From a virus: a DNA stretch of 50,425 nucleotides. The notes below the pieces were generated by a model. That model saw only the letters and a program-made list of their open reading frames with translations, made no database searches and was not told the DNA's origin. Below, piece by piece: positions 1-50,425 of this stretch. Location: IMG/VR virus record IMGVR_UViG_3300015372_000004, positions 1 through 50,425 of that record; one strand, 5' to 3'. The translations under genes were made by a program, and so were the position numbers. The stretch's first letter is position 1. Every line of letters begins with the position of its first letter.

Positions 1-123
1 AGGGAGAGTGAAAATGCGCGCACTGGTGAATGTGGGGATGGACAAGGCGCATGGTGGGCACCTAGGCGCGCAAGACGTGCTCGATGCACTGACTGCGCAT
101 GGGATGGAGGTGAGGTACTGGGC
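1..123. repeat. Terminal direct repeat, left copy
   Basis: These bases are identical to 50303-50425. They cover the ribosome site and first 110 bases of the first gene, so the repeat is the overlap left when a circular or circularly permuted molecule is assembled. A real short terminal redundancy of the packaged DNA cannot be excluded. Confidence 0.95.
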
Positions 124-328
124 CGTCCCGGATGTGGACAAGGAAGTGGAGGCAACCTTCATTGGGTATGTGGACTACGCTGCGAGCAGTGAGCTTGCGC
201 AGGTAGCTTGGGAGTTGGATCAGGAGGCTATAGCGGTTTATGACATGGATAACGCCAATGGCATCCTAGTCGGGCCGAAGGCTAGCGCATGGGCACCTTT
301 CCGCAGGGAAGCGTTTAAGGTGCTGTAG
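14..328 (+). CDS. Hypothetical early protein, 104 aa
   Basis: Not recognised. It is soluble-looking, with no membrane segment and a mixed alpha/beta composition rich in aspartate and alanine. A GTG at 8 is in frame but sits one base after the purine tract AGGGAG; the ATG at 14 lies seven bases beyond it and is the better start. The preceding gene (50101-50313 across the circle junction) ends two bases before this ATG, so the two are probably co-translated. The 5' part is duplicated at the window end only because the molecule is circular. Confidence 0.8.
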   Translation: MRALVNVGMDKAHGGHLGAQDVLDALTAHGMEVRYWAVPDVDKEVEATFIGYVDYAASSELAQVAWELDQEAIAVYDMDNANGILVGPKASAWAPFRREAFKVL

Positions 329-399
329 CGGGAATGGGGGGAATAGTCTCCCTCCTAGAAGGTTTGCAATGGTGCGAGCCTTCCAGTTTGGAGACTGCA

Positions 400-576
400 A
401 TGGACGATGGACGGAAGGTTGAGCAAGTGATGCTCGCATTGGGCACCACGAGCGTAATTGCGCGTGACTATCTGGAAGCGCTGGACTGGAATGTGTTTGA
501 CGCGGTGGCAATGTATAGGGCGGATCATGAGATTGAGGTTCCGGCGATCCGCACCCCCGGTGGACTTTGGCTCTAA
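400..576 (+). CDS. Small protein with UBA-like segment, 58 aa
   Basis: The frame is open from an ATG at 334, but the ATG at 400 has GGAG seven bases upstream and is preferred. The segment ARDYLEALDWNVFDAVAMY (residues 20-38) resembles the second and third helices of UBA/TAP-C-like domains, which read A..YL...WD...A...Y. That likeness is a visual motif match only and function is unknown. It sits among small early genes. Confidence 0.65.
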   Translation: MDDGRKVEQVMLALGTTSVIARDYLEALDWNVFDAVAMYRADHEIEVPAIRTPGGLWL

Positions 577-585
577 GGAGGCATG

Positions 586-720
586 ATGCACTACAGCAAC
601 TGGACAAACACCAGTGACTCGCAATATGGCTACTATCAAGTGCGCCTATGGCAACGCCATGGCGTAGTGGTGGGGCAGGAATGGTCCTACATTGGATATG
701 ACCGCGTGGTCTGGTGCTAA
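586..720 (+). CDS. Very small protein rich in Tyr/Trp, 44 aa
   Basis: Short gene preceded by a perfect AAGGAGG at 575-581. Two adjacent ATGs (583, 586) are possible; 586 has the better spacing. The product contains many Tyr, Trp and Gln residues and no membrane segment. Function unknown. It is followed by a GC-rich hairpin. Confidence 0.7.
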   Translation: MHYSNWTNTSDSQYGYYQVRLWQRHGVVVGQEWSYIGYDRVVWC

Positions 721-725
721 GGGCT

Positions 726-741
726 GGGGGCAAACGCCCCC
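726..741 (+). other. Intercistronic hairpin
   Basis: Six-base perfect stem GGGGGC/GCCCCC with an AAAC loop just after the small gene ending at 720. No T tract follows, so it is more likely an mRNA stabilising or processing hairpin than a terminator. Confidence 0.5.
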
Positions 742-787
742 CTCTGGTGGGCGCACTCATGGGGAGTGCTCCAATTAGAGGAGTGAA

Positions 788-1021
788 ATGATGGCACGCA
801 AGCGTAAGACGAATGTGGAGTTCGTCCGGGATGCGATGGAGTTCAGTGACTATGGTGCGCTGGCGCAGGTGTTCGCGCTGCAGGCCATAGAGCGGTATGC
901 GCGCGCCGTGGTAGCTGCGCCGGATGAAGATATTGGAGACGAGAGCCTCATTCAGCCGAAGGCATGGAAAGGTGCTGCGCAGGAATGGCTAGATCGTCTG
1001 GACGCACACTACAAGGGGTGA
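788..1021 (+). CDS. Conserved-type small phage protein, 77 aa
   Basis: ATGs at 788 and 791 follow AGAGGAG at 777-783; 791 has the more usual spacing. The pattern FVRDAMEFSDYGALAQVFAL followed by AIERYA is reminiscent of a small helical protein seen in many phages, recalled here without a search. Function unknown, predicted cytoplasmic and mainly helical. Confidence 0.75.
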   Translation: MMARKRKTNVEFVRDAMEFSDYGALAQVFALQAIERYARAVVAAPDEDIGDESLIQPKAWKGAAQEWLDRLDAHYKG

Positions 1022-1025
1022 GGAT

Positions 1026-1148
1026 ATGGTTATCAAGTATGAGGACGAAGACTCGTTCTATCGTGGCGTGCAAGAAATGGTGCAACGTGGCCTGCGGTTC
1101 CGGGCTGTCTTCGAGCAGTTGGAAATCCAACTGACAGGAGGGTATTGA
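1026..1148 (+). CDS. Hypothetical protein, 40 aa
   Basis: Tiny gene between two better-supported genes. The ATG follows GAGG within four bases of the previous stop, and the stop lies two bases before the next ATG, so it fills the gap exactly in a tightly packed unit. Product is charged and probably one or two helices; not recognised. Confidence 0.6.
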   Translation: MVIKYEDEDSFYRGVQEMVQRGLRFRAVFEQLEIQLTGGY

Positions 1149-1149
1149 G

Positions 1150-1437
1150 ATGAGCCAGACACAGAAGGTGAGCGGGCGGGCAACGTCTATCTATCGCTCA
1201 GTGAATGGGATTGGCGTGATGTATCACCTCACACTGGTTGCATTCAAGCGCTTTGATGGAACTGTCGTGTTGAATTCCAATGGCTGGACGACTGCGACGA
1301 CGAAGCTCCGCATGAATCAGTTTTCCAACGAGTATTGTGGTGGGGCGTACCTTGTGTACCAGAAGGACCACGTATGGTACGTGCATACCAAGGACGGGGA
1401 TGTGGAGTACTTCGACCAAATGGAGATAAAGCTATGA
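1150..1437 (+). CDS. Hypothetical protein, 95 aa
   Basis: Preceded by GGAGG eight bases before the ATG. The product looks beta-rich (alternating hydrophobic residues, many Thr/Val/Tyr) with no export signal. Its stop overlaps the next ATG (ATGA), so translation is coupled. Not recognised. Confidence 0.75.
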   Translation: MSQTQKVSGRATSIYRSVNGIGVMYHLTLVAFKRFDGTVVLNSNGWTTATTKLRMNQFSNEYCGGAYLVYQKDHVWYVHTKDGDVEYFDQMEIKL

Positions 1438-1637
1438 GGTGGATTGTCAAACTGAGGAATGCGAAGAACGAACTACGCTACTGGGACGGGGAAGCCCCGA
1501 CAGAGGTGAACGCAGTGGCGAAAGCGCTGGAACGGTATCCGAACTGGTGGATCGTCCGATCTTGGCCCCTGAATGAGGCCGAACGGCAGGCTATCTTAGG
1601 TCCGCTCTTTAGCGAAGTGGACAAGCCGATCAACTAG
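1434..1637 (+). CDS. Hypothetical protein, 67 aa
   Basis: Starts in an ATGA overlap with the preceding gene. Contains several Trp residues (WIVKLRN near the N terminus, NWWIVRSWPL near the middle), suggesting a small compact fold. It is the last gene before the promoter-like element at 1634-1689. Function unknown. Confidence 0.7.
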   Translation: MRWIVKLRNAKNELRYWDGEAPTEVNAVAKALERYPNWWIVRSWPLNEAERQAILGPLFSEVDKPIN

Positions 1638-1689
1638 GGTTTCCCCTAATAGCAGAACGTCCTACGCTGGCCTATAGTGGAAGCGTAGG
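1634..1689 (+). promoter_or_regulatory. Promoter-like element with shared palindrome
   Basis: CTAGGGTTTCCCCTAAT (1634-1650) contains the palindrome TAGGG-TTTC-CCCTA and recurs exactly at 49179-49195. TATAGT at 1673-1678, a good -10 hexamer, begins 38 bases after the palindrome starts; the second copy has a weaker -10-like TACCAT at 37 bases. No good -35 hexamer is seen. The -10 also lies inside a 7-bp inverted repeat, CCTACGC (1661-1667) and GCGTAGG (1683-1689), a possible operator or leader hairpin. Position upstream of the gene at 1706 fits a promoter; the binding factor is unknown. Confidence 0.55.
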
Positions 1690-1705
1690 ACAACAGGAGC
1701 AAGCG

Positions 1706-1894
1706 ATGACTGAATACGATCAACTAGGCGCCATCATGGCGTGGGAAGATGGGGAGCTTGATGATGAAAGCACCATCGAGTTGTTCCAGCATTTGATTGA
1801 CAGTGGGCTGGTGTGGCAGTTGCAGGGATCATATGGGCGGACTGCGCATAACCTGATCGAGCAGGGATACTGTCATCCGAGGCTACATTCATGA
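1706..1894 (+). CDS. Conserved-type phage protein, 62 aa
   Basis: The segment AIMAWEDGELDDESTIELFQ followed by LIDSGLVWQLQGSYGRTAH is typical of a small phage family recalled from many Caudoviricetes genomes, with no assigned function. It is soluble and acidic at the N terminus. ATG is preceded by AGGAG. First gene downstream of the palindrome-containing promoter-like element; its stop overlaps the next start. Confidence 0.85.
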   Translation: MTEYDQLGAIMAWEDGELDDESTIELFQHLIDSGLVWQLQGSYGRTAHNLIEQGYCHPRLHS

Positions 1895-2058
1895 AACGAA
1901 AGACGTGGGACGACCTGACGCCAGAACAGCAAGCGGAGTGGTTAAGGCTGGACGCCGCTCTACTGACCATAGAGCATGGATCAGTCGAGGAGTTTTTCGC
2001 TGTAGTTGCTGAGAGGGACGAATTCCGCAGGCGACACAACTTCGATCTACCGCATTAA
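1891..2058 (+). CDS. Hypothetical charged protein, 55 aa
   Basis: Starts at an ATGA overlap with the upstream gene, indicating translational coupling. Product is helical and highly charged with no recognisable domain. Ends 92 bases before the next ATG, and that gap holds three consecutive hairpins. Confidence 0.65.
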   Translation: MKRKTWDDLTPEQQAEWLRLDAALLTIEHGSVEEFFAVVAERDEFRRRHNFDLPH

Positions 2059-2071
2059 GGCCCGGTTTGCG

Positions 2072-2134
2072 CCGTGCTTCGCACGGTGGGATTGTAGGGG
2101 GAAGCCTAGAGGTTTCCCGGTGCAATTCCGCACC
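2072..2134 (+). promoter_or_regulatory. Leader with three hairpins
   Basis: In the 92-base gap before the gene at 2151 there are CCGTGC-TTC-GCACGG (2072-2086), an imperfect GGGGAAGCC/GGTTTCCC hairpin (about 2097-2118) and GGTGC-AATTCC-GCACC (2119-2134). The last ends 16 bases before the ATG and four before the purine-rich ribosome site, so folding could affect initiation. No T tract follows any of them. Confidence 0.45.
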
Positions 2135-2150
2135 ATCTGCGAGAGGAATT

Positions 2151-2453
2151 ATGACTGACATTTCAAGGGAACTGCTGCACGCGCAAGCGCAGGCAGAGGT
2201 AGACCGTCTGCGCGAGCAAGTAGCAGACCGTGCAACGCTGAAATTGGAGTTCAATGAACTGGAATCCAGTTTCCTTGCCCGCATCTGCGGCGTGGCTGCG
2301 CTGGATATGATCCAAGATGAGGCCGATGCTGAGAATGACGACGAACGCAAAAACGTCTTCATGGCGCGCATCATCCTGTCCGAGATCGCCCATAAGTTCA
2401 AGGACGCATCTGCGGCTGCCAAGCTGGTGAACGAAGCGAACGACCATCATTAA
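2151..2453 (+). CDS. Hypothetical helical protein, 100 aa
   Basis: ATG at 2151 follows GAGAGGA; the frame is open from 2067 but the upstream part overlaps the hairpin leader and lacks a ribosome site. Heptad-like spacing in residues 5-45 suggests a coiled coil. Function unknown. A GGAGGGC/GCCCTCC hairpin with TTCGC loop follows the stop. Confidence 0.75.
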   Translation: MTDISRELLHAQAQAEVDRLREQVADRATLKLEFNELESSFLARICGVAALDMIQDEADAENDDERKNVFMARIILSEIAHKFKDASAAAKLVNEANDHH

Positions 2454-2458
2454 GAACG

Positions 2459-2477
2459 CGGAGGGCTTCGCGCCCTC
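2459..2477 (+). other. Intercistronic hairpin
   Basis: Seven-base stem GGAGGGC/GCCCTCC with loop TTCGC between the genes at 2151 and 2503. The same GGC-TTCGC-GCC design occurs at about 50047. No T tract follows. Confidence 0.5.
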
Positions 2478-2502
2478 CCATCAATCTGCGAATGAGGAAA
2501 TT

Positions 2503-3078
2503 ATGACCAACATCAATGCAACTTTGCCCGCATGGCCCAATGTGGAAGCGGCGATGGCTGACGTGCGAGAGCATGGCATCCGGACGGGCAACGAGAAAAT
2601 GATCGTCCTTGAGCCTAACGGCGCAACCCGCTACTCCATCCTTGGAGACTCTCAACAGGTGCAACTGTCGCAGGATATGGACCTTCGGGGCACCCTGCTT
2701 GTCCACGACCATCCTGTCCCGGTGGAGTTGAGCCTTGCGGACCTTGGCGTCGTAACCGCGTGGGAAGCCTCTGGCATCATCGCCACGATGCCGGATGGAA
2801 GCTGGAGCTACGCCAAGGGCTTGAACTTCGCCCCGCCCAGCCGCGACGAGTTTCTGATGTTCAACCTTTTTGGCTACGCGGAGAACCCTTACTTTAAGGC
2901 TGCCCTCATCGGTAGCAGGGAGCACGATGGCGTAGGCGACCATGAGCTTGGCGCCCGACTGGGCAACCGCGCCCTCCTTGACTACCTCGCCTCTCACGGT
3001 TACGTGAGCGACTATCGGCTGAATCTCCAGCCGCAGGCAGTCCAGACATTTAGTGGCCTTCGCGGCCTGACCTTGTAA
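2503..3078 (+). CDS. Protein with a HxHP...S..D motif, 191 aa
   Basis: Residues about 65-100 read LLVHDHPVPVELSLADL followed by GIIATMPDGSWSYAKGL. The HxHP-x5-S-xx-D arrangement and the later PDG.W.Y segment resemble the C-terminal domain of SPP1 gp7-like proteins and more distantly JAMM/RadC-type metal sites (HxHP-x6-S-xx-D). Whether it binds zinc or is a peptidase is inference. A clear intrinsic terminator follows, making this the last gene of the left early unit. Confidence 0.7.
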   Translation: MTNINATLPAWPNVEAAMADVREHGIRTGNEKMIVLEPNGATRYSILGDSQQVQLSQDMDLRGTLLVHDHPVPVELSLADLGVVTAWEASGIIATMPDGSWSYAKGLNFAPPSRDEFLMFNLFGYAENPYFKAALIGSREHDGVGDHELGARLGNRALLDYLASHGYVSDYRLNLQPQAVQTFSGLRGLTL

Positions 3079-3101
3079 TCCTCCCTCGCAGTGCGAGTTG
3101 G

Positions 3102-3129
3102 GGGCTGTCGAAAGATGGCCCTCTTTTTT
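3102..3129 (+). terminator. Rho-independent terminator
   Basis: Eight-base stem GGGCTGTC/GATGGCCC with two G-T pairs and a GAAA tetraloop, followed within three bases by six Ts. It ends the left early transcription unit. Confidence 0.85.
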
Positions 3130-3345
3130 ATTGCTTAGAGGAATGCAGGATGGGGAGTAAACTCCGGTTACTCGGAGATTCAGTTATTCACTTTTGATAC
3201 CCCCTGTGGGGTGGGGAGAGATTAAGTGGAGTATTCTTTATTTTTTTTTTTTCTTATTACTTACTATACACTTCCTTTCCCTCCCTCCTCCCCCAAGGGG
3301 GGTATACCAAAGTGAATATCCGAGTATCTGAGTACACCTGCAACC
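3130..3345. other. Repeat-rich control or origin-like region
   Basis: No credible gene between 3079 and 3467. An imperfect inverted repeat has arms at 3170-3204 and 3297-3325, sharing ACTCGGA, ATTCACTTT and TACCCCC blocks. The roughly 90-base spacer holds an ACCCC-CTGT-GGGGT hairpin, a purine tract, a run of 12 Ts (3241-3252) and a long pyrimidine tract. Competing hairpins GGAGT-AA-ACTCC and CTCCG/CGGAG lie at 3153-3176. This could be an origin, a protein-binding control site or both; the sequence alone does not decide. Confidence 0.5.
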
Positions 3346-3403
3346 AGAAGTGACCTGATAGCCCTGCCACCGCCGCACCCTGAACATCGATAGTTAAAAT
3401 CAA

Positions 3404-3433
3404 TTGGCCTCCTCCTTCCTCCTCCCCTATACT
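3404..3433 (+). promoter_or_regulatory. Candidate sigma70 promoter
   Basis: TTGGCC at 3404-3409 and TATACT at 3428-3433 are separated by 18 bases, 35 bases before the ATG at 3468. It follows a terminator and a non-coding gap, where a new promoter is expected. Confidence 0.5.
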
Positions 3434-3467
3434 TCCCTTACCGACGAACGAAACGCAACGCCCAAAC

Positions 3468-3830
3468 ATGAAAACACGGCCCCTCGACCAGTTTCCCCCG
3501 CAGTACCATCGCATCCTCCAGAAGGTCCGCGACGAGGGCCGGGTCTACCTTACCTTCGCCTCTACCAAAGAGGCCAACACGATCAAGATGGATTTCTACC
3601 GCTACCGCGACTCCATCATCACCAACACGCCCGACTCATGGGAGGCTGACCTCGTTAAGGGCATCATGATCCGGAAAAAGGATGCCGCCCTAGAATTCAG
3701 CGTAAAGGCTCGCTGGGGCGCCATGCTGGACATTGACACCCAACTAGAGGGCAACCCTCTAGGCACCACGGACGAAGAGGCTGAGACTCTGCGCCGCCTC
3801 GATGAGGACATTAAAGCAGGCAGGTATTGA
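3468..3830 (+). CDS. Hypothetical protein, 120 aa
   Basis: First gene after the terminator and the origin-like region. Product is basic at the N terminus (start MKTRPLDQFPPQYHRIL) and contains FASTKEANTIKMDFYRYRDS, a pattern possibly compatible with nucleic-acid contact, but no family is recognised. The ribosome site is weak, so translation may start close to the mRNA 5' end. Confidence 0.8.
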   Translation: MKTRPLDQFPPQYHRILQKVRDEGRVYLTFASTKEANTIKMDFYRYRDSIITNTPDSWEADLVKGIMIRKKDAALEFSVKARWGAMLDIDTQLEGNPLGTTDEEAETLRRLDEDIKAGRY

Positions 3831-3885
3831 GGCCGACCAACGCCCTTAAAGTTGGCACCACTTTTCTACCTTTCAAGGACCAGTA

Positions 3886-4398
3886 ATGACCAAGCATACC
3901 AACGCAACCATCGACACGAAGCTCCACGATGACGGCGCAGTCAGCCACAAAATCACCTTCGCGGACGGCAGCACCGACCTCGTAGTGATCGCGGCGAATA
4001 GCCCCCTCCTGCAGCAATTCGTTGCGCATGGTTCGCGTGCCAAGTTACAGGCGGCGATCAACTCCGCTTCCGACAAGCAAGGGTGTTCCGCGCCCGAGAA
4101 GGTAGCTTCCCTCGGCGCCGCATTCGACCTTGGCCGATGGACCCTGAACGAAGGCACCGCCAAGCCCAAGGGAAGCGCCCTGACGCGCGCTCTCGCCGCC
4201 CTCAAGGGCTGCCCGGTGGACGAGGCCGAAGCGTACGTGAAGGGGCTTTCCAAGGCTGCGCAAGCCAAGCTGCGGGGCAACCCGGCAGTTGCCGCCAAGA
4301 TTCTCGAACTGGAAGCGGACGCCCGCACCGAAGCGACCGGCGACCTGCTCGATGGCTTCCTCTCCGATGGCGTAGACGTACAGGAGGCCGCCGCATAA
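3886..4398 (+). CDS. Hypothetical protein, 170 aa
   Basis: ATG follows AAGGA. Residues 1-60 look beta-rich with FADGSTDLVV; residues 85-160 are helical and Ala/Lys-rich, with a segment ALTRALAALKGCPVDEAEAY. The arrangement resembles a phage protein of unknown function recalled from other genomes, without confirmation. It is directly upstream of the 0.7-kb structured RNA array, which is probably on the same transcript. Confidence 0.8.
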   Translation: MTKHTNATIDTKLHDDGAVSHKITFADGSTDLVVIAANSPLLQQFVAHGSRAKLQAAINSASDKQGCSAPEKVASLGAAFDLGRWTLNEGTAKPKGSALTRALAALKGCPVDEAEAYVKGLSKAAQAKLRGNPAVAAKILELEADARTEATGDLLDGFLSDGVDVQEAAA

Positions 4399-4402
4399 GT
4401 TA

Positions 4403-4578
4403 TTCCTCTGCGCCGGGCTGCCACACTCGGCGTAGGAGATACGGGGGAAGGTCCGCATTACCTCTCCAAGCACACGCTGGCTCTGTGTGCCCCCAAAGAA
4501 CCAGCACGAATTCCTCGCGGGAAAGAGGTACAGCGTCTGCACTAGGTGCAGGGGTACCGCAGGAGGTGGAAGCCCTCC
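4403..4578 (+). ncRNA. Structured RNA array, 5' modules
   Basis: No credible gene. Successive foldable units on the + strand are: a hairpin with CGCCG (4411-4415) and CGGCG (4428-4432) extended by TCC/GGA; a three-way junction closed by GGGG (4443-4446)/CCCC (4491-4494) holding AGGT-N7-ACCT and GCACAC-N9-GTGTGC; a hairpin GGTAC...CTGCAC-TAG-GTGCAG...GTACC (4527-4558); and GGAGG-N7-CCTCC (4562-4578). The two tRNA-like units follow directly. Confidence 0.6.
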
Positions 4579-4585
4579 AACCGTG

Positions 4586-4655
4586 GGACAGGTAGCTCAG
4601 TCGGTAGAGTGCTGGGTCGCGCCCGGATACGCAGGTTCGAGTCCTGCCCTGTCCC
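4586..4655 (+). tRNA. tRNA-like sequence 1 (shortened anticodon arm)
   Basis: Acceptor GGACAGG (4586-4592) pairs with CCTGTCC (4648-4654), extended by G4585-C4655. TA, D stem GCTC/GAGT with loop AGTCGGTA, and T arm GCAGG-TTCGAGT-CCTGC (4631-4647) are canonical. The stretch between D stem and T stem is only 20 bases instead of 22-23. It folds as CTGG-GTCGCGC-CCGG (4-bp stem; CGC after the T33-like base, nominally alanine) or as a 5-bp stem with a 5-base loop. No encoded CCA. Could be a degenerate tRNA or a tRNA mimic. Confidence 0.6.
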
Positions 4656-4662
4656 CTCCATT

Positions 4663-4738
4663 GGATGGAGTAGCTCAGTGGGTTTAGAGCGATGTGGTGC
4701 ACCACATAGAGACGCAGGTTCGATTCCTGCCTCCATCC
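4663..4738 (+). tRNA. tRNA-like sequence 2 (palindromic anticodon arm)
   Basis: Acceptor GATGGAG (4664-4670)/CTCCATC (4731-4737) with an eighth pair G4663-C4738, D stem GCTC/GAGC with loop AGTGGGTTTA, and T arm GCAGG-TTCGATT-CCTGC (4714-4730). The anticodon arm is the perfect palindrome ATGTGGTGCACCACAT (4692-4707), which closes the loop to six bases or fewer, so no normal seven-base loop forms. If the loop is GTGCAC, GCA (cysteine) occupies the anticodon. No encoded CCA. Same D and T arm design as the previous unit. Confidence 0.6.
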
Positions 4739-4740
4739 CT

Positions 4741-5072
4741 CCATAAGAGAAGGGCTTCCCCCGAGGCTCCTCCCTTATGGGCGAGAGTACGCAATACCCC
4801 TGTGCCAAGGCTTTGTCCGAGGGCTGCGGCGCAACACCTCCCGGCATACTCTCGCCCGCCCGAAAAGGTGAGACAGGCGAAGCGGTTGACCACCGTCATT
4901 AGCTTTCCAAAAAAGTCCGGGCAGGTTGGTAGCCTGCTTTTGGGCGCCTCTAGTCAAGGTGGATTAACTGTCTCACCCCCTGTTTGGGGCACTCTCAACC
5001 GTAAGGTTTGACTGCTACATGTTGACGCGTGAAGCAGGCGAGAGTGCCCCTCCCCCTCGCCCCAGTGGGCGA
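4741..5072 (+). ncRNA. Structured RNA array, 3' modules
   Basis: Units in order: hairpin CCATAAG...CTTATGG (4741-4780) with inner GGGCTTC-CCCC-GAGGCTC; an element closed by 11 perfect pairs GGGCGAGAGTA (4779-4789)/TACTCTCGCCC (4847-4857); an element closed by 10 pairs GGTGAGACAG (4867-4876)/CTGTCTCACC (4968-4977), with inner CGGT-TGACC-ACCG and CCAAAA...GCAGG-TTGGTAG-CCTGC-TTTTGG, where the inner arm resembles the tRNA-like T arms; an element closed by 11 pairs GGGGCACTCTC (4986-4996)/GAGAGTGCCCC (5040-5050) with two inner hairpins; and TCGCCC-CAGT-GGGCGA (5057-5072). No reading frame here looks like a gene. Confidence 0.65.
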
Positions 5073-5097
5073 ACCCTAGTTAAGTGGAGAAAGTAAA

Positions 5098-5496
5098 GTG
5101 GAAGAGAACACCGATTATCGCCTCGCCCCAGAGGTGAAAGCTGCGTGGCTGGAAGCACTGCGCTCAGGCAAGTACGTCCAAGGCGCCGGGCGCTTGAGCA
5201 AGGGCGGCAAGTATTGCTGCCTTGGAGTGCTATGCGATGTGATGGGCGCAAGAGAGCAACTTCCCTCCCCACCAGCAGTAGGCACCCACCCCTCCTACTT
5301 CGCCTACAAGGGCACCGTGTCGTGCGATGTTCTCCCTCATGCCCTCGCTAAAGAGCTTGGCATCACTGTGGGAGGCACGCTCAACAGGCCAATTGAGAAT
5401 GGCAGTCTTCCCCCCTTCAAATCCCTCTGGGAACTGAACGACTGCGCCGGGTACAACTTCGAGCAGATCGCCCAAGTCATCGAGGAGCAATTCTGA
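5098..5496 (+). CDS. YCCLGVLC-motif protein A, 132 aa
   Basis: Starts at GTG with GGAG upstream, 26 bases after the RNA array. Contains AWLEALRSGKYVQGAGRL, then GGKYCCLGVLCDV (about residues 40-52) and a C-terminal ELND.AGYNFEQIAQVIEE. The gene that follows encodes a paralogue with the same three blocks. The CCLGVLC block is familiar from phage hypothetical proteins; the paired cysteines might bind metal, but the function is unknown. Confidence 0.85.
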   Translation: MEENTDYRLAPEVKAAWLEALRSGKYVQGAGRLSKGGKYCCLGVLCDVMGAREQLPSPPAVGTHPSYFAYKGTVSCDVLPHALAKELGITVGGTLNRPIENGSLPPFKSLWELNDCAGYNFEQIAQVIEEQF

Positions 5497-5873
5497 TGGA
5501 CGCCAAGATCAAAGCCGATTGGTTAGCTGCCCTGCGCTCAGGGAAGTATGCGCAGACCACTGGGGCGCTCCGCGAGGAGACCATCCTTGGAGACCACACT
5601 TATTGCTGCCTCGGCGTTCTATGCGAGGTTGTAGGAGTAACGTGGACCCCGGAAGGGTGTGCTGCATATAAGGAGGACGTTTGCTCCGGCCTCTTGCCTC
5701 ACTCCGTAGCTTTGAAGGCGGGTCTCGATGCGTCCGTAGAAGACTACGAGGACTGCCAACAGATAGACCCCGAGGTATGGATAGGCGAGGAGAAAGCCAC
5801 TCTCTCCGAACTGAACGACTCTGGCGACTACACCTTTGCGCAGATCGCAGACATTATTGAGGACCAGCTATGA
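5496..5873 (+). CDS. YCCLGVLC-motif protein B, 125 aa
   Basis: Tandem paralogue of the preceding gene: DWLAALRSGKYAQTTGAL, then HTYCCLGVLCEVVGV, then ELNDSGDYTFAQIADIIEDQL. The ATG overlaps the upstream TGA by one base. The middle parts of the two copies are unrelated, so the duplication is old or the middle segments evolve quickly. Function unknown. Confidence 0.85.
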   Translation: MDAKIKADWLAALRSGKYAQTTGALREETILGDHTYCCLGVLCEVVGVTWTPEGCAAYKEDVCSGLLPHSVALKAGLDASVEDYEDCQQIDPEVWIGEEKATLSELNDSGDYTFAQIADIIEDQL

Positions 5874-6331
5874 ACAAGGAACGACTCCAGCAGGTTGTGC
5901 GCGTGCTGCGCACCCTGCCGCCCGAGGCGAAGAACGCATTCGACCTGCCTGCAGGGTGGGTTGCCGTGAACGGCGAGGATTGGGATGTCTGCAACAATGG
6001 CCACCTCTTCGATACGCGGGAGATCGCCTATAACTTAGCCGACCCTCTCCTCATCCCCCACAATTGCGGAGCTACTGCCTGCGCATGTGGCTACGCTGGC
6101 CTCGACCTGTGGTTCAACGAGCAAGGCTTCCGTACCACGCAAGGCGGGACCGTGCGGTACGGGGAGAAGCAATCGTGGGGTGCGGTGGAAGATTTCTTCG
6201 ACCTCACCGTGGAAGAATCTCACTACCTCTTCGCTGGGGATTACGACGAGTATGTGTCGCCCGACATGGTAGCCACCCGCATCGAACTCTTCATCAAACG
6301 CGGCGGAGTGCCGCCGAGGGACGACGAATGA
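5870..6331 (+). CDS. Hypothetical Cys-containing protein, 153 aa
   Basis: Starts in an ATGA overlap. The central block CGATACACGYAGLDLWF holds three cysteines in nine residues. Upstream is a block LPAGWVAVNGEDWDVCNNGH. It resembles other phage proteins encoded next to YCCLGVLC-type genes. Possible metal site; function unknown. Confidence 0.8.
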   Translation: MNKERLQQVVRVLRTLPPEAKNAFDLPAGWVAVNGEDWDVCNNGHLFDTREIAYNLADPLLIPHNCGATACACGYAGLDLWFNEQGFRTTQGGTVRYGEKQSWGAVEDFFDLTVEESHYLFAGDYDEYVSPDMVATRIELFIKRGGVPPRDDE

Positions 6332-6534
6332 ACGACAAGCAATGCAAGCGGCTGCGCCGGGTCTGGAAGACCTCCCCCAAGCTGCGGGGAGTTTACCCCA
6401 ACATCCGTGCATACCGGAGGGAAGTCCAGCGCCACGACACCCTCTTCCTAGTCCCAGTGGGCAATCCGCAAGGGCGCCCGTATCTCGCCATGCGCAGTGC
6501 TCTCCGCGACATTGACCGTAACCGCCATGACTGA
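6328..6534 (+). CDS. Small basic protein, 68 aa
   Basis: ATGA overlap with the upstream gene. Very rich in Arg and Lys (start MNDKQCKRLRRVWKTSPKLR), so likely to contact nucleic acid. No family recognised. Confidence 0.65.
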   Translation: MNDKQCKRLRRVWKTSPKLRGVYPNIRAYRREVQRHDTLFLVPVGNPQGRPYLAMRSALRDIDRNRHD

Positions 6535-6817
6535 AACCGAAATCATCGCCCGCCTCGACAAGGGGCTGCGCGAACTAGACGCCAGCATCGCCCACGTCAA
6601 CGAGGTGAACCATCGTCGCCTAGCGAAGCTAGAGGCCGAGGTAGCCCTCGACGTGTCTGAGATGCGCGCAACGCTGCGCGAAGCGGAGGACGGCATCGTG
6701 CGCCACCGCGACGCTATCATGCGCGAGTTCACGGCCATCGCCGCAGAGAACCGGTCCCTGTCCCGGCGCCTCGACCTCCTCGAAGCTGCCATGCGCATCT
6801 ATGGAGCACGGTCATGA
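6527..6817 (+). CDS. Coiled-coil protein, 96 aa
   Basis: The ATG at 6527 overlaps the end of the upstream gene by eight bases; an earlier in-frame ATG at 6497 would overlap much more. Almost the whole length shows heptad spacing with alternating charged residues, predicting a long coiled coil. Function unknown. Confidence 0.75.
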   Translation: MTETEIIARLDKGLRELDASIAHVNEVNHRRLAKLEAEVALDVSEMRATLREAEDGIVRHRDAIMREFTAIAAENRSLSRRLDLLEAAMRIYGARS

Positions 6818-6975
6818 ATATCTACCTCGTCCTTGCTTACGATTGGGACGGCGTACAGCGCATCTGGGCCTTCACCAAAGAGACGGATGCGTGGAAGTTT
6901 GCAGAGGCGCAGACGGACCAAAAGTACTCGTACTGCGTGGAACCTATCACCCCTGACTCGAAGGACTACGTATGA
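6814..6975 (+). CDS. Hypothetical protein, 53 aa
   Basis: Starts in an ATGA overlap and ends in another. The N-terminal strand MNIYLVLAYDWDGVQRIWAF followed by a charged helix is compatible with a small alpha/beta fold. Not recognised. Confidence 0.65.
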   Translation: MNIYLVLAYDWDGVQRIWAFTKETDAWKFAEAQTDQKYSYCVEPITPDSKDYV

Positions 6976-7178
6976 ACGCAATAGTAGCTGCGATGCGGGA
7001 AGCTGCGATCTGTGCAGTGCTGCTTCTCTTCGTGTTTATCGTGGTCGGCGCAGCAGTGTACGCTGTAACGTGGGTGGAGAGGACAGTAGGACTAGGACTT
7101 CCGTACGCCCTTGGGCTGGCTGCCCTCTTCGCCTTTGGTGCCCTAACCGCTATCTGTTATGTAACGAGGACGCGATGA
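6972..7178 (+). CDS. Small inner-membrane protein, 68 aa
   Basis: Two strongly hydrophobic segments (about residues 10-34 and 42-63) joined by a short polar loop containing VERTVG, so a two-pass membrane protein is predicted. ATGA overlaps at both ends. Function unknown. Confidence 0.7.
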   Translation: MNAIVAAMREAAICAVLLLFVFIVVGAAVYAVTWVERTVGLGLPYALGLAALFAFGALTAICYVTRTR

Positions 7179-7405
7179 CCCCCGAACGCCTAGCCGAGAT
7201 TCAGATGCTCCGCTCGAAGATCGCGGACCCAGCTACGCCCGAAGCCGATAGGATGGACGCGGTGCGGAAGGCTGTCCAGATGGTGCGGGATGAGCGCGGC
7301 GTCATCTCAACGAACATCGAGGCCAAGGCGGCGCGGAAAAAGGCTACCACTATCGACGCCGATGCCCTATTGAGCGATTTCATTGGAACCCAGAAGGGGG
7401 AATGA
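7175..7405 (+). CDS. Hypothetical helical protein, 76 aa
   Basis: Starts MTPERLAEIQMLRSKIADP; charged and helical with a Lys/Ala-rich stretch AKAARKKATT near residue 55. No membrane segment. Not recognised. Confidence 0.7.
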   Translation: MTPERLAEIQMLRSKIADPATPEADRMDAVRKAVQMVRDERGVISTNIEAKAARKKATTIDADALLSDFIGTQKGE

Positions 7406-7518
7406 CTATGCTAATGATTCGGATGGAACGCGCGGCAGAGATCGCCCTGCGCCTGTCGCAAGCGGCTGCATGGTGTGGCCTAGCCTACCTAGCCTTCCGC
7501 CTTGGAGCCACTTTATGA
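7402..7518 (+). CDS. Very small protein, 38 aa
   Basis: ATGA overlaps upstream and downstream. One amphipathic to hydrophobic helix (AAAWCGLAYLAFRLGATL) suggests membrane association. Function unknown. Confidence 0.55.
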   Translation: MTMLMIRMERAAEIALRLSQAAAWCGLAYLAFRLGATL

Positions 7519-7607
7519 AGCATCACCCTTCCTCCTACTTCGACATCCTTGTGGGCATCGGCCTTGCCGTGTTCTTCCTCATCTTCTGCTTCTCTCTTGT
7601 GCCATGA
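7515..7607 (+). CDS. Single-pass membrane peptide, 30 aa
   Basis: Short frame between two ATGA overlaps. Residues 10-29 form one transmembrane helix (ILVGIGLAVFFLIFCFSLV). Placement in a fully coupled gene run supports it, although 30 residues is near the limit for a confident call. Confidence 0.5.
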   Translation: MKHHPSSYFDILVGIGLAVFFLIFCFSLVP

Positions 7608-7960
7608 ACTACGACAAAGCCTACCAACTGGTTTCCTACGTGGAATCCCTGCCGCCGACTACCGGCTTCGACTACCTGAACCCAGCCTCTTGCCTGTTCG
7701 GCCACTATCGCAAGTCGGCGTACGCTTGCGGCAACTCCGTGGATGCAATCGGCTACGCCCTTGGGATGGACAAGTGGCAACTGTGCGAGTTCTACGGCGG
7801 CCTCCTCCGCTCGCATGAGTACGGCACCTCAACCCAGTTTAACCGGCTGGAAATCTGCGCCCGCGCCCGAGCACTCCTCGCCAAGTGGGAAGCTGCGGAC
7901 ACCATCTCCCATGCGCAAGAACGGGACGGGCGTGACCAACGCGAGAAGGTGACAGCATGA
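7604..7960 (+). CDS. Hypothetical protein, 118 aa
   Basis: The frame is open from 7502, but the ATG at 7604 fits the ATGA overlap with the upstream gene. Contains LNPASCLFGHYRKSAYACGN and ALGMDKWQLCEFYGGL; resembles phage proteins of unknown function that sit beside CGATACACG-type genes. Predicted cytoplasmic. Confidence 0.75.
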   Translation: MNYDKAYQLVSYVESLPPTTGFDYLNPASCLFGHYRKSAYACGNSVDAIGYALGMDKWQLCEFYGGLLRSHEYGTSTQFNRLEICARARALLAKWEAADTISHAQERDGRDQREKVTA

Positions 7961-8154
7961 CCGTAGGCGACCTCATCGAGCATCTGCGCCAGATGCATGA
8001 TCCCGCCGTCCCAGTGGAGATCGAAGGGACATGCTGGAAATGCAGTGCGCACGTAATTGTGGACGCAGACCCTGACTGCTTCCTCATGGTAGGTGGCAGG
8101 CTTCTCATCACCCCGCCCAACGTGGAGAACCATCTCGATGAACGCCGCGATTGA
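7957..8154 (+). CDS. Hypothetical protein, 65 aa
   Basis: N-terminal block MTVGDLIEHLRQMHDPAVPV followed by a WKCS segment is typical of a small phage family I recall in many genomes, with no function assigned. ATGA overlap upstream. Confidence 0.75.
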   Translation: MTVGDLIEHLRQMHDPAVPVEIEGTCWKCSAHVIVDADPDCFLMVGGRLLITPPNVENHLDERRD

Positions 8155-8320
8155 TCCCTCCCCGGTGCAATCCCTGCGAGTAGCAGGCAAGCCCCACATT
8201 TACAAGCGTACTGGCTTCTGGCGCATCCGCCTCCCAAGGGAAGGCGCCATGATGGAACGTGAGTACTGGTATCTCTCTTGCGCCGACGTGCGCGCATTCT
8301 TCACTCTCTGGAAACTGTGA
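8138..8320 (+). CDS. Hypothetical protein, 60 aa
   Basis: ATG at 8138 overlaps the upstream gene by 17 bases; the earlier in-frame ATG at 8093 would overlap more. Contains YKRTGFWRIRLP and is basic in the middle. Not recognised. Confidence 0.6.
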   Translation: MNAAIDPSPVQSLRVAGKPHIYKRTGFWRIRLPREGAMMEREYWYLSCADVRAFFTLWKL

Positions 8321-8616
8321 TGGCAACTGTAGACGAACTCATGGCGGAGAACGCCGACCTCCTCCACGCAATGCAATCTGGTGTGAAGGCGAAGATAGAC
8401 TACGCCCTTGGCGACGACCACTCCCCGAAGCACCTCCGCGTCGGAGTGAATAACTCCCTCATCTCAACCGGCGCATTGGTTGACCTCCTGCTTGAGAAAG
8501 GCATCTTCACCGCCGAGGAATTCGCCACTTCCTACAACGCCGCCCTCAAGCGCGAGGTGGAGAAGTACGAACTGGAACTCTCCGTCCACTTGAAGACTAG
8601 GGTAAAGCTGGGATGA
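8320..8616 (+). CDS. Hypothetical protein, 98 aa
   Basis: The ATG overlaps the upstream TGA (TGATG). The product is mostly helical and charged (MATVDELMAENADLLHAMQS at the N terminus) and ends KREVEKYELELSVHLKTRVKLG. No membrane segment; function unknown. Confidence 0.75.
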   Translation: MATVDELMAENADLLHAMQSGVKAKIDYALGDDHSPKHLRVGVNNSLISTGALVDLLLEKGIFTAEEFATSYNAALKREVEKYELELSVHLKTRVKLG

Positions 8617-8837
8617 CCATCGATACCCGTTCCCAAAACCGTTGCACCGGACCCTCTATGCCCTTTGACCCGCCGCCGACTGACTTCGCCTCCTTGCAAG
8701 CTGCCTACCAGCGCCTCATCCTTGAGCGCGACGACCTCCAACGCAGAGTGGCCCGCCTAGTCTCCGACAATGCCTACCTGCACGAACAGGTGAACGAACT
8801 CACCGCTTCCGTATCCGCCGCTAGAGGGGAATGGTAA
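8613..8837 (+). CDS. Coiled-coil protein, 74 aa
   Basis: Residues about 28-68 (LQAAYQRLILERDDLQRRVA onward) show heptad repeats and predict a coiled coil; the N-terminal 25 residues are proline-rich. ATGA overlap at the start. Function unknown. Confidence 0.7.
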   Translation: MTIDTRSQNRCTGPSMPFDPPPTDFASLQAAYQRLILERDDLQRRVARLVSDNAYLHEQVNELTASVSAARGEW

Positions 8838-9013
8838 TGGAATGGCTTCTCACCTTTATCATCTGCACGGCAGCTTCTGTCTGCAGTGTGAGTACCAGCC
8901 TCCATCCTTCGGAAGACGACTGCGCCCAGACTCTCCATTCCATCGGAGCCTCCCTCACCCCTAACCGGAACACGCGAGTGATCGTCTCCTGCACTCCGCA
9001 CAAGCCAACATGA
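8837..9013 (+). CDS. Small exported or membrane-anchored protein, 58 aa
   Basis: ATGs at 8831 and 8837 are in frame. GAGGGG lies at 8825-8829, so 8837, which also overlaps the previous TAA, is preferred. Residues 1-18 (MEWLLTFIICTAASVCSV) look like a signal sequence or anchor; the rest is polar with three cysteines, possibly disulphide-bonded in the periplasm. Not recognised. Confidence 0.6.
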   Translation: MEWLLTFIICTAASVCSVSTSLHPSEDDCAQTLHSIGASLTPNRNTRVIVSCTPHKPT

Positions 9014-9192
9014 CCTACGACCTCACCCCTGACGAAGTGACGAGCATTCTTGACCTCATCTATCTCGTAGGCAACCGCCTCGTGGACGAAAAGAGCCAAC
9101 AAGGCTTTGCTCTGGCCTTCGCCCCCCTCGTGGAAAAGCTCGACCCCGAAGGCTGGGCTGCTGCTGGCGGGGTTGCTGCCTCCATCAACTAA
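9010..9192 (+). CDS. Hypothetical protein, 60 aa
   Basis: ATGA overlap upstream. Starts MTYDLTPDEVTSILDLIYLV; helical and acidic with an Ala/Gly-rich tail. Not recognised. Confidence 0.65.
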   Translation: MTYDLTPDEVTSILDLIYLVGNRLVDEKSQQGFALAFAPLVEKLDPEGWAAAGGVAASIN

Positions 9193-9200
9193 GGACCATC

Positions 9201-9500
9201 ATGCCTACCATCACACTCACTGAGGAAGAATCCCTCTACCTCCAGAACTGCATCGCCCTCTCGACCATTGTCGCCACGAACGTCGGCACGGCTTGCGTCC
9301 CTGTCATGGCCGAGTACGTTCTCTCCGCTATCTACGCAGGCCACCATCGCTCAGTCCTGCCCAAGCTGGCCCCTGAGCGGGCTGCGCAGATCGATGCCAT
9401 CATGGAAGAGAACCCCAACATGACCCTTGAAGAACGCAAAGCTCGCCTCGAAGTCCTTGCCGACCAAATTGCCGACATCAGGAAATCCCGTGCCAACTGA
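9201..9500 (+). CDS. Hypothetical protein, 99 aa
   Basis: AAGGA precedes the ATG. N-terminal block MPTITLTEEESLYLQNCIAL, then a hydrophobic stretch and a charged C-terminal helix (LEERKARLEVLADQIADIRK). Its 3' end overlaps the nuclease gene by 11 bases. Function unknown. Confidence 0.75.
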   Translation: MPTITLTEEESLYLQNCIALSTIVATNVGTACVPVMAEYVLSAIYAGHHRSVLPKLAPERAAQIDAIMEENPNMTLEERKARLEVLADQIADIRKSRAN

Positions 9501-10386
9501 ACCACGCTTCCCGCCAGTCATCGATTCGACTATGCTGGCCTCATTCGCCTGCCCTGCGAAGTTCTGGCGTAGCTACATCCACCGCTACTCCTCCTCCGCG
9601 AACAAGTCGATCCATCTCATCGCCGGAGGTGCGTACGCCAAAGGTCTAGAGGTTGCGCGCAAAGCCTACTTCGATGGGGCCGATCCCGAGGAAGCCCTTC
9701 TCCTTGGAACCGAAGCCCTCATCATCGATTACGGCGACGCAGACCCCGGCATTACGGCGAAGTCCCTAGGCCGTATGGTCGGCGCATTGGAGTACTACTT
9801 TCATGTCTACCCCCTCGACACCGACGACGCAAGAATTGCGACTATTGGTGGAGTCCCTGCGGTTGAGTGGAGTTTTGGACTACCTCTTCCTTTCACCCAT
9901 CCGGATTCAGGTGAACCTCTCCTCTACGCAGGACGGACAGACATGCTCTGCGATTTTGCAGGCGGACTCTATGCGCTTGACGATAAAACTACATCCCAAC
10001 TCGGAGCATCCTGGCCCCGACAATGGGAACTGCGAGGACAATTCAGCGGCTATTCATGGGCTGCTCGGGAGTTGGGAATCCGACTAGCGGGCACTCTCGT
10101 CCGTGGCCTGTGCATCCTCAAGACTGGCTACAACCATTCCCAAGCTATCGTCAATCAACCTGACTGGAAGATCGACCGTTGGGTCGCGCACCGCGACCAC
10201 ATCATCTCCCAGATGCTGGAGTCCTATCGGAGTGGCACCTACCACTTCGCCCTCAATGAAGAGTGCAATTCCTACGGCGGCTGCGCCTTCAAGCAAGTCT
10301 GCAACGTGCCGCCGGAACACCAAGCTACATGGCTCGACACGAACTATGTCGAACATGAATGGAACCCTCTGCACAAGGATGATTGA
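9490..10386 (+). CDS. Cas4/AddB-like PD-(D/E)XK exonuclease
   Basis: Start chosen at GTG 9490, which has AGGA six bases upstream; an ATG at 9427 would overlap the previous gene by 74 bases. The 298-aa product has YAGRTD (D151), then DDKTT (D165, K166) and QFSGY (Q184), the PD-(D/E)XK core. C21 plus C259, C265 and C271 match the four-cysteine Fe-S pattern of Cas4/AddB-type nucleases. By family knowledge it would degrade or resect DNA ends. A Sak4-like ATPase and an SSB-like gene downstream suggest a phage recombination set; no CRISPR array is present. Confidence 0.85.
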   Translation: MPTEPRFPPVIDSTMLASFACPAKFWRSYIHRYSSSANKSIHLIAGGAYAKGLEVARKAYFDGADPEEALLLGTEALIIDYGDADPGITAKSLGRMVGALEYYFHVYPLDTDDARIATIGGVPAVEWSFGLPLPFTHPDSGEPLLYAGRTDMLCDFAGGLYALDDKTTSQLGASWPRQWELRGQFSGYSWAARELGIRLAGTLVRGLCILKTGYNHSQAIVNQPDWKIDRWVAHRDHIISQMLESYRSGTYHFALNEECNSYGGCAFKQVCNVPPEHQATWLDTNYVEHEWNPLHKDD

Positions 10387-10387
10387 A

Positions 10388-10570
10388 ATGAGACTGACCG
10401 CATTCCTCGTCAACGCCCTCATCGGCGGCGCACTCGCCTACGTCTGGATCACCTATGGCGCACGCCTCTACGGTGAAGTCTTCTCGAAGAAATATTGGGC
10501 GGGACTCGTCGCCATCTGCCTCCTGTCCTTCCCCATTTCCTACCTCGAATCAACCTTCAATCTGATCTAA
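10388..10570 (+). CDS. Two-pass membrane protein, 60 aa
   Basis: Hydrophobic segments at about residues 4-20 and 36-52 separated by a charged loop. ATG follows AGGA by eight bases, one base after the nuclease stop. Function unknown; not related in sequence to the holin candidates in the lysis region. Confidence 0.65.
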   Translation: MRLTAFLVNALIGGALAYVWITYGARLYGEVFSKKYWAGLVAICLLSFPISYLESTFNLI

Positions 10571-10572
10571 TC

Positions 10573-10932
10573 ATGACAACCAAATACATCCATCTGCGCC
10601 AAGCGACCCTGTTCGGTGAACCCCTCCATCATGGTGGCTTCACCGTGGCCTACGACGTGATCCAGAACAACGACGGCTCCGTTGAGAAGATCGTCTACGC
10701 CCTGTCCGCCTGCCACTACAAGGACAGGTATGACAAGATCAAAGGCAGAGTGATCTCCGAAGGCCGCCTGCATTCCCGCAGGGGCAACAAGGTGCGCGTC
10801 CTATCCTACGCCGAAGACAAGACCATCACCGAGCAAGTGCTCCGGGACATCGAAGACCTCTCGCAGAATGACCGCGAAGGCTTCACCTCCCTTCTCATGT
10901 CCGCAGCCGAACGGAATGGCAACCATGTCTGA
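10573..10932 (+). CDS. Hypothetical protein, 119 aa
   Basis: Starts MTTKYIHLRQATLFGEPLHH. Contains EKIVYALSACHYKDRYDKIK and a basic segment EGRLHSRRGNKVRV; predicted soluble alpha/beta. Located within the recombination block but no family recognised. Confidence 0.75.
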   Translation: MTTKYIHLRQATLFGEPLHHGGFTVAYDVIQNNDGSVEKIVYALSACHYKDRYDKIKGRVISEGRLHSRRGNKVRVLSYAEDKTITEQVLRDIEDLSQNDREGFTSLLMSAAERNGNHV

Positions 10933-11122
10933 TTACCCCGCCACCACTCGCTACTGCGTGGACTGCCGCCACGTTCAAGTCGTGACCAGCGTTACAGCCA
11001 CCGGCGAGCCGACCTACAACTGCCTCGGTATTGTCTCCGAGATTACTGGCAAGGCGCTCAAGGTTGTCTGCCACGAAGCCCGCATCACATGCAAAGGGAA
11101 GCTATGGGAACCCAAACCTTGA
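10925..11122 (+). CDS. Small putative zinc-binding protein, 65 aa
   Basis: Five cysteines spaced as CVDC, then C.., C.., C.. (residues about 10-55) suggest a zinc ribbon-like fold. Overlaps the preceding gene by eight bases. An alternative ATG at 10916 exists. Function unknown. Confidence 0.65.
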   Translation: MSDYPATTRYCVDCRHVQVVTSVTATGEPTYNCLGIVSEITGKALKVVCHEARITCKGKLWEPKP

Positions 11123-11286
11123 GCTACTTCATGGTGCCTGCGCAGACAACGGCGCAGGCAGACGGCCTCACTATCACCAACCGCCATCAGCACCCCATGC
11201 TGGTGACGGTCGAACTCCTGATCCCCGACACCGTTGAGGACGACAAGGTGACAGACCTCCCCATCATCATTGAGGACGACGAGTAA
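11104..11286 (+). CDS. Hypothetical protein, 60 aa
   Basis: ATG at 11104 follows AAAGGGAAG; an upstream in-frame ATG at 11089 lacks a comparable ribosome site. Beta-rich product ending in a strongly acidic tail (IIIEDDE), a feature of SSB-like or DNA-mimic proteins but too generic to assign. Confidence 0.6.
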   Translation: MGTQTLSYFMVPAQTTAQADGLTITNRHQHPMLVTVELLIPDTVEDDKVTDLPIIIEDDE

Positions 11287-11636
11287 TGTCAGACGCAAAT
11301 CCTAACTACCGCCCGGACTTCGTTCCACCCGATGCTACCTTGGACGATCCGAACCGCAAGCCTGTGGACGCAGGGAACATTCCCCCTGACGCAGGGAAGC
11401 CTGCGCGTGCTCCTGAACCTACCACTCGCCCCGGCTACTGGCTTTGCGCATTCGAGGTGAAGGTGGACCTCCCCGCCACCCTCTTTCCCGGAGAGATGGA
11501 AGCCGCTATCGCAGACTGCCTTGCCGTGCGCCTGCCCGCGTTAGGCCACCCCGGCAACGTGATTGTCTCTCTCCTGTGGACTTCGGACGGCAGCGTCCTT
11601 GCATCCGACGATCCCGCAACCCGGAGGCTTGCATGA
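11286..11636 (+). CDS. Hypothetical protein, 116 aa
   Basis: The first 50 residues are rich in Pro, Asp and Asn and probably disordered; the second half looks like a compact alpha/beta domain starting at GYWLCAFEVKVDLPATLF. ATG overlaps the upstream stop; its stop overlaps the ATPase start. Function unknown. Confidence 0.75.
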   Translation: MSDANPNYRPDFVPPDATLDDPNRKPVDAGNIPPDAGKPARAPEPTTRPGYWLCAFEVKVDLPATLFPGEMEAAIADCLAVRLPALGHPGNVIVSLLWTSDGSVLASDDPATRRLA

Positions 11637-12484
11637 CTGACCCGACCACTGGCTTCAACACCCTACTCGAAGGTCCGACCGGCGTGGGCAAGACCCATTC
11701 CATCGGCACACTTGTAGACACCGGCCTAGAAGTCTTCTGCCTCTTCCTTGAAAGCGGCCAAGAAACCCTCTATGGCTACTACACCGACAAAGGAAAGACT
11801 GTCCCCGACAACCTCCACATTTCCCTCGTCAAGACGGCGACCACCGGCTTTGCAGACCTTATCGACTCAGCCGAGAAGACCAACACCCTTTCGCATGAAG
11901 CCCTTGCGAAGATGACTGACCCCAAGCGGAGTGCCTATCGTGGCTACATTAACATCCTCAAAGCTCTCAACAACTTCGTTGACGACCGTACAGGTGAGTC
12001 CTTCGGACCAGTTGACTCTTGGGGAACTGATCGCGTTATTGTCATCGACGGCCTCACCGGGATCAACCGTGCTGCAATGCAACTTGTCGTTGGAGGTAAA
12101 GCTACCCGGTCGCAGCCGGAGTGGGGGCAAGCGCAATTCTATGTCGAAGAGTTAGTGCAGAAGCTCACCAACGGATGCCGTTGCCACTTCGTTCTCATCG
12201 CGCACATCGAGCGGGAGACAGACCAAGTCCTCGGTGGGTCGAAGATCACGATGTCCACCCTCGGGAAAGCCTTGGCCCCGAAGCTGCCGCAAATGTTCTC
12301 CGACGTGGTTCTCTGCCGCCGGGAAGGCGACAAGTTCGTGTGGTCCACCGCCGACGGCCAAGCCGACCTCAAGTTCCGCAACCTCCCCCTTTCCTCAACC
12401 ATCGCACCCGACTTCGGCAAGATCGTATCCAAGTGGAAGTCGCGCGTAGCAGGAGTACTTAATGAGCCAGAAGCAACCGAGTGA
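11633..12484 (+). CDS. Sak4/RecA-like AAA ATPase, 283 aa
   Basis: Walker A GPTGVGKT at residues 14-21, Walker B VIVIDGL near 140, and a conserved AHIERE motif near 200. This order matches phage AAA_24/Sak4-type single-strand annealing or RecA-like ATPases. Start at 11633 is set by GGAGG five bases upstream and an ATGA overlap. By family knowledge it would promote recombination together with an SSB; the Cas4-like nuclease (9490) and the SSB-like gene (13143) nearby support that. Confidence 0.8.
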   Translation: MTDPTTGFNTLLEGPTGVGKTHSIGTLVDTGLEVFCLFLESGQETLYGYYTDKGKTVPDNLHISLVKTATTGFADLIDSAEKTNTLSHEALAKMTDPKRSAYRGYINILKALNNFVDDRTGESFGPVDSWGTDRVIVIDGLTGINRAAMQLVVGGKATRSQPEWGQAQFYVEELVQKLTNGCRCHFVLIAHIERETDQVLGGSKITMSTLGKALAPKLPQMFSDVVLCRREGDKFVWSTADGQADLKFRNLPLSSTIAPDFGKIVSKWKSRVAGVLNEPEATE

Positions 12485-12755
12485 AGCCTTGCTGGAAAGC
12501 ATCGATCACCTTATCAACCAAGCCCGGCGCACATGGGCGGACCTTGACATTCACCGCGAAGCTGTCTACGGTTGTGCCTCTGCGACCTTCGACAACGACG
12601 CCAACCTCGTCGTCATGCGCGTGCAGAACAATGATGGGGAGGATGCCCTCGTCGCCGTTGCCGCAGAGGAATACCTTCTCTTCGCACTGCGTCTGCTCAA
12701 CAAGCGATACGAAGACAAGCTCGCTCGAACCCTGTCCCACTCCGGGATGAACTAA
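12462..12755 (+). CDS. Hypothetical protein, 97 aa
   Basis: Overlaps the ATPase 3' end by 23 bases. Helical at both ends with a central beta stretch (ATFDNDANLVVMRVQNNDGE). No recognised domain; position next to the ATPase suggests a link to recombination. Confidence 0.7.
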   Translation: MSQKQPSEALLESIDHLINQARRTWADLDIHREAVYGCASATFDNDANLVVMRVQNNDGEDALVAVAAEEYLLFALRLLNKRYEDKLARTLSHSGMN

Positions 12756-12764
12756 GGAACGTCC

Positions 12765-13121
12765 ATGTCCAACACCTACGAAGACAGTGAAGCATGGTGC
12801 AACGCTATCCGGGATGCCCTCACCCGAGAGGGCGCACCCCTCGCCCCCGACTGCCCAGTGTATGATTCCCTCGGTGACATGATGTACGAGGCGGGTGGGG
12901 AGTACTTCGTCGCCATCACAGGGAACGCACCCGACGCAGGGCAAGACGATCCCATCCAAGCAATCGTCGCCATCCACATCCGTGACCTCATGAATACCGC
13001 CATGAAGGCCATGACCTACTTGAAGGATGCAGGCAAGCTAGACTACCTGCAATCTTTGGGAATCCCCGTCGTTGACATGTCTGACGAGGATGATGAAGCA
13101 ACGGAGCATAAGCTCCATTAA
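12765..13121 (+). CDS. Acidic hypothetical protein, 118 aa
   Basis: Starts MSNTYEDSEAWCNAIRDALT and ends with an acidic tail SDEDDEATEHKLH. Predicted soluble and helical. AAGGA precedes the ATG. Not recognised. Confidence 0.7.
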   Translation: MSNTYEDSEAWCNAIRDALTREGAPLAPDCPVYDSLGDMMYEAGGEYFVAITGNAPDAGQDDPIQAIVAIHIRDLMNTAMKAMTYLKDAGKLDYLQSLGIPVVDMSDEDDEATEHKLH

Positions 13122-13142
13122 CCTAGCTAGGAGTACCAAGTA

Positions 13143-13595
13143 ATGTCCAATATGTTCGATCCCGATACCTTCCTCGATTCCTTCGTAGACGAAGCCAACG
13201 AAACCGAGCGGGTACTCATCCCCGCGAAGGTCTACCCGGCGTATGTCGAAGACGTGGGGATGCGCACTGGCAGCCGTGAAGACGGCTCCCCTTGGGTGCA
13301 ACTCGTCGTCAAGTGGTGCATCGAGGATGCGGACGCCGCAGCCGTCCTCAACAAGGACAAGGTTGTGCTCACCGATTCGTTCTTCATCGATCTCGATGAT
13401 GATGGGCGCATCGCCACTGGCACGAACAAGAACCTTGGCCTCGGTCGTCTGCGCAAGGCTGTCGGCAAGAACACCGGGAAGTTCTCCCCGCGTGATCTCG
13501 TCGGTTGCCGCGCCCTCATTGACGTGAAGCACACTGTCAACAAGGAAAGCGGGATGCCGCGTGAGGAAGTCAAGAGCGTAGCCTCGATGGGCTAA
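13143..13595 (+). CDS. Putative single-stranded DNA-binding-type protein, 150 aa
   Basis: Residues 1-130 follow a layout I recall from phage SSB-like proteins of the DUF669 kind: acidic N terminus (FDPDTFLDSFVDE), a beta segment PAKVYPAYVEDVG, DGSPWVQLVVKW, SFFIDLDDDGRI, LGRLRKAVGKN, and a final VDVKHT-like strand. Family assignment is by eye. Position downstream of a Sak4-like ATPase supports an SSB role. A strong hairpin follows the stop. Confidence 0.6.
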   Translation: MSNMFDPDTFLDSFVDEANETERVLIPAKVYPAYVEDVGMRTGSREDGSPWVQLVVKWCIEDADAAAVLNKDKVVLTDSFFIDLDDDGRIATGTNKNLGLGRLRKAVGKNTGKFSPRDLVGCRALIDVKHTVNKESGMPREEVKSVASMG

Positions 13596-13608
13596 CGCGT
13601 ACCGGTGG

Positions 13609-13637
13609 GCAGGCCGACCGGACCCGAACCGGCCTGC
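13609..13637 (+). other. Hairpin after SSB-like gene
   Basis: Eight-base stem GCAGGCCG/CGGCCTGC with a 13-base loop, followed by ATCTCTTCT. The T content is too low for a confident intrinsic terminator; it may attenuate transcription or protect the mRNA end. Confidence 0.4.
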
Positions 13638-13656
13638 ATCTCTTCTAGGAAAGATC

Positions 13657-13821
13657 ATGCCCTTCTTTATGCTAATCTCCCTTGGCGCAATGGTTCTGTG
13701 GTGCGCCTTCATGACAGTACACTCCTTCATAGATAGCAGCTACACATTCGCCCTCGTCTATTTCCTCTGCCTGCTTATCAATGCGTGGTCCTTCACGACG
13801 GTCTGGAGGAACTGGCTGTGA
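13657..13821 (+). CDS. Two-pass membrane protein, 54 aa
   Basis: AGGA precedes the ATG. Almost entirely hydrophobic: segments at residues 3-22 and 30-46, then a short basic end WRNWL. Its GTGA junction overlaps the start of the exported barrel gene, so the two are coupled and may act together in the envelope. Confidence 0.65.
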   Translation: MPFFMLISLGAMVLWCAFMTVHSFIDSSYTFALVYFLCLLINAWSFTTVWRNWL

Positions 13822-14264
13822 AAAAGCTCGCACTCTTCCTTCTCACCTTTTGCCTCGCTCTACCCATCTGCGCCCAAGCGGATGAAGGCCCAGACCTTCT
13901 TCTCTTCGGGAAGTCCTTCCACTTTGGCAACGACCACAAGTACAACGAGGTGAACCCCGGCATCGGCCTCGAATACCACTGGGACAACTGGTTCATCGGC
14001 GCCCTCACGTACAAGGACAGCTACTACAAGCAGGCGTATTCCGCCTACGGTGGCTACCGTCTTCCGTGGAAGCTGAACGAGGATTGGTCTGTCTTCGCAT
14101 CGATCCGCGCAGGCTACCTCCACGGCTCCGGGTTCAACGGCCCAGTTGCATTCCCCACCATCGGCGTCCAGTACAAGTCTGCTGCCCTCGAAGCGATGTT
14201 TATCCCCAAGACGTGCTCGACATGCGCCGGGGTCTTCGGGCTATTCCTACGCTTCTCCTTCTGA
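13818..14264 (+). CDS. Exported outer-membrane barrel-like protein, 148 aa
   Basis: GTG 13818 has GGAGGA seven bases upstream; an earlier in-frame start at 13785 would bury the signal peptide. The product begins VKKLALFLLTFCLALPICAQA and then DEG, a classic signal peptide with cleavage after residue 21. The rest alternates polar and aromatic residues (LTYKDSYYKQAYSAYGGYRL) and ends in Phe (LFLRFSF), the usual C-terminal mark of outer-membrane barrels. The size fits an 8-stranded barrel. Possible roles are superinfection exclusion or surface modification; both are inference. Confidence 0.7.
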   Translation: MKKLALFLLTFCLALPICAQADEGPDLLLFGKSFHFGNDHKYNEVNPGIGLEYHWDNWFIGALTYKDSYYKQAYSAYGGYRLPWKLNEDWSVFASIRAGYLHGSGFNGPVAFPTIGVQYKSAALEAMFIPKTCSTCAGVFGLFLRFSF

Positions 14265-14271
14265 CCATTCT

Positions 14272-14709
14272 ATGTCCATCATCCTCTTCGACATCGACGG
14301 AACCCTCGCGGACCACGATCACCGCCTTCAATCCTCCTACAACGCAGACAACCCTGACTGGGACTTGTTCGAGTCTGAGTGCGAACAGGATGGTCTTATC
14401 GTCCCTACTGCGGAAGTCCTCATCGCCTTTCAGAACTTGAAGCATCGCATCTGGCTGTGGACCGGGCGCAGTGCTCGCGTACGCCCGAACACAGAACGCT
14501 GGCTTGCGAAGTATGCTATTCCCTACCACCAACTTATCATGCGCCCGTATGGGACACCCCTCGACACCGATGTACTAAAGAAACGTTGGCTCAACCATGC
14601 CCCCATCCCCAAGGACCAAGTCCTATGCGCATACGATGATGACCCCACTGTCATCGCTATGCTCCAATCCGAAGGTATCCCCGCTTTCCGCGTAGTGAGG
14701 CCCGAATGA
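14272..14709 (+). CDS. HAD-superfamily phosphatase, 145 aa
   Basis: DIDGTLAD near the N terminus (nucleophile and acid Asp), WTGRS near residue 62 (motif II), a conserved Lys region DVLKKRWL, and AYDDDPTVI (motif IV acids). The length and motifs resemble the 3'-phosphatase half of phage polynucleotide kinases; no kinase P-loop is present. Likely acts on nucleotides or polynucleotide 3' ends. Overlaps the next gene at ATGA. Confidence 0.8.
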   Translation: MSIILFDIDGTLADHDHRLQSSYNADNPDWDLFESECEQDGLIVPTAEVLIAFQNLKHRIWLWTGRSARVRPNTERWLAKYAIPYHQLIMRPYGTPLDTDVLKKRWLNHAPIPKDQVLCAYDDDPTVIAMLQSEGIPAFRVVRPE

Positions 14710-15257
14710 CCGCCACCAACAGCACCGCCCCCGCACCTACCCGCTACTATGCTGTCCACACTCACACCAACTTGGACCTTCATGGCTGGGACGACAGAAG
14801 GGCATTAGAACACAAGCAGAAAGACTTCCGGGGCAGCCGCTTCGTCCACGTCATTGACCGTACAACAACTTGCTGCATAGCCTGCGGGATGCCGGAGAAC
14901 ATTGTCAAGAGCACGCAGAATTTTTTCTGCACCGGACCCATTGGCAATATCGCTGGGCCAGCTACGGGACGCATTCCTTCTGCTGCCGCCGGTAGTTGGA
15001 TTACTGGAGGCAGTCCTGCAAGCCCGGCTACGCCTATCGACCCTGACGCATTGCGGAAGTACCTCAGTGGCCCCGACGACTGCCACACTGAGGAAGGGGA
15101 GAAACAAGATGGGGCTGTCCAAGGAACTGCGCAGGGAGGTGTCGTCCCCGGAGGCAGCCAGAACATCCCCAAGTCCGAGAAGGTAATTGCCGAGTCCGCC
15201 AAGCCCACCACTGGCGTAGACTGGGACGCGCATAAGCAATTCATGAGGGGGCTATGA
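14706..15257 (+). CDS. Hypothetical protein, 183 aa
   Basis: Residues 1-65 look folded and hold a CCIACG cluster; residues 80-160 are rich in Gly, Ala, Ser and Pro and probably disordered. Ends GVDWDAHKQFMRGL. ATGA overlaps at both ends. Not recognised. Confidence 0.7.
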   Translation: MTATNSTAPAPTRYYAVHTHTNLDLHGWDDRRALEHKQKDFRGSRFVHVIDRTTTCCIACGMPENIVKSTQNFFCTGPIGNIAGPATGRIPSAAAGSWITGGSPASPATPIDPDALRKYLSGPDDCHTEEGEKQDGAVQGTAQGGVVPGGSQNIPKSEKVIAESAKPTTGVDWDAHKQFMRGL

Positions 15258-15634
15258 TGAAGTATTGCGAGAATTGTAACTGCAAGGAAACGGGTACTCC
15301 CCCTTGCGCATCTGGTGCGGCGCTGTCGGATGCGGAAGAACAGGCGATTCTCTGTTGCATCAATGACTACGACAACGAACCCGCTGTCGAGCCTAACACT
15401 CGAATCCTTGCTGGCCTGCGTTCGATCCTCTCCCGCGCATCGTCCTCGCAGGCGAATGGATGGACCCGAGCCTGCGATCAAGCTCTAGTCTGCGCCAACC
15501 TCGGAATCGCCAACGCCGACGACACGTTTGAGGTTGCGCAAGACAAGCTGCGCCAGCTAATCGAATGGGAGATCGCAGTCGCTATTGATCCGAAGGTCAA
15601 CGGCGGCTACGTCCTAACGAAGGAATCCAAATGA
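15254..15634 (+). CDS. Hypothetical protein with N-terminal Cys cluster, 126 aa
   Basis: N terminus MMKYCENCNCKETGTPPC holds four cysteines in 14 residues, a possible metal site. The remaining part is helical. The first ATG overlaps the upstream stop; a second ATG follows immediately. Function unknown. Confidence 0.7.
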   Translation: MMKYCENCNCKETGTPPCASGAALSDAEEQAILCCINDYDNEPAVEPNTRILAGLRSILSRASSSQANGWTRACDQALVCANLGIANADDTFEVAQDKLRQLIEWEIAVAIDPKVNGGYVLTKESK

Positions 15635-15855
15635 GCACGAAGATAATCCCTGCCCAACGTGTCCAATTCTGCGACTGTTGCGGCAACCAGCTAGACAACG
15701 CCAACAGCAAGAAAGGGGCTGCCCTAGTCTTCACCGCAAACGTCCTGCTCTCCAAGAATCTCAATGGAGGAGGCTCCTTCGATCTCTGTGATACCTGCGT
15801 AGAGAAGCTGGCCGATGCCATTGATCGCGTCTTTACGGAGGTACGGAAGGTATGA
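15631..15855 (+). CDS. Zinc-ribbon-like protein, 74 aa
   Basis: FCDCCGNQL near residue 14 and LCDTCVEKL near residue 53 form two CxxC knuckles about 38 residues apart, typical of small zinc ribbons. ATGA overlaps at both ends. Probably cytoplasmic; partner unknown. Confidence 0.75.
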   Translation: MSTKIIPAQRVQFCDCCGNQLDNANSKKGAALVFTANVLLSKNLNGGGSFDLCDTCVEKLADAIDRVFTEVRKV

Positions 15856-16052
15856 AGGCCGGGGACAAGGTTATCTGCATAGCAGTCTATGCTGCGAAAG
15901 GGCGAGGCGTGACTGGTGTAGTGAAGAAGGTACAGCGGCGGGCCAAGTCCTTCTTTGGGGATCGCCTTCTTATCGTGCGCGATGACGGCATTCCCGGTTC
16001 TGGCCCGAATGGGGAATGGGTGAGCAACGCTGATTGTTGGAGAGTGCTATGA
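15852..16052 (+). CDS. Small SH3/KOW-like protein, 66 aa
   Basis: MKAGDKVICIAVY followed by KGRGVTGVVKKVQ and LLIVRDDG has the strand pattern of a KOW or SH3-like barrel (GDKV...G..G.V). Basic in the middle. Immediately upstream of and overlapping the polymerase gene at ATGA. The function is inferred only from fold-like pattern. Confidence 0.65.
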   Translation: MKAGDKVICIAVYAAKGRGVTGVVKKVQRRAKSFFGDRLLIVRDDGIPGSGPNGEWVSNADCWRVL

Positions 16053-17692
16053 CCATGACCTCCGGCCCTGTCGGCGCACGCTTCATGATCGTGGGCGAGG
16101 CTCCGGGCGAACAGGAAATCCAGAAGGGCATTCCCTTCGTCGGCTTTAGCGGCCAACTCTTGGACTCTTCCCTCGCTTCCGCAGGCATCCCACGTTCCGA
16201 TTGCCGCGTCCTCAACGTGTGCAACGAGCGTCCGCCCGGCAACGACATGTCCCTGTGGATGCCGACCACGAAGAAAGCCCAAGCCGAGCTTCTCGCCTCC
16301 GGGAAAGGGGTAGAGCTTAATGGCCGTATCGTCCACCGCTACGTCAAGGAAGGCTATGACCTCCTCCAATCCGAACTTGCCGCCGGACCCGCCCCTGATG
16401 TTATCTTGGCGGTGGGCAATACTGCTCTATGGGCTCTCTGCTCCCGCACTGGAATCTCTAACTGGCGAGGTTCTCATCTCCAACATCCTTGCGGCGCTAC
16501 TGTTGTTCCTACCCTTCATCCAGCAGCGGTTCTACGTGCGTGGGACCAGAAGCCCGCCTTCCTCACAGACATCAAACGCGCTGGACGAATTCTACGCGAA
16601 GGTAATCATCCCCCAAGCTGGCACTTCACCGTCAGGCCCACCTACGCACAGGTAGAACTCTGCCTGCGCAACCTAATCGAGATGGCAGATCATGGAACTC
16701 TACTTATCTCTGCGGACATCGAAACGCGCGCACAACATACCACATGTGTCGGTTTGGCTTGGACGACTACCGATGCCATTTGTATCCCGTTCACATCTGT
16801 GGAACATCCGTCCGGCTATTGGGCGGAAGATCAAGAGGTTCAAATTATTGGGCTATTACTTCGTCTACTTACGCATGATAGGGTCGAAGTCGTCGGCCAG
16901 AACTTTATATATGATGCACAGTATTTCTTCCGGCACTGGCACTTCATCCCCAACCTAAAGCATGACACCATGCTCGCCCAACATGTATGTTTCCCACGTT
17001 TACCAAAGTCCTTGGACTACATTGCATCGCTCTACTGCAACCACTACGTCTACTGGAAGGACGATGGTAAGGATTGGCGCGGGGACAATGATGAAGATCG
17101 TTACTGGCGATACAACTGTGAGGATTGTGTGCGAACACTGGAGTGTCACCACGCTCTCCAGCGGGTGGTTGAGCGTATGGGACTAACCGGCCCGTACGAA
17201 TTCCAGATGAGCATGTGGGGGCCATGTCTGCGCATGATGATTCGTGGCGTGGACATAAGCGATACCTTCTATCAACAAACCAAGTCGGAGCTATCCTCTC
17301 ATGCCCGGAACCGTCAGGCGCAGGTTGACTACATGGTTGGACATCCACTTAACGTGCGTAGCACCCCGCAGATGCAACGCTTTTTCTACGAGGAGATGGG
17401 GCTGCCCCGGCAGTTTACGCGAGGCAAGACAAAGGCAGTTACTTGCAACGATGAAGCCCTCGCAAAGATCGCAAAGAAAGAGCCAATTGTCCGCCCTATC
17501 TGCATGGCGATACAAGAGATACGTTCATGCTCGACTCTTCTGGCGAATGCTCTTAAACCAGCAGTGGGCTACGATGGGAAGATGCATTCTTCCTTCAACC
17601 CAGCGGGAACTACTACATTTCGCCTCTCGTCCTCGACGGACGCCTTTGGTAGCGGAATGAACCTGCAGAACATCACCTCCGGAGATGAATAA
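16049..17692 (+). CDS. UDG-like domain fused to DnaQ-like exonuclease and PolA N-terminal part, 547 aa
   Basis: Start at 16049 is set by GGAG and an ATGA overlap. Residues 1-180 are a uracil-DNA glycosylase-like domain: GEAPGEQEIQKGIPFVGFSG (16-35) and LHPAAVLR (156-163). Residues 215-375 are a 3'-5' exonuclease: SADIETR (D223, E225), VGQNFIYD (D289), YNCED (D359). Residues 385-547 are the PolA thumb start, ending RLSSS...NLQNI, the segment normally just before motif A. The chain then stops; motifs A, B and C are on the separate gene at 18524. SPO1 polymerase also carries a UDG-like N-terminal domain. Confidence 0.9.
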   Translation: MTMTSGPVGARFMIVGEAPGEQEIQKGIPFVGFSGQLLDSSLASAGIPRSDCRVLNVCNERPPGNDMSLWMPTTKKAQAELLASGKGVELNGRIVHRYVKEGYDLLQSELAAGPAPDVILAVGNTALWALCSRTGISNWRGSHLQHPCGATVVPTLHPAAVLRAWDQKPAFLTDIKRAGRILREGNHPPSWHFTVRPTYAQVELCLRNLIEMADHGTLLISADIETRAQHTTCVGLAWTTTDAICIPFTSVEHPSGYWAEDQEVQIIGLLLRLLTHDRVEVVGQNFIYDAQYFFRHWHFIPNLKHDTMLAQHVCFPRLPKSLDYIASLYCNHYVYWKDDGKDWRGDNDEDRYWRYNCEDCVRTLECHHALQRVVERMGLTGPYEFQMSMWGPCLRMMIRGVDISDTFYQQTKSELSSHARNRQAQVDYMVGHPLNVRSTPQMQRFFYEEMGLPRQFTRGKTKAVTCNDEALAKIAKKEPIVRPICMAIQEIRSCSTLLANALKPAVGYDGKMHSSFNPAGTTTFRLSSSTDAFGSGMNLQNITSGDE

Positions 17693-17694
17693 AA

Positions 17695-18075
17695 ATGAGC
17701 ACCATCACTGAACTTTCAATCGCAGCCTACGCAAATTCCTCTTCCCACGGATTCTGGGAAGACTTCAACAAGACCTATGCAATCCTCAAGCAAGCGGACC
17801 CGACGGAAACTCTCTCCGACAAGTACGTCCTCGACGTGAAGCTGTCGAAGATCGACCTCATGCATTCGGAACTGGGGGAGATGACCGAGGGTGTGCGCAA
17901 GCCCACGCAGGACCAGCACTGCCCCACCTTCTCCTCCGAGGAGATCGAACTGGCCGACTGCATCATCCGCGCATTCGACTACGCCGAAGCCTTCGGCCTG
18001 CGCCTCGAAGATGCCATCCACGCCAAGATGGCCTACAACCAGTCCCGCCCCTACAAGCATGGCAAGGGGGCATGA
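17695..18075 (+). CDS. MazG-like nucleotide pyrophosphohydrolase, 126 aa
   Basis: KIDLMHSELGEMTEGVRK (about residues 48-65) and EEIELADCIIRAFDYAEAFG supply the two acidic clusters (ExxE and ExxD) of all-alpha MazG-type NTP pyrophosphatases; the C-terminal MAYNQSRPYKHGK is also typical. Likely hydrolyses a (d)NTP or an alarmone-like nucleotide. It starts two bases after the polymerase N-terminal chain and lies between the two polymerase halves. UDG and MazG domains together suggest handling of non-canonical nucleotides. Confidence 0.85.
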   Translation: MSTITELSIAAYANSSSHGFWEDFNKTYAILKQADPTETLSDKYVLDVKLSKIDLMHSELGEMTEGVRKPTQDQHCPTFSSEEIELADCIIRAFDYAEAFGLRLEDAIHAKMAYNQSRPYKHGKGA

Positions 18076-18527
18076 TGACCAGACTGTGGACACCAGATGA
18101 GCTAACCCGCCTGCGGGAAATCTGGGGGGACGAAGACCGCCGCAGGATGCCCATTGCCGACCTCCTCGTCCTCTTCCCCAAGCGCAGCTACCGTTCGATC
18201 TGCTCGAAGGCTTGGGCTATGGGCCTTGGTAGGCCCAAGCTATCGCCGGGCGAGGGCAATAGCATCGTGCTGGGGCTGCTGGCGCGGAAGAAAATGACGA
18301 CTAAGGAACTTATGGAGGCCACAGGCTATTCCATCGACGTTCTTCGTGGCATCCTACAGGCGCTACGGGACTCAGGAAGGGTCCACATTGCGTCGCGGGT
18401 GTCTCCCCCTAGGGGAGGGTGGCCCCTGAACGTTTGGGCTGCTGCAGGCGCGCCTGACGCGCCTGAGAACCTTCTCGACCAACTCCGTCCCCACGCAGGC
18501 AATCCCTTCGCCCAACTCTTCCTATGA
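18072..18527 (+). CDS. Putative DNA-binding protein (SANT/HTH-like), 151 aa
   Basis: N terminus LWTPDELTRLREIW followed by MPIADLLVLFPKRSYRSICS and KAWAMGLGRPKLS resembles the SANT/Myb-like helices of phage DNA-binding proteins. A second helical region TTKELMEATGYSIDVLRGIL looks like a winged-helix HTH. No endonuclease motif seen. ATGA overlaps with the MazG-like gene and with the polymerase C-terminal gene. Confidence 0.7.
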   Translation: MMTRLWTPDELTRLREIWGDEDRRRMPIADLLVLFPKRSYRSICSKAWAMGLGRPKLSPGEGNSIVLGLLARKKMTTKELMEATGYSIDVLRGILQALRDSGRVHIASRVSPPRGGWPLNVWAAAGAPDAPENLLDQLRPHAGNPFAQLFL

Positions 18528-19237
18528 TCCCCAACCTGCGCAAGATGATCGTACCCCCTCCCGGCAGGGGGTTTTTTGACCTCGACCTTGACTCAGCCGA
18601 CCTACGCATCGTTACGTGGGAATCCAACTGCCGATGGATGAAGGACTGCTTCTCCGCAGGCAGGAAGCCCTACGTTGAACTTGCCCGCGAGTACTACCAT
18701 GACCCGTCTATCACGAAGCACCACCCGAGTTACCCCACCTTCAAGAGGTTCTGCCACGGAACGAATTACCTTGGTCAACCCGCAACGATGGCAGGTCAAT
18801 GTGGCCTTCTGGTGCATGAAGCTGACCGCCTCCAGAGTTGGTACTTCGGCGTCTGCCCTGAGATCAAGACATGGCAGGAGAACTTCGTTGCCAAGTTTCT
18901 TGCCACTAGTACTGTCCGGAACGCCTTCGGCTACCAATGTAAGTTTTTCGACAGGCTGGAGGGCAACATCATTAACGAAGCCGTGGCATGGATACCTCAA
19001 TCCACTGTCGCGCTTGTCATTAACAACGGATGGAGGAACATTGATCGTAACCTTCCAGACGTGTGGATTCATCTACAGGTGCATGATTCTCTCGTCGGGT
19101 CGTACGAGATTGAGAAGGAAGCAGAGATGCTGGAGGCCGTTAAGCGGGAGACGACAATCGTAGTCCCATACCCGGACCCACTGGTAATTCCGGTGGGGCT
19201 AAAAACAAGTCACGTAAGTTGGGGTGATTGCAAATGA
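18524..19237 (+). CDS. Family A DNA polymerase, palm-fingers chain, 237 aa
   Basis: This is the missing C-terminal half of the protein at 16049. Motif A: DLDSADLRI near residue 22 (catalytic Asp kept; Asp replaces the usual Glu). Motif B/O helix: KRFCHGTNYLG near residue 70, with Lys and Tyr kept and His at the place of E. coli Pol I Phe762. Motif C: QVHDSLVG near 188. Together the chains give about 784 aa, a normal PolA size. It starts by ATGA overlap, so the split is a real gene boundary rather than an assembly frameshift. The chains presumably associate non-covalently. Confidence 0.9.
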   Translation: MIPNLRKMIVPPPGRGFFDLDLDSADLRIVTWESNCRWMKDCFSAGRKPYVELAREYYHDPSITKHHPSYPTFKRFCHGTNYLGQPATMAGQCGLLVHEADRLQSWYFGVCPEIKTWQENFVAKFLATSTVRNAFGYQCKFFDRLEGNIINEAVAWIPQSTVALVINNGWRNIDRNLPDVWIHLQVHDSLVGSYEIEKEAEMLEAVKRETTIVVPYPDPLVIPVGLKTSHVSWGDCK

Positions 19238-20466
19238 GGCATCACGATGATTGGCTGGAGGGCTTCCGTGAGTACTGCATGAACGGGGAAGCGCCAGAGA
19301 ACATGCTGTTCTGGGTAGGGGTAAGTGCAGTGGCTGGGGCACTGCAGCGGAAGGTGTTCTTCGATATGGGGAAGTTCAGGTGGTATCCGAATTTCTTCAT
19401 CGTACTGGTGGCTCCGCCGGGGATCGTGGCGAAGTCTACGACCTCGGGCTATGCGATGGAACTGCTCAAGAAAGTGGAGGGGGTGAAGTTTTGCCCGAGC
19501 GTACTCACATGGCAAGCGTTGGTGGCGCGGTTCCAGAAGGTGCAGACAGACATCATCCTTCCTACGCGAGACGATAACGGGAAGGTGGTAGGTGGGGAGA
19601 GTGTGAGCCAGAGTGCGATGACGCTGTTCTCCTCGGAGCTTGGCACCCTCATCCACAACAATGACCGGGACATGCTGGACGCCCTCACCCAACTGTATGA
19701 CTGCTCCAGCTTCGAGAAGGAGACGATGAAGGATGGGGTGATTAGCGTGGAGAACCCTTGCCTCAACCTCGTCGCTTGCACTACGCCCGAATGGATTAGC
19801 TCGAACTTCTCTGCGTACTCTATCGGGAGTGGCCTCATGAGCCGGATGCTAATGGTCTACGCGAGCGAGAAGCGGCAGCTAGTGGCGTGGCCGGGACTGG
19901 TGCAGGAGGGAGAGGAAGAACGCCAGTTGCGATCTGCACTCATTGCGGACCTCCAAGATATCTCAGAGATGGGTGGGCAGATGCAGGCAACGGAACAGGC
20001 GTATAAATGGGGAAAGGAATGGTATGAAGACCTTCATCACAATGCGCGGGATCGGATGGGGGATAGCCGGGCGGATGGCTACCTTGCGCGGAAGCAGGCG
20101 CATGTGGTGAAGCTGGCGATGGTGCTGTCCGCGAGTCGGAGCAGTGACATGATTATCACCACGGCGGACATGAAGAGGGCGGTGGAGCTTGCTGGGACGC
20201 TAGAGAAAGATATGCCCATGCTGTTCGATTTCATGGGCAAAACTCGGGATGCGAATCAGGCGGATCGGATCGTGGAGTTCGTGCGTATGCGCCCCGGCTG
20301 TTCCACCCGCGAAGCCTACCAGCACGTCCACAACTACTTCCCGAAGGCAACAGAGTTCGATGATGTCATCAAGGGGCTGTTGAAGGCGGGCATCCTCGCC
20401 AATGCCCCCTTCGGCAACCGGGTCGGCCTCGTCGTCACAAGCACGCTTGGCGTAAAAGTCGGTTAG
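19234..20466 (+). CDS. DUF3987-like P-loop ATPase (primase-helicase type), 410 aa
   Basis: ENMLFWVGVSAVAGALQRKV then NFFIVLVAPPGIVAKST supply the conserved N-terminal block and a Walker A-like loop (PPGxxxKST). Later blocks include LFSSELGTLI, DALTQLYDCSSF, CLNLVACTTPEWI and SGLMSRMLMVYA, which match the order in DUF3987 proteins that often act as phage helicase or primase-helicase. The C-terminal 80 residues look like a winged helix. Start at the ATGA overlap with the polymerase gene; an upstream TTG is not needed. Last gene of the rightward unit. Confidence 0.75.
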   Translation: MRHHDDWLEGFREYCMNGEAPENMLFWVGVSAVAGALQRKVFFDMGKFRWYPNFFIVLVAPPGIVAKSTTSGYAMELLKKVEGVKFCPSVLTWQALVARFQKVQTDIILPTRDDNGKVVGGESVSQSAMTLFSSELGTLIHNNDRDMLDALTQLYDCSSFEKETMKDGVISVENPCLNLVACTTPEWISSNFSAYSIGSGLMSRMLMVYASEKRQLVAWPGLVQEGEEERQLRSALIADLQDISEMGGQMQATEQAYKWGKEWYEDLHHNARDRMGDSRADGYLARKQAHVVKLAMVLSASRSSDMIITTADMKRAVELAGTLEKDMPMLFDFMGKTRDANQADRIVEFVRMRPGCSTREAYQHVHNYFPKATEFDDVIKGLLKAGILANAPFGNRVGLVVTSTLGVKVG

Positions 20467-20920
20467 TCCATCCCTTCCCGTACGTGGGCCAACCTTTCAG
20501 GGTGCGATAATGATCGAGCAGTACTTGAAGATACTTGTAGTGGGCGTCAAGGGGGAAGAGTTTGCCTGCCTGAATTGTTTGCGGGCCAACGACGCCATCT
20601 ACGGTGACGTGGAGTACTTGCTGGAGGAGTTTAACTGCCGGTACCACACCCATGTTAACCGCGTCGATGAACACGAATCCGGCGAGTGGAAAGTCCAGAT
20701 CGGCGCAACCAGCCTTTGCCCAGAAGTCGTCGTAGTAGATTTGTGCCGCTTCATGAGCAGTAAGGGCTTTAATGTCAAGGTTTGGGTATGACCGCTTGGT
20801 GATGCCCCACTTGGTCTCTCCGCCCGGATCACGCGGATCGTTCACATACCCACCCTCTATCTCCAAGAGGATGGGTATGCAGCGGCAGAAGTAGATATCT
20901 AGAACCCAGTCCGCTTTCAT
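20435..20920 (-). CDS. Endolysin, GH108 type with peptidoglycan-binding domain, 161 aa
   Basis: LEIEGGYVNDPRDPGGETKW, with the catalytic-region EGGYVNDP, then GITKRSYP, is the signature of GH108 N-acetylmuramidases; FIDAVNMG follows. The C-terminal part (VTVDGVVGPQTIQA) matches the peptidoglycan-binding domain usually fused to GH108. Cleaves cell-wall glycan at the end of infection. No clear signal peptide, so release through a holin is expected. Overlaps the upstream XhlA-like gene by four bases and the convergent DUF3987-like gene by 32. Confidence 0.9.
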   Translation of the reverse strand: MKADWVLDIYFCRCIPILLEIEGGYVNDPRDPGGETKWGITKRSYPNLDIKALTAHEAAQIYYDDFWAKAGCADLDFPLAGFVFIDAVNMGVVPAVKLLQQVLHVTVDGVVGPQTIQAGKLFPLDAHYKYLQVLLDHYRTLKGWPTYGKGWTNRLLRQACL

Positions 20921-21099
20921 TTTCCCTTCCAGTAAGAGTAGGCTTCCATCGCGCCTGCGAGAACGCCTACTGTCCAGCCAATAGCCTTGGCAAAGAGCAA
21001 GAGGTGACGGCCCAACTGGACCTGCTCCATTATGATGTCCATTTTTTCTTCGAGGTGGACAAGTCGTTGTTCCAACGCCTCTAGCTTCTCTTCACTCAT
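20917..21099 (-). CDS. XhlA-like or class III holin-type protein, 60 aa
   Basis: Residues 1-32 form a coiled coil (EEKLEALEQRLVHLEEKMD); residues 34-54 form one membrane helix (LLFAKAIGWTVGVLAGAMEA); the end is basic. This design matches haemolysin XhlA-like phage proteins that help holin action. Position just upstream of the endolysin fits a lysis cassette. Confidence 0.75.
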   Translation of the reverse strand: MSEEKLEALEQRLVHLEEKMDIIMEQVQLGRHLLLFAKAIGWTVGVLAGAMEAYSYWKGK

Positions 21100-21108
21100 G
21101 GCAGCCTC

Positions 21109-21735
21109 TTATTGTTGAGCCGGGGAGAAAAGAATGTGGTTCTCGTTCAGGAAGGGAACGATATCGCGGATGGTGACGATGACGCCAAGATGCGGGAAGA
21201 GGAAGACATAGTCTTCGATCCGATGGAGGCGAGTTCCACTCACGATCCCAATGAGGTTTCCGCCTGCGTCGAACACCCCGCCGCCAGAGTTGCCAAAGGC
21301 AATGGGCGCAGTGATGATGTCATCCCCCTGATACCGGCCTTCCGTCTGCACGGAGAGGATGCCCAAGGGATTGCCGATAGTGAAGACAGGAGAGTAAATC
21401 TCCGGCATCGTAGCTCGCACCCGCACTGGCTTTCCGTCGAATGCCCCTTCCACGCACATCACTGCGAAGTCCGAGAACTCCTCCTCGTAATACTTGGTGA
21501 CGAGATACTCCTTGTGGTTCGTCTCAACAACGTGTTGGGGGATGTCTTTCTCCACCATATGCTTGGCCGTAGCCACGCAGTGTTCGTTGATGATGACCCC
21601 GGACCCGAGGCTGTGGTCCGTCACGATGAGGACAGTAGAGGGCAATGTAGCTCGGTAGGTGTCCGCTGGATCAATCGTCGCGCATCCCAATAGAAGGAGG
21701 GTCGGGGACATAAGTAACAGAAGGAGCTTTTTCAC
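21109..21735 (-). CDS. Trypsin-like serine protease lipoprotein, 208 aa
   Basis: Start chosen at GTG 21735-21733, with GGAG six bases upstream; a TTG four codons earlier is the only longer start. Residues 2-18 (KKLLLLLMSPTLLLLGC) form a lipoprotein signal with lipobox LLGC and lipidated C18. The mature part has the S1/DegP-type triad: TAKHM (H59), SDFAV (D89), GNSGGG (S150). No PDZ domain. It would be anchored in the envelope facing the periplasm. Encoded in the lysis region; may cleave envelope proteins during lysis or exclude other phages. Substrate unknown. Confidence 0.85.
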   Translation of the reverse strand: MKKLLLLLMSPTLLLLGCATIDPADTYRATLPSTVLIVTDHSLGSGVIINEHCVATAKHMVEKDIPQHVVETNHKEYLVTKYYEEEFSDFAVMCVEGAFDGKPVRVRATMPEIYSPVFTIGNPLGILSVQTEGRYQGDDIITAPIAFGNSGGGVFDAGGNLIGIVSGTRLHRIEDYVFLFPHLGVIVTIRDIVPFLNENHILFSPAQQ

Positions 21736-21994
21736 GGTTGACTCCAAGGGCTACGGCAGAGTTCAATTCGTCCTGCCGCTGGACGACCTCGTTACGCATG
21801 GAGTCCACTGAGGCGCTGACGTTGCGGGTCATGCGCGCATTCTCCGTAAGCATCACTGGCAGCCAAGAGATTGCGCAATCCCAATGATCGATGGATTGGC
21901 CGGTCTGCGGATGGACACCAGTGACGTGCGTATAAAACTTGCAGCCATGCGTAATACAAGGCTTCTTCAAGAGAGGGCAAAGCGGTTCACTCAT
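21671..21994 (-). CDS. Cys-rich protein, 107 aa
   Basis: CPLLKKPCITHGCKFYTHV near the N terminus plus HWDCAISWLP near residue 40 give four cysteines that could bind a metal or Fe-S cluster. The C-terminal half is helical. The gene overlaps the protease start by 65 bases in another frame. A similar protein is familiar from other phages, with no known function. Confidence 0.75.
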   Translation of the reverse strand: MSEPLCPLLKKPCITHGCKFYTHVTGVHPQTGQSIDHWDCAISWLPVMLTENARMTRNVSASVDSMRNEVVQRQDELNSAVALGVNREKAPSVTYVPDPPSIGMRDD

Positions 21995-22494
21995 GACTTG
22001 ACTCCGATAACGTGGTCAGTGTACTTGAGGACAGGAGTTGTGAAGGTGGGAGTGAAGGAACCTCCCGAGCCGGAGTTGTTGGAGGAGAGGCCGGCGCTGT
22101 TGGTGCTAGTGGAGCCGACTTGGTTGGTGGCAACGTCACGCGTGAAAGCTGCGTGGGTATTATCCACGTTGGTCAGGAAGTTCACAGGGCCAGGAAAGCC
22201 GTGCGAGTGGGTGGGATCGTTCACGCCGTGAGAGTGAACTGGAAGATTGGCGACGGAGAGTGTGATGGCGTTGCAGTTAAACACGCCGCCATTGTTCCAC
22301 CCACTCCAGTTTGCGGAACCTCCGGTGGAGGGGCTGGAATGGTTCACGCGAAGGTCCGTATCGCTATAGGCTGCGCCCACCTCTTGCGCCCATCCCGGAG
22401 GAGGCGCAGCTTGATGGAAGATCGTCCGCGTGCCTGCGGGCGCAATCAACTGGCCCACGACGAAGAACCCATAGGGCATCAGTCCGCTGCTCAT
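21991..22494 (-). CDS. Tail-collar-type protein, copy 3, 167 aa
   Basis: IAPAGTRTIFHQAAPPPGWAQ followed by a Ser/Gly/Asn-rich stretch, LSVANLPVHSHGVNDPTHSH and a final GGSFTPTFTTPVLKYTDHVI. This is the layout of phage tail-collar/short-fibre tips. Two further copies lie directly upstream. Probably virion surface, host contact; overlaps neighbouring genes by four bases. Confidence 0.8.
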   Translation of the reverse strand: MSSGLMPYGFFVVGQLIAPAGTRTIFHQAAPPPGWAQEVGAAYSDTDLRVNHSSPSTGGSANWSGWNNGGVFNCNAITLSVANLPVHSHGVNDPTHSHGFPGPVNFLTNVDNTHAAFTRDVATNQVGSTSTNSAGLSSNNSGSGGSFTPTFTTPVLKYTDHVIGVKS

Positions 22495-23024
22495 GATTGC
22501 CTCACGCAGATGATTAGGTCTGTGTACTTGACCGATGGGGCGGGGATGGTGGGCGTGAAGCTGGAACCGGAGCCTGCGTTGCCTACGCCTACGTTTGCGC
22601 CTGCTGCATTAACGGTGCTGCTGCCTGATTGCTGTCCAGAGTATGCAACAGTGTTAATACCGTCTTGCCACTGGTTGCCGTTGCCTTTCAACAGGAAGTT
22701 GGCGCCATCGCTAGGGCCGTGCGCATGGGTTGGGTCATTCACCGTGTGGGTGTGCGAGGGCATGTTCGCCACGGAGAGCGTGACCGCATTCGCATTGCGG
22801 GTTCCGCCGAACTGCCAGCCACTCCATACTGCGCTGCCACCAGTAGTGCCACCAGATGCTGCCCTCAACGTGCTAGTGCAATCGGTGAGCGTGGAGGCCG
22901 TATCGGTGGTCCAACCTAGTGGGGCAGCCGCCTGATTGAACGGGATGCGCGTACCCTTCGGGGCGATAAGCTCTCCCGGCAGGAACGAACTCGGTGGGAT
23001 GAAGATACCAGTACCTTGGATCAT
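22491..23024 (-). CDS. Tail-collar-type protein, copy 2, 177 aa
   Basis: Same blocks as the genes on either side: IAPKGTRIPFNQAAAPLGWT, LSVANMPSHTHTVNDPTHAH, and SSFTPTIPAPSVKYTDLIIC. The middle region differs from the other copies, which suggests diversification of a receptor-contact surface. Four-base overlaps on both sides indicate coupled translation. Confidence 0.8.
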   Translation of the reverse strand: MIQGTGIFIPPSSFLPGELIAPKGTRIPFNQAAAPLGWTTDTASTLTDCTSTLRAASGGTTGGSAVWSGWQFGGTRNANAVTLSVANMPSHTHTVNDPTHAHGPSDGANFLLKGNGNQWQDGINTVAYSGQQSGSSTVNAAGANVGVGNAGSGSSFTPTIPAPSVKYTDLIICVRQS

Positions 23025-23512
23025 GATTTCTGCGCCACGATGAAAGCCGCGTACTTGAGAACCGGGGCAGTGATGTTAGGAGTGAAGGACGTGCCGGAGC
23101 CAGTGTTCTGCAACGACACACCTGTGGAGGAAGCGGCAGTATTTGTTGCAAAGACAGCAGAGGAGTTCGTGGAGTTGAGGGCGTTGGATGCTGCCCCACT
23201 GGTTAGGGAAGTCACAGGCAAGCCGTGCGCATGGTCCGACGACATGCCGTGATTATGCGCAGGCATCTGCGTAGTGGTGAGAGTCACTACCGATAGGTTG
23301 AACGTCCCTCCATTCAACAGGACAGAATGGTTGGTCGTGCCTGCAGTGGCGCCTCCTGTCCCAGTCACCACCCTCATCGCATGGTCTGTGAGGGTGGCGT
23401 CCGTGACCCAGCCAATAGGCGGGGATGCCTGATGAAAGGTCATGCGTGTGCCGGGAGGCGCGATGAGGTTCGCCCCCAGCAGTGACACACTCCCGGTAAC
23501 GAAGCCAGTCAT
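23021..23512 (-). CDS. Tail-collar-type protein, copy 1, 163 aa
   Basis: The frame is open from 23611, but the ATG at 23512-23510 overlaps the previous stop by one base and precedes MTGFVTGSVSLLGANLIAPP, the same N-terminal design as the other copies (IAPPGTRMTFHQASPPIGW). Contains TTTQMPAHNHGMSSDHAHG and SGTSFTPNITAPVLKYAAFI. Probable short-fibre or collar protein. Confidence 0.8.
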   Translation of the reverse strand: MTGFVTGSVSLLGANLIAPPGTRMTFHQASPPIGWVTDATLTDHAMRVVTGTGGATAGTTNHSVLLNGGTFNLSVVTLTTTQMPAHNHGMSSDHAHGLPVTSLTSGAASNALNSTNSSAVFATNTAASSTGVSLQNTGSGTSFTPNITAPVLKYAAFIVAQKS

Positions 23513-23847
23513 TATTGCGACTCCAATCCGCTGCAGGTAAGGGTGAGACCAGTGGCGCTTGCGGCGGTAGAGATGAAGTCTCCGGCCTCCATCACTTGTG
23601 TGCCAGTCCAATGAAGGGTCTGGTTCGCCGGGATGGCTACAGAGGAGAGAATTTGATTCCCAGTACCTGCAGTACCGCCACTAGGGACCAAGTTCATCGT
23701 GAAGTTGATCGAGCTACCCGTAGTGTTGGCTACGTCAAATGCCTTAATTGCATCCTGACGCGAAGCGGGGACAGTGTATTGAGTAGTCTGCGCAGTAGCG
23801 ACTGCCACTTGCACGAACTTCTTGTATTGAACGATAGTGAATGCCAT
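23512..23847 (-). CDS. Beta-rich virion-type protein, 111 aa
   Basis: Starts MAFTIVQYKKFVQVAVATAQ; contains AIPANQTLHWTGTQVMEAGD, a pattern I associate with small phage virion proteins placed beside fibres. Probably a small beta-sandwich; role unknown. Encoded between the holin and the collar genes. Confidence 0.7.
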   Translation of the reverse strand: MAFTIVQYKKFVQVAVATAQTTQYTVPASRQDAIKAFDVANTTGSSINFTMNLVPSGGTAGTGNQILSSVAIPANQTLHWTGTQVMEAGDFISTAASATGLTLTCSGLESQ

Positions 23848-23848
23848 T

Positions 23849-24319
23849 TCAAGCTCCGTTAGTGTTGAAGGCAGCGGGGTTAGAGGCAGCCGAGGCAGAA
23901 GTGGGCGGAGGCCCGTACCTACGATCCACGTATGTGCGCACGGTCTTCTCAGCAGAACGGCCCATGATGTAGCCGCCTACGCCGATCTTTAGCAAGTCCC
24001 ACATTTGCGGCGGGAGTTCCAGACTCACGTACCAACCAAACATCGCTTGCATATAGGGGGCAATGATGTAGTTGTTCGCCACGATGAACGTGAAGGTCAG
24101 CATCAGGATCGGACGCCATTGCGAAGTCAGCTTGAACTGGCTAGAGGCTTCCGCTTTGATGACTTCCGACGCCGCCGTAATGCGCGCAAGCTCCCCATTC
24201 TGCGCCAACTGCATGAGAGCGAGCTTTGCTTGCGCTGCAGCATTTGGGTCGGGGATGATCTTATCGAGGACTGATCCCACCAGCGAGATAATAGGGAGAG
24301 CGAGTGGTCCCATAGCCAA
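23849..24319 (-). CDS. Holin of the 3TM type, 156 aa
   Basis: PLALPIISLVGSVLDKIIPD, then AQAKLALMQLAQNGELA and a membrane part SQWRPILMLTFTFIVANNYI follow the order of the 3TM holin family (PF11351: IPD...A..KL.L......GE...WRP). Hydrophobic stretches at about residues 5-20, 71-90 and 107-118. Would form inner-membrane lesions that release the endolysin. Confidence 0.8.
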   Translation of the reverse strand: MAMGPLALPIISLVGSVLDKIIPDPNAAAQAKLALMQLAQNGELARITAASEVIKAEASSQFKLTSQWRPILMLTFTFIVANNYIIAPYMQAMFGWYVSLELPPQMWDLLKIGVGGYIMGRSAEKTVRTYVDRRYGPPPTSASAASNPAAFNTNGA

Positions 24320-24342
24320 CTCCTTGAGTTGCCGAGATTATA

Positions 24343-24837
24343 TCAGGTATCACTGTGGTCGATTACCTCCGTGGGGGAGAAGCGAGTACCTTCGGGGAGG
24401 TAACGCTGCATGACCCACAGGGGGTACGGGAGGGAGTGGATACCAGTCCCCTCTCCAGTATGGTGTTCCTTGCACAGGAGAATTCCATGCGTCAGCATGT
24501 CGTCCACGAAGTTCTCGGGCTTCATCGGATCGAAGTTAGCCCAGTCGAAGGCGGGGAAGTCCTGCCTGATGCGCTCCCAGCGCAGAGGCGAGTCGATGAA
24601 TGCGCGCTCTACGCCGAAGTGATGGGCTTCCAAGGGTTGACCTAGCTCCGCCTCCGTCTTCCCACATATCCAGCATCTCCCCTTGTCGCGGAAGACATTC
24701 CACTGGAGGATGGAAGCCACGGCCATCAGCTTCTGCTTGGTTCGGCGGAAGAGGTTGGTGGTGACGCGAGGACGATGCGGCGGGATGAATACCTCGACCT
24801 TATTCGTGTCCTTGAGGAGGTACGGTTTCTTCTTCAT
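24343..24837 (-). CDS. HNH endonuclease-like protein, 164 aa
   Basis: CWICGKTEAELGQPLEAHHF and later GILLCKEHHTGEGTGIH give two Cys knuckles and a central HH, the layout of HNH/zinc-ribbon nucleases. It overlaps the C1q-like gene by four bases in the middle of the late unit, away from terminase where phage HNH genes for packaging usually sit. Could be a free-standing homing-type nuclease or a late DNA-processing enzyme. Confidence 0.7.
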   Translation of the reverse strand: MKKKPYLLKDTNKVEVFIPPHRPRVTTNLFRRTKQKLMAVASILQWNVFRDKGRCWICGKTEAELGQPLEAHHFGVERAFIDSPLRWERIRQDFPAFDWANFDPMKPENFVDDMLTHGILLCKEHHTGEGTGIHSLPYPLWVMQRYLPEGTRFSPTEVIDHSDT

Positions 24838-25478
24838 GGCCCGATCCTAACGATGTTGAAGAAGGTATGCGCGCCTTCTGTGGTAGAAGCTACGCCGCTG
24901 TTCTGGAAGACCCCGAACGAAACTGTATCTCCTGCCTTCAAGTACGCAACGTGAGTGACAGTCATCGTCTGCATCCCGGTATTGGCTGTTGCGTTATTGC
25001 AGCGGGTGAAAGCGTCATTCACGTTCGTACTGTTGACGAAGACGATTGAAGACATTGCAGTAGCGTTCCACACCTTTCCGGTAAAGCTGCAAGACCCGGC
25101 CATGAAGTAGACACCAGCCAGAGGAACGGTGAAGACTCCAGAGGTAGCATTCCATCCCCCGCCAGAGGAGGTGCCTGCCCAGTTGGTGAGGACAGTAGGG
25201 GTAGCATCTGCAATGGACTGCGAAGTCTGCGTAGGCCCGGCAAAGACGTAGATGGGAGCGCCAATAACATCAAGCCCGCCGATGTCGCTCTGTCCTACGG
25301 TGGCAAAGATCGCAGCACTGTAGCTTCCAGCATCCCCGCCGAAGGTCAACCGTCCGGGGATTGTCTGCGTGACCCACTGCCATAGCAGGTAGAGCCACGT
25401 AAAGAGTTTGCCCCAGAGGGAAGGTTCGTTCGGCGGATTCTTCGCATCGCCTGTGGGCGGAGGCAGGACGGTAGGCAT
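24834..25478 (-). CDS. C1q-like jelly-roll virion protein, 214 aa
   Basis: The C-terminal 140 residues contain GGGWNATSGVFTVPLAGVYF, MAGSCSFTG and HVAYLKAGDTVSFGVFQNSG, the strand order of C1q/TNF-like trimeric jelly rolls. The N-terminal 70 residues include an aromatic helix (LWGKLFTWLYLLWQWV). Likely a trimeric surface or fibre-tip protein involved in host binding. Confidence 0.7.
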   Translation of the reverse strand: MPTVLPPPTGDAKNPPNEPSLWGKLFTWLYLLWQWVTQTIPGRLTFGGDAGSYSAAIFATVGQSDIGGLDVIGAPIYVFAGPTQTSQSIADATPTVLTNWAGTSSGGGWNATSGVFTVPLAGVYFMAGSCSFTGKVWNATAMSSIVFVNSTNVNDAFTRCNNATANTGMQTMTVTHVAYLKAGDTVSFGVFQNSGVASTTEGAHTFFNIVRIGP

Positions 25479-28400
25479 TATTCCCTCTCCATCTTGATAC
25501 GACGTTTCTGCGCAGCCTTGGCGGCGAACTCCAGTTGCTCGTCGGAAAGGGTGTCAGGCTTGAGCTTCACGCCGAACTGCTTCGAGACAAATTCTCGGGT
25601 AGTCATACCTTCCTTCTCGCCCTTGCCATGCTCTTGCATCGTACGGACAGGAGAGACGAGAAGGCCAGTGACGTAGTTCCGTGTGTCCTCGAACTGGCCC
25701 ACGAACTCGTCGCCCGGCTCCCAGATATGTTCGCCCGTAAACATGTTGCGGTTGGCCGGAACCTCGAAGAGAGCCTTGGTGATCGGCGGGAGGTTGTACG
25801 CTTCCGAGATGAGCTTCGTCACGTTCTGATCCCCGAGGAGAAGATGCTGAATGGTGTAAGGGATCGTAGCTGCGCCACTCCTGCGCATGTAGGCATCAGG
25901 GTTCCCGGAGAGAGCCTTCGCCATGTTGTCCCACAGGAAGGGGTAGACCACCCCGAGGTTGAATGCGATGAAGGCAAGGTGCTCTGCTGCATCCACTCGG
26001 GTTTGCGCAGACCGCGGAGTTTGCACAATGAGGTCATGCATAGACTGCCCGAGAGCTTTCATCTGGCCGAAGTGATATCGCCCGAACATGTTGAAGAGGC
26101 GAGTCTGCATCCCGAGAGAGAACCCACGGCTCAATGCCTTCGCTACAGCTTCGGGCATCCCCGGAATCTGCATCATCGTGTCGAAGCCGATGCGCGTAGG
26201 GATGCGATAGTTCGGGTTGTGCGCCTCCACGAAGTTCCTTACCGCATCGTTCATGATGTCCATGCTCTTGGCACTCGCCGCATGACGGTAGGCTGCGAGC
26301 ATCATCACATCACTCCCGCCCCAGAGTACTTTCTTGCTCTGGTTGTAGAGTGCGCCGATGAGCTTCTCCGGATGCATCCCCCATGCGACAGCAATCTCGT
26401 CCCACGACTTCTTGCCGATGCCCTTCATGATGGTCTGGGTGATATCCTCCCCAGCTACCCGCGCATACTGCAGGCCCATCCCGGAGTTCACATACTTGAT
26501 GTAGTCCGGGGAGAGAGTGGAAACGTCCTTGTACGAGGTGTACATGTCCTTCACGATGGACGGATATTGCCACGGCTTGAGCCAATCGAAGCCGATGGAG
26601 TTCACATAGTGGTCGAGGGCGTTAAAGAGGTGAGGCTCTGGGTTCCAGAACATCGAGCCTACAGCCATGTTGTTGATGCGCTCAACGGCGGAGAGACGAT
26701 CTCGGGAGAGGCCGTCCTTGAACGCTTCGGCAAACCGCTCGTTGATGTAGTACTTGTCGAGAGTGGGATGATTCTCAATGCGCACGAATCCAGTGGGGGC
26801 AGTAGGAATGCCCTTCGTGCTGATGGCTGCGCCGGCCTTCTTCATTCCTTCCATCGTGGAGGTGAGGAACTCATGCTCGCGCAGGTACGAGCGCAACTCT
26901 GCAACAGTCGTGAGACGGTTGGCGAGAGGGTCTTTCAGGTACTGCAGCCCGGTCTGCGCTTCGATCTCTGCAGTCGTCGCCTGCTTGAGTTTCACTGGCA
27001 GGCCCATGTCATCGATGAAGGTATCCCCCACGTTGATACGCTTCTGCGAAGTGGCGACATTCGGGATGCGCTTCTGTTGGAGGTCGTAGCCATCGAAGCC
27101 GTAGCCGTTGCGATGAACGACCCGGCGGGTGCCATCCTCATACTCCATCGCCAGCATCGTGCGCTCATTGAGAGAGCCTGCCCTGCGCCCGAAGCCTTGC
27201 GAGCCGAAGACATCCTCCCCATACCGAGCAACCCGAGTCAGCCACGTATCCTTCAACACGCGAGGATTGTGCGGGTTCATGTCCGCCACGGCATCCGGAT
27301 CAACCTTCTTCACCTGTGCGTAGAGGGTTGCGATCTGATCGTCCAGCGGTTTGATCTGCGTGTCGTACACACGTTGGAGTTCTGCGGGGCGAGGCTGGCC
27401 CGCCATTGCCTCATCCGACATGGAGTGGTACATCGCCTCGCTACGCGCAATCTGTGCGTCCTGCGCAGGCATGGCTTCCATGTACTTGCGAATCTGCAGC
27501 CGGTCCCCTTGGCGCATCTGGTTCAAGGTGTAGAGCTTGTCGGAGAGCCAATCGACTGCGCCTTGCATCGGAACGCCAGTAGGCATCGGACCCTTTGCGC
27601 CGAACTTGCGGGCGATGTTGTCCCAATAGCGGATGGCATCGTGCGCCCAGCCGGGGCCGAGAGCCTCCTGCACCTGACCGACGTACTCACGACGAGGGGC
27701 CAGGTTCTCCAACGGTTGATACAAGTCCCCGAGGAGAGCATTCCCCTTCGGGTTCTCCACTGCGGGAGGGATGTCAACGGGCGGCTTCGGGTACGTCATC
27801 TCGGGCTGGGCCTTCGGAGTGATCCGGGGCTTGCCCGCAGGGACAGAGGGGACAACAGGAGCGGCTGCCTCTGCCGTGGCCTTAGCGGTGGCTTCCGCAG
27901 CGATGTCTGGTGCGGAGACTTTAGGTGCGGTGCGTGCGCCAATGCCCGACAGCTTCTCGCCCAGTGCAGTAGTCTTGGCCGTGACGGCTCCGCCTGCCGC
28001 AGCAATCGACAGCTTGATGGGGTCGAGCGGCTCCCCCGTAGTGAACTCCTTCCCGGCCTCCAGCGCAGCACTGAGGCCCATCATCGTGCCCATCTGCTTC
28101 ATGGACACCACACCCGGACGGGCGAAGGGAAGGCTGGCAGCCACACTCCCGGCCATAGAGGCATAGGGATGCTGTTGTTGTTCCCGGTCTCTGGTCTCCT
28201 TGTCCATGCCGAACTGCGCAAGAAGGGCCGGAGGCGCGTGCGCCAGCGCCCAATCTTGCATCTTCGACACTGCGTAGGATGCGCCGAGGGACGCCGCCAG
28301 TCCGCCGCCGATGGTGAAGACAGCCTCAGTCATCGGAGCGAACGGACCAGTCAGCGCAGCTACAGGCAGCCCTGCCAGCGCACCGGCAGACGCCCCTGCA

Positions 28401-28990
28401 CCGAACGCGGCGAAGCCAGCAGCCGCAGGAACGATCCCCTCCGCCACTGCCTTGACCGCAGCCGTAGCCGCAGTCGATTGCTTCACCGCTTGGCCCTGCG
28501 CAATCTCGCCTACCGTGAGGTCAGCTTTTCGAGCAGGTTCTGCAGCCGCAGCTTGAGCAGTTGCATCTTCTCCAAAGTCCACTTGCCGAAGGGCAGCAGC
28601 CCTTGGTAGATAGTCCCGAGTTTCTTGAGCAGGGGGAGCTTTTCCAGCAGCCACTGCCCGGCCAGCGGAATACCCGCCATTGTAATGAGCTTGCGCAGCA
28701 GTCCAATCACCGTCGTACTCCTTTCCAAGGTCAACCATCATCCGCCCGGCAGCATCATAGTTCGCTGCGGGATCACGGATGTCACGGCCCATGCCGTACT
28801 TCTGCCATGTGGCGGGCATGAATTGCATCACACCTCGCGCACCTTTGGGACTCACGTCGTTAGGCCCACTACGCTCTGCAGCCTTCAATCCAGCGAGGAT
28901 GCCGGGAGGCAGATCGTACTTGGCCTCTGCCTCTGCAGGGGTCTGGGGCAGATCGTCATCGAGTCCAAAGTCAACTACACGTCCAGTCAT
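25478..28990 (-). CDS. Giant internal virion (ejection) protein with lytic transglycosylase domain, 1170 aa
   Basis: Residues 25-130 form a lytic transglycosylase domain: AAERSGPNDVSPKGARGVMQ (catalytic Glu39), MQFMPATW and AHYNGG. Residues 150-400 are Ala/Gly-rich with hydrophobic stretches that could insert in membranes; the remainder is helical. The architecture equals that of podovirus ejection proteins such as T7 gp16, which cut peptidoglycan and form a DNA conduit. Encoded last of three ejection genes. The opposite strand is open for over 1,000 codons in places only because of GC-rich codon use. Confidence 0.88.
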   Translation of the reverse strand: MTGRVVDFGLDDDLPQTPAEAEAKYDLPPGILAGLKAAERSGPNDVSPKGARGVMQFMPATWQKYGMGRDIRDPAANYDAAGRMMVDLGKEYDGDWTAAQAHYNGGYSAGRAVAAGKAPPAQETRDYLPRAAALRQVDFGEDATAQAAAAEPARKADLTVGEIAQGQAVKQSTAATAAVKAVAEGIVPAAAGFAAFGAGASAGALAGLPVAALTGPFAPMTEAVFTIGGGLAASLGASYAVSKMQDWALAHAPPALLAQFGMDKETRDREQQQHPYASMAGSVAASLPFARPGVVSMKQMGTMMGLSAALEAGKEFTTGEPLDPIKLSIAAAGGAVTAKTTALGEKLSGIGARTAPKVSAPDIAAEATAKATAEAAAPVVPSVPAGKPRITPKAQPEMTYPKPPVDIPPAVENPKGNALLGDLYQPLENLAPRREYVGQVQEALGPGWAHDAIRYWDNIARKFGAKGPMPTGVPMQGAVDWLSDKLYTLNQMRQGDRLQIRKYMEAMPAQDAQIARSEAMYHSMSDEAMAGQPRPAELQRVYDTQIKPLDDQIATLYAQVKKVDPDAVADMNPHNPRVLKDTWLTRVARYGEDVFGSQGFGRRAGSLNERTMLAMEYEDGTRRVVHRNGYGFDGYDLQQKRIPNVATSQKRINVGDTFIDDMGLPVKLKQATTAEIEAQTGLQYLKDPLANRLTTVAELRSYLREHEFLTSTMEGMKKAGAAISTKGIPTAPTGFVRIENHPTLDKYYINERFAEAFKDGLSRDRLSAVERINNMAVGSMFWNPEPHLFNALDHYVNSIGFDWLKPWQYPSIVKDMYTSYKDVSTLSPDYIKYVNSGMGLQYARVAGEDITQTIMKGIGKKSWDEIAVAWGMHPEKLIGALYNQSKKVLWGGSDVMMLAAYRHAASAKSMDIMNDAVRNFVEAHNPNYRIPTRIGFDTMMQIPGMPEAVAKALSRGFSLGMQTRLFNMFGRYHFGQMKALGQSMHDLIVQTPRSAQTRVDAAEHLAFIAFNLGVVYPFLWDNMAKALSGNPDAYMRRSGAATIPYTIQHLLLGDQNVTKLISEAYNLPPITKALFEVPANRNMFTGEHIWEPGDEFVGQFEDTRNYVTGLLVSPVRTMQEHGKGEKEGMTTREFVSKQFGVKLKPDTLSDEQLEFAAKAAQKRRIKMERE

Positions 28991-30210
28991 AGCAACCCCG
29001 CAGCCATAGCTTGCTTGATGATTTCCTCACGCGGAATGCCCTTGTTCTTCGGGCGAGCCATCCACGCATCCACCTTCGATGCCTGTTCTGGGGTGAGGGA
29101 AGTGCCGCCAGCTTCGGGCTTCTGCTTGCGCTCGGGCGGGACGTACTCTTCCTGCTGCACGCCACGGCCAGCCTTGTACTTAGGCGTCCCACTCCCAATA
29201 GGCATGTCGAAGAATGTGTTGTACTCCCGCACGAACTTGCCTTGCGCGGAGAGCTTCTTCATCGCGTCATCGAGCAGAGTGGAGTATTGCTCCTCGTCCG
29301 GGAGCTGCCCGACTTCCGTGATCGACTTCGCCATCGAGTTCTTCGCCATCTGCGCAACATCCCGCGCCATCAGGTTGAGCATGTTGTCGGGCATTCCGCG
29401 AGAACGTTCGTCCTTCTTGAGGAAGAGTTTCGCCGTGTCGATGTTGTCCTTATTCACGTAGGCCACACGGTTGCGGATGGCGGCGAGGGCGCGGTTGTCT
29501 TTGTCCTCTTGCGCCTCACGACGACGTTCTTCTGCGGCAGCCATACGCGCAGCTACGTCCGCCCGTTGCTTCTGCAGATCACGGTGGATTTGCTCGCGGT
29601 AGGCTTCTGCGTTGTCGCGTTGCTCGTTGCGGATGCCTTGCTGACGCACACGATCTGCCTCACGGATAGCTGCAAGCTCTCGTTGGGACTGCTGCGCAGC
29701 AGTCATCCCCGCATTCCCGAGAAGCTCTACCCGAGCAGAATCCACTGCATAGTTCCCGGTCAGGCCGAATCGCTTCAACCCGCCGTTCTCCATGATGTCA
29801 GGCATGGCCGCCTCATAGCTGGCAGCGTCCTTCACCCCGGCGAAGATCGCACCGATCCGCTTCTGATTCTCCATCTTCACGTCAGCACGACGCTTCTGCG
29901 CAAGCTCCTGCGCATTGATGATGGCCGGGAGATGCGACGGACTGTACTGCGCATAAAGGGCTGTCAGCATCTCCAACTGTTGTTGCGAGCGCGGGTTGCC
30001 ATCTGCAGCTTCATCGAACACTTCGTTCGACGGACCCGTAGGGAAGACCTTCTGCATCGCCTGTTGGAAGGCAGCCTGATTCTGCAAGGCCGCTTGCGCA
30101 GTCTGCGTACGAACCTGCAACTCTTCCGCCTGACGACGCTTCAACACTACGTCCGGGTTGTCCGGATTCGCAGCGTTGATGATGTCGAAGAGAGATTGCG
30201 TAGCCATCAT
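28987..30210 (-). CDS. Internal virion (ejection) protein, coiled-coil, 407 aa
   Basis: Begins MMATQSLFDIINAANPDNPD. Residues about 175-245 form a long charged coiled coil rich in Arg, Gln and Glu. Ends in a short helix-turn segment ending REEIIKQAMAAGLL. Position between the Gln/Gly-rich ejection protein and the transglycosylase protein, with four-base overlaps, identifies it as the second ejection protein by synteny with P22-like phages. Confidence 0.75.
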   Translation of the reverse strand: MMATQSLFDIINAANPDNPDVVLKRRQAEELQVRTQTAQAALQNQAAFQQAMQKVFPTGPSNEVFDEAADGNPRSQQQLEMLTALYAQYSPSHLPAIINAQELAQKRRADVKMENQKRIGAIFAGVKDAASYEAAMPDIMENGGLKRFGLTGNYAVDSARVELLGNAGMTAAQQSQRELAAIREADRVRQQGIRNEQRDNAEAYREQIHRDLQKQRADVAARMAAAEERRREAQEDKDNRALAAIRNRVAYVNKDNIDTAKLFLKKDERSRGMPDNMLNLMARDVAQMAKNSMAKSITEVGQLPDEEQYSTLLDDAMKKLSAQGKFVREYNTFFDMPIGSGTPKYKAGRGVQQEEYVPPERKQKPEAGGTSLTPEQASKVDAWMARPKNKGIPREEIIKQAMAAGLL

Positions 30211-31766
30211 TAGCCTCCGCCGTTATCCATTAGATCGCTTCCTAGCCACCAGCCCACACCCATCGGTGCTTGCTTGCCAAGGAGTTGATTCACTTGCGAG
30301 AACTGATCCCACGAATATCCTTGCGGGCCAGGATAGATTCCATTCTGGCGCAAGAAGTTTTCCATGCTTCCGTACTGTTGGAGGAGTTGCGGGTTGGACG
30401 ACAATGCGCTTGCCCATTCCTCTGTGATGTTGGTCTGCGGGGTTCCGTTGTCGGAATACCCTAGCAGCCCTCCAAGCATACCTCCAATAGCGATAGCGAA
30501 AGGTGCGGCGGTTAGTGCCGCCATCCCTGCGCCAGCCGACCCAGCCGCTCCTGCTCCTGCGGTACCAGCGCCTGCGGATGCGCCAGCACCTTCAGAAAAA
30601 CCCAACAGGGAACCTCCCAGATCGAAGCCTGTTCCTAGCGATCCACCAATCCCCGGTAGGTAGCTGCCCGTACCGAACATCGAGCCGAGGGTGTCTCCGA
30701 TGCCGAAGCCTGCGCCTCCTGCGAAGCTGCCGCCGAAGATGCCCGCACCGCCGAAGAGATCGCCTAGCCCGGATGCCAGCGCAGGGGCAAAGGAACCTCC
30801 ACCGTTGAAGAGGTCAATCAGCTTGCGGATCGAATCGGTGGGAAGGCCGCTGCCTCCTTGCTGCCCACCGCCCAAGAGCCGGGAGAGAGCGCCTACAGTG
30901 CCCTGCCCAAGGTTCGCTGCGGCCTGCTGCGAGTTGGCGAACTGGCCGGAGAGGATGCCCCCTGCCGTGGCCGGAGAGCCAGTGGTGGCCCCACTCGCCG
31001 TCAGCATCTGCTGCAGAAGGTTCCCGGTTGCGCCAAGCTGTTGGCCGCTGGCTCCAAGCTGCAGTTGCCCTGCCTGTCCGAGGGACTGACTTAGCATCTG
31101 CTGCAAGGAGAGTCCTTGCCCGAACCGTTGTTGCTGCATCTGGTTCATCAACTGCTGGGCGATGGCTTGCTGGGAGAACTGTTGCCCAGCGAGGGCTGCC
31201 TGCTGTTGGTTCCCAGAGAGGAGGTTCTGGAACTGTTGCTGATACGCTTGGGAGGCGAACTGTTGGCCGTAGCGCTCAAGCTCCGCCATCTGTTGCCCGG
31301 ACCCCATCAAGCCCTGCGCAGCCAACCCACGATTCACGCTGCCAAGGCCAAGCTCGTACTGCGCCTTGATGGCAGGGTTGTCCATGTAGTTGCCCGCCAG
31401 CGCATCGATCTTCTGTTGGAGGTCCATGCCCGGCACGACGGAGTTTGCCAGCCCGCCAAGCATCTGCTGCGGCTGCTGGAACAAGCCCTGCAACTGCTGC
31501 ATGGTGGCATTGCCGCCGAGGCCGGTAAGCTGCGAGATGATGGGATTCACAGCGTTCTGCGCCGATCCGATCTGCCCTTGCAACTGTCCCGGCAACCCGC
31601 TGAGAGTCTGCTGATACTGCGCCCGCTGCGAGGCAAACGGGTCAGCCGCCGAGGCACCTGCCGCAGCACTGCCGCTTACACTCCCGCCACCTCCACCGAC
31701 CAACTGGTTAAGCCCAATTGCGCCGGTGAAGATCGAGGAGAGGAGTCCGCCTAGATCATTCATCAT
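30210..31766 (-). CDS. Internal virion (ejection) protein, Gln/Gly-rich, 518 aa
   Basis: Residues 60-330 are strongly Gln-rich (for example QQQFQNLLSGNQQQAALAGQ) and predicted helical; residues 330-450 are Gly/Ala-rich with hydrophobic character. Matches the first of the three ejection genes in P22-like podoviruses by order and composition. Would leave the virion with the DNA. Overlaps the tail hub gene by four bases. Confidence 0.75.
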   Translation of the reverse strand: MMNDLGGLLSSIFTGAIGLNQLVGGGGGSVSGSAAAGASAADPFASQRAQYQQTLSGLPGQLQGQIGSAQNAVNPIISQLTGLGGNATMQQLQGLFQQPQQMLGGLANSVVPGMDLQQKIDALAGNYMDNPAIKAQYELGLGSVNRGLAAQGLMGSGQQMAELERYGQQFASQAYQQQFQNLLSGNQQQAALAGQQFSQQAIAQQLMNQMQQQRFGQGLSLQQMLSQSLGQAGQLQLGASGQQLGATGNLLQQMLTASGATTGSPATAGGILSGQFANSQQAAANLGQGTVGALSRLLGGGQQGGSGLPTDSIRKLIDLFNGGGSFAPALASGLGDLFGGAGIFGGSFAGGAGFGIGDTLGSMFGTGSYLPGIGGSLGTGFDLGGSLLGFSEGAGASAGAGTAGAGAAGSAGAGMAALTAAPFAIAIGGMLGGLLGYSDNGTPQTNITEEWASALSSNPQLLQQYGSMENFLRQNGIYPGPQGYSWDQFSQVNQLLGKQAPMGVGWWLGSDLMDNGGG

Positions 31767-34700
31767 GCACTCCCGAAGAAGAATTCGAGTTCAAGCGCCT
31801 CTGCACGGAATGGCGTGGAGGCAGTGTGGCGAATCCGGAAGGCCCGACGCCGGGTGCGCCCGCCAACAGGGACTGTAGGACGCTGCGACGTGGACAGGTT
31901 GAGGAACCGGTATGCGCCAAAGGTCTGGAAGTCATCATCACTATGTGCTACGAGGGCGTAGCTATTTACCATGTCGCAGACGAGGCTCGTACGCTCCACG
32001 AACTTCCACAAGGAGTTGCCACCATCCCAGCGGTTGGTGACGATCTGGAAGTCCACCGGATTGCCGTGGTCGTCATAGTCGTTGATCGTCTGCGCATAGA
32101 TGGAACCTGAGGACGGGTCTTGCACGTAGTCGATCCCGAAGACTTCCGCCGACGCAACAGGATTGAATGGTCCAGAATTATACCCTTGTGCCGTGGCAGT
32201 GCCAGCATTGGGGGCCAAGGCCGATCCGACGAAGTAGGTGAAAGTGTTGGCGTCCACCACGTTGATGTTGACGAGACCGTTGTAGCCGATGGTGGATGCG
32301 CCAGCCATCACAATCGGATCGCCATCGCTAAAGCCGTGGGCAGTGCTGATCGCCGTCACCGTCCCGTACGGATCGCACACCAAGCTGCTTACACTCTTCG
32401 TCCCTTGAGCCGTACTACCGGTGAACGTGCTCCACGTAGAAGTGGAAAAGTCATACACCAGACACAGATTGCTGGCAGCAAGGTAGAGAACATAGTGCGG
32501 ATGGCCGAACATATCGAGCGAGTATGCGCGGACGAAGTTCAGGTCATCTAGCTGGAGGATACGGTCCACGAACGGAGTGGAGATGCGTACAGGGTTGTAG
32601 CCATTGAAGATATACACCCCCTTGCCTTCCCGGCGAGTCTGGCCCACCCACACGATGGAGGCTTCCATCTCGATTACGCTCTCGCCTGCTGCACATCCGA
32701 CTTGGATAGGGAGAGTCTGGTTCGGCAGGAGAGGCGAGGCTGGAGCAGGCACCGCTGCATCGTAGAAGAATTCAATCGTCCATACGCCGAAGCCCACGAT
32801 GTAGTTCGCCAGCTTGGCGATGGCGACGCCTCCGTTAGGCTCGTTCTGCATGGCGATCACGCCGAGGGCAGTCCACACAGCAGGATCGTTGATCGCGGAG
32901 TTCCAAATCCGTCCTTGCGGGTCCATCACGAAGAAGTATCCATCGAGGTAGGCAATCCCCGGAACAGTCTTCTGTGGGTAGTTGGCTACGTTCGACAGCT
33001 TCGTTAGGTTGTTGAGGGCAGCATTGTAGGAGTAGAGATCATCAACGGACTTGAAGACGAGGAGAGGCGTAGCGATGGATGTCGCCGTTTGGGAGAAATG
33101 ATAGAAGCCAGCAGCCACGTCCGGGCCGAGAACCGTGGAGGTTCCGCCCAAGGTGATGAACCACACATCGTTGTAGTAGGTCGAGCCATTCAGCCCGCCG
33201 ATGAACCACATGTTGCCGTAGGTGATCCACGTACCATCACGCACAGGCCAACCTGCGGCGAAGTTTACTCCAAGGTCCGTGTAGGTGGTGCCGTTGGAAG
33301 TAGACCAGACCTTGTGGGTGAAGCCAGAGGTGGAGTTGTAGAATTCAAGGAGGTATGCGGTGGTGCCGATGCGCCCGGTATGGATGACCTTGCCGCCGCT
33401 GTTGGATGCGCCGCTCAAGAAAGCATACACGCCAGCGTTATCGACACTGGTTCCAAAAGATAGCGCAGGGGCGAGATTGTAGCCGCTACCCGCCGCACTA
33501 AACGAGACAGCCAGCGTCCCACCACCTTGCCAATCGTCGTCGTCGCCATCATCATCGAAGTCCGTGAATGCGAAGGCTACTGCGCCAGTGCCACCAGTGC
33601 CGGTGTTGTCAACGGTAATGGGGGGAGGAAGCGGGTAGATAGACCCACGCGAGGTGAAAGCTGCAAGAGGGAATGCGCCGCTGGCGGCTACTGCGAACGG
33701 ATTGGATGATACGCGCGTCCACACAATGCCGTCGGGGCTGCTCCACGAATCCGCAGTAGCTCCGATGAAGGCATCCGTGTACTGCCCACCGACGACCCAC
33801 AGCAGATTGTTGACCGTGAAGAAGCCGAAGTTGCTTCGCGCAGTCCACGGTGCGCTGGGAGTCGTCTGCACCCAATTCACACCATCCGCCGAGCTGTAGA
33901 CATCGGAGTACGAGGTGAGCGGGTACGTTGCTGCGTTGGAGGTGGTGTTCTGCCGGCCCCTTCCCCCCGCGATCCACAGCTTGCCGTTGAAGACTTCGAT
34001 GCCGTGGTTGAACCTGCCGATCCACGCATTGGCTGCGGATTGCGTCCATGAGATTCCGTCCGTGGAGAACCACACATCCGTGTAGAGAACGTCGGCTGCA
34101 TTCGTGCCTATGCCAGTGCATCCGCCAGTGATGTACATCGCGCCGTTGAAGACAACGGCTGCGGAGAACTGGCGCTGGCCCCACGGCGCAGTAGCGATCT
34201 GCGTCCAGTTGATACCATCCACACTGTTCCACACGTCGTTCATGATCCCCCACCCAGTGGAGGAGGCAGTCACAGTGGGAGGAGAGGTGTAGCCAGTACC
34301 GCCGTTGGTGATGAGGACGGAGGTGACTTGCTGCCCGGTGATGGTCGCCGTAGCAGTGGCACCTGTTCCGCCCCCACCTGTGATGGTGAGATCGATAGTG
34401 GTCGGGTAGCCAGGGTAGTGGCCCAGTCCCGCAGAGACGATGCTGATGGTATTCACTGCCCCGGCGAGGACAGTGGCGGAGAAGGTGGGCGTAGCGACGA
34501 GAGGATCGACTTGGCCGCCGAAAATCCACAACTTGCCTGCGAAGCCTACGCCTGACGCACCTACCCGCTTCTGGAAGGATGCACTGGCCGTGGCCTGAAT
34601 AGCAGTCAGCCCGGCGAGGGACGAGAACGAATTGAGGAAATCCCCGCTAATGGAGTACAGGGAGTTCAGGTAGTTCGTGACACCTTGACCCACACCTACT

Positions 34701-34867
34701 GCGCCTTGGAAGGCCAGATGGTTGCCCGGACGCTTGATGGCGTGAAGGGTGCCGGAAGCAGTCTGCTCTCCCACCCCATTCACCATCTTGGAGTCCCGCG
34801 TGAGAGTGCCGTCCCGGTTCTCCAGTGCCTCAATGAGGGGAAGACGTTTCGGATCGTACGGCATCAC
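31763..34867 (-). CDS. P22 gp10-like tail hub with Kelch-type insertion, 1034 aa
   Basis: Residues 1-85 and about 585-1034 follow the P22 gp10-like tail hub plan (PLLVFKSVDDLYSYN, IAYLDGYFFVMDPQGRIWNS, ASIVWVGQTRREGKGVYIFN). Between them are Kelch-type blades: GKLWIFGG (111), GAMYITGG (241), GKLWIAGG (295), NLLWVVGG (354), GNMWFIGG (551), several followed by DVW.S.DG..W. Two GTGATATATI...NGGTGY-type segments (165-195, 422-465) and an acidic DFDDDGDDDD loop interrupt the propeller, and a further HGFSDGDPIVMAGA...YNG domain is inserted at about 835-895. P22 gp10 is about half this size. Confidence 0.75.
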   Translation of the reverse strand: MMPYDPKRLPLIEALENRDGTLTRDSKMVNGVGEQTASGTLHAIKRPGNHLAFQGAVGVGQGVTNYLNSLYSISGDFLNSFSSLAGLTAIQATASASFQKRVGASGVGFAGKLWIFGGQVDPLVATPTFSATVLAGAVNTISIVSAGLGHYPGYPTTIDLTITGGGGTGATATATITGQQVTSVLITNGGTGYTSPPTVTASSTGWGIMNDVWNSVDGINWTQIATAPWGQRQFSAAVVFNGAMYITGGCTGIGTNAADVLYTDVWFSTDGISWTQSAANAWIGRFNHGIEVFNGKLWIAGGRGRQNTTSNAATYPLTSYSDVYSSADGVNWVQTTPSAPWTARSNFGFFTVNNLLWVVGGQYTDAFIGATADSWSSPDGIVWTRVSSNPFAVAASGAFPLAAFTSRGSIYPLPPPITVDNTGTGGTGAVAFAFTDFDDDGDDDDWQGGGTLAVSFSAAGSGYNLAPALSFGTSVDNAGVYAFLSGASNSGGKVIHTGRIGTTAYLLEFYNSTSGFTHKVWSTSNGTTYTDLGVNFAAGWPVRDGTWITYGNMWFIGGLNGSTYYNDVWFITLGGTSTVLGPDVAAGFYHFSQTATSIATPLLVFKSVDDLYSYNAALNNLTKLSNVANYPQKTVPGIAYLDGYFFVMDPQGRIWNSAINDPAVWTALGVIAMQNEPNGGVAIAKLANYIVGFGVWTIEFFYDAAVPAPASPLLPNQTLPIQVGCAAGESVIEMEASIVWVGQTRREGKGVYIFNGYNPVRISTPFVDRILQLDDLNFVRAYSLDMFGHPHYVLYLAASNLCLVYDFSTSTWSTFTGSTAQGTKSVSSLVCDPYGTVTAISTAHGFSDGDPIVMAGASTIGYNGLVNINVVDANTFTYFVGSALAPNAGTATAQGYNSGPFNPVASAEVFGIDYVQDPSSGSIYAQTINDYDDHGNPVDFQIVTNRWDGGNSLWKFVERTSLVCDMVNSYALVAHSDDDFQTFGAYRFLNLSTSQRPTVPVGGRTRRRAFRIRHTASTPFRAEALELEFFFGSA

Positions 34868-35589
34868 GTATTCCTCTTGTCGTACATCATGCGGATAGAG
34901 TCGGAGTTCTCTTGGCTCCAGTCAGCCATGCGGGTCTTGGCGTCCCGAGCGCGCATCGAGATAACCTGCGCACGATCCAGCGGGACGGCGTACTCGAACA
35001 TGATTTCATCCGCGAGGTTCCACGACAAGGCGATGTAGCATTCCTGCGGGAAGTCCAGCGGATCGGTGCCGATATTCACGTCGTCCAACTGCGTCAGGCA
35101 AACCATGCGCAAGGCATGATCGGCATCACTCGGGGTAGGGTACACCTGAATGTAGCTGCTCACCGTAGCACTATCATCCAAGGGGCGGTACAGCATGGAA
35201 TTGGGCACACCTAGCGCACCCTTCACGCTGAACTGCTCGTATTCTTGAATAGAGAGTTGATCGATGGGAGTGTCGTTAGGGGGTGTGGACTGATTGTTCC
35301 GGATGCTCGCTTGCTGGATGCGCAGAATCTTGTCCGTCACCAGCGCACCAGTGCCCGTAGCATACGGCCCGATGTTGTAAGTAGTCTGCCCGGTCAACAG
35401 CGGAAGGGTAACGATCTCGATCTTCCACATGGGAATGTCAACGATCCACTCCTTAATCATCATGTTGAAGGCGAGGGCGACATTATTCATGTCATCCGTG
35501 GACGGAGGGTTCGTCGGGTCGAACGCACTACAAATGCGCAGTGCCCGCAGAATGATCTGATCCCGGTTGACGGAGAAGGTGGTGCTCAT
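34864..35589 (-). CDS. Head-tail adaptor (P22 gp4-like), 241 aa
   Basis: N terminus DQIILRALRICSAFDPTNPP followed by ALAFNMMIKEWIVDIPMWKI matches the helical start of P22 gp4-type tail accessory factors (..AL..ig......A...LN.m...W). The middle has the MLYRPLDDS and YIQVYPTPSDA strands. Expected to form the ring beneath the portal. Encoded next to the gp10-like hub with a four-base overlap. Confidence 0.75.
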   Translation of the reverse strand: MSTTFSVNRDQIILRALRICSAFDPTNPPSTDDMNNVALAFNMMIKEWIVDIPMWKIEIVTLPLLTGQTTYNIGPYATGTGALVTDKILRIQQASIRNNQSTPPNDTPIDQLSIQEYEQFSVKGALGVPNSMLYRPLDDSATVSSYIQVYPTPSDADHALRMVCLTQLDDVNIGTDPLDFPQECYIALSWNLADEIMFEYAVPLDRAQVISMRARDAKTRMADWSQENSDSIRMMYDKRNT

Positions 35590-36068
35590 TATTGGCCTCC
35601 GTAGATGGAGTAGACCGTAGTGAAACCTGTAGCGATGTAGAGGGGAAAGAGAGTGTAGGACTTCGAGACGGAAGCGTTATCGAGCCATACGCCAGTCCAC
35701 GCAATGGTGGAGTTGGCCGCTGGGGGCGAGGTGAAGGTAATCACCCCGTCGGGAAGTAAGATGGTGTAGTTCACGCCTACAGTTTGGAGCACACCATCGA
35801 CGTAGATATCAGGCGTGCCCACCACGATGTTCGAGACCGGAGGAACGATAGCCCCAGCCCACTCAGGCGGAACCTCTGGCTGCGTCCAGTCAGGAGCTTG
35901 CTCCTCCGGAACTCCGCGCACGAAGTCTTGCGGTTGGCGCGGCTCCCAATCTTCCTTGCACACGTACACACCATCCCAGCGCAGAAGCAATTCAGATGCC
36001 TTACGCTCGAATCCGCACACATAGCAGACGGCGTTATGATCGCCAAGTTTGAAATAGGATGCGCCCAC
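35589..36068 (-). CDS. Virion-type protein with zinc knuckle, 159 aa
   Basis: Starts at GTG 36068-36066 with AAGGAG six bases upstream, which overlaps the preceding stop. N terminus has CYVCGFERKASELLLRWDG followed by YVCKEDW, a treble-clef-like Cys pattern seen in podovirus proteins near the tail genes; the C-terminal half is beta-rich (IYVDGVLQTVGVNYTILLPD). Probably a virion or assembly protein; role unknown. Confidence 0.75.
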   Translation of the reverse strand: MGASYFKLGDHNAVCYVCGFERKASELLLRWDGVYVCKEDWEPRQPQDFVRGVPEEQAPDWTQPEVPPEWAGAIVPPVSNIVVGTPDIYVDGVLQTVGVNYTILLPDGVITFTSPPAANSTIAWTGVWLDNASVSKSYTLFPLYIATGFTTVYSIYGGQ

Positions 36069-36078
36069 GACAAGCTCC

Positions 36079-36252
36079 TTAGTGCATCTTCTTTAGGGTC
36101 TGCGCCAGCCTTGCACGCTGCCCCACCTTGCCCTTGGCCTTTGCCGCTGCAGCCAACTTCTTGGCGGGAATCTTCTTCCCCTGCGGCACACCAAGGTCTT
36201 TGTGCAACTGCCCCGGCTTCTTGATCGCCTTCTGGATGAATTTCTTAGCCAT
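36079..36252 (-). CDS. Small basic protein, 57 aa
   Basis: The sequence begins MAKKFIQKAIKKPGQLHKDL; then GVPQGKKIPAKKLAAAAKAK and a QRARLAQTL block follow. This very basic design (KKPG.LH.DLGVP.G..IPAKKL) is common in podovirus structural regions and may bind packaged DNA or RNA. Its ATG overlaps the upstream TGA by one base. Confidence 0.8.
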   Translation of the reverse strand: MAKKFIQKAIKKPGQLHKDLGVPQGKKIPAKKLAAAAKAKGKVGQRARLAQTLKKMH

Positions 36253-38135
36253 CATGGCCCTCCATTACCCACCCCGATGAGAGGAAGCCACATGTGGGGG
36301 ATGGGCGGTACTACGTTCCCCGGCGTTGGGGCAGCAGTTATTCCCACATAGGCTTGCTGCATCCTCCACGAAGACGCCCTACTTGCGGGCGGGAGGTCAA
36401 AGTGCATACTGCTGCGGGCGGGTTGGAGGGTCTCGGTACGGATTCCTTCCTTCTGCGTGCCTTCGTATTGCTCTTTCGTCAGCCTGCCGACTGGGGGAAG
36501 CGCAGTCTGCGGCAGGGGTACGTCGTGCTCATCGGGGATAACGCCCTTCTGGAACGACTGAAACTGTGCGTTGTTGAACCTGCCCCTTGGTACATCGTAG
36601 TAAGGAGGGGGCGGGGACATAATCTCCGGTTGAGGGGAGAGTTGAAATCCTTGGTAGTCGTGGTCCTCGTTCACCCACGTCCGCACTGGGAGGTCGTAGG
36701 AAGGTTGGATGGGCGGGTCCATCACGTCTTCGGGCAGGGGGCCAGCCTGCAATCCGACGAAGGAATGGGAGCCGCTACGCCACGTTTCTACCGGCAGGGT
36801 AGTAAGGGGTAGGGGCACATCGTGTTCGGGCGCCAGAGGCCCAACCTGCAGCCCCTGATAGCTATGCCGCCCGTCTACCCATGTGCGCATCGGCAGGTCG
36901 TACCACCAGCGGCAGATGATGTCCAATTCGGGGACGAGAGGTGCAGCTTGGAATCCTTGGAAGCTGTGCTTGGCCCATAGGATATTCCTATCGCGCTCGG
37001 GAACGTAATAGGGTTGCTGCCGAATCTCAGGCAGGCTGTCATCCGAAAGGGGAGAGCGAAACCAGCCGACGAAGGAGTTCTTCTGCCGCCCACGCTGGGG
37101 CAACTCGTACACTGGCTCCGGAGGACTGGCGTTGACGAAGGCAGCCGATAGTGGCGACTGCTGCCAGCCCTGCATAGAGTGGCGCCGTAGGGCGCGTTCC
37201 CGGTCATTATACGGGACTTCATCTGTGGAACCAAGGGCCATCTCGGGAGGACCGGAGTCTGCGAGAGGAGGACGTTGCCAGCCAGTGAAGTCGATCTTTG
37301 CGTTGTGCTCGCGGGTAGGGTTATTGCCGCGAGGGTAGGCGTCACGGCTAGGGACAGCAGTGGTGAAGCCGCCGATGCCTGTGGCTACAGGGGGGTAGAT
37401 GATGCGGATTTGGCCGCCTGCGCCTGCGCCACCGGGGCCACCGCCGTTGCCGTCACCGCCGCCACCTCCGCCTCCGGGGAGACCACCAGCGCCACCAGTA
37501 TGGCCGGGAAGATTGTCGCCGGAGCCGCCGCCCCCACCGCCGCCTTCTTGGTTAGAGCCACCTACGCCGCCGCCATTAAGGCCACCAGCCCCACCAGCGC
37601 CCCCTACACCACCATCGCCTGTACCACCAGCGCCGCCACTGCCAGAGGAGCCTGCTCCCCCCGTACCACCGATACCGAAGGAACCGCCCGCACCACCACC
37701 ACCGCCTGCAGCTACGCTTGAATTACTGGAGCCACCACCGCCACCATCTGCATTGCCCCCAGACCCAGTTCCACCTGTGCCGCCTACCCCACCAGCGTAG
37801 TTGCCGTTGCCGTGGCCGCCGCCCTTGCCCCCAATCGCATTGAGAGTGCCAGTGGTATTGAAGAAGGTGTTGGTGCCGTCGGTGCCGTTCGTCGGCGTGG
37901 TGCTGTTGCCCCCGGCTCCGCCTGCTCCGATCTGGATGGTGAAGGTGCCTGCGCTGCCAAAGTTGTTGATCTTGCGGTATTCACCACCGCCGCCTCCACC
38001 ACCAGACCCAGAGGACGATGCAGACGAACCGCCACCACCCGCACCAGCACCCCACGCTTCAATCGTGTTGGTCGTAGTGTTCCAGTCGCCGGGGGAGGCC
38101 CAGCTAGTTCCAGAGGTGAGGACGATGGTAGTCAT
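36252..38135 (-). CDS. Glycine-rich fibre-like protein with about ten C-terminal repeats, 627 aa
   Basis: Residues 29-242 are almost half glycine, with short polyglycine runs like those of glycine-rich tail-fibre tips (T2 gp38-like or Gly_rich_2). Residues about 277-605 hold around ten degenerate repeats of 33-35 residues, best seen as YDLPMRTWVDGRHSYQGLQ followed by xxPLxPE and a proline-rich linker. It is the first gene after the terminator at 38159-38180. Probably a receptor-contact or adhesion protein; assignment rests on composition. Confidence 0.65.
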   Translation of the reverse strand: MTTIVLTSGTSWASPGDWNTTTNTIEAWGAGAGGGGSSASSSGSGGGGGGGEYRKINNFGSAGTFTIQIGAGGAGGNSTTPTNGTDGTNTFFNTTGTLNAIGGKGGGHGNGNYAGGVGGTGGTGSGGNADGGGGGSSNSSVAAGGGGGAGGSFGIGGTGGAGSSGSGGAGGTGDGGVGGAGGAGGLNGGGVGGSNQEGGGGGGGSGDNLPGHTGGAGGLPGGGGGGGDGNGGGPGGAGAGGQIRIIYPPVATGIGGFTTAVPSRDAYPRGNNPTREHNAKIDFTGWQRPPLADSGPPEMALGSTDEVPYNDRERALRRHSMQGWQQSPLSAAFVNASPPEPVYELPQRGRQKNSFVGWFRSPLSDDSLPEIRQQPYYVPERDRNILWAKHSFQGFQAAPLVPELDIICRWWYDLPMRTWVDGRHSYQGLQVGPLAPEHDVPLPLTTLPVETWRSGSHSFVGLQAGPLPEDVMDPPIQPSYDLPVRTWVNEDHDYQGFQLSPQPEIMSPPPPYYDVPRGRFNNAQFQSFQKGVIPDEHDVPLPQTALPPVGRLTKEQYEGTQKEGIRTETLQPARSSMHFDLPPASRASSWRMQQAYVGITAAPTPGNVVPPIPHMWLPLIGVGNGGP

Positions 38136-38158
38136 GACCTAGCCGTAGATGAGAGTGT

Positions 38159-38180
38159 AAAAAAGGGGACCGAAGTCCCC
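38159..38180 (-). terminator. Rho-independent terminator inside the late unit
   Basis: On the minus strand GGGGAC-TTCG-GTCCCC (38180-38165) is followed directly by six Ts (38164-38159). A perfect six-base stem with a UUCG loop makes it a strong intrinsic terminator, 25 bases after the stop of the gene at 38206. Confidence 0.9.
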
Positions 38181-38205
38181 AGTTCCATCTGCGAGGAAGG
38201 AAAGA

Positions 38206-38658
38206 TTACAGCGGATCGTCAGTGAAGACCACGGTCACAGAGACGTTGGACGAGCCGGAGATTGCGCGGAGAGAAATCTGATCGGAGGCGACGCAGAGGA
38301 TTTCCTCGCCCGGACGTGCGACCCAGCGATAGATGCCGCCGTTGGCGTTCACCGGGAGACCGAGGACGACACCGCCGAGAGTGGGCTGCGCCGACCACGT
38401 AGTGTCAACGACAGTGCCCGAGGCAGGCGGGTTGGTCGAGGAGATACGGCCTACAGGGGTGGGCGTGATTGCGCCGCCGCCAGTGGTGCCGCCAGTCGAG
38501 CGATAGACGCCCAGTTCGTTCGCCGCCGACGCAGTGCCCATGCCACCAACGCTCACCTCGATGATCTGCAGAGAGTGGTTGGACGCGGGGATGATCGTCA
38601 TGAAATCCGAAGCAGTGCTCAACGCAACGTTCGAGCGAGTAACAGTGTAGGTTGCCAT
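38206..38658 (-). CDS. Beta-rich virion protein, 150 aa
   Basis: MATYTVTRSNVALSTASDFM, then RSTGGTTGGGAITPTPV and ISLRAISGSSNVSVTVVFTD suggest a small beta-sandwich. I recall similar proteins in podovirus structural clusters; role unknown. Last gene before the internal terminator. Confidence 0.75.
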   Translation of the reverse strand: MATYTVTRSNVALSTASDFMTIIPASNHSLQIIEVSVGGMGTASAANELGVYRSTGGTTGGGAITPTPVGRISSTNPPASGTVVDTTWSAQPTLGGVVLGLPVNANGGIYRWVARPGEEILCVASDQISLRAISGSSNVSVTVVFTDDPL

Positions 38659-38668
38659 GATGAAACTC

Positions 38669-38992
38669 CTAAGAACTATGCGGGCACCACACTACTTGGA
38701 CGGCGGTGCTGGATGATGCAGTCATGTTGAAATCGAGAGACTCACCGATAGCAGTTTTGAACCACCCGACCTGTACGAATGGTAGGACGAAGCCCCCATT
38801 CTGCGCAAGAGGGAAAGTCGCACTGATATCGGTTACGCCTCCGGACACGAACTTCACGTTGTTTGCGGCACCAGTAATGACGCAGCACTGCAAGACACAG
38901 ATACGTTGCCCCGGCTGCGCAGCGACGATTTGGGTCGTTCCTGCGGAGGACGGGGTGATGAAGCTGTACTGGACTTGTAGGTCGGATGCCAT
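38669..38992 (-). CDS. Beta-rich virion-type protein, 107 aa
   Basis: Compact beta-rich sequence with CVLQCCVITGAANNVKFVSG in the middle and hydrophobic strands throughout, similar in style to its neighbour at 38206. Four small beta proteins in a row suggest virion decoration. Not assigned. Confidence 0.7.
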   Translation of the reverse strand: MASDLQVQYSFITPSSAGTTQIVAAQPGQRICVLQCCVITGAANNVKFVSGGVTDISATFPLAQNGGFVLPFVQVGWFKTAIGESLDFNMTASSSTAVQVVWCPHSS

Positions 38993-39180
38993 TACGGGGA
39001 CACTCGCTGGAGGTCGTAGCCAGAGTCAACCAAGACTCGCAGAGTGGGATGCATGACTTCGATCCTTCCGTCGGGGAAGACGGCTGTCACGGTCATGAGA
39101 ATGCCACTCCAGAGAACTTGGTCCCCGACTTTCCAATCGGGGAGTTGAGTAGTGTGTTCTTCTTGCTTACGTTTTGCCAT
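38992..39180 (-). CDS. Small SH3-like protein, 62 aa
   Basis: A frame open from 39399 contains the ATG at 39180-39178, which overlaps the upstream TGA (TGATG). The product has LPDWKVGDQVLWSGILMTVT and FPDGRIEVMHP, the strand pattern of a small SH3-like barrel. Role unknown. Confidence 0.7.
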   Translation of the reverse strand: MAKRKQEEHTTQLPDWKVGDQVLWSGILMTVTAVFPDGRIEVMHPTLRVLVDSGYDLQRVSP

Positions 39181-39629
39181 CATGCGCCTCCCACAGACTG
39201 CGGACGGAACTTGACGCAGCGAAGAGTGAAGAAGAAAGAAACTTGGGTCGGGGAGGCTGCGCCGGATGCGATGGCGGACAGGAGGATGATCCCTGTGTTG
39301 CCTGCGCCTGCGTTGTTCTGGAACCCGCCGAAGTCCTTCGCGCAGATGGTGCCGCGCCCGTAGAGTTCCGCAATGGCAATGTCTGTCGTCGCGTCCCACG
39401 TCAACTGCAAGATGACCCCATCAGTGATGGAGTATTCGATCGTGTCGATTCGCAGGAGAGTAGCAAGCTGCGAACCGGGCATTCCCGGCATCATGTCAGA
39501 GAGCGTGGAAGGATCGAGGACAGTGACGTTGGTAGGTAGAGCGCCAATCGCCACGTCCCCGGTCGTCTTCGAGACAACATTGCGCGGACCATCCACGAGG
39601 ATTTGGGTCGCAATCGCAAAGTTTGCCAT
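39180..39629 (-). CDS. Virion-type protein, 149 aa
   Basis: Starts MANFAIATQILVDGPRNVVS, a beginning familiar from phage structural proteins of unknown role. Beta-rich with few charges. AAGGAG-type ribosome site upstream. Lies between the 259-aa beta protein and the small SH3-like protein. Confidence 0.75.
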   Translation of the reverse strand: MANFAIATQILVDGPRNVVSKTTGDVAIGALPTNVTVLDPSTLSDMMPGMPGSQLATLLRIDTIEYSITDGVILQLTWDATTDIAIAELYGRGTICAKDFGGFQNNAGAGNTGIILLSAIASGAASPTQVSFFFTLRCVKFRPQSVGGA

Positions 39630-39630
39630 T

Positions 39631-40410
39631 TCAACGCTCCTTCGCAGTGACCATGAAGTCCACGGTCATGGTCTTCGTTGCAGCGGAGTTGGTCTGGAGG
39701 AAAAGCGTAGGCTTCAAGATCGCGGTAGTGATCGAGGGAGCCGTGATACGCGAGACCGGACCAGAGTTCTGCGGGTTGGTGGAGGTACCAAGGGTGGACT
39801 GCGGGATGTAGCCGACCAACTGCGTATCGACGTAGGCCAGGATGTCACCTTGACGAGTCACCTCGAAGGCCAGTTCGATGTTGGTTGCGTTCGCCATCGT
39901 GTAGGCAGCGGCAGGGATCGTCGCAGAGGTGACGGTCGAGCCGATGGCCGAGTTGATGGTGAGTGCGCCGCCACCAGTCCAGCGGAACCAGATGCCGTCT
40001 GCGACAGCGGTGAAGGGCGTAGCGTTGGTCGAGATGAGGCCAGCGATCATCGAGGACGTAGCGACCGTTGCCATCTGCAGCTTCGTGACGAAGAACAGCT
40101 TCTTGACAGCAGTGTTGGTCCACGAACCGTTGACTTGCTGGATGCCCACCGCATCGCCGGATGCACCGGAGGTGGTGAAGAGGGCAAGGCCACCATCGCC
40201 GTTGGTGCCAGCGAGAGTGCCAGTGCCGGGCGTAGTCGTCAGGGTGTAACGCTGCCCAGTCGTGTAGACATCGTTGTCATCGAAGTCTTCGGTGAAGGTG
40301 TGATAGAAGGCAGGAATCCCTACGCCCGAGAGATGAAAGGGCTGGAACGGGGCTGCCTGCGATACGCCCGCGAGGTAGTTGACGGGCGGTTGCGAAGCGA
40401 CGACTGCCAT
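39631..40410 (-). CDS. Beta-rich virion protein, 259 aa
   Basis: MAVVASQPPVNYLAGVSQAA, then YHTFTEDFDDNDVYTTGQRY and many Thr/Ala/Gly strands. The DFDDND stretch could bind calcium. Encoded after the major capsid protein, with length and composition typical of decoration or fibre-base proteins. Not assigned to a family. Confidence 0.75.
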   Translation of the reverse strand: MAVVASQPPVNYLAGVSQAAPFQPFHLSGVGIPAFYHTFTEDFDDNDVYTTGQRYTLTTTPGTGTLAGTNGDGGLALFTTSGASGDAVGIQQVNGSWTNTAVKKLFFVTKLQMATVATSSMIAGLISTNATPFTAVADGIWFRWTGGGALTINSAIGSTVTSATIPAAAYTMANATNIELAFEVTRQGDILAYVDTQLVGYIPQSTLGTSTNPQNSGPVSRITAPSITTAILKPTLFLQTNSAATKTMTVDFMVTAKER

Positions 40411-40419
40411 GATGGCTCC

Positions 40420-40593
40420 TTAGATGGAAGGCTTACCCGCCTTGAACGGGTGAGCGATTGTCTTGGCGCCGAGTCCCGGATTCGTCTTCGTGACCGGGTT
40501 GGCATTCATAGGGACGCCCTTGGGCAGCGGCGGACACGAGTAGCCCGACTGTTGTCCTGCGTCGCGGTAGACCTTCTGTTGTCCGCTTGCCAT
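40420..40593 (-). CDS. Small protein, 57 aa
   Basis: Starts MASGQQKVYRDAGQQSGYSC and ends KTIAHPFKAGKPSI; low complexity and basic. Lies two genes after the major capsid gene; an ATG at 40513-40511 (MNANPV) is an alternative start. Function unknown. Confidence 0.65.
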   Translation of the reverse strand: MASGQQKVYRDAGQQSGYSCPPLPKGVPMNANPVTKTNPGLGAKTIAHPFKAGKPSI

Positions 40594-40596
40594 GAT

Positions 40597-40767
40597 TTAC
40601 CCCTTGCGGCGAGACTTGCCCGCCTTCTTGAGCGCGATTGCGACAGCTTGACGGTCAGCACGTTTCTTCCCGAACTTGGATGCAGTGTGGGCGTATGTTT
40701 TGCCCGTATGCAGTTCACGAATATTCGTGCTGACCACCTTCTGCGATTTACCTTTTTTGAGAGGCAT
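40597..40767 (-). CDS. Small basic protein of the MPLKKG type, 56 aa
   Basis: MPLKKGKSQKVVSTNIRELH at the N terminus and ADRQAVAIALKKAGKSRRKG at the end match a small, very basic protein found beside structural genes in many phages. Likely binds nucleic acid; function unknown. Confidence 0.8.
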   Translation of the reverse strand: MPLKKGKSQKVVSTNIRELHTGKTYAHTASKFGKKRADRQAVAIALKKAGKSRRKG

Positions 40768-40778
40768 CGCAGTCTGCC

Positions 40779-41696
40779 TTACGGCCCGTTCGAGCCAAAC
40801 AGACCACGCGGGTCAGTCCAGAGGAAGGAGTAACGCTCGCGGGACTTCGCCTTGGCGTTGTCCGTATCGAAGTCGTTGTCCTGCTCGAAGGTGATGCCGA
40901 CACGTTGGTACATTTTCATGCCGTTCGGGCAGTTGGTCCGGATGAACCAAGCGTGCGGAGCGGTGAAGTAGTGGTTCATGCCGATGCCACCGGGGATGGC
41001 GTTGGTTGCCTTCAAGACGTTGATGTCGTTGTTGGCAGTGCCGGGCTGGAACACCGACTTCATGATGCGGTTGGCGTTGAACCACTCTTGACGAGGGACC
41101 AACAGCTTCTGCGGCATGATGTTGATGAGGTTGCCCACATCATCGGTGGTGCCCATGATCTGGATGATGAGGTCTTCCAGAGAGGCTTCGGACAAGTCGG
41201 CGCCTACAGCCAGCATGTTCGAGAACGTACCGCCCGAGGTATTGGGGTGCGCCGTATTGAGCAGCGACACGCCATCACCACCGGTGAAGGACGAATTGAA
41301 CCCGCGATTGTAGATATTGGCTGCCACGTTTTCCTTCGTTTGACGGAAGGAGAAGGCGAGGGAAGCCGAACGACGCTTGGAGACCTTCTCGTACAGATTG
41401 TCCTCCAACTCTTCCTTGGTCACGATGTAGCCGAGGGAGTAGGTCAGGTGGACATAGCGGGTGATGAAGCCCTGCTGTTCCGAGGTGTAGACAGTGCCCG
41501 AGCTTTCCGGCTTGACGGGGACAAGCCCGAAGCCAGTAACTTGCACGTCTTCCTCGTAATTCTGCTCCGAGGTGTCTTGGTCAAAGAGCATGGGCCATTC
41601 TTCGGCGTGCTCCGCGTAGGTGCGTCCCCACCATGCCTTGACACCGGGCCAGAGGGCTTTGGGATGGGAACCAGTAGTGATGATGCCGCCAATCAT
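40779..41696 (-). CDS. Major capsid protein, 305 aa
   Basis: WPGVKAWWGRTYAEHAEEWP, LTYSLGYIVTKEELEDNLYE, LLNTAHPNTSGGTFSNMLAV and PRQEWFNANRIMKSVFQPGT fit a family of phage coat proteins related to Mu gpT-like major head subunits (HK97 fold). Size, position after scaffold and a full-length beta/alpha mix support the call. No maturation protease gene is seen, so the scaffold is probably removed without a phage protease. Confidence 0.85.
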   Translation of the reverse strand: MIGGIITTGSHPKALWPGVKAWWGRTYAEHAEEWPMLFDQDTSEQNYEEDVQVTGFGLVPVKPESSGTVYTSEQQGFITRYVHLTYSLGYIVTKEELEDNLYEKVSKRRSASLAFSFRQTKENVAANIYNRGFNSSFTGGDGVSLLNTAHPNTSGGTFSNMLAVGADLSEASLEDLIIQIMGTTDDVGNLINIMPQKLLVPRQEWFNANRIMKSVFQPGTANNDINVLKATNAIPGGIGMNHYFTAPHAWFIRTNCPNGMKMYQRVGITFEQDNDFDTDNAKAKSRERYSFLWTDPRGLFGSNGP

Positions 41697-41708
41697 GATG
41701 GTCTCCTA

Positions 41709-42341
41709 TTAGGCGCCAGCGGTGCCACCGACCGACAGTTCGTGCGTATTGAAACGAACCATCAAGGGGGTATTGGCAGTGAAGTCCACGTTCGGACGAT
41801 ACGGCAGGCCGACGATCTTCAAGGGGAAGGTCGCAGTGGTTGCCACGGTGGCCGAGTCGAGGACAGTGCGCGACACCAAATCGCCGGCAACAGGAGTGCC
41901 TTGGATAAAGCGTGCATTGAGGTTGACAGACGAGGCCGAGAAGGCGCCCGAGTTGTCGGCCATGATCTCCATCACCAGACCAGGATCGTCTGCTACGAGG
42001 ACGTAGTAGTCGTGGGTCTTGGTTGCGGGAATGGTCTGGGTGTTGAGGTCCACGTTGGAACCTTGCACCGCGCCTGCGCCGGTGCCAATCGGAGCGACCA
42101 TGATGCCGACGACGATGCCGCGAGCATTGTAGGCTGCCGAGTTGGTGGCGTTGGCTTGACGAATCACGTCAGGGACACCGTTCGCATCCGCACCGGTAGC
42201 AGCGGAGCCAACAACATCACCGAGGAAATACGCCAGAGTATCGGTGGAAGGGATGTGGTAGAGGTTCGCCTTACCAGTGTAAGGAGAACCGTCACCGTTC
42301 TGCACAGGCGCAAAGCCATGCGGAGCGTTCGGGTTCGCCAT
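41709..42341 (-). CDS. Capsid decoration-type protein, 210 aa
   Basis: MANPNAPHGFAPVQNGDGSP at the N terminus is the hallmark start of a phage structural protein encoded next to the coat gene. The rest is beta-rich with DYYVLVADDPGLVMEI. Probably capsid-associated. Confidence 0.75.
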   Translation of the reverse strand: MANPNAPHGFAPVQNGDGSPYTGKANLYHIPSTDTLAYFLGDVVGSAATGADANGVPDVIRQANATNSAAYNARGIVVGIMVAPIGTGAGAVQGSNVDLNTQTIPATKTHDYYVLVADDPGLVMEIMADNSGAFSASSVNLNARFIQGTPVAGDLVSRTVLDSATVATTATFPLKIVGLPYRPNVDFTANTPLMVRFNTHELSVGGTAGA

Positions 42342-42353
42342 GATTGATCTCCG

Positions 42354-42893
42354 TTAGCGAGTTCGAGTCGTGTACTTGATCCCGTCTGTGGGCATGTAGG
42401 CGTTTTCTACATGTTCGACGGTGCCCGTCCGAATTGCGCGGTCGATGGCATCAGCCCGTTCTTGGTAGTAGGCATCGTTTTCCTGCTTCCAATCCAGAGG
42501 GATTTTCATCAGGTACGCTACCAGTTCTTGGCCGTTTTCCATGACGCCGACTCGGCGGCTTACTCGGTCCCCGAGGTCGGCGGTTGGTGCGCCTACGGAC
42601 GGGGCTGACTGGACTTCACTTAGGCTAACGAACTCATAACCGGAGTTCAAGGCGTCTTGGACACGCCCCGGATAATCATTGATCCAGTGGCAGTAGTAAC
42701 CTGCCTGATGGAGCTTGGTGCAGTCTACACCAAGTTTGGAGGAACCAAAAGCGGGACGGCGACGAGGCCGGCCCTCTACGCGGTCTGTGGTCGTGCGGAT
42801 GGCCGCTTGGACCTGCTCGCGGGAAGGGATTTCTCCTGCACTTTCTACTTGCTCACCGACTTGGACTGCGGATTCTTGAGGAAGTTTCGCCAT
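42354..42893 (-). CDS. Capsid-associated conserved protein, 179 aa
   Basis: Central block YYCHWINDYPGRVQDALNSG, then YEFVSLSEV, RVSRRVGVMENGQELVAYLM and DWKQENDAYY matches a family found between scaffold and coat genes in podoviruses; function undetermined. N-terminal 45 residues are Gln/Glu-rich. Confidence 0.75.
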   Translation of the reverse strand: MAKLPQESAVQVGEQVESAGEIPSREQVQAAIRTTTDRVEGRPRRRPAFGSSKLGVDCTKLHQAGYYCHWINDYPGRVQDALNSGYEFVSLSEVQSAPSVGAPTADLGDRVSRRVGVMENGQELVAYLMKIPLDWKQENDAYYQERADAIDRAIRTGTVEHVENAYMPTDGIKYTTRTR

Positions 42894-42902
42894 GATATCA
42901 CC

Positions 42903-43763
42903 TTACTGGTAGTCTGAGAAGTACTGGGCCTGCGCCTCTTCCTTCTTCATGTTGGGGTAGTAGCCCGAGCGATAGAAACGCTCGAATTGGGCCTTGGCTT
43001 CGGAAGGAAGGGATGAGTAGCCCTTCTTGCCCCCCTTGGCAACGGGTTCGGCGGCTCCTTCGCCGCCAGAGTCAAACATGGCGGGAGTTCCGCCCTTGAA
43101 GTGGTCAGGGAAGACCTTCTTCACCTTGGCTGCGACTTGCGGGAGGATCACGTCCGGGTCCGGTTGCTGGCCGGAGGCGAGGGCGTTCTGCACCAGTTGG
43201 TTGGAGATGCCGTTTGCGTAGGCAACAAGGTCGGCGTTCTCGGGACGGTCGTTGTACCACGGATTGCGCTCGATCCAAGAGGAGATGCGCGGATCAACCT
43301 TGGGAGCCTCGTCCTTCTTGTCGTCCTTCTTGGGCTTGTCGTCAGGCTTGGCGTCACGGAGTTGGTCGAGAGCTTCGTCCACTTCGGCTGCACGCTCAAA
43401 GTCGCCTTCAACCATAGCGTCCTTGCGCTGCTGCTTGAGGTCTTTCAATGCACGCTCGTAGGCGAGCTTCTCGATCTTCGTGCGATGCTCTGCGAGTTCT
43501 TGGACAGTGCCCTTCATCTCGGAGAGTTCGCGGCGGAGGGCATCGATCTCTGCGTCCTTCTTCTTGAGGGTCTTGCGCAAGATAGGGTTGATTTCGCGGC
43601 CCCGGCGCACGAAGGTTTCGGCGTCAGTCCACTCATCTTCCTTGCCTGTCCATTGCTCCTTGGGCACCCAGCCTTGGGCGAATGCTTCGTCGAGGATTTC
43701 CTGCGCCGGGCCTTCGGCTGCGCCATCCCCAGCTTCTTGTTCAATGACTTGTTCTTCCGACAT
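42903..43763 (-). CDS. Scaffolding protein, 286 aa
   Basis: Acidic N terminus (SEEQVIEQEAGDGAAEGPAQ), long charged helices with a coiled coil at about residues 60-135, and a Lys/Gly-rich end. Position between portal and coat genes is standard for internal scaffold proteins of podoviruses. Confidence 0.8.
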   Translation of the reverse strand: MSEEQVIEQEAGDGAAEGPAQEILDEAFAQGWVPKEQWTGKEDEWTDAETFVRRGREINPILRKTLKKKDAEIDALRRELSEMKGTVQELAEHRTKIEKLAYERALKDLKQQRKDAMVEGDFERAAEVDEALDQLRDAKPDDKPKKDDKKDEAPKVDPRISSWIERNPWYNDRPENADLVAYANGISNQLVQNALASGQQPDPDVILPQVAAKVKKVFPDHFKGGTPAMFDSGGEGAAEPVAKGGKKGYSSLPSEAKAQFERFYRSGYYPNMKKEEAQAQYFSDYQ

Positions 43764-43766
43764 GAC

Positions 43767-44066
43767 TTACTCCTTGCTCAAGACCATGATGACATCGAGG
43801 TCGTGGAGGACGCGATACTTGTCCTCTCCGTCTTCGTGCAACCAACCAGCGAACTTCTGAATCTTCACTCGATCCCCTACGTGGACCCACGTCTCGCCTT
43901 GATCGTTGTAGGCCAGTGGCCCCATAGCTACGACGGTGCCTTCCATCTGAGCCATTTCGTCTCGGGAGGTGGTGGTCTTATGGAGGATGATGCCTCCGGA
44001 GGAGACCTCTTCGGTTTTGTCCATGAGGACCATAATCTTGTTACCTGTGGGCTTCCAGTTAGTCAT
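43767..44066 (-). CDS. GroES-like co-chaperonin, 99 aa
   Basis: The layout is that of Cpn10: N-terminal GNKIMVLMDKTEEVSSGGII with the mobile-loop motif GGIIL, then MEGTVVAMGPLAYND, WVHVGDRVKIQKFAG and C-terminal YRVLHDLDVIMVL. The length equals bacterial GroES (about 97 aa). By analogy with T4 gp31 it may work with host GroEL to fold the coat protein encoded nearby. Overlaps the preceding small gene by eight bases. Confidence 0.88.
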   Translation of the reverse strand: MTNWKPTGNKIMVLMDKTEEVSSGGIILHKTTTSRDEMAQMEGTVVAMGPLAYNDQGETWVHVGDRVKIQKFAGWLHEDGEDKYRVLHDLDVIMVLSKE

Positions 44067-44289
44067 CGCTAAATACCTTATCTAGGTTGTTGAGAAGGAG
44101 GTCATAGACCTCCATTGCGCCAACAGCTTTCGCGTTGGCTCCTTGGGTGACATAGGGATTGTCACTGAGGTAGTACCCCGCCGCCCATCTGTCCAGCAAT
44201 TCCTGCTGCCGCAGACGCAATGCCTGCAGAAGCTGCTGGGTTACTGGATGGGCTTGCCAGTCCTCCAGTTCCGCTTGCCTTAGTTCCAT
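44059..44289 (-). CDS. Small protein overlapping the portal gene, 76 aa
   Basis: MELRQAELEDWQAHPVTQQL, LRLRQQELLDRWAAGYYLSD and a helical end are typical of a genuine phage protein rather than a shadow frame. The first 128 bases are inside the portal 3' end in another frame. Likely structural or regulatory; function unknown. Confidence 0.7.
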   Translation of the reverse strand: MELRQAELEDWQAHPVTQQLLQALRLRQQELLDRWAAGYYLSDNPYVTQGANAKAVGAMEVYDLLLNNLDKVFSDD

Positions 44290-46405
44290 CGGATTCCTTG
44301 CTAGAGATTACTTCGTGCAAGAGGCGGAGAGCCTCCATTACGCCGTCAAGATGGTTCTTCTTGGCAGCGATTTGAGCATCGAGGAGGGCGATCTGGTGCC
44401 CAGCTTCGATGCCCCCAGCTTGCGCCATTGCGAGAACAGAGTCGGCTTCGAGCTTCTTGATCTCGGCAGCCAGCTTTTCGGCGGACTGCGTGAGTTCGAG
44501 GAGACGGAGCTTGTAGTTGTTCGCGTCGGCGGTCTGCTTGGTCTGTTGCTTCATCTGCTCGATCTGGACCTTCGGATCGACGCCCGGTTGGATTGCGTAC
44601 GGGCCGGTAGGGTCGGGCAGGAAGCGGTCTGGGTTGGGAATTTTGAGGGCTTCGAGGTAGTAGAGGTTGACTTGGTAGGTATCGTAGCCTGCGGAAGTCA
44701 TGGAAGCCTCTCGCATAGCGAGAGCTTGGTTCAGGCGTTGGGCATCAGACATGTAGAAGGGGTCTGCGGACGGGCAAATGAGCAGGCCAACGTCATCGTA
44801 GTCCTTCGCCATTGCGCGGAAGGGCTTGTAGGTGGCGGAGACGTAGTAGGGGGCATCTTCGGAGAAGTAGATCGTGTTGAGACGGAACATTTTGCGCAAT
44901 TCTTGCGTGAATGCGCGGTGCGTACGCTTGTAGATACCGTTGAAGACCTTCATTCCCTGTTCGACCATCGCGCGAGAGGTCTCGGCGGGGGGATTTTGGC
45001 CCGGATTCTTGCCTTGGAGGATGTCGGTGGCCCCGGCGATGGATTCGGAGTAGTCAATTAGGAGAGAAAGGAGCTGAAAGAGGGTTGCATTGGGCTGCGG
45101 AGTGGGCAGCGGCATGACATTTTTGCGCAAATCGTCGCCGGTGGAGTCAACAGTCTTCCATTCGCCCGGACGGAAGCGATATTCGCCCTTCTTGTTGCGG
45201 AATCCGCGCCCTAGGAAGCCTCCGCCGGCGTTTGCGAGGGTGCCTGCGTCGAGAAGTTGGTTGATTGCGGAGTCGATAGTCTCGTTGATGGGGCCGAGGA
45301 GGCCGCCAAAACCGAGGTCATAGAAGCCACCATCGGGGGACGGGATGAAAGTGTACTTGGTGAAGGCTTGAATGGGGTCGATACGGATGATCTTGCCCTT
45401 CTTGTTCCATGTGATATCTGCGCGGGTGAAGCGCGGGACGATGCGCAGTACTTGCTTGGTGTCGTAGCGGACAGTGATGACGTAGGGTTCGTGGTAGCCG
45501 TCACCGTCGAGGTCGAGGCCACGATGCTGTTCGAGGATTTCGTAGGGCGCGTCCATGTCGTCATTGCGCGGTTGGACGCCTTGACGCTCGTCTGCAACTT
45601 GGTTGTCGCGGTGGACGAGGGTGGGTTCGGGCGGAGGAGAGCCATCAACGAACTCTACGAAGGTTCCGCGTGCAGCACGCTCGTAGCAATCGTTGGATGA
45701 GAGGTAGAGGAGGTGAGTGAGGCGCGGGGCAGTCTCTACGGTCTTGGAATAGTAGGAGACGATGAGTTCGCGCGGGCTGACGCACTCGGAAATGTTGTGG
45801 CCCTTGATAGGATCGAAGTAGGTCTTCTTGAATACACAGCCCATGATGGCTTGGATGAGAAGTGCGCGGTCTTGATTTTCTTCCCACGTTTGATCTTCTT
45901 CGAGGATTTGGTACGACATATGGTGGGAGATGCGCTGGGCACGAGCAACGAGAGCGTTGTACTCGAAGAGAGATTGCTGGGCTTGCTGGAGGAGAGTCTG
46001 ATAGAGTTGCGCCGCCTTCGGGTCTTGCTGGGCTTGTTGGGCCAGGCCGGGAGGGAGCTTGGGATTCGGACGATCCATCAAGGGGCGAGCAGCAACTGGG
46101 TTGGGGCCGGAGACGAGAGCAGGGTATGCGCGAGACTGATATTGGATTGCGGCGATGGTGACGAGAGGGAACTTGACGTTGGCTGCGCCCTGCCACGGAA
46201 AGGTCTTGTTCTCGCAGACTTGGAGCGCGAGCTTCATGGCCGTGTCCATGCGCGTTTCCCATTCGGAACGGGAGTCCTTATCGCGCTCGAAGTCTTCCAC
46301 CACCATATTGCCGATGCAGGTAAGGTCGTCGTCGTCAATGCGCGAGACGAGGTTCGGAGACGACAAGTAGCTTGCGTCGATAGTGAGTTTGGTGGTGAAT
46401 TCCAT
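44162..46405 (-). CDS. Portal protein, 747 aa
   Basis: WETRMDTAMKLALQVCENKT, then FPWQGAANVKFPLVTIAAIQ and QSRAYPALVSG are the conserved N-terminal core of large P22-type portals. Residues 640-700 are a helical barrel-like stretch (LRLLELTQSAEKLAAEIKKL); the last 45 residues are Ser/Ala/Gly-rich. Length is close to P22 portal (725 aa). Forms the 12-fold DNA entry ring. Confidence 0.88.
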   Translation of the reverse strand: MEFTTKLTIDASYLSSPNLVSRIDDDDLTCIGNMVVEDFERDKDSRSEWETRMDTAMKLALQVCENKTFPWQGAANVKFPLVTIAAIQYQSRAYPALVSGPNPVAARPLMDRPNPKLPPGLAQQAQQDPKAAQLYQTLLQQAQQSLFEYNALVARAQRISHHMSYQILEEDQTWEENQDRALLIQAIMGCVFKKTYFDPIKGHNISECVSPRELIVSYYSKTVETAPRLTHLLYLSSNDCYERAARGTFVEFVDGSPPPEPTLVHRDNQVADERQGVQPRNDDMDAPYEILEQHRGLDLDGDGYHEPYVITVRYDTKQVLRIVPRFTRADITWNKKGKIIRIDPIQAFTKYTFIPSPDGGFYDLGFGGLLGPINETIDSAINQLLDAGTLANAGGGFLGRGFRNKKGEYRFRPGEWKTVDSTGDDLRKNVMPLPTPQPNATLFQLLSLLIDYSESIAGATDILQGKNPGQNPPAETSRAMVEQGMKVFNGIYKRTHRAFTQELRKMFRLNTIYFSEDAPYYVSATYKPFRAMAKDYDDVGLLICPSADPFYMSDAQRLNQALAMREASMTSAGYDTYQVNLYYLEALKIPNPDRFLPDPTGPYAIQPGVDPKVQIEQMKQQTKQTADANNYKLRLLELTQSAEKLAAEIKKLEADSVLAMAQAGGIEAGHQIALLDAQIAAKKNHLDGVMEALRLLHEVISSKESDGTKASGTGGLASPSSNPAASAGIASAAAGIAGQMGGGVLPQ

Positions 46406-46443
46406 GATTCTCTCCGTTACGCTTCGAGTCCGCGCCAGTCGTT

Positions 46444-46588
46444 GCCGATGCGGGATTGTCGGCCCTTGGCTCTCCCCATATCAAGGCAACCGCTTCGCGG
46501 CGGGACTGCGCTTCGCTTGTCCCGGCCTTGACATGTGGCCCCTGCCTTCGGTCTCGCCAAAACCCGCCGGCACCGCCAATGCGCCGGC
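46444..46588 (-). other. Structured intergenic spacer between terminase and portal
   Basis: A 193-base gap in an otherwise packed unit. It holds GCCGA/TCGGC (46444-46463), a 51-base three-way junction closed by TCAAGGC (46481-46487)/GCCTTGA (46525-46531) containing CCGC-TTC-GCGG and CGGGAC...GTCCCG with only two unpaired bases at the junction, and GCCGGC...GCCGGC (46566-46588). No T tract, so not an obvious terminator. Could be a REP-like element or a processed RNA. Confidence 0.5.
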
Positions 46589-46598
46589 CTCTACGCTG

Positions 46599-48092
46599 TC
46601 AGTATCCGGTAACACTGCTGCGCCCATCCATCGCCTCTGCGCCCTCTGCCATGTCCTCCTCCCACGCAGCTTGATCTAGCTCTTTCCGCGTGAGGGAGGG
46701 CGCAAACTTGTCCATCATCATGCCGAGGTAAGCTAGGGTGTCCACGCGGTCATCATTCTTCCCGCGCGGGAAAGCGAGCATCTCGCCCTGCATGGGGACA
46801 AACCATTCAGCATTGTAGTCGAACTTAACGCCATGCGCCCGCATCCGGGCCTTGAATGAGGTGGCCCGATGCTGCTTGTCCTTGTGCGGCTTTATGCGCC
46901 AGAGGTTCAGGTAGCAGTTGCGCTTGACCATCTCTAGGTTGAGGAAGGGGCCGATGGCCTTGGCAATGTTCTCATCCTCTACTACCCAGCAGTCGATCTC
47001 GTATTGCTCTTGGAACTCGAACATTTTCTCCAGCGCAGCTACGGGGTCCATCCTTTCGCATACGCAGTCCACGATGTGGAGCATGTTCTCGGGGTCGAGT
47101 CCGCCGATGGTGATGGAGGTCGGGTCGCCCTTGTCGGACTGGCCGATGGCGAAGTCTATTGCGCCGTAGTGGGTCTTGGGGGAGAAGTAGTCGGCCTCGT
47201 CCATTGCGCGGAAGTCGCTGCGGCGGAAGAAGGAGTCTGCGTCGGCTACTGGGTGGGAGAGGTATTCTTGGGAATAGCCGGATGGGTTGTCCTTGTAGCC
47301 TGCGCGGATTTGCATCAGGCGCTCTTTGGGGAATTTCTCCGGCCACAGGATTTCGGTGAAGTCGTCGTACGAGCGGTGTGCGCGGAAGCGGCGGCTAACC
47401 CATTGCTCATCGGCCATGAGGCGTTCGAGCAAGCTGTCCAGATGCAGAACGGTCCCGACCATGCGTACGCGGAGGTTATCCGACCCGCAGGGGATGAGGG
47501 CATTCTTGAACCAGTTGCGGAGTTTCTCCCGACGCTCCTTGCTCATCACGGCCTCATCCTCTTCGAGGTCGTCCACTAGGATGAGGGAGGGACGCTTGTT
47601 GCGCCAGAGGATGCCTCGGACCTTCTGCTCTGCGCCCTTGCCGATTACGCAGAACTCGCGGTTCCCGGTGCGACAGATGAGTTCAGTCTCGTTGTTCCGC
47701 AGGATGGTGATGTTGAACTCCGTACGGAGGTCTTCGTTCTCCTCAATCACTCGGGCCATGTTAGCGAGGTGAGCGGCGGCCAGAGACTCGGTCGCGGACA
47801 CAATAAGGATGAAGTCATCAGTCCCAAAGAGAGCAGACGCAAGGCCAAAGGAGAAAGTCCCGGCGGTACTCTTAGCATGTCCGCGAGGGGCAGCGATGAC
47901 CACGTAAGGAGCTTCGCTCGTGAAGAGGGTCCAGAGTTCCCTGTGGAAGGTGGGAGATGGCTTGGGGGCATCGAAGTCTTCTTGCAGGAAGGTTTCTACG
48001 AACCCCGCCATCAGGTATTCGTCAATGTGGACCCGCTCGGTGGGGCCGAAGGCTGCGGCAGAGATTGCGTCAGCTTTCTTGCGCCGGGCCAT
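46599..48092 (-). CDS. Terminase large subunit, 497 aa
   Basis: ATPase part: Walker A AAPRGHAKST (67-76), SATES motif (99-103), Walker B LILVDD (170-175) followed by LEEDE. Nuclease part: GAIDFAIG (D313), VVEDENIAK (E372/D373) and KNDDRVDTLAY near the C terminus. Packages DNA through the portal encoded next. Its start overlaps the small terminase gene by 23 bases. Confidence 0.95.
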   Translation of the reverse strand: MARRKKADAISAAAFGPTERVHIDEYLMAGFVETFLQEDFDAPKPSPTFHRELWTLFTSEAPYVVIAAPRGHAKSTAGTFSFGLASALFGTDDFILIVSATESLAAAHLANMARVIEENEDLRTEFNITILRNNETELICRTGNREFCVIGKGAEQKVRGILWRNKRPSLILVDDLEEDEAVMSKERREKLRNWFKNALIPCGSDNLRVRMVGTVLHLDSLLERLMADEQWVSRRFRAHRSYDDFTEILWPEKFPKERLMQIRAGYKDNPSGYSQEYLSHPVADADSFFRRSDFRAMDEADYFSPKTHYGAIDFAIGQSDKGDPTSITIGGLDPENMLHIVDCVCERMDPVAALEKMFEFQEQYEIDCWVVEDENIAKAIGPFLNLEMVKRNCYLNLWRIKPHKDKQHRATSFKARMRAHGVKFDYNAEWFVPMQGEMLAFPRGKNDDRVDTLAYLGMMMDKFAPSLTRKELDQAAWEEDMAEGAEAMDGRSSVTGY

Positions 48093-48603
48093 AGTCCGCC
48101 TCTTCGAGGATCGTTACGTCTTGTGCGCCCAAGGCCCGTAGCTTCTGCGCTAGGGTGTTGAGACGCTTGGTGTCTCCGGCGATGGCAGTAGGTTCGTTGC
48201 GCAGGAGTTGCCTCTTCGTAAAGGCTACGTCGATGATGTGGGCCAAGACTTCTGCCTTCACTGGCACCCTCACCTGTTTGCCGCCGAACATCCGGACATC
48301 ACCGAGGGTGAGGCGATCTAGGAGAGCGTCCATCCCAGTGTCGAAGATGCGTGTGAGCATGGCGTCTGCGAGGGCGGAGGACTCCCGCTGCAGCGCAGCT
48401 ACCTCCGTCTGCCACCATATGCTCTGGGACCATCTGCGTACGTCGGCTAAGGGCAGCCCTAGTTCCCGCGCAGCGGCTGCGAGAGTTCCCGTCCGCACGA
48501 AGAGGCGCACTGCCTGCAGTTCCAAAGGGAGAGCGAGGGCGGTACTTTCCACCCCCACCATATCCCCTGCTTCGGGAGTTCCGTCTCCTACCTTCCGTCC
48601 CAT
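48070..48603 (-). CDS. Terminase small subunit, 177 aa
   Basis: Helix-turn-helix-like segment ELQAVRLFVRTGTLAAAARE followed by LGLPLADVRRW (about residues 28-58), then a helical oligomerisation part and GDTKRLNTLAQKLRALGAQ. Position directly upstream of the large subunit, with overlap, supports the call. Recognises phage DNA for packaging. Confidence 0.8.
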   Translation of the reverse strand: MGRKVGDGTPEAGDMVGVESTALALPLELQAVRLFVRTGTLAAAARELGLPLADVRRWSQSIWWQTEVAALQRESSALADAMLTRIFDTGMDALLDRLTLGDVRMFGGKQVRVPVKAEVLAHIIDVAFTKRQLLRNEPTAIAGDTKRLNTLAQKLRALGAQDVTILEEADYGPAQES

Positions 48604-48743
48604 TAGCGCACCTTTACTTTTGCCCCTTTCGTGGAAGGCAGGCGCACCCTTGGGGCCACAGCGCGCTTACCTTGCGTGCGTACGCGGAAGCCCTTACCCA
48701 CGCGGGGCTTCATCAGCGTTACTTTCGGGCGCAGCGTTCTCAT
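48603..48743 (-). CDS. Small basic protein, 46 aa
   Basis: Frame open from 48830, but the ATG at 48743-48741 has AAGGA upstream. About a third of residues are Arg or Lys (MRTLRPKVTLMKPRVGKGFR at the N terminus). Stop overlaps the TerS start (TAATG). Probably binds nucleic acid. Confidence 0.6.
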   Translation of the reverse strand: MRTLRPKVTLMKPRVGKGFRVRTQGKRAVAPRVRLPSTKGAKVKVR

Positions 48744-48897
48744 CTTGAATCCTTCGTACGAGGAGGGTGAATGCGTCGGTGCCCATGACCATCTTCGTCC
48801 AGAAGAGGCTGACGCCCAGCTTGGCCGCAATGGTAGGAGGGTCCATGCCTTCTGCCGCGAGGCGGGCTGACTGCTCCATGAGGTGGGATAGGGCCAT
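48694..48897 (-). CDS. HTH-type small protein, 67 aa
   Basis: The ATG at 48897-48895 has GGAG eight bases upstream. DPPTIAAKLGVSLFWTKMVM looks like a helix-turn-helix (A..LGVS...). First gene of the leftward unit, so it could regulate the divergent control region or assist packaging. Overlaps the 46-aa basic gene by 50 bases in another frame. Confidence 0.65.
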   Translation of the reverse strand: MALSHLMEQSARLAAEGMDPPTIAAKLGVSLFWTKMVMGTDAFTLLVRRIQDENAAPESNADEAPRG

Positions 48898-49390
48898 AGA
48901 GGTGCTCCGGTGTGGGCGTACTGGGCGACATTTTATCACGTTTGGGAGGAGGCTCTTTGCTGCAGTGCAACATGAAGGTGGGATCAGATTTTTCCAGGAA
49001 ATTTTGCCCCGAGGTGGGTTCTGCGCGGCTGCATCGGAAGGGGTCAGTATATATTTTCACACGCTCGACTTTGCCCCCCCCCTGCCCGCTACGCGCGCAC
49101 GCGCACGCGCGCCCGCCTCACGCGTCTCTGCTACCCGCCGCCCAAGCACGCATCATGCCTGCGCATCTGGCGCACAAGCTAGGGTTTCCCCTAATTGGAT
49201 AAGCCTGCGGCTGACCTACCATAGAGTCTCACCGGCACTGCTGGTGGGCGCAGCAACCGGGCGCAACGCTCTTTAACCCAATAATCCGGGGCAACACTCG
49301 CAGGCACACGATGTCGGGCACTCCCCAACGGGGGGCGACAGGCAACGCAGGCAAGGTGAGTAAGCCCATAAACAATGCGAGGATTACATG
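48898..49390. promoter_or_regulatory. Divergent control region, possible packaging or replication site
   Basis: About 490 bases without a gene between the two main transcription units and beside TerS. Contents: TAAAAT and TATACT on the minus strand as possible -10 sites (about 48935 and 49050) without clear -35 partners; nine Cs (49074-49082); a 22-base alternating purine-pyrimidine tract of CG/CA steps (49091-49112); the palindrome copy at 49179-49195; and CCCC-AAC-GGGG (49323-49333). A late promoter and a pac or cos site are expected here by position, but none is proven. Confidence 0.55.
49179..49222 (+). promoter_or_regulatory. Promoter-like element with shared palindrome, second copy
   Basis: CTAGGGTTTCCCCTAAT at 49179-49195 is identical to 1634-1650. 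A -10-like TACCAT begins at 49217, 37 bases after the palindrome start, and CTGACCTA just before it matches CTGGCCTA of the first copy. A weak TTGGAT (49195-49200) lies 16 bases upstream of TACCAT. Located upstream of the first rightward gene. Confidence 0.5.
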
Positions 49391-49594
49391 ATGAAGGATG
49401 CACTCGATTGGCTCCGCGCTCACGCGCACCCCATGCTTGAGGCTGGCCTGCACAAGGGCCATAACGTGGCACACATGGCCTACCTTGGCCTAGTGTCAGT
49501 AGAGAGTCATGGATGGTACGGGAAGGCGGCTCTAGCCTTGCTGGTGATAGGCGTAGCGTCTCACTTCGCTGGTGTAGGAGTGAGCGATGACTGA
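49391..49594 (+). CDS. Small membrane-associated protein, 67 aa
   Basis: ATGs at 49388 and 49391; GAGGA seven bases before the second favours 49391. Histidine-rich N-terminal half (WLRAHAHPMLEAGLHKGHN) and a hydrophobic segment at residues 44-61 (AALALLVIGVASHFAGV). First gene of the rightward unit. Function unknown. Confidence 0.65.
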   Translation: MKDALDWLRAHAHPMLEAGLHKGHNVAHMAYLGLVSVESHGWYGKAALALLVIGVASHFAGVGVSDD

Positions 49595-49778
49595 GGCAAA
49601 AGCACGCTGGGCGAAACTTCGCCTTTGGCTACTGGCGGATGAAAGGAAAGCGCTCAGGCATGTAGTGGCAATCAAGGGAAGCATTATGGTCGGGATGATA
49701 GTTGCGACCGTAGCCCCTGCGGAGTATGCCACTGCAGCGGGACTGGTGACTAATCTGGTTTGGTTATGGAGACTGTGA
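49587..49778 (+). CDS. Small membrane protein, 63 aa
   Basis: Overlaps the preceding gene by eight bases. Charged N-terminal 28 residues, then a hydrophobic helix (SIMVGMIVATVAP) and a second moderately hydrophobic end (YATAAGLVTNLVWLWRL). Likely inner membrane. Function unknown. Confidence 0.65.
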   Translation: MTEAKARWAKLRLWLLADERKALRHVVAIKGSIMVGMIVATVAPAEYATAAGLVTNLVWLWRL

Positions 49779-49963
49779 TGCGTCAATACATGGGCGTGAC
49801 CATAGAACGGGCTGGAATGAATGCGAGCGGGATTAGATGGACCGCAAGCATGGGGACCGGGAGAGTTCTAAAGGCTGACACACTGGCAGGGATCAAAGAG
49901 CTAATCAGGAGGGAAAGGTTCTGGCGCACAGTGGATCGGATCACGGAATGGCTGGGAGCATGA
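49778..49963 (+). CDS. Hypothetical protein, 61 aa
   Basis: The ATG at 49778 overlaps the upstream TGA (TGATG). Residues 1-35 look like two beta strands and a Gly turn; the C-terminal part is a basic helix (IKELIRRERFWRTVDRITEW). Not recognised. Confidence 0.65.
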   Translation: MRQYMGVTIERAGMNASGIRWTASMGTGRVLKADTLAGIKELIRRERFWRTVDRITEWLGA

Positions 49964-49964
49964 G

Positions 49965-50036
49965 ATGCAATACGTGGCAATGGTGATGGTGTTCTGGGCT
50001 GGTTGCTATGCACTAGGCAACTGGATGGCAGGATAA
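49965..50036 (+). CDS. Single-helix membrane peptide, 23 aa
   Basis: GGGAG lies seven bases before the ATG and the start falls one base after the upstream stop. The product MQYVAMVMVFWAGCYALGNW plus three residues is one hydrophobic helix. Very short, so only moderately supported. Confidence 0.45.
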   Translation: MQYVAMVMVFWAGCYALGNWMAG

Positions 50037-50046
50037 GTGGTTAGGG

Positions 50047-50065
50047 GATAGGCTTCGCGCCTATC
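50047..50065 (+). other. Intercistronic hairpin
   Basis: Stem GATAGGC/GCCTATC with loop TTCGC, the same design as the hairpin at 2459. No T tract follows. Probably an RNA-stabilising or processing element. Confidence 0.5.
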
Positions 50066-50100
50066 TCATGCCCACTTGGGTATGGAAACAGGAGATGGAA

Positions 50101-50313
50101 ATGCGAGTAACGGATAGGCTGGGCGCACTGACGCCCGAAGCAAGCGCGCTCATGCAGGCGATGGACTGCGCGATGGAGAATGCGCCCGACGCCGGGCTGG
50201 AAGACACTAGGCTCAGGGAAATGATGGCGCGAGTCGGGGCCGATCTGCTGGCCGAAGTGGCACCGGATGTGGGCGACTGGAAACCCACGAACGTAACCCT
50301 CAAGGGAGAGTGA
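50101..50313 (+). CDS. Hypothetical helical protein, 70 aa
   Basis: Frame open from 50068; the ATG at 50101 with AGGAG six bases upstream is the better start. Helical and acidic (LTPEASALMQAMDCAMENAP). Ends two bases before the first codon of the next gene at the circle junction. Confidence 0.65.
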   Translation: MRVTDRLGALTPEASALMQAMDCAMENAPDAGLEDTRLREMMARVGADLLAEVAPDVGDWKPTNVTLKGE

Positions 50314-50425
50314 AAATGCGCGCACTGGTGAATGTGGGGATGGACAAGGCGCATGGTGGGCACCTAGGCGCGCAAGACGTGCTCGATGCACTGACTGCGC
50401 ATGGGATGGAGGTGAGGTACTGGGC
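50303..50425. repeat. Terminal direct repeat, right copy
   Basis: Exact copy of 1-123 at the end of the window, marking closure of the circular genome map. Confidence 0.95.
50316..50425 (+). CDS. Partial copy of the first gene (14-328)
   Basis: Start and first 36 codons of the 104-aa early protein, cut by the window end. It is the same gene as at position 14 if the molecule is circular; not an independent duplicate. Confidence 0.9.
   Translation, partial: MRALVNVGMDKAHGGHLGAQDVLDALTAHGMEVRYW

Follow-up and report, generated by a model that had tools for sequence, protein, structure and literature searches.

A structured noncoding locus with two tRNA-like units and three stem-closed modules in the early region of a phage genome

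The gene-free stretch of about 0.7 kb at positions 4399-5097 of the analysed window (the whole 50,425-nucleotide record) appears to be a structured locus with tRNA mimics and is without a convincing gene, flanked on both sides by ORFs on the + strand. We read this stretch, with moderate confidence, as a tRNA-derived noncoding RNA locus, in which the tRNA-like units would serve as processing sites that free a structured RNA of about 310-350 nt. This reading builds on direct observations, namely the features of the sequence, the statistics of its folding, and a position specific to this lineage. The folding statistics, the tRNA models, and the abnormal anticodon arms of the units support the original prediction that the locus is structured, noncoding, and carries tRNA mimics. 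The features of the locus and its neighbours are as follows.

3886-4398, + strand: upstream neighbour, a 170-aa ORF with homologues in related phages, used as an ancestral position marker
4399-4584, + strand: noncoding 5' segment with a hairpin at 4407-4435 and a few weak hairpins, folding as a whole at chance level
4585-4655, + strand: tRNA-like unit 1, 8-bp acceptor stem with G-1:C73, normal D and T arms, 15-nt anticodon arm, no CCA
4663-4738, + strand: tRNA-like unit 2, G-1:C73, 16-nt palindromic anticodon arm, a partial duplicate of unit 1
4742-4779, + strand: long hairpin (CAUAAG/CUUAUG with inner GGGCUUC/GAGGCUC), z -2.9, 5 of 500 shuffles equally good
4779-4857, + strand: module M1, 11-bp closing stem, inner hairpin, single predicted fold, z -4.0
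4867-4977, + strand: module M2, predicted multibranch fold inside a 10-bp closing stem, z -3.4
4986-5050, + strand: module M3, 11-bp closing stem, three-way junction, single predicted fold, z -6.8
5057-5072, + strand: short hairpin UCGCCC-CAGU-GGGCGA, z -2.6
5098-5496, + strand: downstream neighbour, a 132-aa ORF with a GTG start, first of two adjacent paralogues

Genomic position of the locus

The record carries a 123-bp direct terminal repeat (1-123 and 50303-50425), because of which it very likely represents a complete, circularly assembled phage genome of about 50.3 kb. The terminase has relatives of approximately 40% identity in Alcaligenes phage QDWS535 and in a Manatee Spring phage, and the portal protein matches the SU10 portal family. 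The early region, with a PD-(D/E)XK nuclease, an AAA ATPase, and a DNA polymerase, shows 47-57% identity to phage MW202489.

In agreement with the prediction that no protein is encoded between the two coding blocks, the ORF list holds no convincing frame from 4398 to 5098. A coding region at 4399-5097 was rejected, as the stretch contains two tRNA folds and its ORFs have no sensible product. No convincing promoter or terminator was recognised around the array, a point that counts against our reading; the hairpin at 5057-5072 is not followed by a T run, and no terminator was detected at that site. Because no convincing promoter or terminator of its own is seen, the most economical reading is that the array is read through with the surrounding operon. 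The two paralogous ORFs downstream (5098-5873) share the pattern W-ALRSGKY ... YCCLGVLC, and distant homologues of the first occur in phages of Alteromonas and Synechococcus.

The same position was compared in relatives chosen via the AAA ATPase and the 170-aa gene. In eight early-region relatives, the homologue of the 170-aa gene is followed by about 150-250 noncoding bases and then by the next gene; the slot holds hairpins or terminators, often together with a sigma-70-type promoter. A tRNA scoring over the cut-off is absent from the records of 23 of the 24 early-region relatives. Since the relatives keep the upstream gene without the array, and mostly without a tRNA, the array is, as judged by this comparison, a lineage-specific insertion at an operon boundary. 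In the terminase relatives, tRNAs are present in 10 of 47 records and are mostly ordinary; a few degenerate or 6-nt-loop units are seen, as in the records L110 and L141. The tRNA-like unit of L110 (436-508) has a 6-nt anticodon loop, as does one of the units of L141 (583-658), a record in which an RtcB-like RNA ligase ORF was also recognised by eye (4847-6034).

Two further elements were seen in the slots of relatives. The motif TGACACCCCGGAAAGACGGGGG is conserved after the 170-aa gene in L120 (3480-3498) and L126 (1263-1281), followed in both by a long hairpin of differing sequence and then by a promoter-like site; this slot is possibly a conserved RNA element. The loop GAATTGAGCCTC is common to L131 (1723-1734), L138 (3171-3182), and L129 (5376-5387). 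In L131 and L138, it is the loop of a hairpin with differing stem sequence in the slot after the 170-aa gene, and behind the hairpin come a stretch resembling a terminator and a promoter-like TTGACA site.

Structures of the tRNA-like units

Both predicted tRNA-like folds were recovered by ARAGORN and by the Rfam tRNA model RF00005 (4586-4655 and 4664-4738), with + strand scores of 56.0 bits for unit 1 and 50.7 bits for unit 2 at a cut-off of 29. Each unit forms the cloverleaf of the model (7-bp acceptor stem, D arm, and T arm), with normal D and T arms; the standard anticodon arm, in which a 5-bp stem carries a 7-nt loop and the anticodon can be read, is lacking in both. The acceptor stems of both units are extended by an eighth pair, G-1:C73 (G4585/C4655 in unit 1 and G4663/C4738 in unit 2). 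This pair is a signature of tRNA-His in bacteria.

The anticodon arms should be noted, since they measure 15 nt in unit 1 and 16 nt in unit 2 against the usual 17. The arm of unit 1 is CUGGG-UCGCG-CCCGG, which ARAGORN folds into a 4-bp stem and a mismatch and calls Ala (cgc). That of unit 2 is the perfect palindrome AUGUGGUGCACCACAU, for which ARAGORN gives a 6-nt loop and names no amino acid. The anticodon loops of both units can close to 4-6 nt, and an encoded CCA is absent from both; in related phages, nearly all tRNAs have 7-nt anticodon loops and an encoded CCA. Because the anticodon arms are shortened and CCA is not encoded in either unit, decoding by either appears unlikely from their structure. 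The 3' parts of the units are 81% identical over 36 nt, indicating a tandem duplication after which the anticodon arms would have diverged.

The same features can be accommodated by separate tRNA mimics or decoys, possibly tRNA-His-like, that would be uncuttable or unusable and whose putative binding partner would be HisRS, an anticodon-nuclease defence, or a modifying enzyme. Both the hallmark G-1:C73 pairs and the ability of the anticodon loops to close to 4-6 nt agree with such a role; however, it leaves M1-M3 unexplained, and we consider it very doubtful.

Structures and folding statistics of the 3' modules

The three perfect closing stems lie exactly where they had been predicted, at 4779-4789/4847-4857 (11 bp), 4867-4876/4968-4977 (10 bp), and 4986-4996/5040-5050 (11 bp). 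A length of 10-11 bp is roughly that of a single A-form helical turn. In M1 (79 nt), the closed hairpin encloses an inner stem; M3 (65 nt) contains a hairpin with a GUAA tetraloop and a second hairpin of 5+5 bp. In both modules the centroid is identical to the minimum free energy fold, with ensemble distances below 1 (0.8 and 0.6). The multibranch fold predicted for M2 (111 nt) is less certain. Its hairpin GCAGG-UUGGUAG-CCUGC (4921-4937) has the same stem (5 bp) and loop length as the T arms of both units, a resemblance which hints that M2 may contain tRNA-derived material. By eye, M2 also shows a candidate pseudoknot. M1 and M3 have a GAGAGT/ACTCTC core in common in their stems, and a swap of partners is possible in principle.

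Compared with shuffled controls, 4399-5097 as a whole folds at z -3.3, and none of 20 shuffles was as low, as expected from the original prediction. The 3' part (4741-5090) reaches z -4.9 (0 of 200 shuffles), and none of 500 shuffles matched M1, M2, or M3 alone. For 350-nt windows taken every 1 kb, the genome background has a mean z of -0.34 (sd 1.31) with a minimum of -4.67 in one window. The cluster of three stems, defined as three non-overlapping perfect stems of at least 10 bp with spans of 40-130 within 300 bases, occurs once in the genome and in none of 400 dinucleotide-preserving genome shuffles, 15 of which reached two stems. Single stems this long are no rarity, with 6 found across the genome and a mean of 4.4 in the shuffles. 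Strong folding is also found elsewhere, in the 120-nt windows at 42259 (z -7.4) and 11059 (z -5.5), which counts against our reading; strong hairpins occur at other places in this genome because the phage DNA is G+C-rich. The former window (42259-42378) is near the start of a structural gene, and the latter extends over 11059-11178.

The 5' segment and the extent of the array

It had been claimed that nearly every base falls in a strong hairpin and that the array comprises about ten modules. Both statements hold for the tRNA-like pair and the 3' half and fail for the 5' part (4399-4585), which folds like shuffled sequence (z -0.9, with 38 of 200 shuffles equally good). The small hairpins of this part have z values of -1.2 to -2.9, and its long-range pairing with the 3' part does not exceed that of shuffles. 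Since the 5' folding and the 5'-3' pairing are ordinary, the array proper is limited to the tRNA-like pair and the 3' modules. A pseudoknot at 4469-4506 was rejected; its first loop would be almost of zero length, and the stretch folds like shuffled sequence (z -1.3).

These results bear on the idea of one large "ornate" RNA of the GOLLD/ROOL type, in which a 5' domain, a tRNA-bearing linker, and a stable 3' domain would act jointly, perhaps as a homo-oligomer or a cage. The length of about 690 nt and the phage setting suit this idea, the location of the tRNAs between the 5' part and the structured 3' part is reminiscent of the GOLLD linker (PMC12286853), and long-range pairings are possible at 4434-4450/4755-4771 and 4545-4556/4795-4806. 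However, neither the GOLLD nor the ROOL model matches, the 5' part shows no significant folding, and the 5'-3' pairing is at the level of shuffled sequence, making a joint RNA of this type improbable.

Searches for homologues and RNA families

Searches of phages and plasmids by blastn recovered no homologue of the array, viral contigs contained no exact match to its patterns, and covariance models built from the single sequences of M3 and M1 detected none in 49 related records. The nearest records to this genome were outside the searched set, so the absence of homologues is not a proof. A pattern search of genome contigs gave four matches with poor M3 scores, which is chance level (18 fixed bases should match about 7 times on the two strands of 257 billion bases), and single-protein scans with the neighbouring genes found no viral contig. 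The array thus far shows no sign of long-term conservation, which counts against our reading.

In a cmscan of the region against Rfam, the tRNA model RF00005 matched both units, and no family was found for M1-M3 even at E 5. The GOLLD model, which covers the conserved 3' domain, matched neither the region (E<=5) nor the whole record; the ROOL model gave no match in the region-wide cmscan or in a separate search. In the separate GOLLD and ROOL searches the control genomes gave no match either, and the region-wide cmscan is the better test. The YrlA / bacterial Y RNA model, whose cut-off is 69 bits, scored 18 (E 0.61) and matched the tRNA parts alone. Two types of DNA element were rejected: MITE or transposon ends, as the sequences of the three terminal repeats are different and target duplications were not seen, and integron attC sites, as the core-site consensus is absent by eye.

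The lack of conservation would suit a decaying tRNA island, in which degenerate phage tRNAs and passenger sequence have no present role and the stems remain from past recombination or duplication. The tRNA-derived appearance of the two units and of the T-arm-like hairpin in M2 points the same way, as do the degenerate tRNAs of the relatives L110, L141, and L015. Drift is, however, expected to affect stems and anticodon arms equally, whereas the acceptor, D, and T arms and the three closing stems are intact, and three consecutive perfect stems are beyond chance (0 of 400 shuffles). We therefore regard decay as unlikely.

Proposed processing and comparison with known RNAs

In the reading that we favour, a noncoding RNA locus with tRNA-like processing sites, transcription, processing, and function are proposed as follows. 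The locus would have been inserted between two early-region genes and would be transcribed together with them from the + strand. Units 1 and 2 would have lost their decoding design and kept the acceptor and T arms, which RNase P and the tRNA 3' nucleases recognise; because these arms are retained, the units are most likely processing punctuation. Cleavage there would free the downstream RNA of about 310-350 nt (about 4741-5090), whose three stem-closed modules may confer stability through protection from exonucleases. The downstream RNA would be the functional product, a structured RNA acting as a scaffold, decoy, or protein binder. The cutting into several stable RNAs and the decoy or protein-binding roles that were originally suggested are likewise hypothetical. 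It is possible, though somewhat doubtful, that the locus represents a new class of phage noncoding RNA, namely a tandem of three modules with 10-11-bp stems of about one helical turn each, freed by two non-decoding tRNA-His-like units and serving as a stable scaffold or decoy during infection.

Two small-scale analogies may be drawn. T4 species 1 and 2 are small stable RNAs without a known role in a phage tRNA cluster; their likeness to the array is one of analogy alone, as the array modules are longer-stemmed and in tandem, and an Rfam or sequence match is absent. The mascRNA-type modules of eukaryotic nuclear lncRNAs are tRNA-like, have a reduced anticodon arm, and direct cleavage by RNase P. 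The units of the present locus share the tRNA-like form with a reduced anticodon arm, and no homology is implied.

By analogy, GOLLD, ROOL, and the ICP1 RNA are closer documented precedents than the T4 species. Phages carry abundant large noncoding RNAs, often near tRNAs (PMC12286853, PMC7567579). GOLLD is phage-encoded and often longer than 800 nt, with a structured 3' part and sometimes tRNAs in a linker, and ROOL is a large RNA of phages and prophages near tRNA islands, with an example of 659 nt (PMC12286853). In ICP1, a noncoding RNA of about 800 nt from an ORF-less space of about 1 kb is the most abundant phage transcript (PMC7567579). The locus resembles GOLLD (RF02032) in being phage-encoded with tRNAs near or within it and a highly structured 3' part, but it is shorter, its 5' part is not significantly folded, and it lacks a covariance-model match. 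It resembles ROOL (RF03087) in phage setting, tRNA vicinity, and overall length, but again without a model match. With the ICP1 RNA it shares the ORF-less space in a phage genome; in contrast, ICP1 has no tRNAs, and no sequence link to the array was found in the phage collection. The locus is thus similar in kind to GOLLD and ROOL and a member of neither by model match.

Large structured phage RNAs such as these three can be abundant, and their role is not known. A small, modular, independent example whose tRNA-like units apparently do not decode would help to separate the common traits of such RNAs from family-specific ones, and the locus would show that phage tRNA genes can be reused as RNA-processing or decoy parts.

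Other observations in the genome

The family A DNA polymerase (16034-19237) is apparently split into a 552-aa N-terminal ORF ending at 17692, about 830 bp with an ORF at 18072-18527, and a C-terminal ORF at 18524-19237. No Rfam intron matched in this region, and the polymerase of the relative MW202489 is one continuous gene. On the - strand, three tandem paralogous ORFs (21991-23611) share LIAPxGTR and a common C-terminal pattern and look tail-collar-like by eye.
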